Source: a virus
Direction: 5' to 3' (one strand)
DNA length: 39,817 nucleotides
IMG/VR virus record: IMGVR_UViG_3300036800_000137
Span: 1-39,817 of that record
Position 1 is the stretch's first letter. Every line of letters starts with the position of its first letter. Positions 1-39,817 of this stretch are shown piece after piece. Both the position numbers and the translations under genes were made by a program. The notes under the pieces are model-generated. The model saw only the letters and a list, made by a program, of their open reading frames with translations. It ran no database searches and was not told where the DNA came from.

Positions 1-187
1 TGCGCTATCTCGCGAGCGAGAAGTGCGCGGTCTGCCACGGATACGGCCGTCGCCGTCTGCGCAGCATGTCGGCGTGCGGATGCGTGTTCCGGAGCGTGGC
101 GCGCATCTCGATCAACGAACTGCATCGACTCCGGAGGGAAGGACCGCACTGGCACTTCAAGCGCTTCAGCCGGGATGCCGAGTATGC
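1..187. repeat. Terminal redundancy, left copy
   Basis: Bases 1-187 match 39631-39817 with six differences, at 128, 166, 167, 169, 173 and 176. Four of these changes, at 128, 169 (within a Ser/Thr codon), 173 and 176, are silent or conservative. Positions 166-167 change Phe to Trp, and 169 contributes Ser to Thr. This fits a circular assembly closed across two co-occurring strains better than a true direct terminal repeat, which would be identical. Confidence 0.9.
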
Positions 188-476
188 GGCCGAGCTGGCG
201 CTGGTCGCCAAACATGAGCTGGACGAGCAGGAACGGATCATCCTCCGCGAGTACTTCATCGCCGGACGGGACTGGCGCATGGTCGAGCGGATGACGAATC
301 TTGGACGCGGCCAGTTCTTTCACGCCGCCTATCGAGCCCAGGTGAAATTCGGCCGGGCCATCGTCGCCCGCGGGCTGTTCCCGCCCCATGCCTATTTCGC
401 GGGCGTGCATTTCCAGCGGCGCGAATGCAACGGCGCATCCATCGCTTATCAGGTGTACCTGCCGGAAGCGGCGTAA
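1..476 (+). CDS. Phage zinc-finger protein, 3' part of a gene that wraps the contig ends
   Basis: The reading frame is open from base 1 and continues in frame from the GTG at 39615 at the other end of the contig, giving a full protein of about 163 residues. The joined N-terminus has a CxxCxGxG motif followed by a CxC, which looks like one DnaJ-type zinc site. The C-terminal half (EYAAELALVAKHEL, then REYFIAGRDW, then GRGQFFHAAYR) resembles, from memory, a widespread uncharacterised phage family usually found among early genes. An internal ATG at 66 would give 136 residues but would lose the CxxC pair. The full gene would overlap the upstream stop by four bases (GTGA), so translation is probably coupled. 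Function is unknown; DNA or RNA binding is an inference from the zinc site. Confidence 0.8.
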   Translation, partial: RYLASEKCAVCHGYGRRRLRSMSACGCVFRSVARISINELHRLRREGPHWHFKRFSRDAEYAAELALVAKHELDEQERIILREYFIAGRDWRMVERMTNLGRGQFFHAAYRAQVKFGRAIVARGLFPPHAYFAGVHFQRRECNGASIAYQVYLPEAA

Positions 477-507
477 GCGAAAGCCGATTTATATAGCGAG
501 TGACCGC

Positions 508-582
508 ATGACCCAGGCACCGAGTACCGGACAGGACTTATCCCCGGATAAGAGAGCCGCCAGGGAAGGCCCGTGGTCATGA
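508..582 (+). CDS. 24-codon leader ORF made of repeat A
   Basis: ATG at 508 opens a 24-residue ORF whose body is almost entirely the 72-bp repeat copy A, including the LSPDK peptide also seen in the sigma factor and NusG-like proteins. Its TGA overlaps the ATG at 579 of the next gene (ATGA), so if translated it would couple to the membrane protein downstream. No strong Shine-Dalgarno sequence is visible. It could be a translated leader or simply a chance frame through the repeat. Confidence 0.35.
   Translation: MTQAPSTGQDLSPDKRAAREGPWS
509..579 (+). repeat. Dyad repeat family, copy A
   Basis: The left arm starts TGACCCAGGC at 509. The central palindrome CTTATCCCCGGATAAG is at 537-552. The right arm ends CCGTGGTCA at 579. 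The left arm lies 28 bases before the palindrome, as in the other copies. It sits just 5' of the start codon at 579, and its right end provides the ATGA junction. It is 71 bp, one base shorter than copies B, C and F. Confidence 0.85.
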
Positions 583-887
583 CCGAATCGCCGCGCCCCC
601 TCTGGAATTCTCCCGTCGCCGCCGCGCTCATCAGCGCGATGCTGGGGGCCTTTGGCGCGTTTACCACCGATCGCGTCACCCAGTCGACCGCGACCGGCTC
701 GACGCAGGCGCGCATCGAAGCGATGGACAGCAAAGTCCGCGATATCGAAGCCACCCTGCGCGACACGCAGGCGCGCTACGTGAGCAAGGACGAATTCACG
801 CAGTTTCTGGGGCAGATCTCGGATATGAAATCCGATATTCGAGAGATCAAAGACGCGCTCCGGACGGACGACCGGAAACCGCGCTGA
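579..887 (+). CDS. Small membrane-anchored coiled-coil protein
   Basis: The 102-residue product has a short N-terminus, one hydrophobic segment (about residues 12-30, SPVAAALISAMLGAFGAF) and then a charged heptad-rich region (ARIEAMDSKVRDIEATLRD and DMKSDIREIKDALR) predicted to form a coiled coil. The ATG at 579 is preferred over the GTG at 573 because it makes an ATGA overlap with the upstream leader frame. The single-pass plus coiled-coil layout is shared with the minus-strand gene at 26317-26514. A role in lysis timing or membrane anchoring is possible but not shown. Confidence 0.7.
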   Translation: MTESPRPLWNSPVAAALISAMLGAFGAFTTDRVTQSTATGSTQARIEAMDSKVRDIEATLRDTQARYVSKDEFTQFLGQISDMKSDIREIKDALRTDDRKPR

Positions 888-906
888 GCAAAACCGACTA
901 ACGAGA

Positions 907-1581
907 TTGAGGGATTTGACCGGGGGCGAGCACTCACGGCCAACCTTATCCCCGGATAAGAGAACCGGCCAGACTTCGCCAGTGGTCAATGTGACCCACA
1001 TGGCGGAGCTGCGCGTCGAGGACGCTGGCCACGAGCGCAGACCGCTGGTGAGCCTTACCCTGGACAAGCCTGACCAGCCCTTCGATGCCAGTGGTCAGTG
1101 GTGGGCCATTCGAACGCGTTCCCGCGCCGAACACGTCGTGGCCGACCGGCTGGCCGGGCAGGATTGCGATGTTTTCCTGCCGCGGTATCTGGAGCCCGTC
1201 GAGTGGTCGGATCGCGTGCATGAGACGCGGCGGCCGCTTTTTCCCGGTTACCTGTTCGCGCGACTGGATCCGCCGCAGAGGGAACGGGCGAACTGCACGC
1301 CGGGCGTGGCGCAGATTCTGGGGGAGCCCATCCCGGCCAGCCAGATCGAGAGCGTCCGGATCGCCGGCGCGGCCACCGGGCACATCACGCCATGCAGCTA
1401 CCGGACAGGGGACCTGGTGCGGATCGAGAGCGGCCCGCTGACGGGATGCATCGGACTGGTCGACCGGCCGTACAAAAACCGGCTGATCCTCCGGATCGAT
1501 CTGCTGCGGCGAGCCATATCGGTCGAGATCGACCGGAGCACACGACTCAGAAGCCTACGCATCACGACACCCGACAAATGA
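907..1581 (+). CDS. NusG/RfaH-like transcription elongation factor
   Basis: From about residue 64 the protein reads WWAIRTRSRAEHVVADRL, then FLPRY, then RRPLFPGYLFARLD. This is the signature of the NusG N-terminal (NGN) domain that binds RNA polymerase. A KOW-like segment follows (GDLVRIESGPLTGCIGLV), then VEID near the C-terminus. The arrangement resembles the specialised RfaH/UpxY paralogues more than housekeeping NusG. These factors suppress pausing or termination in particular operons, so a role in phage operon expression is likely but inferred. The start is unclear: TTG 907 or 916 would translate repeat copies B and F in one frame, while GTG 991 or ATG 1000 would include only F. The NGN domain begins directly after copy F, so the repeat forms the protein's N-terminal extension. 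It ends in an ATGA overlap with the next gene. Confidence 0.82.
   Translation: MRDLTGGEHSRPTLSPDKRTGQTSPVVNVTHMAELRVEDAGHERRPLVSLTLDKPDQPFDASGQWWAIRTRSRAEHVVADRLAGQDCDVFLPRYLEPVEWSDRVHETRRPLFPGYLFARLDPPQRERANCTPGVAQILGEPIPASQIESVRIAGAATGHITPCSYRTGDLVRIESGPLTGCIGLVDRPYKNRLILRIDLLRRAISVEIDRSTRLRSLRITTPDK
917..988 (+). repeat. Dyad repeat family, copy B
   Basis: This copy is exactly 72 bp. It begins TGACCGGGGG, has the palindrome CTTATCCCCGGATAAG at 945-960 and ends GCCAGTGGTCA at 988. It is open in the reading frame of the NusG-like gene (LSPDK), and lies either in its leader or in its extreme N-terminus. Confidence 0.88.
1026..1097 (+). repeat. Dyad repeat family, diverged copy F
   Basis: This 72-bp copy starts TGGCCACGAG, has a degenerate centre CTTACCCTGGACAAG (1054-1068, one base shorter) and ends with an intact GCCAGTGGTCA at 1097. 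It encodes LDKPDQPFDASGQ, close to the LSPDKADQPSDASGQ encoded by copy C inside the sigma factor. It abuts the conserved WWAIRTRSR start of the NGN domain, so it is coding here. Its divergence suggests an older insertion. Confidence 0.8.
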
Positions 1582-1730
1582 GCAAACTGAGCCACGGCGG
1601 AGATCTGGAATGGGCGACCTGGAAGCGCGGCGAAAAGATCTTCTCGATCCCCGCCGCGAAGCAGCAGGACGGAGCTGACGAAGCGAAAGCCCCGCGGCCC
1701 GAGGATTACACGTTCGTAGGACGCCGATGA
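1578..1730 (+). CDS. Small hypothetical phage protein (50 aa)
   Basis: ATG at 1578 overlaps the stop of the NusG-like gene (ATGA), and its own TGA overlaps the next ATG at 1727. The 50-residue product is hydrophilic (MSKLSHGGDLEWATWKRGEK, ending EDYTFVGRR) with no recognisable motif. Support comes from the two coupled junctions and the absence of any other candidate on either strand. Confidence 0.6.
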   Translation: MSKLSHGGDLEWATWKRGEKIFSIPAAKQQDGADEAKAPRPEDYTFVGRR

Positions 1731-1876
1731 ACATATACAAAGTTAAAGCCGTTATCATGTGCCTCGCGCGGATCGCGCTGGTCGCTGCTTTCTGTGTTGC
1801 GGTCTACAGACACGACTGGATCACGGCAGGCCTCGCGCTCATCGCCGGCGTCGACGTGAAGATCGACGTCAAATAA
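1727..1876 (+). CDS. Small single-pass membrane protein (49 aa)
   Basis: ATG at 1727 overlaps the upstream stop (ATGA), and the TAA at 1874-1876 is followed immediately by the next ATG. The product starts MNIYKVKAVIMCLARIALVA and has one or two hydrophobic stretches (about residues 8-24 and 31-42), suggesting membrane insertion. Function is unknown. Its 5' end is less GC-rich than the neighbours. Confidence 0.55.
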   Translation: MNIYKVKAVIMCLARIALVAAFCVAVYRHDWITAGLALIAGVDVKIDVK

Positions 1877-2110
1877 ATGAGCCAGCGGCGCGCCAGGCCC
1901 CGGCTGATGCGGCGGCCCGAGAACGTCGAGGCCAGACGCGTCGCGGCGTGCATCGAAACGCCGGCCGATCTCGAAGAGATGCTGGCCAGCCTGCCGAACG
2001 ACAAGCAGCGAGCCAAAGCCGCGAACCTGCTTATGCCGCACCTGCCGCAGTTCATCTCGAAACGCGGGACACGCCTCGTGGTCCGCATTTCCGACGCCCC
2101 AGCACAGTGA
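1877..2110 (+). CDS. Hypothetical basic protein (77 aa)
   Basis: The gene begins one base after the preceding stop and ends in a GTGA overlap with the methyltransferase start. The product is basic at the N-terminus (SQRRARPRLMRRPE), with an amphipathic middle (ADLEEMLASLPNDKQRAKAANLLMPHLP). It resembles small proteins often found beside phage terminase or methylase genes, but I do not recognise a family. Confidence 0.6.
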   Translation: MSQRRARPRLMRRPENVEARRVAACIETPADLEEMLASLPNDKQRAKAANLLMPHLPQFISKRGTRLVVRISDAPAQ

Positions 2111-3471
2111 AGAAAAAACCCACCACCGAAGCCGGCCTGCTGGTCGAGTTGTGGCCGATTGACCGGCCGCGGCCCTACGAGAAGAACGCGCGCCGGCTGA
2201 GCGATCGCGCCGTGGACGTGCTGGCGGCGAGCCTGCGCGAATTCGGATGGCGGCAGCCCATCGTCGTGGACGCGGACGGCGTGATCATCGCCGGGCACAC
2301 GCGGCTGCTGGCCGCGCGGAAACTCGGCATGGAGACGGTCCCGGTACACGTGGCCACCGGCCTGACGCCGGCGCAGGTTCGCGCCTACCGGCTGATGGAC
2401 AACCGTTCGGCCGAAGAGACGTCGTGGGACGCCAGCCTGCTCGAGGAGGAGATCGCGGAACTGCAGCAGCTCGAGGCGGACCTGAGCCTGACCGGTTTCT
2501 CGGAATTCGAGCTCGAGAAGCTGCTGCAGGACAGCCCGAAAAGCGACGAGGACAGCGCGCCCGAGGCCCCGGCCATCGCCGTGAGCAGGCCTGGCGATAT
2601 GTGGCTATTGGGCAACCACAGGCTGCTGGCTGGCGACGCCACGGACACGGAAGCCGTGGCGCGGCTGATTGCCGGCAGGAAGGCGGATCTGGTGGTCACC
2701 GACCCCGCCGACCAGGTGGACGGGGAGGAGCCGGAAAGCGAAGAGGTCGCGACCGCGCTGGCGACGGAGCTGGCGACAGACGAGCGCGCAGACCTGGTTT
2801 TTACAGACCCGCCCTATAACGTCGATTACCAGGGCTACACGAAGAAGAAGCTGAAGATCCAGAAGGACAACATGACGCGCGAGGAGTTCGCGAAATTCCT
2901 GCGCGCCGCCTTCGCGAGCTACGCCGGCGCCATCAAGCCCGCGGCCAGCGTCTATGTTTGCCACGCCGCGATGAATCAGCGCGAGTTTCAGGACGCCATG
3001 GAAGCGGCCGGCCTCGAAGTGCGCTGCCAGATCATCTGGGCCAAGAATATTTTCGCCTGGGGATTCGGCCGCTACAAGTGGCAGCACGAGCCCATCTTCT
3101 ACGCCCACAAGCAGGGCACCCCGGACAAGTGGTTCGGCGACAAGACCCAGTCAACGCTGTGGCAGGCCGCGAAGCCGGCCGCGAACCGCATGCACCCCAC
3201 GATGAAGCCCATCGAGCTGATCGAGCATGCGCTCGAAAATTCGAGCCAGCCGGGCGGCGTCGTGCTCGATCTGTTCGGCGGATCCGGATCCACGCTGATC
3301 GCGTGCGAGAAGCACGGACGCCGGGCCCGGCTGATGGAGCTGGACCCGCGCTATGCCGACGTGATCGTCGTGCGCTGGGAGCAGTACACCGGCCGGAAGG
3401 CCCGGCTGGAGGACGGCCGCGAATTCGCGGACGTGGCGAAGGAGCGGGCGAATGCCGAAGACCGTACTTAA
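2107..3471 (+). CDS. ParB-domain DNA methyltransferase (N4/N6 type)
   Basis: The GTG at 2107 overlaps the upstream stop (GTGA). Residues about 10-110 form a ParB/Srx-like N-terminal domain (VVDADGVIIAGHTRLLAA, then LMDNRSAEE). The C-terminal part is an amino-methyltransferase of the beta-class order: the catalytic TDPPYN (motif IV) comes first, at about residue 234, and the cofactor-binding DLFGGSGST (motif I) later, at about residue 388. HPTMKP lies before motif I. Such enzymes methylate adenine or cytosine amino groups and usually protect phage DNA from host restriction. Oddly, motif IV is preceded 34 codons earlier by a defective copy (DLVVTDPAD at about 2689) separated by an acidic stretch, so the active-site region looks partly duplicated. 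The second copy is intact and activity is plausible. The gene leads directly into the packaging genes. Confidence 0.9.
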   Translation: MKKKPTTEAGLLVELWPIDRPRPYEKNARRLSDRAVDVLAASLREFGWRQPIVVDADGVIIAGHTRLLAARKLGMETVPVHVATGLTPAQVRAYRLMDNRSAEETSWDASLLEEEIAELQQLEADLSLTGFSEFELEKLLQDSPKSDEDSAPEAPAIAVSRPGDMWLLGNHRLLAGDATDTEAVARLIAGRKADLVVTDPADQVDGEEPESEEVATALATELATDERADLVFTDPPYNVDYQGYTKKKLKIQKDNMTREEFAKFLRAAFASYAGAIKPAASVYVCHAAMNQREFQDAMEAAGLEVRCQIIWAKNIFAWGFGRYKWQHEPIFYAHKQGTPDKWFGDKTQSTLWQAAKPAANRMHPTMKPIELIEHALENSSQPGGVVLDLFGGSGSTLIACEKHGRRARLMELDPRYADVIVVRWEQYTGRKARLEDGREFADVAKERANAEDRT

Positions 3472-3850
3472 GAAACACCGGGCATTCATCGGGGCCTTCA
3501 AGGCCAGTTACAGCATCAGCGAGGCGGCGAAAGCCGTGGGGATCGATCGCAGCGTGCATTACGACTGGCTGCGCGACGTCCCGGGCTACCGGGAGGCCTT
3601 CGAGGAAGCGAAGGAAGAAGCCACCCAGACCCTCGAAGATGAAGCCACGCGGCGCGCCACGAAAGGCGTCACCGAAGGCGTGTTTTACAAGGGCAAGCCC
3701 GTGGGCCTGAAGCGCGTTTATTCGGACGCGCTGCTGATGTTTCTGTTACGCGGGGCGCGGCCCGCGAAATACCGCACCGGCGTGGAAGTATCGGGCCCGG
3801 ACGGCGGCCCCGTCGAGAGCGCACTCACCGTGACGTTCGTCAAGCCTTGA
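3452..3850 (+). CDS. Putative terminase small subunit
   Basis: This 132-residue protein has an N-terminal helix-turn-helix (about residues 20-45, SISEAAKAVGIDRSVHYDWLR), an acidic helical middle (REAFEEAKEEATQTLEDEA) and a C-terminal part with SDALLMFLLRGARPAKYR, typical of small-terminase-like phage proteins. It lies directly 5' of the large terminase and overlaps it by four bases (TTGA). It would recognise phage DNA and load the packaging motor. The 5' end overlaps the methyltransferase by 20 bases. Assignment rests on the HTH and on position. Confidence 0.8.
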   Translation: MPKTVLKKHRAFIGAFKASYSISEAAKAVGIDRSVHYDWLRDVPGYREAFEEAKEEATQTLEDEATRRATKGVTEGVFYKGKPVGLKRVYSDALLMFLLRGARPAKYRTGVEVSGPDGGPVESALTVTFVKP

Positions 3851-5106
3851 ATGCCGAATTTCCCGAGAAGCTTGCATTCCTGTTCGAGCCCGCCCGGTAC
3901 AAGGGAGCCTATGGAGGGCGCGGATCGGCCAAAAGCTGGTCGTTTGCGCGCGCGCTGCTGGTGCAGGGCGCGAGCCGGAATCTTCGCATTCTGTGCGCAC
4001 GCGAGACGCAGAAGTCGATCGCGGACTCGGTGCACAAGCTTCTTGAAGACCAGATCCGCAAGCTGGAGCTGGCGCGCTTTTACGACGTGCAGAAGGCGGC
4101 GATCCGGGGCGCGACCGGGACCGAGATCATCTTCGCCGGCCTGAAACACAACGTCGACAACATCAAATCGCTCGAAGGCTGCGACATCGTGTGGGTCGAG
4201 GAAGCGCAGACCGTCAGCCGGGCCAGCTGGGAAAAGCTGATCCCCACGATTCGAAAAGAAGGCTCGGAGATCTGGGCCAGCTTCAATCCGGAACTGGAAA
4301 CCGACGACACCTATCAGCGCTGGGTGGTGAACCCGCCGCCCAATTCGAGGATCGTCAAAGTCAATTACACCGATAACCCGTGGTTCCCCGACGTGCTGAG
4401 AGCTGAAGCCGAACATCTGCGCGAGACCGATCCCGCGGCCTTCCACCACATCTGGGAAGGCCATCCGAAGTCGGTCGCGGAAGGCGCGATCTACGCGAAC
4501 GAGATCCGGGCGGCCGAGAGCGAGGCGCGCATCACGCGCGTCCCTTACGACCCGACGCTGCCCGTGCATACGTTCTGGGATCTGGGCTTCGGGGATGCCA
4601 CCAGCGTCTGGTTTGCGCAGACGGCCGGCCGCGAGTTTCACCTGATCGATTTCCTCGAGGGCACACGCAAGCCCATCGAGCATTACCTGCGGGAGATGCA
4701 GAACCGGCCGTATCTGTACGGCACGTTCTACCTCCCTCACGATGCCCGGGCGAAGGAACTCGGGAGCGGCCGATCGATTGAAGAGCTGATCCGCGCGCAG
4801 GGGCGCACGGTGCAGATCGTCGCGATGCTGAGCGTCAACGATGGCATCAACGCGGCGCGAACGATCTTCCGGCAGTGCTGGTTCGACGAGAACAAATGCG
4901 CGGACGGCCTGCAATCGCTCAGGCATTACCGCTGGGGCGAAACCGCGGCGGGCCTCGCCACGCGCCAGCCCATACACGACTGGGCGAGCCACGCCGCGGA
5001 CGCGTTCCGCTATTTCGCGGTCGCGATCCAGACGCCCGAGCGCGAGATCCAGGAGGCGCGGCGGGAACACGAGCTGGTGACTTCCGATGACGCCTGGATG
5101 GCCTGA
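3847..5106 (+). CDS. Terminase large subunit
   Basis: The 419-residue packaging motor has a Walker A loop GGRGSAKS at residues 23-30, a Walker B strand DIVWVEE at about 113-119 and a C-terminal RNase H-like nuclease region beginning TFWDLGFGDATSVW, with a late acidic pair in HAADAFRY. It belongs to the Terminase_3/PBSX-like branch that drives headful packaging in several P22-like podoviruses. The TTG at 3847 is chosen because it gives the TTGA overlap and keeps the N-terminus ahead of Walker A. It would assemble with the small subunit on the portal at 5265-7346. Confidence 0.95.
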   Translation: MNAEFPEKLAFLFEPARYKGAYGGRGSAKSWSFARALLVQGASRNLRILCARETQKSIADSVHKLLEDQIRKLELARFYDVQKAAIRGATGTEIIFAGLKHNVDNIKSLEGCDIVWVEEAQTVSRASWEKLIPTIRKEGSEIWASFNPELETDDTYQRWVVNPPPNSRIVKVNYTDNPWFPDVLRAEAEHLRETDPAAFHHIWEGHPKSVAEGAIYANEIRAAESEARITRVPYDPTLPVHTFWDLGFGDATSVWFAQTAGREFHLIDFLEGTRKPIEHYLREMQNRPYLYGTFYLPHDARAKELGSGRSIEELIRAQGRTVQIVAMLSVNDGINAARTIFRQCWFDENKCADGLQSLRHYRWGETAAGLATRQPIHDWASHAADAFRYFAVAIQTPEREIQEARREHELVTSDDAWMA

Positions 5107-5110
5107 ATTT

Positions 5111-5257
5111 ATGAAAACACCCAAACCCGCAGCACCGAAGATCCCGCGCGCGCCGAAGCCGGCCGCGATCGAATCGCCGTATCAGCCGAAGGCCGATCCA
5201 AAAATTGACCCGGAGCGGATGCTGCATCCCTCCTTCTTCAACACCAAACGCAAATAG
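5111..5257 (+). CDS. Small proline/lysine-rich protein (48 aa)
   Basis: ATG at 5111 opens a 48-residue ORF between the terminase and portal genes. It starts MKTPKPAAPKIPRAPKPAA and ends HPSFFNTKRK, so it is basic and proline-rich with no fold that I recognise. It fills the only gap between the two genes on the same strand. Small ORFs at this position are common in related phages. Confidence 0.6.
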   Translation: MKTPKPAAPKIPRAPKPAAIESPYQPKADPKIDPERMLHPSFFNTKRK

Positions 5258-5264
5258 CTTTCGC

Positions 5265-7346
5265 ATGAGCCAGACCGGCGACGACTTTTTCAAGACCCTC
5301 CGCGACCGCTTTACCTACGGGCTCGCGTTCGACTCGAGCGACCGCAGGGAAGCCGAGCAGGACGCGAAGTTCGCGGCCGGCGACCAGTGGGATCCGGCGG
5401 TGCGCAAGGCGCGGAAGAAGCGGCCTGTATTGACGGAGAACCGCCTCGCGGCCAGCGTCTCGCAGGTAGTCAATGACGGGCGCCAGAACAAGCCCGCGAT
5501 CCTCACGGTGCCGATGGATGAAGGCACGCCCGAGACGGCCGAGTACTTCGAAGGGCGCATCCGCCACGTCGAATATGAGTGCGACGCGGACGAAGCCTAC
5601 GACACGGCGCGGCGCGCGCAGACCGTGAGCGGGCGCGGCTGGATCCGCGTCACGACGAAGTACAAAAAAGGCAAATCGGGCGAGCAGGAAATCTCGATCG
5701 AGCCCATCCGCAACCAGTTCAGCGTCGTTTGCGATCCGAACGCGACGCGCTACGACCGCAGCGATTCGAGATGGAAGTTCGTCATCCGCACGATGAGCCG
5801 CGAGGCCTTTATCGAGGAATTCGGCGAGACGAAAGCCATTCGGCAGTTCGACTCCGAGGGCATCAATCCGGCGCCGTCGTGGTTCGGACTCGGCGCGGAC
5901 GGCCGAAGCGTGCAGGTCGCCGACTATTACACGCGCGAGGAAGACGAGGACGGCGAAAGCACCGTAAAAATCTACTGCACCAACGGCGCCGAGATCCTCG
6001 ACGAGACGGACTGGATCGGCTCGACGATCCCCGTGATTCCCTTCTGGGGCGAGGAGGACGTGGTCGAGGGCGAGCGCCGAACATATTCGCTGGTACGCCA
6101 CGCGAAGGACGCGCAGCGCCTGGTGAATCTGTACGTGAGCAATATCGCGGAGCAGATCGGCCAGATGCCGAAAACGCCGTATCTCGCGGCCGAGGGGCAG
6201 ATTGCGGGGCGCGAGGCGGAATGGGAAACGATCAACGAAGTCCAGCGCGCCGTGGTGCAGTACAAGACGCGCTCGACCACGGGCGAGCCCGTGGGACCGC
6301 CCCAGCGCAACGTGGCCGAGCCGCCGATTCAGGCGCTGGTCGCGGGCTATCTGCAGGCCGTGGACGCGGTCAAGGCCGCGATGGGCATCTTCGACGCCTC
6401 GCTCGGGGCGAGAAGCAATGAGACTTCAGGGCTCGCCATCAACGCGCGCAAAAAAGAAGGCGACGAAACCAACTTCCACTTCGCGGATAACGAGGCGCGA
6501 TCGCGCAAGCGGTTAGGGCGCATTCTGCTCGAGATCATTCCGATTATCGACGGGACCGAACCAGCGCATAAGCCCGTGCGGACGCTCGACGGCAAGGTGA
6601 AGATGACGCCGATCAATCAGGCGTACGCCCACCCGAAGACCGGCCAGCCCGTGATGCACGATATGAGCGCGCCCGGCGACTACGGGATCGCGATCAAGGA
6701 AGGAACCAGCTACGCCAGCCAGCGGGAAGCCGAGAACCAGCGCCAGGGCGAGCTGATCCAGGCGGTTCCGGAACTGATGTGGGTGATCGGAGATCTCTAT
6801 TTCCGGACCAGCGACACGCCCGGCGCGGAGATGATCGCGGACCGCATGGAGCGCGCGATCGCGATGCGGGCGCCAGGTTTGGTCGACGGCGGCCAGGACG
6901 CACAGAAGCAGCTCGGCATGGCGAAGGCGCAGATGGCGCAAATGACGCAGCAGAACCAGCTCCTGACCGGCGAAGTACATAAGCTCTCGGGGATCCTCGA
7001 GTCGAAAGCGGCCGAGACCGCGAGCCGGGAGCGCATCGCGCAACTCGAGATCGCGTCGAAAGAGCGGATCGCGGCGCTCAATTCCTGGACTACGGTCCGC
7101 GGCGCGGAAGTGAAAGCGAAGCTGGCCGAGGGAATCGCCGCGGCCGACAGAGACGCCGAGCGCCTCGAAAACATGTTCGACCGGGCGCACGACACCGGGC
7201 TCGCGGCCATGCAGCACGCGCAGACGGTCCAGCAGGCCGGCCAGGCGCAACAGCATCAGGCGGCGATGCAGGAAAGCCAGCAGAACAACGCGGCCGACAT
7301 GCAGGACGCGGCGGCGCAGCAGCAACAGCTACCTGAAGCAGCCTAA
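5265..7346 (+). CDS. Portal protein (P22 gp1-like)
   Basis: The 693-residue product looks like a P22-type portal. It has an early AAGDQW and TENRLAASVSQVVNDGRQNKP, a central region with NLYVSNIAEQIGQMPKTPY, then SGLAINARKKEGD and later GDYGIAIKEGTSYASQREA. The C-terminal 130 residues are Gln/Ala-rich and probably helical, like the barrel extension of P22 portal. The ring forms the packaging and ejection channel at one capsid vertex. The ATG at 5265 is preferred to an in-frame start 60 bases upstream, which would overlap the small gene before it. Family length is about 700 residues, so the gene is complete. Confidence 0.92.
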   Translation: MSQTGDDFFKTLRDRFTYGLAFDSSDRREAEQDAKFAAGDQWDPAVRKARKKRPVLTENRLAASVSQVVNDGRQNKPAILTVPMDEGTPETAEYFEGRIRHVEYECDADEAYDTARRAQTVSGRGWIRVTTKYKKGKSGEQEISIEPIRNQFSVVCDPNATRYDRSDSRWKFVIRTMSREAFIEEFGETKAIRQFDSEGINPAPSWFGLGADGRSVQVADYYTREEDEDGESTVKIYCTNGAEILDETDWIGSTIPVIPFWGEEDVVEGERRTYSLVRHAKDAQRLVNLYVSNIAEQIGQMPKTPYLAAEGQIAGREAEWETINEVQRAVVQYKTRSTTGEPVGPPQRNVAEPPIQALVAGYLQAVDAVKAAMGIFDASLGARSNETSGLAINARKKEGDETNFHFADNEARSRKRLGRILLEIIPIIDGTEPAHKPVRTLDGKVKMTPINQAYAHPKTGQPVMHDMSAPGDYGIAIKEGTSYASQREAENQRQGELIQAVPELMWVIGDLYFRTSDTPGAEMIADRMERAIAMRAPGLVDGGQDAQKQLGMAKAQMAQMTQQNQLLTGEVHKLSGILESKAAETASRERIAQLEIASKERIAALNSWTTVRGAEVKAKLAEGIAAADRDAERLENMFDRAHDTGLAAMQHAQTVQQAGQAQQHQAAMQESQQNNAADMQDAAAQQQQLPEAA

Positions 7347-7456
7347 GCCTCTACAAGTTTGCAGTAAAGCCCTCACGGCGGGGCCAAACACCGCGCTTCC
7401 GAGTAACCCCAAACAACGCCCTCACGGCCGGGCTCACAGACCGCGCTCAAGGACCA

Positions 7457-8419
7457 ATGGCAGACAACAACGAAGCCGCGGAAGTTCGCGGCGACTACTC
7501 GATCGGCGAGCTGCGCAGCATGCTCGGCGGCGAGACCACGAAAGAAGCAGTGCCCGCGGCGAAAGCCGAAAGCGGACCGAACTCGGGAACGGACGACAAA
7601 TCAGCAGGGAAAGCCGAGCGCGGCGACGACGGCAAATTCAAATCGGCCAAAGAAAAAGAAGGCGAAGGCGAGAAGAAGCCCGAGCCCGAAGCCGGGGACG
7701 GCCCGCAGAAGCGGATCAACAAGGCCGTGGCGAAGCAGCGCGAGGCGGAGCGCAGGGCGGAGCAGCTCGCTCGCGAGAACGAGGAGCTGAAGAAGGGATC
7801 CGGCAAACAGCCCGAGCAGAAGAAGGAAGCCCCGAAGGCGGAAGCGCAAGACGCGAAGAAGCCCGAGGCGGCGAATTTCACGAGCTACGAGGACTACGTC
7901 GAGGCCCTGACGGAGTGGAAGGTGGAGCAGCGCGAGCGCGCCCGCGAGGCGAAGGAAGCCGAGCGGAAACGGGCCGAGGCCAGCGAATCCCATAAAAAAG
8001 CGTGGGAGAAGAAGGTCGACGCGGTCCGCGAAAAGCACGAGGACTATGACGACGTGATGGAGGAGGCCGGTTCAACCCCGATCTCCCGCGCCATGCACAA
8101 CGCCATAGCCGAGAGCGATATCGGCCCCGAGCTGGCTTATTACCTCGCGACCAATACGGAGGAAGCGGCGCGCATCGCGAAGCTGAACCCGTACCAGGCG
8201 GCGAAGGAGATGGGCCGGATCGAGGACAAGCTCACCGAAGCCCCCGCCGACAAGAAGCCTGCCGAAGACAAGAAACCCAAAGCGGAGAAGAAGGAACTGC
8301 CGAAGCCCGCGCGCACCGTGGGCGGCGGCGCGACCCCGAAGGAAGCGAAGCTCGACGATCCCGAGATGCCGTACCTCGAATTCAAACGGATCGCGGGCGC
8401 GCACCTGACCCGCCGCTAA
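7457..8419 (+). CDS. Capsid scaffolding protein (putative)
   Basis: This 320-residue protein is very rich in Lys, Glu and Ala. It has long predicted coiled-coil segments (about residues 90-115 and 150-190), few hydrophobic residues, and a more ordered region near 195-260 (EKHEDYDDVMEEAGSTPISR). Position between portal and coat and this composition fit an internal scaffold that leaves or is degraded after assembly, like P22 gp8. Start ATG 7457 has AAGGA five bases upstream. The 110-base leader (7347-7456) holds two imperfect copies of GCCCTCACGGC about 50 bases apart. Sequence similarity to known scaffolds is not evident by eye. Confidence 0.78.
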   Translation: MADNNEAAEVRGDYSIGELRSMLGGETTKEAVPAAKAESGPNSGTDDKSAGKAERGDDGKFKSAKEKEGEGEKKPEPEAGDGPQKRINKAVAKQREAERRAEQLARENEELKKGSGKQPEQKKEAPKAEAQDAKKPEAANFTSYEDYVEALTEWKVEQRERAREAKEAERKRAEASESHKKAWEKKVDAVREKHEDYDDVMEEAGSTPISRAMHNAIAESDIGPELAYYLATNTEEAARIAKLNPYQAAKEMGRIEDKLTEAPADKKPAEDKKPKAEKKELPKPARTVGGGATPKEAKLDDPEMPYLEFKRIAGAHLTRR

Positions 8420-8421
8420 CT

Positions 8422-8437
8422 CGCGGCCGCGGCCGCG
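8422..8437. other. 16-bp GC palindrome before the coat gene
   Basis: CGCGGCCGCGGCCGCG is self-complementary and lies three bases after the scaffold stop. It could form a hairpin that limits read-through or shields the coat RBS. No T-run follows, so it is not a classical terminator. Confidence 0.4.
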
Positions 8438-8459
8438 AAAACAGAAACCAAAAGGAAAA

Positions 8460-9704
8460 ATGGCCAACAACGTTCTATTTACTCCCCAGGTCTTCGCACG
8501 CACCGTGCTGATGAACCTGGGAGGCTACCTCGCCGTGTGCCGCAACATGTCGAAGGAGTACTCGAAGGAATTCGGCAAAGCCGGCGCGAAGGTGGGCGAC
8601 GCGATCAGCGTGCGCAAGCCGCAGCGGTACCAGGCGACCACCGGACTGCTTTATCAGCCGCAGGCGCTGAGCAACGTCAAGACGACCGTGACGGTGGGAG
8701 ACGTGACCAACGTTCACTTCGAATGGGACTCGATCGAGAAGACCCTCTCGCTCGACGACATTCAGGAGAACTACGCCAAGCCGGCCGCCATCGCGATGGC
8801 GCACAAGATCAACGCGGACGGCGCGCAGTTCGCGGCGCAGAACACCTTCAACGCGGTGGGGACGCCGGGCTCGACCCCGACCACCATCGATACCTATCTG
8901 AGCGCGGGCGACAAGATCGTCGAGCTCGGCCTGCCTCCGGAAGAGGAGCTGGTCTGCATCGTCAACCGCAAGATGTCGAGCCAGTTCGTCATCGGGCAGA
9001 AGACCTACTTCAACCCGGCCGGATCCATCAGCTCGATGGTCAAAAAAGGCCAGGTCGACGACACGCTCGGCTATATCTGGGAGCGCGATCAGACCATCTA
9101 CACCCAGACCACGGGCCCGCTGGGCGGCACTCCGCTGGTCAACGGCGCGAACCAGCAGGCGGACGGCGGCAACAACGCCACCATGAGCCTCGTGACCAAG
9201 GGCTGGACCGGCTCGGCCGCGTCGCGCCTGGTGGTGGGCGACCGCTTCACCCTCGCGAGCGTCTATAGCGTCCACCCGCAGACCCGGCAGTCGACCGGCG
9301 ATCTGCAGCAGTTCGTCGTGACCGCGGCCTTCTCGAGCGATGGCTCGGGCAACGGCAGCGTCTCGATCTTCCCGGCCATCACGCCGAGCGGCCAGTATCA
9401 GAACGTCACCGCGAGCCCCGCGGACAGCGCAGCCATAACCGTATTCGGCGCGGCATCGACGGCGAGCCCGCAGGGCCTGCTGCTGCATAAGAACGCCTTC
9501 GCGTTCGTCTCGGTGCCTCTGAGCGATCCCAAGAGCGGGAAAGGCGTGGAGGAGGCCTATCAGGAGATGGATCCGGAGACGGGGATCACGCTCAGCTTCA
9601 TCCGGTTCTTCGATGGCGTGAACCGCGTTCACGGCAACCGCTTCGACTGCCTGACGGGCTTCGCGAAGCTCTATCCCGAGATGGCCTGCGTCATCGCCGC
9701 CTAG
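8460..9704 (+). CDS. Major capsid protein (P22 coat-like)
   Basis: The 414-residue product starts MANNVLFTPQVFARTVLMNL and has AGAKVGDAISVRKPQRYQAT and FEWDSIEKTLSLDDI in the first third, as in P22 gp5-family coat proteins. It ends with RVHGNRFDCLTGFAKLYPE. The central stretch (about residues 215-330) is Gly/Ser/Thr-rich and could be the inserted surface domain of this family. Length is close to P22 coat (430). The start is preceded by AAAGGAAAA, a good ribosome-binding site for a highly expressed gene, and a strong hairpin follows the stop. Confidence 0.92.
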   Translation: MANNVLFTPQVFARTVLMNLGGYLAVCRNMSKEYSKEFGKAGAKVGDAISVRKPQRYQATTGLLYQPQALSNVKTTVTVGDVTNVHFEWDSIEKTLSLDDIQENYAKPAAIAMAHKINADGAQFAAQNTFNAVGTPGSTPTTIDTYLSAGDKIVELGLPPEEELVCIVNRKMSSQFVIGQKTYFNPAGSISSMVKKGQVDDTLGYIWERDQTIYTQTTGPLGGTPLVNGANQQADGGNNATMSLVTKGWTGSAASRLVVGDRFTLASVYSVHPQTRQSTGDLQQFVVTAAFSSDGSGNGSVSIFPAITPSGQYQNVTASPADSAAITVFGAASTASPQGLLLHKNAFAFVSVPLSDPKSGKGVEEAYQEMDPETGITLSFIRFFDGVNRVHGNRFDCLTGFAKLYPEMACVIAA

Positions 9705-9732
9705 GCAAAACAGGAATTCCGAGCCAGCGATT

Positions 9733-9752
9733 AAGGCCGCGACCGCGGCCTT
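9733..9752 (+). terminator. Hairpin after the coat gene
   Basis: Arms AAGGCCGC and GCGGCCTT pair perfectly around a GACC loop, 28 bases after the coat stop. There is no clean T-run, so it probably acts as a partial terminator or as an RNA end that stabilises coat mRNA while letting some transcription reach the tail genes. Confidence 0.6.
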
Positions 9753-9782
9753 ATCGCGCCAAATTCAAAGGAAAAAATTTCA

Positions 9783-10532
9783 ATGCTGAAAAACTTCAAT
9801 CGTCTCTTTCTTCTTCTGGCCCTCGCGGCGTGCGCCGCCTTCGGCCAGGTCAACACGCTGACCGCGACGACGCTCTCGAGCGCGGTTCTCTCTACCGACT
9901 CGATCGTCAATCTCACGTCCGCGACCGGCGTGAACGCTTATTCGCTTTCCGCCGGCACGATCGCGAGCGAGCTGTACGTGATCGCGCCCGGCGCCACGCG
10001 CGGCGAAGTGATGAGCGCGCTCTCGATCAGCGGGACCGCGATCAAAGTGCGGCGCGGCCTCCAGGGCGCCCGCACGGGTTTCCCCAGCGGATCGGCCGTG
10101 CTGATCGGCAATCCCAACTGGTTCTACGATTACAGTCCCAGCGGGAGCTGCACCGCCGCTTCCACGTTCGTGGCCCCGTGGGTGAACACGAAGACGGGCG
10201 AGCAGTGGCTCTGCTCGACCATCACGCTGAGCTGGGTTCCGGGCTTCCAGAATCCGGCGGCCGCAAGCACCCCGGAGGTCACCGCCGTGGTGGCCAGCGT
10301 GGCCGGCGCGACGGCCGTCAACGGCCCGCTGCAGCACATCAGCGGCACCAATGCCATCACCAGCTTCACCATGGGCGCGGGCTGGAACGGCGGCGGCTTC
10401 TGCGTGATTCCGGACGGCGCGTTCACCACGACCGCGACCAACAACATCCTGAAGGCCTCCACCGCGGTGGCTACGAAGACGTTGTGTTTCACGTATGACG
10501 CGACCAACTCGGGATTTACGCCGAGTTACTAA
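9783..10532 (+). CDS. Virion-cluster protein with N-terminal signal peptide
   Basis: The 249-residue protein starts with a classic signal sequence: KNFNR, then LFLLLALAACAAFG. The LAAC tetrapeptide fits a lipobox, and AFG-Q could be a signal peptidase I site. The rest is Ser/Thr/Gly-rich and beta-predicted, with RRGLQGARTGFPSGSAVLIG and WVNTKTGEQWLC, which resemble phage structural modules. The gene sits directly after coat in the morphogenesis operon with a strong RBS (AAAGGAAAAAA). An export signal on a phage structural-cluster protein is unusual. It may decorate the host surface, be a moron, or be a virion decoration protein whose hydrophobic N-terminus is not a signal. Confidence 0.7.
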   Translation: MLKNFNRLFLLLALAACAAFGQVNTLTATTLSSAVLSTDSIVNLTSATGVNAYSLSAGTIASELYVIAPGATRGEVMSALSISGTAIKVRRGLQGARTGFPSGSAVLIGNPNWFYDYSPSGSCTAASTFVAPWVNTKTGEQWLCSTITLSWVPGFQNPAAASTPEVTAVVASVAGATAVNGPLQHISGTNAITSFTMGAGWNGGGFCVIPDGAFTTTATNNILKASTAVATKTLCFTYDATNSGFTPSY

Positions 10533-10625
10533 GTCAGCGATCAGGAGTCAGCTATCGGCTGTCAGCTTCGCGCGCAGGCGCGGGGCTGATGGCTGGCGGC
10601 TGAGAGCTATCAGGAGACCAACGCG

Positions 10626-10982
10626 ATGGAAAAGAAGGAATACGAATTTCAGGCTTACCCGAGCTGGCGCTATCACCGCGACGGGCGCGCCGTCATGATT
10701 CACGGCGACGAACACCACCAGGCTCTCGACGCCGAGGGATGGCGCGACACGCCGGCGGCGTTTTTGACCGTGGACGAAGACGAACAGGGCGCCTTGTCCA
10801 GAACGCGCGCCTGGTTGGCGTCATCTCCGGAGAAGAACGCCGATGTGGCCGCGCCAGCGGTCAATGCCAGCGACACGCCCGACACGGGCGACGAAGTCGC
10901 GACCGACGCGCCGGAAGAAGCTCCGGCTGCCGAGCATGATCTGGCGAAGGAAGCGCGCGCTAAAACCACGAAGCGGAAATAA
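10626..10982 (+). CDS. Hypothetical structural-cluster protein (118 aa)
   Basis: The product begins MEKKEYEFQAYPSWRYHRDG and continues GRAVMIHGDEHHQAL, then becomes Asp/Glu/Ala-rich and ends in a basic tail (KTTKRK). Small proteins of this style often sit between coat and head-completion genes. Start 10626 has CAGGAG upstream. The leader 10533-10625 is made of short echoes of TCAGC and GCTGATGGCTGG, resembling host-type intergenic repeats rather than phage coding DNA. Confidence 0.65.
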   Translation: MEKKEYEFQAYPSWRYHRDGRAVMIHGDEHHQALDAEGWRDTPAAFLTVDEDEQGALSRTRAWLASSPEKNADVAAPAVNASDTPDTGDEVATDAPEEAPAAEHDLAKEARAKTTKRK

Positions 10983-11723
10983 ATGACGGCACAGGACATC
11001 ATCACCTCCGCGATGCGGCTGCTGGGCGCGATCGACGCGGGCGGCACGCCCTCGACGTCGGAACTGGCGGACGGGCTGACGGCGCTGAACGACATGCTCG
11101 ACAGCTGGTCGATCGAACGGCTCAACGTATTCACGGTGGGCACGGCGGCCTATTCACTGACGAGCGGAACGGCCGCCTATACCATCGGGAGCGGCGGAAA
11201 TTTCAACGCGGCGCGCCCCGTCAAGATCGAGACGGCCGGCATTCTGCTGCCGAGCCCGGCGGGGAGCGGGAACCTGAGATTTCCGCTGCGCGTCCTGCGC
11301 CTGCCGGAATGGCAGATCATCGTCGAGAAAGCCGCCCAGGCGGCGATCGCGACCGATCTGTATTTCGACAACGCCTCTCCGCTGGCTAATGTGAGCCTGT
11401 ATCCCACCCCGACTTTCACGGGCACGATGCAGGTCGAGCTGGGCACGTGGCAGGCGCTCTCGCAGTTTCCGGACCAGACGACCGCGGTGAGTTTTCCGCC
11501 GGGCTTCGCGCAGGCGCTGCGCTATAACCTGGCGGTCAAGCACGCGCCCGAATACGACGTGACGCCGAGCCCGATCGTGATCGGGATCGCGCAGACATCG
11601 CTCGCGGCCATCCGCGCGCTCAACGCCTCGCTGATGGAAGGCGGCGAGCCCCCGGCAGGACCAGTGAACGCTCTGGATGCGCCGGCGGCGCCGGCCGCGC
11701 CACAGCAGGGGCAACGGCAGTGA
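10983..11723 (+). CDS. Head-completion/tail adaptor protein, gp4-like, copy 1
   Basis: The 246-residue protein opens MTAQDIITSAMRLLGAIDAG and has LADGLTALNDMLDSWSIERLNV, the helical pattern of P22 gp4 tail-accessory proteins that bind below the portal. A beta-rich centre (GTAAYTIGSGGNFNAARPVKI) and the phrase FPPGFAQALRYNLAVKHAPEY follow. It is directly followed by a paralogue with the same opening (MTAQD) and LADGL motif. The two genes overlap by four bases (GTGA). The Ala/Pro-rich tail (PAAPAAPQQGQRQ) is a likely flexible extension. Confidence 0.85.
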   Translation: MTAQDIITSAMRLLGAIDAGGTPSTSELADGLTALNDMLDSWSIERLNVFTVGTAAYSLTSGTAAYTIGSGGNFNAARPVKIETAGILLPSPAGSGNLRFPLRVLRLPEWQIIVEKAAQAAIATDLYFDNASPLANVSLYPTPTFTGTMQVELGTWQALSQFPDQTTAVSFPPGFAQALRYNLAVKHAPEYDVTPSPIVIGIAQTSLAAIRALNASLMEGGEPPAGPVNALDAPAAPAAPQQGQRQ

Positions 11724-12466
11724 CCGCGCAGGATCTCATCTACGCGGCGCTGCGCGTGGTCGGCTTCACGCGCGCCGGGCAGACCAACGGCCCCGAGCTG
11801 CTGGCCGATGGCCTGATGTTCCTGAACGGGCTGATCGACGCTTCGAACGCGCAGCGCGCCCAATTATTCAGCGAGCGCATGGACCTGCTCACGCTGACGC
11901 CGAGCCAGCAGAGCTACACCATCGGGATCGATCCCACGGCCACTTATACGGCGGATTTCAACGCGCCGCGGCCGACCAGGATCGACCGCGCCAACCTGCT
12001 GCTGTCATCGACGGTGCGGCGCCCGATCCACCCGTGGGACTTCAGGCGCTGGGCCGAGGTGCGCTATCAGCAGGTTTACGCGCCGCCACGCGGCATGTAC
12101 TTCGACGCGGGCTTCGGGCAGGGCTCCACGCCGGGCTTCGGGACGATGTACTTCTATCCCATCCCGGATGCCGCCTACCAGTGGGAAATGTACTCGTGGC
12201 GGCAGTTCGCGCAAATCGCGGCGCTGACGACGACGCTGCTGATTCCGCCCGCTTATTACGAATTCTGGCTTTATTCGCTGGCCATGCGCCTCGCGCCCAC
12301 CGTAAACAGGGAGTGGTCGCCGGCGAACGCCGAGCTGCTGCGGCAGGCGCGCGAGACGGTGGCCAGCCTCAACTGCCCATCGCCCGAGCTGAAGATGCAA
12401 AGCGAACTGCAGCAGACCGGCGGCGGCCTCTATAACTGGCTCGACGGCCAGGAAGAAATCGACTAA
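11720..12466 (+). CDS. Head-completion/tail adaptor protein, gp4-like, copy 2
   Basis: The 248-residue protein starts at a GTG and opens MTAQDLIYAALRVVGFTRAG, with LLADGLMFLNGLIDASNAQR. It clearly derives from the same ancestor as the upstream gene. Later motifs include QQSYTIGIDPTATYTADFNA, MYFYPIPDAAYQWEMYSW and LAMRLAPTVNREW. P22 uses one gp4 species in twelve copies. Here two diverged copies could form a mixed ring, two stacked rings, or one could have a new role. Confidence 0.85.
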   Translation: MTAQDLIYAALRVVGFTRAGQTNGPELLADGLMFLNGLIDASNAQRAQLFSERMDLLTLTPSQQSYTIGIDPTATYTADFNAPRPTRIDRANLLLSSTVRRPIHPWDFRRWAEVRYQQVYAPPRGMYFDAGFGQGSTPGFGTMYFYPIPDAAYQWEMYSWRQFAQIAALTTTLLIPPAYYEFWLYSLAMRLAPTVNREWSPANAELLRQARETVASLNCPSPELKMQSELQQTGGGLYNWLDGQEEID

Positions 12467-12471
12467 GTGCC

Positions 12472-14523
12472 GTGGCTACCTTTGACGCTTTCATAGGCGA
12501 GAGCTATACCTCGCGCTCGCTCGCCTTCGACGCGCAGCGCTCGATGAACCTGTATCTGGAAGCAGACGAGTCGGGCGGCGGCAAATCCCCCAAAGCGCTT
12601 CTCGGCACGCCCGGACTCGCGCTGTTCGGGACGCTGCCCACGAGCCCCGTGCGCGGCATCTGGACCGGACTGATCGACAATCTCCCGGGCGAGACCGGGC
12701 CCGACCAGTGCTTCGTCGTCGCCGGCAGCAAGGTCTATCAGGTTTTCAGCGGGACCGTGAACACCTCGGGAACCGCAGTTACCTGGGTTTCGGGCTCGAC
12801 CTTTCCGAGCGGGATGACGGCCATCATCATCGCCGGCACAAGCTACACGATCGCGACGTGGAACAGCGCGACCAGCCTCACGCTGTCTTCGAGCGCGGGC
12901 ACGCAGACCGGCGCGAGTTTCTGGGCATACTGGCAGCGCGGCGACGTGGGCACGGACGCGACCAACTCGCCCGTGCAGTTCGCCGTGAACGGCGGCCAGC
13001 TGCTGATGGCGAGCGCCGGCGTGGCGTGGATTCTGGGCGACCTCGGCATCTTCGGGCTTTCGACCGCGCCCGTGAGGACATTTTTCAACGACGGGCTGGG
13101 CACCTGCAGCACGAGCGGCACGGCGGTCACCTGGATCAACGGATCGCCCTTCGACGCCAGCATGGTGGGCAGCCAGATTTACGTCGGCAGCACGTCCTAT
13201 GTGATCTCGGCCTTCACCGACGCCTCTCACATCACCCTCGCGACCAGCGCGGGAACGCAGACCAGCGCGACGTTCCTCGTCACCAGCGGGACCGCCACCG
13301 TCGACACCAGCGGGACGGCGGTGACCGCAGTGGTGAGCGGGAACCAGAACACCGGGCAGACGGCACAGCCGTTCACCGGGCTGATGGCCGGCGATGGCTT
13401 CGTCATTGGGACCACCGTCTATGCGATCGCGAGCGTGACGAGCGGGACGGCGCTGACGCTGACCGCGAGCGCCGGAACGCAGAGCAATGCGGCGGCGCAG
13501 TTCGCGCAGCCCGTGCTGGCGGCCCAGGTGGCGTTTCTGGATTCATATTTCATCGCGCTGCCCCCGGCGAGCAAGATCTGGTATCTGAGCGCCATCGACG
13601 ACGGGACCAACTGGAGCGCGCTCGATTTCGCGAGCAAATCCGCCTACCCGGACGCGATCGCGGCCGTGCTGGTGGATCACGAGGAGATCTGGCTGTTCGG
13701 CTCGGAGACGAGCGAAATCTGGCGGAACACGGGCGCGGCGACGTTCCCGTTCCAGCGCGACCCCGGCGCGTTCGTTCACCAGGGATGCCGGGCGCCGTAC
13801 TCGATCGTGAATCTGGCGAACGGCGTGGCGTGGATCGGCGGCGATACCCGAGGCAACCCCGTGGCGTGGATGGCCGCGGGCTACATCCCGCAGCGCATCT
13901 CGACGCACGCCATCGAGCAGGCATGGGGCGAATACGAGACCGTCGCCGATGCGGTCGCATTCGTCTATGTGCAGGACGGGCACCAGTTCTGGGTGATCAG
14001 CTTTCCCACGGCCAACGCGACGTGGGTGTGGGACGCGACGGCGGGCGCGTGGCATGAGCGCGGCTGGTGGAACGGAACCGGCTGGGACCGCGTGCGCTAC
14101 GCGACCCACGGCTATGTTTTCGGCCAGCATCTGACGGGCGACTGGTCGACCGGCAATCTTTACCGGCTGTCGCTCGACGTCTACACCGATAACGGGACGG
14201 CGATTCACCGGCGCAGGACCGCGCCGCATCTGTCGAACGAAGAACTGTGGACGTTTTACGCGCGGTTCCGCCTCGCCATGCAGGGCGGGTCGAGCGCGCC
14301 CAACCCGACTCTGAGCTGGTCGGACGATCTGGGCGTCACCTTCAACACGCCGCGGGCCGGCTCGGCGCGAAGAATCAGCTCGACGTCCGACACGGCGTTT
14401 CAGATGAGCGAATGGCGCCGGCTCGGCCGCGCGCGCGATCGCGTGTTCAGCGTGGACATCGCGGACGCGGCGCAGATCGCGCTGATGGCGGCATATCTGG
14501 ATCTGGCGGGCGGCAACAGCTAA
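12472..14523 (+). CDS. Tail hub / DNA-stabilisation protein, gp10-like, with inserted repeats
   Basis: The 683-residue protein follows the gp4 pair, as gp10 does in P22. Its N-terminus (MATFDAFIGESYTSRSLAFD, then QRSMNLYL) and C-terminal half (AYPDAIAAVLVDHEEIWLFG, ETSEIWRNTGAATFPFQR, GVAWIGGDTRGNP) fit the beta-propeller-like gp10 family. It is longer than P22 gp10 (about 470) because of three related modules at about residues 90-153, 210-273 and 274-345. Each has a T-SGTAVT opening and most close with SAGTQ. The hexameric hub plugs the tail and holds packaged DNA. The insertions probably form surface beta-domains. Start is GTG 12472. Confidence 0.82.
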   Translation: MATFDAFIGESYTSRSLAFDAQRSMNLYLEADESGGGKSPKALLGTPGLALFGTLPTSPVRGIWTGLIDNLPGETGPDQCFVVAGSKVYQVFSGTVNTSGTAVTWVSGSTFPSGMTAIIIAGTSYTIATWNSATSLTLSSSAGTQTGASFWAYWQRGDVGTDATNSPVQFAVNGGQLLMASAGVAWILGDLGIFGLSTAPVRTFFNDGLGTCSTSGTAVTWINGSPFDASMVGSQIYVGSTSYVISAFTDASHITLATSAGTQTSATFLVTSGTATVDTSGTAVTAVVSGNQNTGQTAQPFTGLMAGDGFVIGTTVYAIASVTSGTALTLTASAGTQSNAAAQFAQPVLAAQVAFLDSYFIALPPASKIWYLSAIDDGTNWSALDFASKSAYPDAIAAVLVDHEEIWLFGSETSEIWRNTGAATFPFQRDPGAFVHQGCRAPYSIVNLANGVAWIGGDTRGNPVAWMAAGYIPQRISTHAIEQAWGEYETVADAVAFVYVQDGHQFWVISFPTANATWVWDATAGAWHERGWWNGTGWDRVRYATHGYVFGQHLTGDWSTGNLYRLSLDVYTDNGTAIHRRRTAPHLSNEELWTFYARFRLAMQGGSSAPNPTLSWSDDLGVTFNTPRAGSARRISSTSDTAFQMSEWRRLGRARDRVFSVDIADAAQIALMAAYLDLAGGNS

Positions 14524-14530
14524 GACCTGT

Positions 14531-14932
14531 ATGGCAGGCGACGGAAAAACGAAGATCCCGGCAGTCCCGCTGCGGACTCCGATGCTGCAATCGAAGGACG
14601 GCAGCGGCCCCGCCGCGGTGGAACTGACGCGGCCGTGGGTGGTGTTCTTCGAGCAGCTGGTGGGAGCGGTCCAGGGGATCGGCGGCAACTCCGAGGTCAT
14701 CAGCAACAGCGCCGGCACGTGGACGGAAGAGACGCCGGCAGGCGCGATGGATGGCGCGAACAAGGCCTTCACGCTGAGCCACACGCCGATTGCGGACACG
14801 CTGGCGCTTTACCTCAACGGCGTGGAGCAGGTGGAGGGCGTGGACTTCACCATCAGCGGCGCCGCCATCGCCATGACGATCGCGCTCAAATTTCGCGACA
14901 CAGGCTACTGGCGGGCCAAATACGCCTATTAG
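14531..14932 (+). CDS. Small tail protein (133 aa)
   Basis: The product has LTRPWVVFFEQLVGAVQ near the N-terminus and a C-terminal beta module with NKAFTLSHTPIADTLALYLN, then GVEQVEGVDFTISGAAIAM. Modules of the LYLNGV-Q type recur in phage tail and fibre-base proteins. It occupies the place of the P22 tail needle gene but lacks its long coiled coil, so a fibre-attachment role is more likely. Confidence 0.65.
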   Translation: MAGDGKTKIPAVPLRTPMLQSKDGSGPAAVELTRPWVVFFEQLVGAVQGIGGNSEVISNSAGTWTEETPAGAMDGANKAFTLSHTPIADTLALYLNGVEQVEGVDFTISGAAIAMTIALKFRDTGYWRAKYAY

Positions 14933-14944
14933 GGACGGAAAGAC

Positions 14945-15991
14945 ATGTCGATACTATTCTGCGGCGGGGAAGACATCGATTTCCCCATCACCACGACGGG
15001 CACGACGGTAGGACTGAACACGAGCGGGACTGACTTCTATCGCACCTCTTACGCCCGCTGCGGCATATCGCCCAACCCCCCATTCCTCACGAGCGGCGGC
15101 ATCCGGTCCAATCCGTTCGCAGGCGGCGCGCGCACGTCGGGATGGCTGACCGGCGTGGTCGGCGTTTCCGGTCTGTTCGGGACCGATTTTGGCCTGTTCG
15201 GTTTGGGGCTTTCCGGCACGAGCAAGGGACTGTATATCGGGGTGGGCGCGAACACGGGGTACCAGAGCATCGCGCTGCTGAAGTTCGACGGCGCCACGTG
15301 GACCCTGCTTCAGGATTCCACCGTTTCCTGGGGAAACCTGGGCTATACCCGGGCGACCGTCGGCGGAATCCGCTTCGATATGCAGGTCGCGAACTATGGC
15401 ACGAGCGCGACCGTGACCATCTGGGCAAACATCGGCACTGGAACCTTCCAGGTGCTCACCTATACGGGAGACGTGACCGTCTCGGGCATGGCCGGCTTCG
15501 ACAGCGTCGTGATGTGGAACGTAGGCACGGGAATTGGCTTCTGCCTGTCCGAAATCATCGCGTCGGACGGAGACACCCGCGGCATGCCGGGACTGGTCAC
15601 GCTGGCGCTGACGGGTCAGGGGACCACCGACGACTGGACCGCGGGCACTTACAGCGATATCAACGGGAAGGCCTACAGCGATGCCAATCCAGCCTATACG
15701 AACACGATCGGGCAGGATGAGCAATTCGCGGTAAACGGCCTTCCGGCGGGCACGTGGCACGTGGCCGCGGTGAAAACCACGCTGCGCGCCGCCGCCGGCT
15801 CAGGCGCGACGGCCACCAAAGTAAACCCCGGCTGGTCGGACGGCACAACGACCGCGTTCGGCGGATCCGCGACAGCGGCGGCGAGCAGCTACGGGACGCT
15901 CGAGCATTACGACGGCGCGAACCCTGTCACGGGAACGAGCTGGCAGCAGGCCGACTTCACCGGACTGCAGATGAATTTGCGTTCAGCCTGA
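14945..15991 (+). CDS. Virion/tail surface protein (348 aa)
   Basis: The protein is Gly/Thr-rich and beta-predicted. The first 200 residues look like a lectin-type sandwich (GLYIGVGANTGYQSIALLKFD, then VTIWANIGTGTFQVL). A conserved phage-style junction, DGDTRGMPGLVTLALTGQG, then leads to a second domain and an ending TGLQMNLRSA. These modules are typical of receptor-contacting tail proteins. It lies in a run of four fibre/spike genes between the hub and the ejection proteins. Confidence 0.65.
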   Translation: MSILFCGGEDIDFPITTTGTTVGLNTSGTDFYRTSYARCGISPNPPFLTSGGIRSNPFAGGARTSGWLTGVVGVSGLFGTDFGLFGLGLSGTSKGLYIGVGANTGYQSIALLKFDGATWTLLQDSTVSWGNLGYTRATVGGIRFDMQVANYGTSATVTIWANIGTGTFQVLTYTGDVTVSGMAGFDSVVMWNVGTGIGFCLSEIIASDGDTRGMPGLVTLALTGQGTTDDWTAGTYSDINGKAYSDANPAYTNTIGQDEQFAVNGLPAGTWHVAAVKTTLRAAAGSGATATKVNPGWSDGTTTAFGGSATAAASSYGTLEHYDGANPVTGTSWQQADFTGLQMNLRSA

Positions 15992-15994
15992 CAC

Positions 15995-17176
15995 ATGGCC
16001 ATCAACACCGGCATCAACGCCAGCAAGGCGGTAAGCTATGCCGTTCTCATCAATCCGCAAGTCGGCGTCTCGAAAGCGGTCGCCTACGCAGTGCTGGCGC
16101 CGGGAGGCCCAGGCCAGCGCGGCAATATCGATTTCGATCAGTTGGGGCTGGATGCCCGCGACAACGCCACCGGAACAAAGGTAGCCATGCGCGATGCCAC
16201 AGGCGCATCGGGCTATCTGCCGATGTACAGCGCGGACGGGAAGACGCTGACAAACAGCGGCGTCGCGGCGCCCTCGGGCGCGGCCGCGACCATCAGCGCG
16301 ATACAGCAGGAAGCGTATGTGTACGCGCCCGACAGCGGGAGCGCGAACGCGTTCGCCGTCACGCTCACGCCCGCGCCGGCGATCGTGGCCGGGAGCGAGG
16401 TCGTGTTCAAGGCGGCGAGCGGCAACAGCACGGCATGCACGCTCACCGTGAACGGGACCACGTACCCGCTCACGAAAAACGGGACGACTGCGCTGGTCGC
16501 GGGCGATATTGCGGCGGGGCAGATCATTACCGCGAAATTCGACGGCACGAACTTTCAGATCATCGTACCGGGCAGCGGCGGCGGCGGCACTGTTACCAGC
16601 GTGGGCTTGACGGTTCCTTCGTGGCTGTCGGTATCCGGTTCGCCGGTAACGGGCAGTGGAACCTTTGCGATCACTGCAACAACCGGGCAGACGGCAAATC
16701 AGTTTCTCGCTACACCGGATGGCTCAACGGGCGCGGTTGGATTGCGGGCAATTGTCGCCGCCGATCTCCCGGCTATTTCGCTGACAGCCGGGGTTAGCGG
16801 CGTTCTTCCGGTTGCCAATGGCGGCACCGGGCAGGCGACATTCCCCCTGTCCGTCCAGTTTGCAATGGGAAGCGGCGCGACGGGCACAGATGTGGGGCCT
16901 GAGCTACTGGCGCACGCGGGTGTTATCACCGCCTGTAAGGTGCGGGTGAAGACGTCCGATGCTTCAACAGCGCTTACTTTCCGCATTAAGCAAAACGGAA
17001 CGTCTATCTTTTCCAGCGACCAGACAATTTCAGCGGGCACGTCGGCCGGTACGACGGTGGACCTGACGAGCGCACTCAGTTCGACCTCGATATCCGTGGC
17101 GCTGGACGACGTTTTCACGATTGACATCACGAGCGGAACAAGTTCGTGGGTGTTTACCGCAGTGGCGCGAGGTTAA
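15995..17176 (+). CDS. Tail fibre protein
   Basis: This 393-residue protein has the phage fibre phrase GGTVTSVGLTVPSWLSVSG, followed by SPVTGSGTFAITATTGQTAN and LRAIVAADLPA. In many phages this links the fibre stalk to its tip. The N-terminal part contains FDQLGLDARDNATGTKVAMR and a carbohydrate-module-like middle (TACTLTVNGTTYPLTKNGTT). The C-terminal 110 residues form a separate beta domain. It probably trimerises and contacts the host surface. Confidence 0.72.
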   Translation: MAINTGINASKAVSYAVLINPQVGVSKAVAYAVLAPGGPGQRGNIDFDQLGLDARDNATGTKVAMRDATGASGYLPMYSADGKTLTNSGVAAPSGAAATISAIQQEAYVYAPDSGSANAFAVTLTPAPAIVAGSEVVFKAASGNSTACTLTVNGTTYPLTKNGTTALVAGDIAAGQIITAKFDGTNFQIIVPGSGGGGTVTSVGLTVPSWLSVSGSPVTGSGTFAITATTGQTANQFLATPDGSTGAVGLRAIVAADLPAISLTAGVSGVLPVANGGTGQATFPLSVQFAMGSGATGTDVGPELLAHAGVITACKVRVKTSDASTALTFRIKQNGTSIFSSDQTISAGTSAGTTVDLTSALSSTSISVALDDVFTIDITSGTSSWVFTAVARG

Positions 17177-17179
17177 GCG

Positions 17180-18535
17180 ATGGCGATTCCATCCGGAGTT
17201 CACTGGGACGTACGCACGACGGGCAACTCCGCGAACGGCGGCGGCTTCAACCTTGCGGCGACCGGAACGGATTACTCGCAGCAGAACTCGCCACAGGTAA
17301 CTTATACCGACCTTGTAATCGGTACGACCACAACACAGCTTACGAGCGCGGCCAACCCCTTCACGTCGTCGCACGTGGGCAACATCATCAACATCACCGG
17401 CGGGACCGGTTTCACCGCAGGACGGTATTGCGTGAACTCAGTAAGCGGCGGCGTAGCGACGATGGACCGCGCCGTGGGAACGGCGTCGAGCACCGGCGGC
17501 GCGGGCAACCTGGGCGGCAGCGTTGCGCTTCCTTCCGACATAACGAGCAATCTCGTCGGCGGGCAAACCATCTGGGTGAAGGCTGGCAGCTATAGCGTCA
17601 GCTCCCAGCTGGGAGGGGGTTCGCCAGGTCTGACGTGGGCGGGCTACAACGCGACGCATGGCGATAACGCCGCACAGCCGACCATCACGATGACGGCAAA
17701 CAGCACCGTTCTTATTCAGGGACCGGTTACTGGCCAGCAATTCGTGCTGCAGAATTTGAAGCTCACGACCACGGCGGCGACCCCTTCCATCGCCATTACG
17801 TTAGGTAGCAACAGCATCTGCCTGATCAAAAATGTGTGGGTCGCGGCGGGTTTCACCAATGGGATGTCGCTTTCGAACAATCCATTTGTCGAAGACTGCT
17901 ACATCGGCGCGACTACGACCGGGAGCGCCATCACGGGCGGCGGCATCGTCACATTGACCATCCGCAACACAGTTATCCTCGGCTCGCACGGCGCAGGCAT
18001 AAATCTTACGAGTGGAAACGTGGCGATGTACAACTGCATCGTCGCCGGCGGAGCAAATCGGGGCGTATTCTTCAACAACTGGGCGATCATCAGTGGCTCT
18101 ACGATCGCCGGAAACGCCGGCGACGGCATCTTCCTGCAGGGCGCAAACGGAGGCTCAGTCCTCACCAATCCCAATCAGCTATGGGTGGAAAGCTGCATCA
18201 TCTACGGGAATACAGGCTACGGAGTCAATTGCCCAAACACAGGCACCAATCCCGGCGTGACCTTCCTGCGAAACAACGCCGTCGGGTCCAACAGCTCCGG
18301 CAATTACCACGGGCTGAGCAGCACGGGCGACGTAACGTTGACCACAGGCCCGTTCACGAGCAGTGGGACCGGCGATTATTCACCCAATAACGCGGCGGGC
18401 GGCGGCGCGGCATGCAAGGCCGCTGGCTATCCCGGCGCATTCGTCGGCGGGACCATGACCGGCTATCTCGATATTGGGGCGGTGCAGAGCAACGGAGGCG
18501 GCGGTTCGCCGGGCAATTACGGATTCGTGGCCTGA
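17180..18535 (+). CDS. Beta-helix tail spike protein
   Basis: The 451-residue product has repeated short beta/turn units (LTIRNTVILGSHGAGINLTS, then VAMYNCIVAGGANRGVFFN, then SGSTIAGNAGDGIFLQG and VESCIIYGNTGYGVNC), the pattern of a right-handed parallel beta-helix of the pectate-lyase type. An N-terminal domain with VHWDVRTTGNSANGGGFN is common in phage proteins that expose a beta-helix. It ends in a C-terminal DIGAVQ box. It is a good candidate for the receptor-binding or polysaccharide-degrading spike. No catalytic pair can be assigned by eye. The 3' end overlaps the next frame by about 60 bases. Confidence 0.75.
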   Translation: MAIPSGVHWDVRTTGNSANGGGFNLAATGTDYSQQNSPQVTYTDLVIGTTTTQLTSAANPFTSSHVGNIINITGGTGFTAGRYCVNSVSGGVATMDRAVGTASSTGGAGNLGGSVALPSDITSNLVGGQTIWVKAGSYSVSSQLGGGSPGLTWAGYNATHGDNAAQPTITMTANSTVLIQGPVTGQQFVLQNLKLTTTAATPSIAITLGSNSICLIKNVWVAAGFTNGMSLSNNPFVEDCYIGATTTGSAITGGGIVTLTIRNTVILGSHGAGINLTSGNVAMYNCIVAGGANRGVFFNNWAIISGSTIAGNAGDGIFLQGANGGSVLTNPNQLWVESCIIYGNTGYGVNCPNTGTNPGVTFLRNNAVGSNSSGNYHGLSSTGDVTLTTGPFTSSGTGDYSPNNAAGGGAACKAAGYPGAFVGGTMTGYLDIGAVQSNGGGGSPGNYGFVA

Positions 18536-19031
18536 AGGTCGCGCTGCTGAAGCTGCATCAGGCGGGCGCGATCTGATCACCTTCGCCCGCACGGGCAACC
18601 TCGAGCTGGTGCGCGCCGCGATCGCGTTCGACGCGCGCGTGTGGGCGGCCTCGATCGACGACGGCGCGCCGAGCCCGGGGGACTGGCGGCCGGGCGCGGA
18701 CCCGCGGATCGTTTACGTCGTCGCCAGCGACGCCGGAAGACCAGTCGCGACCTTTACCCTGCTGCCGCAGAACAGCGTGACGTACGAGATCCATGTGGAC
18801 CGCGCGTTCGGACCCCAAGCGGCGCGCGCGCATCGCGAGATCTTCGGGTGGGCCTTCGAGCACACGCCGGCGCGGCGCATCGTGGCCTCGATCCCGGCGG
18901 ATAACCCGATCGCGATCCGGGCGGCGCGGCGCGCGGGCATGGAGCAATACGGAGTCAACCTCGCGAGCTTTCTCAGACGGGGAGTTTTGCAGGACCAGAT
19001 TTTATTCGGAGTGAGCAAATGCCATCAGTAG
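18474..19031 (+). CDS. GNAT-fold protein in the position of P22 gp14
   Basis: The conserved part begins near DLITFARTGNLELVRAAIAF (about 18570) and contains IVYVVASDAGRPVATFTLLP, VDRAFGPQAARAHREIFGWA and IPADNPIAIRAARRAGM. This matches the order of strands and helices of the GNAT acetyltransferase fold. In P22-type phages a GNAT-like protein (gp14, DUF2824) lies just before ejection genes 7, 20 and 16, exactly as here. The ATG at 18474 would overlap the spike gene by 62 bases and add a poorly conserved leader. A non-ATG start near 18573 is equally possible. The role in P22 is poorly known, perhaps ejection-protein assembly. Confidence 0.72.
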   Translation: MGRCRATEAAVRRAITDSWPEGRAAEAASGGRDLITFARTGNLELVRAAIAFDARVWAASIDDGAPSPGDWRPGADPRIVYVVASDAGRPVATFTLLPQNSVTYEIHVDRAFGPQAARAHREIFGWAFEHTPARRIVASIPADNPIAIRAARRAGMEQYGVNLASFLRRGVLQDQILFGVSKCHQ

Positions 19032-20038
19032 TGACGAGCATCATCGGCGGAATCCAGGGAAGCTCTGCTGCCCATAACGCGGCCACGGCCGTATCGACCG
19101 GCGAACAGCAGGCAGGCACGACGATGACGAACGCGAACACGACCGCGAATTCGACCATCGCGGGCGCCGTGAATCCAGCCGCGGCGAACGTCGTCGGAGC
19201 CAGCCAGGCGGCGGGCGATACCGAGATGACGATCGCCGGGCAGGGGGCGAAAAGCGTCACCGATTCCGGCGCGGCGGCGGGCGCCGGCGTCGAGCCGTAT
19301 GCTGCCACCGGGGCGGCGGCGACGGGCAAGGCCGCGACCATCGCGGATTCGATCGCGCAGCCCTACACTGCGGACCAGATGATGCAGGACGATCCCGGCT
19401 ATCAGTTCCGCCTGCAGCAGGGGCAACTCGCTCTCGAGAGGAGCCAGGCGGCGACGGGGGCCATCGGATCGGGCGGGGCGGCGAAGGCTCTCGCCAGCTA
19501 CAGCCAGAACGACGCCTCGAGCGAGTACGCCAACGCGTTCAACCGGCACATGCAGACTCAGCAGACGGCGTTTCAGGACCAGAACACCCTCGCAAACGCC
19601 GGCGAGCAGGCGAGCGAGTACGCGGGCAGCGCCGGCGTGCAGACGGCCGAGAACGCGGCGGGGCAGAACAACGCGGCGGCGGCCACCGCGGGCGGCCAGC
19701 AACTCCAGGGGAGCGAGTATGCGAGCGGCCTGCAGACGAGCGCGGCCGACACCGAGGCCGGCATCGATATGGCGACCGGGCAGTATGTCGGGAACACGCA
19801 GATCGGCGAGGGCCAGGCGAAAGCGGCGGGCGATATGGGCGCGGCCAACGCGTGGAACGGGATGCTGAGCGGCATCGGCTCGGGACTGAACAGCGCCATC
19901 GCGGGCGGATTCGGCGGCGGCGGCGGATTCTCGCTGACGGGCGCGATGACGGGGATTCCGCAATACCAGCCGTATGACCCGGGCAATATGGGCACCTATA
20001 CGCCCCCGGCCGCGGCGCCCTACCAACCGAACGTTTAA
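19019..20038 (+). CDS. DNA ejection protein, gp7-like
   Basis: The 339-residue protein is low-complexity and Ala/Gly/Gln-rich. It has one conserved phage signature, DDPGYQFRLQQGQLALERSQ followed by AATGAIGSGGAAKALASYSQ and SEYANAFNR. This module is found in internal or ejected virion proteins of many podoviruses. It precedes two further ejection-type genes in the P22 order. The start overlaps the GNAT gene by 13 bases. The C-terminus ends in a Pro/Tyr-rich tail. Confidence 0.75.
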   Translation: MPSVVTSIIGGIQGSSAAHNAATAVSTGEQQAGTTMTNANTTANSTIAGAVNPAAANVVGASQAAGDTEMTIAGQGAKSVTDSGAAAGAGVEPYAATGAAATGKAATIADSIAQPYTADQMMQDDPGYQFRLQQGQLALERSQAATGAIGSGGAAKALASYSQNDASSEYANAFNRHMQTQQTAFQDQNTLANAGEQASEYAGSAGVQTAENAAGQNNAAAATAGGQQLQGSEYASGLQTSAADTEAGIDMATGQYVGNTQIGEGQAKAAGDMGAANAWNGMLSGIGSGLNSAIAGGFGGGGGFSLTGAMTGIPQYQPYDPGNMGTYTPPAAAPYQPNV

Positions 20039-20049
20039 GGAGCTGACAC

Positions 20050-21789
20050 ATGGCATCGAACATTGACGCCCTCATCGCGCAGGGACCGCGGCCTCCGGAG
20101 GTGGATCCGAACGGGATCGCGAACCGGATCATCACGCTGCGCCAGGCCATGCAGGGGCAACAGCTTCAGCAGGAGCAGATCGAGGCGGCGCGGCAGGAGA
20201 ACCAGCAGCGCGCGATCCAGCTGGACCAGACACGGGCGCTGAATGCGGCCTATCAGGCGGCGCTGACCACGGACGCGAACGGGACGCCGACCATCGACCG
20301 CGACACGCTGACGCATGCGCTCGCGCAGGCGGGCCACGGCAGCGCGATCCCCGGCATCATCAAATCCATCAACGACCTGGACAAGAGCCACGCGGACCTG
20401 CAGGAAGCGAAGGGCAAGGTGGCGGTGCAGGAAAACGATTACGCCGGCAGCATCGGGGCGGCCGTGAAAGCGGCCAACGGCGATCCGCAGCTCTTCATGA
20501 CGCTGGCGACCAACGCCGTGCGCCAGCAGCATGTGGATCCGAACGTGGTCAAACCCCTGATGGACCAGGTCTCGGCGGCGCTGCAGCAGGATCCGACCGG
20601 CGCGGCGGCGCGCCAGCTCACCAGCCGGATCGCGGACCACATGATCAGCCTGAGCCCCACGCAGCAGCAGCGCCAGACCGAGGCGACGACGGCCAACGCG
20701 CGCATGGTGACGGCGCAGACCGGCCAGGACAAATTCGACCTCGAGAAGCCCGGCCTCGAGGCGAAGGCGAAAACCGACGCCGCAGTCGGCGCGGCAACGC
20801 TGGCGAATCCGAAGCTGTTCACGCCCGACCAGCAGCGGCAATCGGACCAGGCGGCGGCGACGCTGGCGCAGACGAAGACGCGCGACGCGCAGACGGCGGC
20901 GAACCAGAACACGCGGAACGCGATCGCGGGCGGCGAGCTGAACCTCGGCCAGAAGAAATTCGACGCGACCCTCGGGGCGGGCCTCGACGCGAATGGCAAG
21001 CCGCTATCGGATGACGAGCTGAAGCAAGTCGCGATGAAGGATCCCGTGGCGGTGGCGATCGCGAACTATCAGGCGCCCGACGCCAACACGCGGACCGCGC
21101 TGGGGCAGGCGACCATGCGCAAAGTCTATGCCATCGACCGCGGCCACGACGGAACGCAGTTTCCGGCGCGGAACAAGGTCGCGCAGGACTTCTCGCCCGC
21201 GGGCGCGAGCGGCAAAACCATCACCAGCATCGACACCGCGCTGGCGCATCTGGACGCCATCAGCCGCGCGGGCGAAGCGCTCAAAAATAACGACATCGTC
21301 GGGCTCAACAGGATCGCCAACGCACTCGGATATCAGTTCGGAGGCAGCGCAAGGAACGTTTACGACGGTATTGTGTCGATGGTGGCCCCGGAGGTGACCA
21401 AGGCCGTGATCGGCGAAGCGGGCGGCGAAGGGGAGCGCCAGGCGATGGCGCGCAATTTCAGCTCGAGCGTGAACACGGCGACGCGCGAGGCGACCCTCGG
21501 GCAGACCGCGCAGTTGTTCGGCGCGCGGTTCGGGAAGATGGCGCATGCCTACGAGAGCCAGATGGGCAAGCCCATGGAGCGGCAGCTCAGCCCCGAATCC
21601 CAGGCCGTGCTGCAGCGGTACAGCGGCGGTGCCCAGCAGCAGACAGGGCAGACCCCACCGCTGCCGCCGAAACTGACCCAGGGCGACGTGGGTAAAACCT
21701 ATATGAGCCCGAAGACCGGGAAGCCGATTAAGATCATGGCCGTGAATCCGCAGGACGGGACGCAGTTCCGGTCCCAGCAGGTGCAGTAA
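20050..21789 (+). CDS. DNA ejection protein, gp20-like
   Basis: The 579-residue product is mostly helical and Gln/Ala-rich (ITLRQAMQGQQLQQEQIEAA). The conserved C-terminal part has ITSIDTALAHLDAISRAGEA, LKNNDIVGLNRIANALGYQF and VAPEVTKAVIGEAGGEGER. These features are typical of podovirus internal proteins that enter the cell with DNA. The start has a clear AAGGAG eight bases upstream. The TAA overlaps the next ATG (TAATG). Confidence 0.75.
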   Translation: MASNIDALIAQGPRPPEVDPNGIANRIITLRQAMQGQQLQQEQIEAARQENQQRAIQLDQTRALNAAYQAALTTDANGTPTIDRDTLTHALAQAGHGSAIPGIIKSINDLDKSHADLQEAKGKVAVQENDYAGSIGAAVKAANGDPQLFMTLATNAVRQQHVDPNVVKPLMDQVSAALQQDPTGAAARQLTSRIADHMISLSPTQQQRQTEATTANARMVTAQTGQDKFDLEKPGLEAKAKTDAAVGAATLANPKLFTPDQQRQSDQAAATLAQTKTRDAQTAANQNTRNAIAGGELNLGQKKFDATLGAGLDANGKPLSDDELKQVAMKDPVAVAIANYQAPDANTRTALGQATMRKVYAIDRGHDGTQFPARNKVAQDFSPAGASGKTITSIDTALAHLDAISRAGEALKNNDIVGLNRIANALGYQFGGSARNVYDGIVSMVAPEVTKAVIGEAGGEGERQAMARNFSSSVNTATREATLGQTAQLFGARFGKMAHAYESQMGKPMERQLSPESQAVLQRYSGGAQQQTGQTPPLPPKLTQGDVGKTYMSPKTGKPIKIMAVNPQDGTQFRSQQVQ

Positions 21790-24700
21790 TGGCCGACCAA
21801 CAGTGGGAAAGCACGACGGACCAGGGCGCAGGCCAGCCGCAGTGGGAAACCACCGGCGACCATGCCGCGCCGGATTCGCTGGTGGGCAAAACCATCGAGG
21901 CGATGAAGCAATTCGCGAGCGGCGCGGGCGAGGAGCTGAATCCCGTCACGCTGGCGAAGGGCATCAACAATCTGGCGCAGGGCGCATTCTGGCATCCCAT
22001 CGACACCGCCAAAGGCATCGCGGCCAATAACGCGCAGGCGTGGGAGCGCGCCAAAGCGGCCTATCAGCGAGGCGACTATGGCAGCGCGGCGGCGCATTTT
22101 GTCAACTACCTGATCCCCGGCGGATCCAGCATCGATCCCATAAGCGCGGAAATCGAGCACGGAGGAAATCTCGCGCACGCGGCCGGCGAGAGCATGGGGC
22201 TCGGGGTTACCCTGGCGGCGCCCGACAGCCCCTATGTGAAGACCGCGCTGGCGAAGCTTCCGGAGGCGGCGAGGGTCGGCGCGGGAAAGGCGAATCAGAA
22301 GCTCGCCGGCGCCGTGCAGTGGGCCCAGGACCGCGGGATTCCCGTGGACGCCGGCACGGCGACCGGGAACGATTACGTCAAAGGCGTGCAGAAACTCGCC
22401 GATTACACGCCCGCGGGCTCCATGGTGGCGCAGGGCGCGAGGAACGCCACGGACACGGCACTCGAGCGCGTCTCAGGCGATCTGATGGACCAGGCGAACC
22501 CGACCTCCGTGGCGCCGGGCCAGGCCGGGAGCGACGTCACCCAGGGGCTGCAGAGCAACATTCGCGCCCGCGACGCCGAAGCGGACCGGGCTTATGGCGA
22601 GCTGCGCGAGATCGAGGCGGATCCGGCGAACCTGCGCAACGTGCAGACCGGGACGCGGCAGGTTCCCGTGAAGGATCCGAAGACCGGGATGGAGATCCCC
22701 GGCCAATTCACGAGCGAGCCCGTGATGGAAGACGTGCCTCTGCCCGTCGACATGCGGCCGGTGAAAGAAGCCCTGCAGCCCATTCGCGACCAGATCCGGC
22801 GTGGCATGCCCATCGCGCAGCAGCGGGCCAGCAAAGGGCTGCTGGCGCTGGATAACATCATCGACGGCCCGGACGCGCAGCGCGCCAGCGTGGCCGACAG
22901 CGACCTGAGCGCGATCAAGGAGGCGGCGCGCGGCGCGGACATGCCCGAGCTGCGCACCTTGTCGCAGGGCACCGCCGCCCAGGCCGTGAAAGCGCTGCAC
23001 GACGCCGTGAGCGAGGCGGTAAGCAAAGCCGAGCGCGCGCCCGCAGGCTTTTCGAAGTGGCAGCGGGTGGGCGACAAGCTGGTCGCCTATGATGGCGAAG
23101 GCAATGAGATCTCGCAACCCGCACCAGGAGTAAAAATCGATGAAGCCCCCAACGTTCCCACACCCGAAGAACAGCTCGACCGCGGCCCCGACGCCCGAGC
23201 AACTGAACAAGGCGCAGCTCCTGATCAACAGGGTGGAGCGGGCCCGCGCGATGCGCGCACGACGGCCATCGTCCCCGGATCGCCCACAACCTATGGAGCA
23301 ACCTATGAAATCCGCGAACTCGGCGATCTCGAGCCCAGCCACAACGGGCAGACCTTCAGCCCCAATCCGCAATACCCGCTGAGAAACGACCGGAACTATT
23401 CGAACCCGGCCAACCAGCGCAAGGTGGTGGAGTGGTCGACGCCCGAAGGCTTCGATCCGCGCTATCACATCACCGACAATCCGGACGCGACCAACGGTCC
23501 GCCGCTGGTCGACAGCGACGGCAACGTGCTGGGCGGCAACGGCCGCACCATGATCATGCAGCGCGTCTACGCCGGCAACCCGGAAGGCGCGGCGGCCTAT
23601 CGCGGCATGCTGGAGCAGCGCGCCGCGCAGTTCGGGCTCGACCCGAAGGAAGTGGCGAAATATAACCAGCCCGTGCTGGTGCGCGTCATCGACGACGCGG
23701 AACTTTCGAGTCCGGCGAAAGTGCAGGACGCGGTTACCGATTTCAACAAGACCGGGACCGCGGCCCTGACGCCGGCGGAGCAGGCCGTGGCGGACGCGCG
23801 GCGAGTGAGCCCCGATACGCTGCAGAGGCTGTCGGACCGGCTGGGCGAGCTGGGCCCCGACGCCACGACCGCGCAGGCGATCGAAGGCCGGCACGGCGTG
23901 GACATGCTGCACAACCTGATCGGCGACGGCGTGATCGCGCCCCAGGAAGCGGCGCGCTACGCCACCGAGGACGCGCTGACGCAGGCCGGGAAGCAGCGCA
24001 TCACGCAGCTTCTGCTCGGCCGGTTTTTTCGCGACGCGGACCAGCTCGATTCGCTGCCCGCGGCCATCCGCAACAAGGTGGACCGCATCGCCGGCCCGCT
24101 GGCGAGGCTGGAGGCCCATGGCGACTATGCACTGACGGAGCAGGTAAAGAGCGGCATCGATCTGCTGGAGACGGCGCGCGCCAAAGGATTAAGCGTCGAG
24201 GATTACCTGCAACAGGGCGGCCTGTTCAACAAGCAAAAATACACTCCGCAGGCGCAGGCCATCGCCCTCGGCCTGCGCGACGGAAATCCGGCTGCGATCG
24301 CGCAGCAGCTCAACGTCTACGCCGAGCATGCGAGCTATGCCAATGGCTATCAGGGACCGGGCATGTTCGGCGAATTCCCCCAGCCGAAGAACCCGGCGCA
24401 AGCGTTCAATCACGCGTTCGGGACCACTCTGCCCGAGCAGGCGCGCGTCCTGTACCACGGAACGTCGGCGAAGCCTTTCACGGAATTTGCGGACGGTCTC
24501 GCTTACCTGACCGATGAGCCGCGCGAGGCCCGGCAATTCGCTCAGAACCCGCTGATCGGAGGAGGCCGTGGCGAAGGAGAGCCGCGCGTCCTGCGCGTTG
24601 AGGCGAATTCCGGCAGCGTGAAGGACATCAGCGACACGGTCGACGAGGCGATGGCGAACGATGAAGACATCGATCAGGTCATCGAGCGTGAAGCGGCCGG

Positions 24701-25664
24701 GGCGCGAGCGGACGGACACAGCTATCTCCAGTTCCGGCACCCGAGCGGCGTCGGGAGCGGCGATTTCCCCACGACCGTCAGCCTGTATCCGAAACGCGAT
24801 CTCAAGATCGCCGGGGAAGGAGAGGCCAGCCGGACGAGCGCGCCGCAAAAGAGCGCCAGCTTCGATGCATCATTCCAGCCGACGCCCGAGCCGCCGAAGC
24901 CGACCGCGCCGCCTCCGGGCGTGCAGCTCGGCACGCCAGCCGGGCAGGAGGCCCTCGACGCGCTGGCGCGCGGCCGGGCGGCCACCCGCGCCAAATACGC
25001 CACGCAGAAAGTGCTCGATTCGCTCCCGAACAAGGGCGTGGAGGGACGCCAGGTATTCGACGCGGCGCTGTGGGCGAAGGACGCCGGCATCGAGCGCCTG
25101 CGGCAGATCGCGCGCGAGACGCCCGGCGCCATGCCGCGACTGGGGCGCGCATATCTCGAAGATCTGTTCAGCCATGCGACGGCCGAAGGCGGATTCGGCA
25201 AAGCGCAGAGCCTCTTTGGAAAGTGGGAGAATCTCGGACCCGAGACGAAGAAGCTGTTATTTCCCAACCCCATGCATCGGGCGGATCTGGACAACTTCTT
25301 TCTGATCGCGAAGAAGCTGGGCGAAGTGACGAACCCGAGCCAGAGCGCAACGGTGGGATCGATCGTGGCCGGCCTCGGCTACATGTGGACGAACCCGGCG
25401 ACGGGCATTCCCATGGTGGTGGGCGCGGGAGCTCTGTCGAAGCTCCTGCATTCGCCGGCAGGCGTGCGCGCGCTGACCGAAGGGATGCGGATTCCGGTCC
25501 GCAACACGGCGCGGGCGACCATCGCGGCGAACCGCATCCTGCGGATCGCGGGCGACGCGGCGCAGCCCGTCCCGGGCGGAAAAGGGAAAGTTATTGAATT
25601 TCCCGGCGCCGCACCGAGCCCGTCACCACAAAGCGACCGGCTGTCCGCAGCAGCCAGCCAATAA
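21789..25664 (+). CDS. Giant multi-domain ejection protein with DdrB-ParB and ART-like domains
   Basis: At 1291 residues this is the largest protein in the genome and lies where P22 gp16 (about 600) would be. Residues 1-480 are helical and virion-protein-like. Around residues 505-640 there is a DdrB-type ParB-superfamily module (YEIRELGDLEPSHNGQTFSP, then NPQYPLRNDRNYSN, then VDSDGNVLGGNGRTMIMQRV). A helical region follows (VDMLHNLIGDGVIAPQEAAR). At about residue 886 RVLYHGTSAKPFTEF begins an ADP-ribosyltransferase-like domain, with LAYLTDEPREARQFA downstream. The C-terminal 250 residues include a hydrophobic patch (VAGLGYMWTNPATGIPMVV). The layout matches the polyvalent-protein concept: many effector domains injected together with DNA. 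ART activity and targets are inferred. The key catalytic residues cannot be fixed by eye. Confidence 0.82.
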   Translation: MADQQWESTTDQGAGQPQWETTGDHAAPDSLVGKTIEAMKQFASGAGEELNPVTLAKGINNLAQGAFWHPIDTAKGIAANNAQAWERAKAAYQRGDYGSAAAHFVNYLIPGGSSIDPISAEIEHGGNLAHAAGESMGLGVTLAAPDSPYVKTALAKLPEAARVGAGKANQKLAGAVQWAQDRGIPVDAGTATGNDYVKGVQKLADYTPAGSMVAQGARNATDTALERVSGDLMDQANPTSVAPGQAGSDVTQGLQSNIRARDAEADRAYGELREIEADPANLRNVQTGTRQVPVKDPKTGMEIPGQFTSEPVMEDVPLPVDMRPVKEALQPIRDQIRRGMPIAQQRASKGLLALDNIIDGPDAQRASVADSDLSAIKEAARGADMPELRTLSQGTAAQAVKALHDAVSEAVSKAERAPAGFSKWQRVGDKLVAYDGEGNEISQPAPGVKIDEAPNVPTPEEQLDRGPDARATEQGAAPDQQGGAGPRDARTTAIVPGSPTTYGATYEIRELGDLEPSHNGQTFSPNPQYPLRNDRNYSNPANQRKVVEWSTPEGFDPRYHITDNPDATNGPPLVDSDGNVLGGNGRTMIMQRVYAGNPEGAAAYRGMLEQRAAQFGLDPKEVAKYNQPVLVRVIDDAELSSPAKVQDAVTDFNKTGTAALTPAEQAVADARRVSPDTLQRLSDRLGELGPDATTAQAIEGRHGVDMLHNLIGDGVIAPQEAARYATEDALTQAGKQRITQLLLGRFFRDADQLDSLPAAIRNKVDRIAGPLARLEAHGDYALTEQVKSGIDLLETARAKGLSVEDYLQQGGLFNKQKYTPQAQAIALGLRDGNPAAIAQQLNVYAEHASYANGYQGPGMFGEFPQPKNPAQAFNHAFGTTLPEQARVLYHGTSAKPFTEFADGLAYLTDEPREARQFAQNPLIGGGRGEGEPRVLRVEANSGSVKDISDTVDEAMANDEDIDQVIEREAAGARADGHSYLQFRHPSGVGSGDFPTTVSLYPKRDLKIAGEGEASRTSAPQKSASFDASFQPTPEPPKPTAPPPGVQLGTPAGQEALDALARGRAATRAKYATQKVLDSLPNKGVEGRQVFDAALWAKDAGIERLRQIARETPGAMPRLGRAYLEDLFSHATAEGGFGKAQSLFGKWENLGPETKKLLFPNPMHRADLDNFFLIAKKLGEVTNPSQSATVGSIVAGLGYMWTNPATGIPMVVGAGALSKLLHSPAGVRALTEGMRIPVRNTARATIAANRILRIAGDAAQPVPGGKGKVIEFPGAAPSPSPQSDRLSAAASQ

Positions 25665-25785
25665 GCAACGGCCCCGCCGCGAGCGCGAGATCCATACGGT
25701 CGATCCCGCTCTCGCGCGTGGTCCCGGCCCAGAGCACGAAGATCGCCCACGGGACCGTGACCACCAGAAAGAGCCTCCGGATCAC
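25591..25785 (-). CDS. Small two-pass membrane protein, minus strand
   Basis: A GTG start at 25785 gives 64 residues: MIRRLFLVVTVPWAIFVLWA, a short loop with ESGIDRMD, then LALAAGPLLIGWLLR and a basic tail. Two transmembrane helices with an RR N-terminus are clear. Related small proteins are common in phage lysis or moron regions. The gene's 3' end overlaps the tail of the giant ejection gene by 74 bases on the opposite strand. The plus-strand frame over the same bases looks like antisense. Confidence 0.6.
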   Translation of the reverse strand: MIRRLFLVVTVPWAIFVLWAGTTRESGIDRMDLALAAGPLLIGWLLRTAGRFVVTGSVRRREIQ

Positions 25786-25812
25786 AGCCCGCCCCGCGCC
25801 GACTTAATCAGT

Positions 25813-26088
25813 ATGAAAACCTTCCTCAACATTGCAAAGTTCCTCCCCGTCATCATCAGCGGCGTTCTGACCGTTGAAGCCACCATCGAAGGCGAGGGCA
25901 AGGGCACGGCGAAGAAGCAGATCGTGCTCGACGCCATCCAGACCGCCGCCGAAGTGGGCGAATCCTTAAGCGATGCCGACGTCGCGCTGGCCAGCACCAT
26001 GATCGACAGGGCCGTGGGCGCCCTGAAAGCCACCGGCGTGTTCGCCTCGAAGGCCCCGGCCACTCCCGCCCCGACTCCCGCCAGCTAA
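25813..26088 (+). CDS. Small hypothetical phage protein (91 aa)
   Basis: The start ATG at 25813 is preferred over the longer upstream frame, which is the antisense of the membrane gene. The product begins MKTFLNIAKFLPVIISGVLT, then GKGTAKKQIVLDAIQTAAEV and MIDRAVGALKATGVFAS, ending Ala/Pro-rich. It resembles small phage proteins with an amphipathic N-terminus that have sometimes been listed as holin-like. I regard it as of unknown function. Confidence 0.7.
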   Translation: MKTFLNIAKFLPVIISGVLTVEATIEGEGKGTAKKQIVLDAIQTAAEVGESLSDADVALASTMIDRAVGALKATGVFASKAPATPAPTPAS

Positions 26089-26100
26089 ACCACCGCAACG

Positions 26101-26127
26101 GGCGCGCACGCGATTCGCGGGCGCGCC
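26101..26127. terminator. Long hairpin between convergent genes
   Basis: The arms GGCGCGC and GCGCGCC (7 bp), then an A/G mismatch, then CGCG pairing with CGCG around ATT, form a very stable hairpin. It lies between the plus-strand stop at 26088 and the minus-strand stop at 26129. It lacks a T-run on either side but probably blocks transcription in both directions. Confidence 0.6.
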
Positions 26128-26128
26128 G

Positions 26129-26320
26129 TCATCCCTTCCCCGCCCCGCCCGACCACACGAGCAGGCATACAACCGCCACATAGACCGCCGCGCCCGCCGC
26201 GTCGTTTACGCCGGGATACCCGCACGCGAGCCCGAAGGCGCGGAAGACGGCGGCGACGGCGACAGCCAGAGTCATTCCGGCTGCCCACATCACCATTCCG
26301 CCAAACGCGAGATATCTCAC
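26129..26320 (-). CDS. Small membrane protein (63 aa), minus strand
   Basis: The GTG start at 26320 overlaps the stop of the upstream minus-strand gene (GTGA). The product is strongly hydrophobic (MRYLAFGGMVMWAAGMTLAV, then AAGAAVYVAVVCLLVWSGG), with two likely transmembrane helices. With its neighbour it forms a two-gene membrane cassette, possibly a holin or spanin-type pair. No endolysin is recognisable nearby, so a lysis role stays speculative. Confidence 0.6.
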   Translation of the reverse strand: MRYLAFGGMVMWAAGMTLAVAVAAVFRAFGLACGYPGVNDAAGAAVYVAVVCLLVWSGGAGKG

Positions 26321-26514
26321 CGGCGCAGGAGCGGCGGATTCCGTTCCTCCAGCCGCACAATCCTGTCCTGGTGATCCTCCAGCTTGGACTCGATGCGGCC
26401 GAGCCGCGCGATGATGTCGTCAAGCCGCTTGTTCTGCGCCCACGCCGCGATCCAGATCGTGGCGACGAACGTGATCATGATGGGCAGCGCCACCGAGAGA
26501 AACTGCTGCAGCAT
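26317..26514 (-). CDS. Membrane-anchored coiled-coil protein, minus strand
   Basis: The start ATG at 26514 is preceded by a good GAGGTGA. The 65 residues open MLQQFLSVALPIMITFVATI with one transmembrane helix, followed by NKRLDDIIARLGRIESKLED and HQDRIVRLEER, a clear coiled coil. A longer upstream frame is all arginine codons and is rejected. The layout resembles small phage lysis-cassette proteins and the plus-strand gene at 579-887. Confidence 0.7.
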   Translation of the reverse strand: MLQQFLSVALPIMITFVATIWIAAWAQNKRLDDIIARLGRIESKLEDHQDRIVRLEERNPPLLRR

Positions 26515-26524
26515 CGGATTCACC

Positions 26525-26728
26525 TCACCCTCCCTTCTTCTTCGCCGCCTTCTTCGCGCCCGCCTTTTTCGCGTTCGCCCATCGCGCCTGAACGGCTTTG
26601 CGCGCCGCATCGCTGCGTTCGGCTTTCGTCATGTTCTTCGCGCGCGCCTTCCCGCCCTTTCGGCCGGCCTCGGTCACGTTAACCAAAACGTGCTGTTCCT
26701 GGGCGGCATCACCGTTCTTAGCTGCCAT
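26525..26728 (-). CDS. Small basic GG-motif protein, minus strand
   Basis: From ATG 26728 the 67-residue product has VNVTEAGRKGGKARAKNMTK, then AERSDAARKAVQARW and a Lys/Ala tail. The GRKGGKARA pattern followed by A-K-A-ARW is a common small-protein module of unknown role, probably nucleic-acid binding given its charge. A paralogue with GRLGGQQRAN lies at 34950-35168. It is transcribed away from the operator-rich region at 26729-26902. Confidence 0.7.
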   Translation of the reverse strand: MAAKNGDAAQEQHVLVNVTEAGRKGGKARAKNMTKAERSDAARKAVQARWANAKKAGAKKAAKKKGG

Positions 26729-26902
26729 GCATCCAATTTTACCGTACGCTTCCGCTACGTAGCTTTCAAGTACTATGGCAAAAATCAGTACCCGCCAAAT
26801 CGTGCATACGTATGCGCTACGTATTGACATACGAAGGTGCTACGTATAGACTGTAAATGTAAGCAGTCGGGCGCGACGAAAAACACGCGGGAGAAACAGA
26901 CG
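26729..26902. promoter_or_regulatory. Divergent control region with repeated GCTACGTA
   Basis: This AT-richer gap separates the minus-strand cluster from the plus-strand operon. GCTACGTA occurs at 26754-26761, 26816-26823 and 26839-26846, and a perfect palindrome GCATACGTATGC lies at 26804-26815. The second and third copies flank the -35 box of the plus promoter, and the first lies in the minus-strand leader. This is the layout of operators for a repressor or activator acting on both directions. Confidence 0.65.
26824..26852 (+). promoter_or_regulatory. Sigma-70-type promoter of the nuclease operon
   Basis: A perfect TTGACA (26824-26829) is followed by 17 bases and TAGACT (26847-26852), four of six matching TATAAT. 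It points to the ATG at 26903. The spacer contains one GCTACGTA copy, so a protein bound there would block polymerase. Confidence 0.65.
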
Positions 26903-27256
26903 ATGTACCGGGACGCAGAAACACTCGATTACGAACTGATGAGCGAAGACTACGACGCCGAGTTCGACGCCGCGCGCGAGCGCGAAGAGGCCGAAGCGCG
27001 CGAACAGGAGAGAGAGGAAGCGGAAGCGCAGGATGCGCCCGCGTCCGTCCTCGCCCTGCTCGCCTGGAACGAAGAGCTGCTGCACGATGACACGGTTGAG
27101 TTGACGGCCGCGGCGCGCAAGGAACTCGCCGCGCTGATTCGGGCGGCCAGGGCCGTTGCGGGCGCAGGGGCAGCACCCCCCGCGCCCGCGGTTGTGAGTC
27201 AGGAAACGAAACCCAGCAAGATTTCAGGGATGAGTGTAACGCGGAGGGCGGCATGA
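26903..27256 (+). CDS. Acidic hypothetical protein (117 aa), first gene of the nuclease operon
   Basis: The ATG at 26903 has GGGAGA upstream and is the first gene behind the TTGACA promoter. The product is very acidic (ELMSEDYDAEFDAAREREEA, then AREQEREEAEAQ), with a helical segment VLALLAWNEELLHDDTVEL and AARKELAALIRAARAV. It ends with an ATGA overlap. Such acidic early proteins can mimic DNA or inhibit host proteins, but nothing here proves that. Confidence 0.7.
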   Translation: MYRDAETLDYELMSEDYDAEFDAAREREEAEAREQEREEAEAQDAPASVLALLAWNEELLHDDTVELTAAARKELAALIRAARAVAGAGAAPPAPAVVSQETKPSKISGMSVTRRAA

Positions 27257-27861
27257 GCCCCGCCACCCAGACCGGCGGCGCGGTCAAATTCCAGACCAAC
27301 ATCCCCGAGATCGTCAGTCTCGCGTTCGCGGACGGCCGCGAAGTGACGAGCCAGTTCTCGGGCGATCAGGTGATGTTCACGCTCGACGACGGCCGCAAAC
27401 TGTACCTCGCGCCGTTCGTCGCGGACAGGATCCGCGCGGCGGGCGTTCGCGCGCACGAGCCCTTCGAGATCTGCAAGCGGGAAGTCGCGCAAGGCAACCG
27501 GCGCACGGTGGAGTTTCAGATTCGACCGCTGACGGGAGGACGTAGCCCTGTCCAGCCGAGCCCGGCAGCGGCCGCGCCACAGTACCAGCCACAGGGTAAC
27601 AGCCAGGACCTGACCCGACAGCTCGAGGACAGCATCGCGAAGGCGCAGGCGGCGCGCATGCCGCCCCCGCCGGCGACGGCGCCCGACACTGGCCTCGCCG
27701 GAACGCTGGCGGCGAGCGGGAAGGCGGCGGTTGACGCTGTGCTCGAGATCGAGAAGCACGCGCGCGAGCGCGGACTGACGGATTTCGCTTTCGGCGCGGA
27801 CGCGGTCGAGCGGTTCGCGGTGACGCTGTTCATCGAACTGAACCGGAGGGGCTCACGATGA
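27253..27861 (+). CDS. Hypothetical early protein (202 aa)
   Basis: The N-terminal 100 residues look beta-rich (KFQTNIPEIVSLAFADGREV, then FSGDQVMFTLDDGRKLYLAP), followed by a Pro/Gln-rich linker and a helical C-terminus with AVDAVLEIEKHARERGLTDF and VERFAVTLFIELNRRG. It is coupled to both neighbours by ATGA overlaps. Its position just before a RecB-type nuclease suggests a DNA-binding partner, but I recognise no family. Confidence 0.75.
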   Translation: MSPATQTGGAVKFQTNIPEIVSLAFADGREVTSQFSGDQVMFTLDDGRKLYLAPFVADRIRAAGVRAHEPFEICKREVAQGNRRTVEFQIRPLTGGRSPVQPSPAAAAPQYQPQGNSQDLTRQLEDSIAKAQAARMPPPPATAPDTGLAGTLAASGKAAVDAVLEIEKHARERGLTDFAFGADAVERFAVTLFIELNRRGSR

Positions 27862-28733
27862 GCCCCGTACTCGTGTTCGATCGCGACGCGCCGGCCGCGA
27901 AGGGCGCGCGCGTCGAGGCGCGGATGCAGCAGGCACGGGAACTGCGCGCGCCGCGTACAGAAGTGTACGGGCCAGCGATCCCCGCCGTACTCAGCCCGAG
28001 CAGCCTCAACGAATTCGCGCAGACGTGCCAGGTCCGCTGGTTCTACCGCAAGGTGCTCGGATTGCCCGAGCGCCGATCGGCCCACCTGGGACTCGGCAGC
28101 GCGGTCCACCACGCCATAACCGAGAACTTCCGCCAGAAGATGCACACCCGCGAAGACCTGCCCACCGCGGGCGCAGTCGCATTGTTCCGCGATGCGTGGG
28201 CGCGGGAACTGGACCAGATCACGCTCGAGAAGGGCGACGACGCGGCCGACATGAAGGAAGCGGGCGAAGTGATGACGCGCCTCTACATGGAGCGCGCGGC
28301 CCCGCAGATCGAGCCCGCCGCGGTAGAGAAGCGCGTCGAAGGCGTGATCGGCGGCGTGCCCGTGCAGGGGTACATCGACGTGCTCGACGTGCACGGGACC
28401 ATCATCGACCTCAAGACCGCGAAGCGCGCCACCGGGCAGGCGCCCGCGGGTTATCGCAATCAGGTGGCCACCTACGCCATGCTGGAGCCCGGCGCGAACG
28501 GGAAGGCCCGGCTGGATACCCTGACCAAGGGCAAGACGGTCGACCTGAAGCCGACGACCATCGCCATCACCGACAGCGACCGCCACCACACCACGCGCCT
28601 CTACTCGATCGCGCGGGAGCAGATGGCCTCGGGAGTTTACGCGCCGAATCGAGCGGCCAACCTCTGCAGCCGCAAATACTGCAGCTTCTGGGAGCGATGC
28701 ATGGCCGATTACGGCGGCGAGGTGAAGCGATGA
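27858..28733 (+). CDS. RecB/Cas4-type PD-(D/E)XK exonuclease
   Basis: The 291-residue protein has SPSSLNEFAQTCQVRWFYRK near the N-terminus, the GLGSAVHHAI motif, then the catalytic core GYIDVLDVHGTIIDLKTAKR, in which Asp and Asp-x-Lys are the metal-binding residues. A conserved Gln helix follows (YRNQVATYAMLEP). Cys in TCQ plus three C-terminal Cys in LCSRKYCSFWERC can form a 4Fe-4S cluster, as in Cas4 and AddB nucleases. Phage members probably serve recombination or DNA end processing. There is no CRISPR array or other cas gene nearby, so it is not part of a CRISPR system. Confidence 0.88.
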   Translation: MSPVLVFDRDAPAAKGARVEARMQQARELRAPRTEVYGPAIPAVLSPSSLNEFAQTCQVRWFYRKVLGLPERRSAHLGLGSAVHHAITENFRQKMHTREDLPTAGAVALFRDAWARELDQITLEKGDDAADMKEAGEVMTRLYMERAAPQIEPAAVEKRVEGVIGGVPVQGYIDVLDVHGTIIDLKTAKRATGQAPAGYRNQVATYAMLEPGANGKARLDTLTKGKTVDLKPTTIAITDSDRHHTTRLYSIAREQMASGVYAPNRAANLCSRKYCSFWERCMADYGGEVKR

Positions 28734-28894
28734 TCCCGGCGCGCGACTACGAGCTGCGCGCCGCGGAACTGCACGGGCGGCTGTTTCGCGTGCTGATGGG
28801 ATGTATCTATGCCGCGGCTGTCGCGTACGCCCTCGATTCCGCCTGGCGCCTGCTGGGCGCATTCACAGCCGCGATCGGAGGGGCGCTGAGATAG
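28730..28894 (+). CDS. Small membrane protein (54 aa)
   Basis: ATG at 28730 overlaps the nuclease stop (ATGA). The product is MIPARDYELRAAELHGRLFR, followed by one hydrophobic stretch (VLMGCIYAAAVAYALDSAWR, continuing LLGAFTAAIGGAL). It is the last gene of the operon before the terminator at 28971. Confidence 0.6.
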   Translation: MIPARDYELRAAELHGRLFRVLMGCIYAAAVAYALDSAWRLLGAFTAAIGGALR

Positions 28895-28970
28895 CCGCCG
28901 GAAAGATCGCCCGCGAAAGGCGACCATAAGGTAACGCAGTACCTCATTGTGATTGTTCCTCAATGCAGAA

Positions 28971-28997
28971 CCCGCCGGGCGCGCCGGCGGGTTTTTT
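28971..28997 (+). terminator. Strong intrinsic terminator
   Basis: Arms CCCGCCGG and CCGGCGGG pair perfectly around GCGCG, followed directly by six T (28992-28997). This is a textbook rho-independent terminator for the 26903-28894 operon. It lies ten bases before the recombinase start, so that gene must have its own transcription or rely on read-through. Confidence 0.93.
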
Positions 28998-29007
28998 AAT
29001 TGAACGC

Positions 29008-29643
29008 ATGCCACAACAACAACTGAACGCCGCCATGTACCTGCGCGTCTCGACCGACAAGCAGGACCACGCCATGCAGGCCACGGAGCTGAGAGAATTC
29101 GCCGGCCGCATGGGCTGGACCCTCCACGAATACGCGGACAAGATCAGCGGCACGAAGGCGCGGCGCCCCGGCCTCGACCGGCTGATGCAGGACGCGCGCA
29201 TGAAGAAGATCGACATCGTCATGGTCTGGAAGCTGGACCGCTTCGGCCGAACCCTGCGCGACCTCGTCGATAACATCCTCCAGCTCGACACATGGGGCGT
29301 GCGCTTCCTGGCCGTCACGCAATCGATCGACACCGACCAGAAGAACCCGACGTCCCGGCTGCTGCTGCACATCCTCGCGGCCGTGGCGGAATTCGAGCGC
29401 GAGCTGATCGTGGGCAGGGTGAAGGCCGGCCGGAAGCAGTATGAGACCGACTATGCGGCCGGCCGCGTGGGCAAGGAGACGCAGAGCCGCAGCGGGAAGA
29501 ACCTCGCGCCCCACCGGCCGCAGAAGATCTTCCGGCGCGACCGGGCCGCGGAGATGAAGGCGGCCGGCATGAGCCTGCGCGCCATCGCGCGCGAGCTGGG
29601 CGTCCCCCATACGACTGTCGCGGACGCGCTCCGATCCAGATAA
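29008..29643 (+). CDS. Small serine recombinase (resolvase/invertase type)
   Basis: The 211-residue protein has the catalytic segment AAMYLRVSTDKQDHAMQ (nucleophile Ser in RVS), then ISGTKARRPGLDRLMQDAR, VMVWKLDRFGRTLRDLV and AAVAEFERELIVGRVKAG. It ends in a helix-turn-helix (GMSLRAIARELGVPHTTVAD). Length and domain order match small resolvases and invertases, not large serine integrases. The ATG at 29008 is chosen because the longer frame would begin inside the terminator. No strong RBS is visible. It could resolve multimers, invert DNA or integrate the genome. A 26-bp near-palindrome 117 bases downstream is a candidate crossover site. Confidence 0.93.
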   Translation: MPQQQLNAAMYLRVSTDKQDHAMQATELREFAGRMGWTLHEYADKISGTKARRPGLDRLMQDARMKKIDIVMVWKLDRFGRTLRDLVDNILQLDTWGVRFLAVTQSIDTDQKNPTSRLLLHILAAVAEFERELIVGRVKAGRKQYETDYAAGRVGKETQSRSGKNLAPHRPQKIFRRDRAAEMKAAGMSLRAIARELGVPHTTVADALRSR

Positions 29644-29960
29644 ACCCGGGTAAGTCAGCCCCCAATTTTCCCGCTCCCAGGGCAGCCTGTACGGAAAGCC
29701 GTCGCGAAACGCCCCCCTTTTCGGCCCAAAACAAGGGAGTTACCCAGGCCCATTCCGCTGTACGCAAAGTTCGAACTTTTCGTACGGATTTCGCGCGCAA
29801 ACCACGTGTTTTCACCGAGATATAACAAATATGTGATGTGCCGCCGCGCTTCACCGGCGCGCAACCAGCCACGTATCCCGACAGGAAAGGCCCCCGGAAA
29901 CTTTCGCGCGGCGGCGCGCCCCGCGCCGGAAACGCGAGCGCCGGCGGCCGATTTCCATGT
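29644..29960. other. Intergenic region after the recombinase (317 bp)
   Basis: No convincing gene was found on either strand. The region contains the 26-bp near-palindrome at 29760-29785 and an AT-rich patch with TATAAC at 29821-29826, a possible -10 box without a clear -35. A long minus-strand frame here is judged a GC-driven shadow. Confidence 0.6.
29760..29785. repeat. 26-bp near-perfect palindrome, candidate recombination site
   Basis: The left half GTACGCAAAGTTC and the right half GAACTTTTCGTAC are reverse complements with one mismatch. The central dinucleotide is CG. Crossover sites of serine invertases and resolvases are about 26-28 bp imperfect palindromes with a 2-bp core, and a serine recombinase gene ends 117 bases upstream. 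It could alternatively be an operator. Confidence 0.55.
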
Positions 29961-30251
29961 TTGGACCACATCACGGAAACACTCGAAAAAGAAAAGGCCT
30001 ATTTGGCCGACATGCAAGCCGCCCAGCATTGCAAGGGTGAGGCGCGGGGCGCCGCGCAGGGCGCCATCGGGTACGGCATGAACACGCCCGCACCGTGCGA
30101 CGTCGCCGTGGTGCTGGAGGCCGCCGCGTTCGTCGCGGTCACCCTCGATAACTTCGTGCGGCCGTATGCCGTGCAATCGCGCCCGCTGTCGCGCGCCGAG
30201 AAGATGGCGGCGCTGCACGCGGCGATCGCGGCGTACGAGCGCCTCTGGTGA
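29961..30251 (+). CDS. Hypothetical phage protein (96 aa)
   Basis: A TTG at 29961 gives a product starting LDHITETLEKEKAYLADMQA, with GYGMNTPAPCDVAVVLEAAA and SRAEKMAALHAAIAAYERLW. The longer frame upstream is arginine-rich and lacks conservation-like character. It ends with a GTGA overlap with the next gene. Function is unknown. Confidence 0.55.
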   Translation: MDHITETLEKEKAYLADMQAAQHCKGEARGAAQGAIGYGMNTPAPCDVAVVLEAAAFVAVTLDNFVRPYAVQSRPLSRAEKMAALHAAIAAYERLW

Positions 30252-30592
30252 GGGAATTACCGCGTTACCGCTGCCACAAGGAAGTGCGGGCGCTCAAGAT
30301 CAAAGCCGTCGTGCTCCCGTCGCCGCCACCATTTACGCGCCCGGTCTGCAAGGGCGCGATCATGCTTGGATCGGCCTGCGGGCTTTGCGAGCGATGCCAG
30401 TGGGAACGCGTCAGCTCGCGCTACGGCGCTCGCCTTCTCCCTGAAGATGAGCGCGTCGTGCCGGTAACAGTCGGACCGGAATACCTCTTGAAGCACAAGC
30501 CGCAGCCCGGCGGCTATTACGTGCTCTACGAGGACGGGTACGAGAGCTTTAGCCCTGCTGCTGCGTTCGAGGAAGGCTACGCCCGCATTTGA
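30248..30592 (+). CDS. Conserved phage hypothetical protein (114 aa)
   Basis: The product has RYRCHKEVRALKIKAVVLPS, then CGLCERCQW, and a conserved C-terminus HKPQPGGYYVLYEDGYESFS followed by PAAAFEEGYARI. From memory this C-terminal pattern is very widespread among tailed phages, with no assigned function. It starts at a GTG overlapping the preceding stop. A minus-strand frame with a Tat-like start converges on its 3' end. Confidence 0.82.
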   Translation: MRELPRYRCHKEVRALKIKAVVLPSPPPFTRPVCKGAIMLGSACGLCERCQWERVSSRYGARLLPEDERVVPVTVGPEYLLKHKPQPGGYYVLYEDGYESFSPAAAFEEGYARI

Positions 30593-30643
30593 CCCGCCGG
30601 CCATCGCGCTGGCGATCGCGCCGAGGAAGCCGCGGCGGTTCAC
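30593..30643 (-). pseudogene. Orphan Tat-signal start, probably a truncated gene
   Basis: A GTG at 30643 overlaps the stop of the minus-strand gene 30640-30987 (GTGA) and encodes MNRRGFLGAIASAMAGG, a convincing twin-arginine-like signal start. Beyond about 17 codons the frame runs antisense through the well-supported plus-strand gene ending at 30592. It looks like a second Tat-signal gene whose body was lost. It could also be a genuine antisense overlap. Confidence 0.35.
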
Positions 30644-30987
30644 GCGAGGGACCTCCGCGCCTTCCAGTAAGTGGTGATCAAGTCGTGATCGAAATAGTTC
30701 GGATCTGTCGAGAGCCGCAACATGCTCCCGTTTGCCTTGGCAGCCGTGACGAGACAGGTCGTGCCCCTATAGCGAACGTGGTCGCCCGGTTTGTAGAACG
30801 AGGCATGGCCGGCGACCCAGATGATGCGCGAATCGGGAAGGTCGAGCGCCACAAACTCATCCCAGGTATCAAGCTGCGGAGGCCCCGGGATCGAGATCAG
30901 CTTCGCGCCCGGCACCCATAAGAGGCGCTCCGGATCGAGCGCGGCCGCGGCGAGCAGCGAGCCGAGGAACGCGCGACGGGATGGCAT
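30640..30987 (-). CDS. Tat-signal phage protein (115 aa), minus strand
   Basis: The product starts MPSRRAFLGSLLAAAALDPE, a twin-arginine signal, followed by RLLWVPGAKLISIP and a compact domain with LDLPDSRIIWVAGHASFYKP and TYWKARRSLA. Proteins with SRR-FLG plus LDPERLLW occur in many phage genomes and their role is unknown. An exported or surface role, such as superinfection exclusion, is possible. It is on the minus strand within a plus-strand gene cluster, like a moron. Confidence 0.75.
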   Translation of the reverse strand: MPSRRAFLGSLLAAAALDPERLLWVPGAKLISIPGPPQLDTWDEFVALDLPDSRIIWVAGHASFYKPGDHVRYRGTTCLVTAAKANGSMLRLSTDPNYFDHDLITTYWKARRSLA

Positions 30988-31298
30988 GCAACGATGATCG
31001 CGTGAAGAGTTTCGGGAAGCTACTATGCAGGTTTGAGCTTCATCGGTGGAAGTTCCTGGGCATTGAGCCTATACCGTCTATCGTAGAGTGCGGACGCGCC
31101 GCCGGCGACGCGCCCGCACCGAGAGCAGGCTTCACACGAAGAAGCGCGGATCCGCCGCGCGCGGGTTGCCGCCATCCATCATAGGTGGATACGTGACACT
31201 TGCGCCCCGCGCGCGCGGATCCGCCGCGCGCGGGTTGCCGCCATCCATCATAGGTGGATACGTGACACTTGCGCCCCGCGCGCGATATCTTTCCTTGG
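30988..31298. other. Intergenic region with tandem repeat (311 bp)
   Basis: The first 150 bases show no gene or clear promoter. The rest is taken by the 69-bp tandem repeat. An Arg-rich plus-strand frame running through it is open only because the repeat unit is a multiple of three. Confidence 0.55.
31144..31281 (+). repeat. 69-bp tandem repeat, two copies
   Basis: 31144-31212 and 31213-31281 are identical by eye. Each unit contains a small hairpin, ATCCATC-ATA-GGTGGAT (one G-U pair in RNA). Complete identity suggests a recent duplication. It could be a duplicated leader or regulatory hairpin ahead of the genes starting at 31299 and 31418. Confidence 0.9.
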
Positions 31299-31532
31299 AT
31301 GACGGAACAGACCCAGGTACTCAGGCAGGTGCGGAGCGCGCTGAACCGCGCAAGGAGGGCGCTCGAAAACATTTCGCGTGCGGAGGCGCGGCTCCGAAAC
31401 TATGCTGGTATCGAGCCATGCAGTGGACCGAGTACCCCCCCGGCGAGCCCCTGCGCGGCGCCGTGCGCGCCGCGATCGAGGAGGCGAGCCGCGAACCCCT
31501 CGGCGCGACCGATCCCCTGCCCGACGAGCTGA
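31299..31532 (+). CDS. Possible small protein upstream of and overlapping the next gene
   Basis: ATG at 31299 encodes MTEQTQVLRQVRSALNRARR and ALENISRAEARLRNYAG, a plausible amphipathic helix. It then runs 115 bases out of frame inside the better-supported gene at 31418, where the translation is Pro/Arg/Ser-rich. Either only the first 40 codons are meaningful or the frame is spurious. Confidence 0.3.
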   Translation: MTEQTQVLRQVRSALNRARRALENISRAEARLRNYAGIEPCSGPSTPPASPCAAPCAPRSRRRAANPSARPIPCPTS

Positions 31533-31693
31533 TCGCGGTAACGCAGATCGAAGGCATCAGCCTCAACCTGCTTCGGACGTGGATCTACAGCCACCATCCC
31601 GAGGCCTGGAGCGCGCCGGCGTTCGTGCGCTGGGCGCGCGGGATCGAGCGGGCTGCGCAGGAGTTGCGCGCGAGAGGCGAGGCGCGAACGTGA
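31418..31693 (+). CDS. Conserved-looking phage protein (91 aa)
   Basis: From ATG 31418 the product reads MQWTEYPPGEPLRGAVRAAI, then LGATDPLPDELIAVTQIEGI, SLNLLRTWIYSHHPEAWSA and FVRWARGIERAAQEL. The Trp-rich helical pattern looks authentic, and it ends in a GTGA overlap with the next gene. The longer frame upstream reads through the tandem repeat and is rejected. Function is unknown. Confidence 0.65.
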   Translation: MQWTEYPPGEPLRGAVRAAIEEASREPLGATDPLPDELIAVTQIEGISLNLLRTWIYSHHPEAWSAPAFVRWARGIERAAQELRARGEART

Positions 31694-32091
31694 CGCGCGA
31701 GGAGATGGAGCGTGCGGGCGTTCGTGCGCTGGTCGCTGGAGCTTTAGCTCGAAACCGAGCTGGCCAGGGAGGGAGGCGGGACGTGATCGGCTCTCGTGCG
31801 CTGGAGATTGGGGCCGAAGTACGAATCAGGTGCGGCGACGGCCGCGTGGAAACGATGAGGATCATCGATATCGAGGACGGCCTGGTCATTTTCTCGCGGA
31901 TCGGACGGGGTTGTGCACGCGGGCGCTGGTGGATGCCATACCAATCTGTGAAAGAGCAGGCGGAGCTTATCCATGCGCCCGCGCCGGCCGCGGAGGCGCG
32001 GCCGAAAAGGGCGGCGCAAAGGAAGCCGTCGGCAGAGGCGCGGCCGAAAAGGGCGGCGCAAAGGAAGCCGTCGGCAGAGGCGCGGCCGTGA
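31690..32091 (+). CDS. Hypothetical protein with a repeated basic tail
   Basis: GTG 31690 overlaps the previous stop. The core (about residues 30-90) is beta-rich: LEIGAEVRIRCGDGRVETMR, then IIDIEDGLVIFSRIG and WWMPYQSVKEQAELI. The C-terminus is two copies of a 14-residue unit EARPKRAAQRKPSA plus a partial third. Lys/Arg/Ala tails of this kind bind nucleic acid in many small proteins. It ends in a GTGA overlap with the next gene. Confidence 0.6.
   Translation: MTREEMERAGVRALVAGALARNRAGQGGRRDVIGSRALEIGAEVRIRCGDGRVETMRIIDIEDGLVIFSRIGRGCARGRWWMPYQSVKEQAELIHAPAPAAEARPKRAAQRKPSAEARPKRAAQRKPSAEARP
31993..32088 (+). repeat. 42-bp tandem repeat in a coding tail
   Basis: Two exact 42-bp units (31993-32034, 32035-32076) and a 12-base partial copy encode the Lys/Arg-rich C-terminal tail of the preceding gene. 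The unit is 14 codons, so copy-number change keeps the frame. Confidence 0.9.
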
Positions 32092-32375
32092 GCCCGCCGA
32101 AGATTGAAGTGCGCGACGCCCTCGAAATCCAGCACGCGCACGACACGCTGCTGGCGCTGATCACCGGCGCGCTGCCGAAGCTCGCAATCGATCCGGAGAC
32201 GAGAAGCCGGATTATGATCACCTGCGACGTGCTTTGCTGGGTTCTTAAACACGACCATAACCAGGCCTTCGCCGAGAACCTCGCGGGCCTTCGCGAGCAG
32301 ATCCGCGAAGCGGGTTATCGTGAGCACCAGCTCCCCTATCCGATGACCGGCGGCGTTCAGGGGCCTGTGCAATGA
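32088..32375 (+). CDS. Conserved phage hypothetical protein (95 aa)
   Basis: The product has ALEIQHAHDTLLALITGALP, RSRIMITCDVLCWVLKHDHN and FAENLAGLREQIREAGY. The QHAHD and DVLCWVL-HD motifs are recognisable from many phage genomes, with no known function. GTG start and ATGA end overlaps show coupling on both sides. Confidence 0.78.
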   Translation: MSPPKIEVRDALEIQHAHDTLLALITGALPKLAIDPETRSRIMITCDVLCWVLKHDHNQAFAENLAGLREQIREAGYREHQLPYPMTGGVQGPVQ

Positions 32376-32554
32376 GCCAGGCCGGCGAAGCTCGCGAACC
32401 TATCGCCACGCGCCCCAGTCACGCGACCGCGCTCCGCGGACTGCTGAAGCAGGCGCAAGGCTGCCGCATCCTGCTACGTGAGGATGAGGCGGAAGCGATC
32501 GAGGACGCGATCGCGCTGTATGAATTCGGCGACGAAGGCGAGGTAACAACGTGA
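32372..32554 (+). CDS. Small hypothetical protein (60 aa)
   Basis: ATG 32372 overlaps the upstream stop, and the TGA overlaps the next GTG. The product is helical with HATALRGLLKQAQGCRILLR and EDEAEAIEDAIALYEFGDEG. No family is recognised. Confidence 0.65.
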   Translation: MSQAGEAREPIATRPSHATALRGLLKQAQGCRILLREDEAEAIEDAIALYEFGDEGEVTT

Positions 32555-32844
32555 TTGCTGGGGTTACGCGCGCGCCGGAAACGCGCTGTATCGAATGCGG
32601 CTGTCGCATGGACGCGATCGGGACCGCGGACGGATCGGACGCCGCGCCGATCCCGAACGAGAGCATGGCCGTGTGTCTGAAATGCGGCGCGATCCACATG
32701 GTCGGCGAGGGCCTGAAACTGCGCCCGCTGACCATCGCCGAGCGCGCAAAACTCGCGCACGACAAGGAGCAGATGCGCGAGCTGCGCAAGATGCAGCGCG
32801 CCGTGCATTTCGCGCGGGCGAGCCATGCGGCTAAGGTGAACTGA
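32551..32844 (+). CDS. Zinc-ribbon phage protein (97 aa)
   Basis: Two Cys pairs, CIECGCRMDAIG and VCLKCGAIHMVG, form a zinc ribbon. A helical charged tail follows (LTIAERAKLAHDKEQMRELR). Small proteins of this form are common in phages and may bind nucleic acid. The stop overlaps the HNH start by one base (TGATG). Confidence 0.75.
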   Translation: MIAGVTRAPETRCIECGCRMDAIGTADGSDAAPIPNESMAVCLKCGAIHMVGEGLKLRPLTIAERAKLAHDKEQMRELRKMQRAVHFARASHAAKVN

Positions 32845-33209
32845 TGCCCATCCGCACTGAACTCCGCCCCCTGTACGGCCGCACCTGGCGGCGCTTTCGC
32901 GCGGCCGTGATCGCGGTTCACGGGGTGCGCTGCAGCCGCTGCGGGCGCGCCTGCCCGCGTTACCTCAACTTCGCCCACCGCTACCACGATCCGGCGCATT
33001 CGGGCGTGATCGACCGGCTTTGCGCCAGTTGCCACTCGAAGCAGGACGCGCGGCATTCCTACGCGGTGCGCCGGCGATCACGGGCGCGGCGGACGGGTCA
33101 ATTGTGGCTGATGCCCGAGCTGGAGTATGCGCCGTACGCGGCGAGCGAGATTCCGCCGCGCGTGCTCGCGGCGCTGCGGGCGGCCGCGCAGAGAGGGTTA
33201 TTTGAGTGA
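32844..33209 (+). CDS. HNH endonuclease-like protein
   Basis: The 121-residue product has CSRCGRACPRYLNFAHRYHD, with a zinc-binding Cys pair and the AH histidine of an HNH core, followed by CASCHSKQDARHSYAVRRR, the second Cys pair and histidine. This is a compact HNH module. In phages such proteins may act in packaging or as free-standing homing nucleases. Here it lies far from the terminase and within an early cluster. The exact catalytic triad cannot be confirmed by eye. Confidence 0.8.
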   Translation: MPIRTELRPLYGRTWRRFRAAVIAVHGVRCSRCGRACPRYLNFAHRYHDPAHSGVIDRLCASCHSKQDARHSYAVRRRSRARRTGQLWLMPELEYAPYAASEIPPRVLAALRAAAQRGLFE

Positions 33210-33475
33210 AGGACGAAGAAAAAGCCGTACTCGACAAGGCGCTTGTTCTCGACACCGAGGAAGGCTACGCCGTCCATGTGATCCGGAAGCGCACGGACCC
33301 GATCGCGACGCGCATTTCGTGCGGCGGCGGCGATGCGGTCGCATACTGCACTTACCGCGGCGATCTGGACGAGGCGATCGCGATCCTGCGCAACTGCGTG
33401 GGCGCGCTGATGGAGCTGAGACGCGAAGGCCGCGAGCCCGCGATCGCGCCCGACGCCGGGAAGCAGTTCGCGTGA
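33206..33475 (+). CDS. Hypothetical protein (89 aa)
   Basis: Starts at GTG 33206 with a GTGA overlap. The product reads VLDTEEGYAVHVIRKRTDPI, then AYCTYRGDLDEAIAILRNCV and GALMELRREGREP, and looks like an alpha/beta small phage protein of unknown function. Confidence 0.65.
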   Translation: MKDEEKAVLDKALVLDTEEGYAVHVIRKRTDPIATRISCGGGDAVAYCTYRGDLDEAIAILRNCVGALMELRREGREPAIAPDAGKQFA

Positions 33476-33500
33476 GCGCGGAGGCCGCCGGGGAGACGAC

Positions 33501-33782
33501 ATGCCATCCGTCCCGATAGAAGACAACATCCGCGAGCTGATGCGCGACATCGGCGAGACCCTCGGACGCGCGATCCGGGAGGCGACCGCGAAAACCGGCG
33601 AGCAGTACGGGTTTGCACTGCTCATGTTCGCGATGGAGAAGATCGGGCCAGCCGGCGAGCCCGGCTCCCTCAACTACATCAGCAACGCCGAGCGCCCATC
33701 CATGATCGAGGCGATGAAGGAGTTTATCCGCAATGCCGAGGCCGAAGACGCGGAAGACGCGGTCACCCGGCGAACGCATTAG
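33501..33782 (+). CDS. Conserved phage hypothetical protein (93 aa)
   Basis: The product contains TGEQYGFALLMFAMEKIGPA and GSLNYISNAERPSMIEAMKE. The FALL-F plus NYISNA motif is very widespread in tailed phages, with no assigned role. It is separated from the previous stop by 25 bases. Confidence 0.78.
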   Translation: MPSVPIEDNIRELMRDIGETLGRAIREATAKTGEQYGFALLMFAMEKIGPAGEPGSLNYISNAERPSMIEAMKEFIRNAEAEDAEDAVTRRTH

Positions 33783-33821
33783 CGCGTGACGCGCAACCCT
33801 CGACCCTGCCATGATGGCCTC

Positions 33822-34118
33822 ATGGCAACACCCCCCACGAAGAAGAAGTCGCCCCCGAAGAAGTCGCCCGCGAAGGGTCAGCGCCGCAACCCGGCAGGCG
33901 ATACCCCCTCCACTCCCACACCCCCCGCCGCCGCCGAGCGGCAGCCGGGCGCCATCGACGACGCCGTTCGTGGATTCAGCCATATAACCAGCCGCTACTT
34001 CGGGACGCATGCGGACAAGAGCATGGACGACACGACCGTGGGCGAGGTCTACGTGTACGCGCAGACGCTGCGCAAGCAGAAAGCCAGGGCCATGGGCGCG
34101 GGCGGCGGTACCGCGTAA
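33822..34118 (+). CDS. Lys/Pro-rich hypothetical protein (98 aa)
   Basis: From ATG 33822 the protein starts with a Lys/Pro-rich region (MATPPTKKKSPPKKSPAKGQ), followed by a Pro/Thr linker and a compact end (DDAVRGFSHITSRYFGTHAD, then TTVGEVYVYAQTLRKQKA). A GTG at 33786 would add 12 residues. DNA binding is likely from charge only. Confidence 0.55.
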   Translation: MATPPTKKKSPPKKSPAKGQRRNPAGDTPSTPTPPAAAERQPGAIDDAVRGFSHITSRYFGTHADKSMDDTTVGEVYVYAQTLRKQKARAMGAGGGTA

Positions 34119-34175
34119 GCACGCGCTGACGAAACACCACGCGAAAACCAGGAGAAGCGCCGCGGCGCGAAGAAC

Positions 34176-34190
34176 CCGGCCGGGGGCCGG
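34176..34190. terminator. Hairpin between convergent genes
   Basis: CCGGCC-GGG-GGCCGG lies between the plus-strand stop at 34118 and the minus-strand stop at 34209. It has no T-run. It is a likely two-way transcription barrier by position. Confidence 0.4.
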
Positions 34191-34208
34191 CGGATCCGGC
34201 CCACCCCC

Positions 34209-34760
34209 TCACGCGCACTTGTCGAGTTCGACCATACGCGCGGCCACCTGCTCGTAGAGGAATCCGAGGGCCAGGATCAGTTCCTCGCCCTTCAGCTCGC
34301 GCAGCTCACGGTCGAGCGCTTCGACGCAGCGGGCGGAGGCGAGCGCCGCCACTTCCACCGGAGGCCTTTTCGCGCCGCGCCCGAGTTCGACCCGCGCGAT
34401 GGCCGCGAATTGCTGCACCCAGTCGCCATCCACGCTTGAGCTGCGCACCAGCTCGCGCCACTCGCATTCGTCGCAGTCGTAGCGCCAGAGGATATGGATC
34501 AGCGGCCGCCGTTTCCCGCCATACCCGTTCGCCAGACGCTGGAGCGGGGCCCGGTAATCGAGCCCGGCGTATTCGAGCAGCAGCGGCGCGGCGGGCCAGT
34601 CCTCCCCCGGCCACAGTTCGGCATCGTCGATCACAGCGCCGCAGCGCAGCAGATTGCCCTCGAACGCCATCGCCGTTCGGTTGTCCGACACCGTGCGGAT
34701 GAGTTTCGCGTAACACTGCTCGCGCCGTCCTTCGGCCGTGCGTGGGACGTGGACGCGCAC
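34209..34760 (-). CDS. Hypothetical minus-strand protein (183 aa)
   Basis: The product starts at a GTG and includes NRTAMAFEGNLLRCGAVIDD, LLLEYAGLDYRAPLQRLANG, YDCDECEWRELVRSSSVDGD and EELILALGFLYEQVAARMVE. The CDEC pair and even codon pattern support a real gene. No family is recognised. It points away from the regulatory gap at 34761-34949. Confidence 0.65.
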   Translation of the reverse strand: MRVHVPRTAEGRREQCYAKLIRTVSDNRTAMAFEGNLLRCGAVIDDAELWPGEDWPAAPLLLEYAGLDYRAPLQRLANGYGGKRRPLIHILWRYDCDECEWRELVRSSSVDGDWVQQFAAIARVELGRGAKRPPVEVAALASARCVEALDRELRELKGEELILALGFLYEQVAARMVELDKCA

Positions 34761-34949
34761 ACGCGTTCAGCGTCGCGAAAGGGGAACGTAAAGAGCAACG
34801 GCGCGAGTTCGGGGTGTACGGTTCGGGTGGTACGGGATATATGCAGCGGTCGTTTCGGTTTTTGTTCGCCATGGCCGCGCAGAAAATGCCCGGCTTTTTT
34901 GTCCGGGGCTGGCGTTTGTTAACTGCTACGCATAATATAAAAGCCAGTC
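34761..34949. promoter_or_regulatory. Divergent promoter region
   Basis: The gap holds TTGTTA (34916) and an AT-rich patch, with TAATAT at 34933-34938 overlapping TATAAA at 34936-34941, just before the ATG at 34950. GCTACGCAT at 34925 resembles the GCTACGTA sites at 26.75-26.85 kb, which also lie beside a GG-motif gene. The -35/-10 spacing is not ideal, so the promoter call is tentative. Confidence 0.4.
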
Positions 34950-35168
34950 ATGCCCTACTCGATCGAGCATCTGACGAACGCCGGGCGCCTCGGTGGACAG
35001 CAGCGCGCCAACGTCTTGAGCGCGAAGGAACTAAGCAGGCAGGGCCGCAAGGCCGCCAACTCGCGCTGGAGTGGCCTCACCGCCGAGGAGCGCAAAGCCG
35101 AACGCGCAAAGGGGCGCGCGCCGAAGTTTGAAACAGAGCCCGCCGCGAGGAAAAAGGCGGCGAATTAA
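34950..35168 (+). CDS. Small basic GG-motif protein, second copy
   Basis: The 72-residue product has NAGRLGGQQRANVLSAKELS, then RQGRKAANSRW, and a basic tail. It shares the G-R-x-GG and A-x-ARW/ANSRW pattern with the minus-strand protein at 26525-26728, so the two are probable paralogues. Both lack a strong Shine-Dalgarno sequence and sit next to control regions. Nucleic-acid binding is inferred from charge. Confidence 0.7.
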   Translation: MPYSIEHLTNAGRLGGQQRANVLSAKELSRQGRKAANSRWSGLTAEERKAERAKGRAPKFETEPAARKKAAN

Positions 35169-35679
35169 GTGGCCAGTACTAAGTCGGGAATCAGGAGTTA
35201 CGGTACAGTTATAACCGTGCTCCCGTTTTTCAATCGGGTAATGGTACTCAATTCGGCGAGTTACTCGCCGGAATGCGATCCGATTATCTACCACGATATC
35301 CATTATCGGAAGTTGAGGCGGGTGGACAACCCCCTGCAGCGAAGTCGCCGCCTGAGGTTGTCTGTTATCCACGCTAGCCGGAAAGTCCGGTTTCACGGGA
35401 TTCCGACGCCACGTCCACCACCCTGCGCCCGCCGGAAATAATCAGCGCAACTGCCTCTTCGTTTTCCAGGCCAAGAGCAGAAACGCTGACGCTGTTGACT
35501 TAGCGCCGGGTAGGTGAACGTACTTAGTGCGTCACTTAGTATTATCCTGCCTTTCCCGGCCTGGGTCAAACCCTTCAACCGTAACTGAATGAAAGGTTTG
35601 AGATGAGCCGGACTCAATTTACAATAAAGAACCCATTGCTCCACCGTGACGGCGCGCGACGCGGTCGCGGAGGCACCCG
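35169..35679. other. AT-richer non-coding region, candidate control or origin region (511 bp)
   Basis: No convincing gene. A 17-bp inverted repeat (CGGCGAGT, T, ACTCGCCG) lies at 35254-35270. TTATCCACG near 35363 differs from the DnaA box TTATCCACA at one base, and TTATCTACC near 35285 is a weaker match. ACTTAG occurs at 35498, 35522 and 35534, with the reverse ACTAAGT at 35178. The region leads into the putative replication gene. It is the least GC-rich long stretch in the genome. Confidence 0.5.
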
Positions 35680-36792
35680 ATGAGCGGCCGCAGCGAGCGC
35701 GATCACTGGGCAAAGGTTCCGCGCGAAGTCATCCTGCGCGCCATGGCGCCCGATCAGTGCCTCGATTCGCGCCTGCGTCACGCGATGATCCTCTGGAGCT
35801 GGTGCGGGCCCGAGGTATGGGAGGCCGAGCCGGATATGGTCGTGCGCAAGAACGGCCGCGGCTTCCTGGAGTTCGACAAGGCCGGCCAGCCGATCCCGGC
35901 GACACTCCGAGATCTGATCGAGCTCCTCGATCTGGCGCCGGGGATGAAGGGGCACATCAGCCGCACCCGCGAGTGTCTGATCGCGCAAAATCTCGTGCGC
36001 GCCGAGGGCCGGGTGATGTATCTTGTTCCAAGACCCGCCCGGTTCGACCCCAAAAACTCTGAAAAATTAGTTGCCTTGCAAGGCAACTTTCAAGGCTGGA
36101 ACTTCGGCAAAGTTGCCGTGCAAGGCAACCAGTTACCGGCCGATCCGGTTGCCCGTGCAAGCGCCTTGCAATGGCTCGAAGAGCAGCATGCAAACTTCAA
36201 AAACGAGCGGAATGCGCTCAATGCAAAGTACGCGGATCTCCTTTGCACGCAGGGGCCTGGGCGCGGCATCCTTATTGAAGAAAAGAGAGTAGAGAGTAGA
36301 GAGAAGAACGCGGGCGGACGGTCTTCCTCGATCAGAGAAAGCAGCGTTGCAACGGCGCCGCTCATCGTCCGCACGCCCGCTTCCCCCTCCCCGATCGCCG
36401 AAAAGCTCGAAAGCTGGCTGACGGCGTTCTTCCGGCTTCCCACCGCCCCGGACGACGAAATCCTCGCGAAGATCGCGGAGCACATTCCGGACGAGGCTGC
36501 GTTCGCGCAGTTCCGCCACGCCGCTGAGGGCGCGCGGCCAAAGAAATGGGCGCTGTTCGTGCGTATCGCGGCTGAGTGCGCACAGGAGCGGGCGCGGCAG
36601 GTGTCCGCCGCCGAGGCGGCGCGGCCGCAGCCTCAGAGCGCCGAAGAGCGGGCCGCGAATGAGTACGTCGCGAAACAGGCAGGCGAAACCCTCGCGCAAT
36701 ACCGGAAGATCAGCGGGAATCCGGACGCGGAGATCGAGGATTGGTTTGCGGCGCAGGAGCAGGCCGCCAAAGAATGGAAATCAGGTGACTGA
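35680..36792 (+). CDS. Putative replication initiator / HTH protein
   Basis: The 370-residue protein has an N-terminal winged-helix-like part (residues about 1-110: DHWAKVPREVILRAMAP, then FLEFDKAGQPIPATLRDLIE, ISRTRECLIAQNLVRAEGRV), a charged linker (about 150-240) and a C-terminal helical domain (AEKLESWLTAFFRLPTAPDD, then FAQFRHAAEGARPKKWALFV). This two-domain layout with a helical end after a linker resembles phage replication initiators, but similarity is not decisive. The start has GGAGG seven bases upstream. Palindromes with TTGCAA cores lie inside the gene at 36069-36171, as origin iterons lie within lambda gene O. Confidence 0.6.
   Translation: MSGRSERDHWAKVPREVILRAMAPDQCLDSRLRHAMILWSWCGPEVWEAEPDMVVRKNGRGFLEFDKAGQPIPATLRDLIELLDLAPGMKGHISRTRECLIAQNLVRAEGRVMYLVPRPARFDPKNSEKLVALQGNFQGWNFGKVAVQGNQLPADPVARASALQWLEEQHANFKNERNALNAKYADLLCTQGPGRGILIEEKRVESREKNAGGRSSSIRESSVATAPLIVRTPASPSPIAEKLESWLTAFFRLPTAPDDEILAKIAEHIPDEAAFAQFRHAAEGARPKKWALFVRIAAECAQERARQVSAAEAARPQPQSAEERAANEYVAKQAGETLAQYRKISGNPDAEIEDWFAAQEQAAKEWKSGD
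36069..36171. repeat. Intragenic palindrome cluster in the replication gene
   Basis: A perfect 20-bp palindrome (half-site AGTTGCCTTG) is at 36069-36088. A near-identical one (AGTTGCCGTG, CAAGGCAACC) is at 36111-36130. Their centres are exactly 42 bases apart, about four helical turns. Half-sites GTTGCCCGTGCAAG and CCTTGCAA follow at 36148-36171. Confidence 0.75.
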
Positions 36793-37048
36793 CCACTTCC
36801 CCCAGGAATTCCGCCATCTCGCCGACCAGCGCGATTCGCGAACGTCGCCGAAATCGCGGCGCAAGGCCAGCCACTGGGCGCTCGACATCGCGGGGCCGTT
36901 CTGCTTTTACCCGCCCCGCAAGGGCGAGGCCCGCCAGCTTGCGGACATCCTGTCCGCCCTGCTCTGCCTGCCCGTGCGGCACCGCGTCGCGGATGGCGCC
37001 GTGTACATCACGATCGCCGGCGAGACCTCGCGCGGCGCGGGCGCTTAG
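36785..37048 (+). CDS. Hypothetical protein (87 aa)
   Basis: GTG 36785 overlaps the replication gene by eight bases. The product reads HFPQEFRHLADQRDSRTSPK, SHWALDIAGPFCFYPPRKGE and LLCLPVRHRVADGAVYITIA. No family is recognised. A longer frame upstream is antisense-like and Arg-rich. Confidence 0.55.
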   Translation: MTDHFPQEFRHLADQRDSRTSPKSRRKASHWALDIAGPFCFYPPRKGEARQLADILSALLCLPVRHRVADGAVYITIAGETSRGAGA

Positions 37049-37093
37049 CTTAGCCCTCGAAAAACCCTCTCCTTCAACGGGCGGCGGTGTGGC

Positions 37094-37113
37094 GGAAACT
37101 TTGAAGAGTTTCC
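37094..37113 (+). terminator. Hairpin between convergent genes
   Basis: GGAAACT and AGTTTCC pair perfectly around TTGAAG, in the gap between the plus-strand stop at 37048 and the minus-strand stop at 37159. The flanking sequence is not T-rich. Confidence 0.5.
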
Positions 37114-37158
37114 TTCAGACTCTTGGGCTGGGCCGGACGGTGGCCCGCTGAAACTGCC

Positions 37159-37731
37159 TCATCTCGCCGGAAACGACCGCTCGAGCGCGGCGCGCAAAAT
37201 CCGCCAGCGCGGCCGGCCGCCCCGCGACACGTCAACGGCATAGCCGATGGGCGCGAGATCCGGCGCATGCCGGCGCAGGAACGCGGCGGGCAAGCCGGAA
37301 AAAGCGGCCGCTTCGGAAATCGAAAGCCATGGTTTCGCCGGCGGCGCCGGCGGGGCGGCGAGCAACTGCGCCAGCCGCTCGAGCGCCGCGCCGGCGGGAG
37401 CGGCCGGGGCTGCCGGGAGAATCGCCTTCGATTCCTGCGTCTCGGGTTCCCCCGATGCGACCGCGCCGGCATCGTTTGATCCCGCCGCCGGCCGCTTCTC
37501 GACGACGGGATAGTAATTCGGCGTTCCGGCTTTGATCGCCTCGACATCCTCGCGTGAAAAAAGCACGGGCGCGGCCGTCTGATGCGGCTGGCGCGGTTCG
37601 CGGCGCGTGCGGATCTTCCCCGCCGCGGCCTGGCGCTCGATCTGACGTTCGCCTACGCCGAGCAGGCGTGCGGCGTCGCGTTTCGACAGCCATTCTGCGT
37701 TATTTGGGTGCAATTCGGACTCAGGGGACAT
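37159..37731 (-). CDS. Helix-turn-helix regulator, minus strand
   Basis: From ATG 37731 the 190-residue protein has an N-terminal MerR/excisionase-like HTH (EWLSKRDAARLLGVGERQIE, then RQAAAGKIRTRREPRQPHQT), FSREDVEAIK, an Ala/Pro linker and a second HTH-like segment (PWLSISEAAAFSGLPAAFLR). It is the only minus-strand regulator opposite the sigma-factor gene, so it is a good candidate for the repressor or switch protein. An in-frame ATG at 37779 would add 16 residues. The sequence around both ATGs is nearly the same (see the leader entry). Confidence 0.75.
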   Translation of the reverse strand: MSPESELHPNNAEWLSKRDAARLLGVGERQIERQAAAGKIRTRREPRQPHQTAAPVLFSREDVEAIKAGTPNYYPVVEKRPAAGSNDAGAVASGEPETQESKAILPAAPAAPAGAALERLAQLLAAPPAPPAKPWLSISEAAAFSGLPAAFLRRHAPDLAPIGYAVDVSRGGRPRWRILRAALERSFPAR

Positions 37732-37846
37732 AAGGCCAGGATAGCGCGACTTTCGAGGTCGCGACCGCGCTCCCGACATAAGGCAGGATTTAAAGCGATA
37801 TCAATTAACGTACTAAAAAATACAAAAGAGCGTGTCAATATAGCTT
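37732..37846. promoter_or_regulatory. Divergent leader of the HTH regulator and sigma factor
   Basis: On the minus strand a perfect TTGACA (37833-37838) and TAGTAC (37810-37815) are 17 bases apart and drive the HTH regulator. GACATAAGGC(C)AGGAT occurs twice, at 37727-37742 and 37775-37789, each overlapping a possible minus-strand ATG. A GGTCGCGACC palindrome lies at 37758-37767 between them. These are likely operator or duplicated start sites. Confidence 0.6.
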
Positions 37847-38548
37847 GTGCGTTCTACTGCCACAACCCTTGCCACGACCGGCCGGAAGCAGCCGGAGCCG
37901 GCGCGCTTTTGCAACGATCGTTGCCAACCGCCGACCCCGATCGACAGCGGCGACCACCGCGATCGCGTCCGCGAAAAACGGGACGAACTGGTCGATGCCT
38001 ACACGCCAATGGTGCGGCGGGTCGCCGAGCGCCTGAAGACTTTCCTTCCCCCGTGCTTCGAGCTGGACGACCTGATCCAGACCGGCCTGATGGCCCTGCT
38101 TCGCGCCGCGCCGCGATATCGACCTGACCACGGGCGAAGCGAAAAGGAGACCTTATCCCCGGATAAGGCTGACCAGCCGTCTGACGCCAGTGGTCAACAT
38201 GGCGGCGCCCCGTTTGGCCCGTATGCGAGGAAAGTGGCGCGGGGCGCGATGCTCGACAGCATCCGCGGCCGCCATTACCGCGACGCCACCGCGCTGCCCA
38301 TCGGCGCCGGCATCGACGTGGCCGAGAGGCCGTCCATCGATGAGGCGATCGACCGGCGGCGCGAACTCGCCCGGGTGGACGATGCCATCGAATACCTCGA
38401 GCCGAGGCGGCGCAGCATCATCCGCGCCTGGTACCGGGAGGGAGCCACGCTCGAGACGGCGAGCGCGGAGGTCGGCTTGTCAAAATCGCACACGCACGAG
38501 CTGGCGCACGATGCGCTCGCGCGCCTGCGCCTGATCCTGCACGCCTGA
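37847..38548 (+). CDS. Sigma-70-family RNA polymerase sigma factor with repeat insertion
   Basis: The 233-residue protein has region 2 (TPMVRRVAERLKTFLPPCFE, LDDLIQTGLMALLRAAPRY, then FGPYARKVARGAMLDSIRGR) and region 4 (LARVDDAIEYLEPRRRSIIR, then TLETASAEVGLSKSHTHELA), the order of FliA/SigB-like factors. Between RPDHG and PFGPYA, which are usually adjacent, lie about 23 extra residues encoded by repeat copy C. The factor probably redirects host polymerase to phage promoters. The start is GTG 37847, because TAG lies just upstream in frame. The leader peptide is not conserved-looking. The stop TGA is itself the first three bases of repeat D. Confidence 0.87.
   Translation: MRSTATTLATTGRKQPEPARFCNDRCQPPTPIDSGDHRDRVREKRDELVDAYTPMVRRVAERLKTFLPPCFELDDLIQTGLMALLRAAPRYRPDHGRSEKETLSPDKADQPSDASGQHGGAPFGPYARKVARGAMLDSIRGRHYRDATALPIGAGIDVAERPSIDEAIDRRRELARVDDAIEYLEPRRRSIIRAWYREGATLETASAEVGLSKSHTHELAHDALARLRLILHA
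38125..38196 (+). repeat. Dyad repeat family, copy C, inside the sigma-factor gene
   Basis: Exactly 72 bp. Left arm TGACCACGGG at 38125, palindrome CTTATCCCCGGATAAG at 38152-38167, right arm GCCAGTGGTCA ending at 38196. It is in frame and encodes RSEKETLSPDKADQPSDASG within region 2 of the sigma factor. The host codons GACCACGG are echoed after the element as CAACATGG, as if the element carried or duplicated its target. Confidence 0.92.
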
Positions 38549-38658
38549 CCACTTGCGCCGTCGCCCGGTCCACTTATCCGGGGCTGACCACTGGCTTTGT
38601 CCCCCGGTCCACTTATCCCTGGATAAGGCCTGGCCATCTCGTCTCTGACTGGGGTCAG
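38546..38658 (+). repeat. Dyad repeat family, composite copy D
   Basis: A 39-bp partial unit (TGACCACTTG ... CTTATCCGGGGC, 38546-38584) is followed by a full unit (TGACCACTGG at 38585, CTTATCCCTGGATAAG at 38612-38627, CTGGGGTCA ending 38657). 38573-38658 matches 39258-39343 of copy E at 84 of 86 positions. CGCCTGGGTCAAAA follows at 38675, as after copy E. It begins at the sigma-factor stop codon. Confidence 0.92.
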
Positions 38659-38724
38659 GCCTGATGTTCGTCTTCGCCTGGGTCAAAAGACCGGAAATGG
38701 CGCGCGGCCGAACCGACTGATGGT

Positions 38725-39132
38725 TTGGCAGCGAAAAAGACAGCAGCAGCAGCAGCGGAAGCCCGACCGGATCCGCTGGCAACGCTTGCCGATGAACTCG
38801 GCGCGATCGAGAAGGAGCTGGCGCCGTTCGCCGGCAAAATCAAGCGGCAAGAGGCGATCCGGAAGGACATCCGCGCCAAAGCGCCCGACTCGCAGGACCA
38901 GATCGTGGGCGAGCGGTTCGTGGTCGAGCTGGGCGAGCGCGGCCTCGAAACCACTGCTGACTTCCCCGCCCTGGTCAAAAAGATCGGCGCGGAGGCCTTC
39001 GCGAAATTCGCCACCGCGAAGCTGAAGGCGCTCCATGCCAACGTCAAGCCCGGCATCCTCGCGTTTTTCCTGAAGAGTGAACGCACCGGGCCCCGCTCGC
39101 TGAAGGTGCTGGAGAAGGGCCAGGTCGCGTGA
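38725..39132 (+). CDS. Hypothetical early protein between repeats D and E (135 aa)
   Basis: A TTG at 38725 starts a product with MAAKKTAAAAAEARPDPLAT, then LADELGAIEKELAPFAGKIK and a second half VGERFVVELGERGLETTADF, ALHANVKPGILAFFLKSERT. The helical N-terminus plus compact C-terminus is vaguely like phage nuclease-inhibitor or Gp157-type proteins, but the similarity is too weak to name. It is flanked by near-identical 86-bp repeat segments. It ends in a GTGA overlap. Confidence 0.65.
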   Translation: MAAKKTAAAAAEARPDPLATLADELGAIEKELAPFAGKIKRQEAIRKDIRAKAPDSQDQIVGERFVVELGERGLETTADFPALVKKIGAEAFAKFATAKLKALHANVKPGILAFFLKSERTGPRSLKVLEKGQVA

Positions 39133-39215
39133 AGGATCTGAACTGCCTTCTGCGCACGGCCCTGCTGGTGGCGTTGCGGTTCATGCTCTACGGGCGCGGC
39201 CCAGGCGGCCGATGA
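39129..39215 (+). CDS. Very small hydrophobic protein (28 aa)
   Basis: GTG 39129 overlaps the upstream stop, and TGA 39213-39215 overlaps the ATG of the next frame. The product reads KDLNCLLRTALLVALRFMLY, then GRGPGGR, and could be a tiny membrane peptide. Its main support is its place in a chain of four-base overlaps. Confidence 0.4.
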   Translation: MKDLNCLLRTALLVALRFMLYGRGPGGR

Positions 39216-39397
39216 CGGAGCCGATCCTCCTGACCACTGGCGCAGCCTTGTTGGTCTCTTATCCGGGGCTGACCACTGGCTTTGTCCCTCGGTCCACTTA
39301 TCCCCGGATAAGGCCTGGCCATCTCGTCTCTGACTGGGGTCAGCCTGACCGCCGGTTCTGCGCCTGGGTCAAAATCGGGCGGTTCCTCGGCCTGTGA
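39212..39397 (+). CDS. ORF made mostly of repeat E (61 aa)
   Basis: ATG 39212 overlaps the previous stop (ATGA), and its own stop overlaps the next start (GTGA at 39394). About 113 of its 186 bases are repeat copy E, giving LLTTGAALLVSYPGLTTGFV and STYPRIRPGHLVSDWGQPD. The element is read in a different frame from copies B, C and F. Coupling at both ends suggests translation, perhaps only to keep ribosomes moving to the next gene. Confidence 0.45.
   Translation: MTEPILLTTGAALLVSYPGLTTGFVPRSTYPRIRPGHLVSDWGQPDRRFCAWVKIGRFLGL
39231..39343 (+). repeat. Dyad repeat family, composite copy E
   Basis: A 39-bp partial unit (TGACCACTGG ... CTTATCCGGGGC, 39231-39269) is followed by a full 73-bp unit: TGACCACTGG at 39270, CTTATCCCCGGATAAG at 39297-39312, CTGGGGTCA ending 39342. 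The composite structure is the same as D, 685 bp away, so D and E arose by duplication or conversion of a composite unit. Confidence 0.92.
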
Positions 39398-39618
39398 GCG
39401 CGCCCGCGAAAGACAAGGCGAGCGTACTCGGGATCCGCGCCACATGGACCTGCGCGGAATGCCCTGCTACGGCGGTATCGCGGCAGATCGCGGAAATCGA
39501 GCCCATCTCGGGCGTAGGCGTGGTAATCGTGCTCGATCCGCCGCCGGACTGGCAGGCGAAGGGCGACAAGACCTATTGCCCCGAGCACGCGCCGGCAAAG
39601 AAGCCCAGGCGCGCGTGA
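39394..39618 (+). CDS. Small zinc-binding protein (74 aa)
   Basis: Starts at GTG 39394 (GTGA overlap). The product has RATWTCAECPATAVSRQIAE, then GVGVVIVLDPPPDWQAKGD and KTYCPEHAPAKKPRRA. CAEC and CPEH probably bind one zinc. It resembles small phage proteins with a C-x2-C / C-x2-H site. Its stop overlaps the GTG of the gene that wraps the contig end. Confidence 0.7.
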   Translation: MSAPAKDKASVLGIRATWTCAECPATAVSRQIAEIEPISGVGVVIVLDPPPDWQAKGDKTYCPEHAPAKKPRRA

Positions 39619-39817
39619 CCGAAGAAGCGGTGCGCTATCTCGCGAGCGAGAAGTGCGCGGTCTGCCACGGATACGGCCGTCGCCGTCTGCGCAGCATGTC
39701 GGCGTGCGGATGCGTGTTCCGGAGCGTGGCGCGCATCTCGATCAACGAACTGCATCGCCTCCGGAGGGAAGGACCGCACTGGCACTTCAAGCGCTGGACC
39801 CGTGACGCCGAGTATGC
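39615..39817 (+). CDS. 5' part of the gene that wraps the contig ends
   Basis: GTG 39615 opens the frame that continues as bases 1-476. The N-terminus is MTEEAVRYLASEKCAVCHGY, with the CxxC pair followed by a CGC. It overlaps the preceding stop by four bases. The right-end copy encodes KRWTRDAEYA where the left end encodes KRFSRDAEYA, so two alleles of the gene are present. Confidence 0.8.
   Translation, partial: MTEEAVRYLASEKCAVCHGYGRRRLRSMSACGCVFRSVARISINELHRLRREGPHWHFKRWTRDAEY
39631..39817. repeat. Terminal redundancy, right copy
   Basis: Matches 1-187 with six mismatches. See the left-copy entry. The contig closes to a circle of about 39,630 bp. Confidence 0.9.

Follow-up and report, generated by a model that had tools for sequence, protein, structure and literature searches.

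The virus record analysed here (39.8 kb; 65% G+C), whose whole 39,817-nt stretch we call the window, carries six clear copies and one decayed copy of a nested palindrome of 69-75 nt, TGACCACNGG...CTTATCCNNGGATAAG...CCNGTGGTCA. Copies of the same family also lie in bacterial genomes of a single lineage, and the repeat is very probably a palindromic element, non-autonomous and dispersed, that preserves the reading frame and belongs to a Bryobacterales (Acidobacteriota) lineage and to phages sharing DNA with it. The evidence comes from sites found both filled and empty, from the reading frame that the copies keep inside genes, and from the narrow range of hosts in which they are found.

The Element and Its Copies in the Phage

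The record belongs to a P22-like soil phage, with portal, scaffold, head and head-closure genes. Its two ends (39631-39817 and 1-187) share 187 bp at 96.8% identity (6 mismatches). This makes it reasonable to join them into a circle, and the molecule on record is probably either circular or terminally redundant, with variation between strains. On the closed circle, copies A-F lie within about 2.6 kb around a sigma-factor gene and a NusG-like gene, as an earlier sequence-only reading of the window had proposed, and all are on the same strand. Other genes of possible interest in the phage encode a small serine recombinase (28963-29643), an HNH endonuclease (32844-33209) and a DNA methyltransferase with a ParB domain (1759-3471).

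An alignment of the six window copies with four from outside gives the consensus TGACC(A)CNGGCG, about 16 nt, CTTATCCNNGGATAAG, about 18 nt and CGCCNGTGGTCA. The termini are inverted repeats, TGACCACTGG/CCAGTGGTCA (end motifs also given as TGACCACTGGCGCAG/CTGCGCCAGTGGTCA), and these repeats, together with the potential for a long hairpin, are present across the family. In the window, the arm TGACCACTGG has 11 matches with at most one mismatch against 1.09 expected, nine of them within the six copies, and the centre CTTATCCCCGGATAAG, searched on both strands with up to three mismatches, has 12 against 0.07 expected, all within copies. The six copies of the sequence-only reading thus exist, with outer arms conserved beyond chance and the left arm 27-28 nt from the palindrome as described. 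Its finer description needs amendment. The outer arms had been given as one decamer, which is exact in only some copies, with variants such as TGACCACGGG, TGACCGGGGG and TGACCCAGGC elsewhere; and the centre, although its matches are far above chance, has decayed in copy F to 15 nt (CTTACCCTGGACAAG).

All copies in the window are on the plus strand. Copy A (71 nt; 509-579; 60.4 bits) lies between the gene at 66-476 and a gene whose ATG begins at 579, and it reads ATG ACC CAG ... LSPDK ... TGA, ending in an ATGA overlap with the next start codon. The NusG-like transcription factor ORF (907-1581, plus strand; PF02357; phrog_6386) holds two copies upstream of its domain: copy B (72 nt; 917-988; 67.9 bits), in the 5' extension of the ORF and in the LSPDK frame, and copy F (72 nt; 1026-1097; 53.4 bits), in frame in its N-terminal part (LTLDKPDQPFDASGQ). 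The sigma-70-family gene (37847-38548, plus strand) contains copy C (72 nt; 38125-38196; 68.7 bits) in frame within sigma-70 region 2. The copies had been placed around these two genes, which describes the window correctly, but three of them are intragenic: C within the sigma gene, B and F within the NusG-like ORF.

D and E, which had been taken for single copies, do contain the element but are compounds whose outer right arm, TCTKCGCCTGGGTCA (38671-38685 and 39357-39371), had been overlooked. Compound D (38546-38685) begins on the sigma stop codon and consists of an inner element (38585-38657) between a left outer half (38546-38584) and a right one (38658-38685); compound E (39231-39371) has its inner element at 39270-39342 and its outer halves at 39231-39269 and 39343-39371. 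Both inner elements are 73 nt long, and over 115 nt D and E are 89% identical. Each of the two gives the appearance of one element having inserted into another, and the same nesting is found in the viral contig L017. The other 37 kb had been described as free of copies, which is nearly right: one decayed and enlarged copy (10763-10865; 36.5 bits, E 4e-5) lies within the ORF at 10626-10982 (...SSPEKNADVAAPAVNA).

The RNA of copies B, C and F folds better than shuffled sequences (z -2.9 to -3.9), and the element may well form a cruciform or hairpin. Base-pair covariation is not above that of shuffles, which is uninformative because the pairs hardly vary. Rfam holds no curated family that matches the element.

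Distribution Across Phages and Bacteria

A pattern scan of IMG/VR returned one contig (L006), in which the element lies in an IS1380-like transposase, and a looser scan added L017. A scan of species genomes found a metagenome-assembled genome (MAG) of Bryobacterales (genome G002, L011) as well as contig C283 (L010; 24.9 kb), which is binned in a Streptosporangiaceae MAG. C283 (JAFARZ010000225.1; L060/L061) carries five copies, mostly at positions other than those in the window, and its sigma gene, HTH gene and several other genes are homologous to those of the window phage and similarly ordered. Since the remainder of the Streptosporangiaceae MAG has no convincing copy, C283 is probably a phage contig that was misbinned there. 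In both phages, the N-terminus of an HTH/excisionase-like protein (window 37159-37779; L060:6582-7262) may hold an old copy: that of C283 contains a clear element (KKSSYPGI), and the window protein has SRYPGL at the aligned place with no profile match.

Covariance models were built from 10 copies (R1) and from 21 copies (R2); because some R1 matches went into R2, the R2 scores of those copies cannot count as independent evidence, whereas its matches in new genomes and the contrast across the phylum can. With R2, matches were found in 15 of the 257 genomes of G002's order, at most 16 per genome with both strands counted, and 9 of the 19 genomes of G002's genus carry the element; across the phylum, G002 is alone among 297 genomes drawn. 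The profile search that the sequence-only reading had called for yielded the relative phage contig, two more viral contigs and 15 genomes of one order, and the random spread through unrelated DNA that would have spoken against a distinct element was not seen: other viral and bacterial contigs totalling 380 kb, the majority picked because they hold the palindrome, scored at most 18.5 bits, against about 30-77 for the family. Plasmids gave no match. A match in Salipaludibacillus (L009; 15.2 bits), whose arms do not match, looks like chance, and so does a GC-rich match in G027 (L132).

Copies are far denser in phages than in the chromosome, with 7 in 40 kb, 5 in 25 kb and 5 in 12 kb against 5 in 6.6 Mb, so that phage density exceeds that of the host chromosome more than 100-fold. 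They lie in either orientation inside unrelated genes, including bacterial genes for a transposase, an integrase, a glycosyltransferase and an anthranilate-synthase-like protein; proximity to sigma and NusG-like genes is not common to the family. In G212 (L104, L094-L105) and G081 (L123-L125) the element forms part of a longer repeat whose flanks, 10-40 nt in length, are conserved. At locus L113 (G197:C366 2700-5447), a 5.4 kb contig has four copies, in both orientations, packed into 1.2 kb.

Filled and Empty Sites

Comparison with relatives, another step that had been proposed, brought out empty sites in four filled/empty pairs. In each, 7 nt are replaced by 70 or 73 nt, a net gain of 63 or 66 nt and thus a multiple of three in all four, and none of the four sites shows a target-site duplication. 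The closest pair is formed by IS4-like transposase paralogs of G002, where the copy on C134 has 73 nt in place of 7 nt in the same-genome paralog on C99; the two are 81-91% identical on the two sides, and five homologs from other genomes agree. At copy C, the window has 73 nt and both C283 and L007 have 7 nt (net +66 nt, 22 amino acids), and in a tyrosine integrase of G079, 70 nt stand against 7 nt in a relative from G081; in these two cases the relatives are distant and the 7-nt figure may be off by about 1 nt. The fourth pair is the nested copy of L017, with 70 nt against 7 nt in an un-nested copy on the same contig.

The proteins tell the same story. The 22 residues of the window sigma factor are absent from its counterparts in C283 (46% identical) and L007 (42%), and solved FliA structures align with it to residue 97-98 and resume from 120. 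For the integrase, alignments to XerA and to an XerC-like structure break at the insertion as well. The anthranilate-synthase-like gene of G212 carries a longer, composite insertion of about 60 residues, a stretch missing from 24 family homologs, whose alignments break around it. For the NusG-like protein and the genes at 66-476 and 10626-10982, no relatives were found in IMG/VR.

Reading Frame and Predicted Effect on the Protein

Inside genes, the centre is mostly read as L-S-x-D-K, as in window copies A, B and C, three copies of C283, L006 and L017 (10152), all of them read on the element's own strand; copy F gives L-T-L-D-K. L062 is read from the opposite strand and, the centre being palindromic, likewise yields L-S-G-D-K. 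Other reading frames are used at L104 (the G212 copy) and L106/L107 (the integrase copies). The element is stop-free in several frames, and insertions within genes are therefore survivable at net gains that are multiples of three.

In an AlphaFold model of the sigma factor (shallow alignment, mean pLDDT 64), residues 91-122 form a low-confidence coil between confident helices at 73-90 and 123-148. The predicted coil agrees with a tolerated loop, and the carrier proteins probably still work.

Subfamilies and Probable Movement

The window phage and C283 share genes and differ in most of their insertion sites: C283 lacks copy C, and its copies at 3007, 8917, 9753 and 16132 matched no window counterparts at the same places. 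For 35 of 65 copies the nearest neighbour comes from the same genome, against 5.1 with shuffled labels, and subfamilies therefore expand within genomes. The nearest neighbour of window copy C (80%) is a chromosomal copy of G002, which links the phage to the host lineage.

We propose that the element inserts at many unrelated places, exchanging about 7 nt of target for 70 or 73 nt, and that insertions into genes persist where the net gain is divisible by three. A carrier protein then acquires a loop or an N-terminal extension of about 21-24 residues with a core that is mostly L-S-x-D-K. Mobilisation would occur in trans, and the element presumably moves as a mobile element served by a trans-acting enzyme; its effect on the carrier is likely to be selfish or near-neutral.

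Alternative Explanations

The clustering of A-F on one strand within about 2.6 kb around the sigma and NusG-like genes, and the better-than-shuffled RNA folds of B, C and F, could be read as marks of a phage transcription-control site (a promoter, an antitermination site or a hairpin responsive to NusG or sigma) repeated near early genes. Similarly, the serine recombinase (28963-29643) and the ParB-domain methyltransferase encoded by the phage, and the resemblance of TTATCC to DnaA boxes, would suit a phage site for recombination, replication or partition, such as a serine invertase site, an origin or a ParB-like site. The sequence-only reading had listed a promoter, an antitermination site, an origin and a partition site among its options, and we reject control site, origin and partition site alike because copies sit in host genes of many kinds. 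A control site, very improbable on these grounds, would also have to account for the different places of copies in the relative phage C283, their occurrence on either strand and the absence of an Rfam match, and a fixed recombination or partition site is more improbable still, given in-frame insertions into host metabolic and transposase genes with 7 nt replaced. The option of a dispersed palindromic element resembling those of Rickettsia, which the same reading had also raised, is supported by the filled and empty sites and the copies in host genomes.

Two kinds of mobile repeat come closer, and we regard each of them as unlikely. REP/REPIN-like elements moved by a Y1 (RAYT/TIRYT) transposase typically show short palindromes, compounds and subfamilies specific to a genome; TIRYT genes are known in Acidobacteria (PMC3733652), and six of the seven element-bearing genomes tested encode Y1 transposases. 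Yet the element is absent from the surrounding 3 kb or so at all 12 Y1 loci of the host genomes, no Y1 match reached the threshold in G077, a genome that bears the element, the consensus lacks a GTAG or CGTC tag, and the copies studied are often intragenic. No mobilising enzyme was found. If the element were instead a MITE descended from a DDE insertion sequence, that would suit its terminal inverted repeats (TGACCACTGG/CCAGTGGTCA), its dispersal, its non-autonomy and its nested copies, but an ordinary DDE MITE does not fit because about 7 nt are replaced, with no target-site duplication, at the four filled/empty sites. Among the loci examined, moreover, no parent insertion sequence bounded by these repeats was seen.

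Relation to Known Palindromic Elements

To our knowledge, Rickettsia supplies most known examples of elements that enter protein genes time after time and yet spare them; the mode of movement and spread of the Rickettsia palindromic elements (RPEs), described in 2000, has so far as we know stayed open since. RPEs are 105-146 nt long and occur in frame within unrelated genes, where they code for a conserved peptide that the protein tolerates; one carrier enzyme was shown to stay active (PMC10969869, PMC2229807). The present element resembles them in being a short, dispersed palindromic repeat that lies in frame in unrelated genes and encodes a conserved peptide. However, at 69-75 nt, the length seen at filled sites and in most single copies, it is about half as long, it is a nested double palindrome with a 7-nt replacement, and it belongs to a GC-rich Acidobacteriota host and is dense in phages; the likeness drawn here is one of behaviour. 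Of the features that mark RPEs, inverted repeats with a hairpin, in-frame insertion and a peptide frame are found, and a length of about 105-150 nt is not. By this analogy the element appears to work like an RPE, yet with about half the length and an unrelated host it is not filed as one.

REP/REPIN elements with RAYTs, and TIR families with TIRYTs, are likewise small palindromic repeats that form genome-specific families and compounds (PMC3733652), but the present element lacks their GTAG/CGTC tag, is not a 20-40 bp unit, is frequently inside genes and is not near Y1 transposase genes (12 loci). MITEs such as Correia/NEMIS, ERIC and RUP share terminal inverted repeats and non-autonomy, and some form in-frame fusions (PMC2229807); the present element differs in being shorter and in lacking a target-site duplication. 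Inverted repeats inside protein-coding genes are also known from the mitochondria of Nematomorpha, where they are long and perfect with arms up to 142 bp, whereas the present copies are short, imperfect and members of one dispersed family (PMC6649704). In the papers searched on palindromic elements in Bryobacterales or Acidobacteria, we found no description of the present element. It is possible, as a tentative reading that we hold to be rather less than even in likelihood, that it represents an undescribed class of gene-invading palindromic element that replaces about 7 nt with no target-site duplication and is spread by phages between Acidobacteria.

The finding extends RPE-like behaviour to free-living soil bacteria of a different phylum, where phages carry the element densely and could plausibly serve as its vehicles. 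Its insertion signature, the replacement of about 7 nt, is a constraint on any mechanism that may be proposed. Finally, insertion into a phage sigma factor and a NusG-like ORF may add loops to regulatory proteins.
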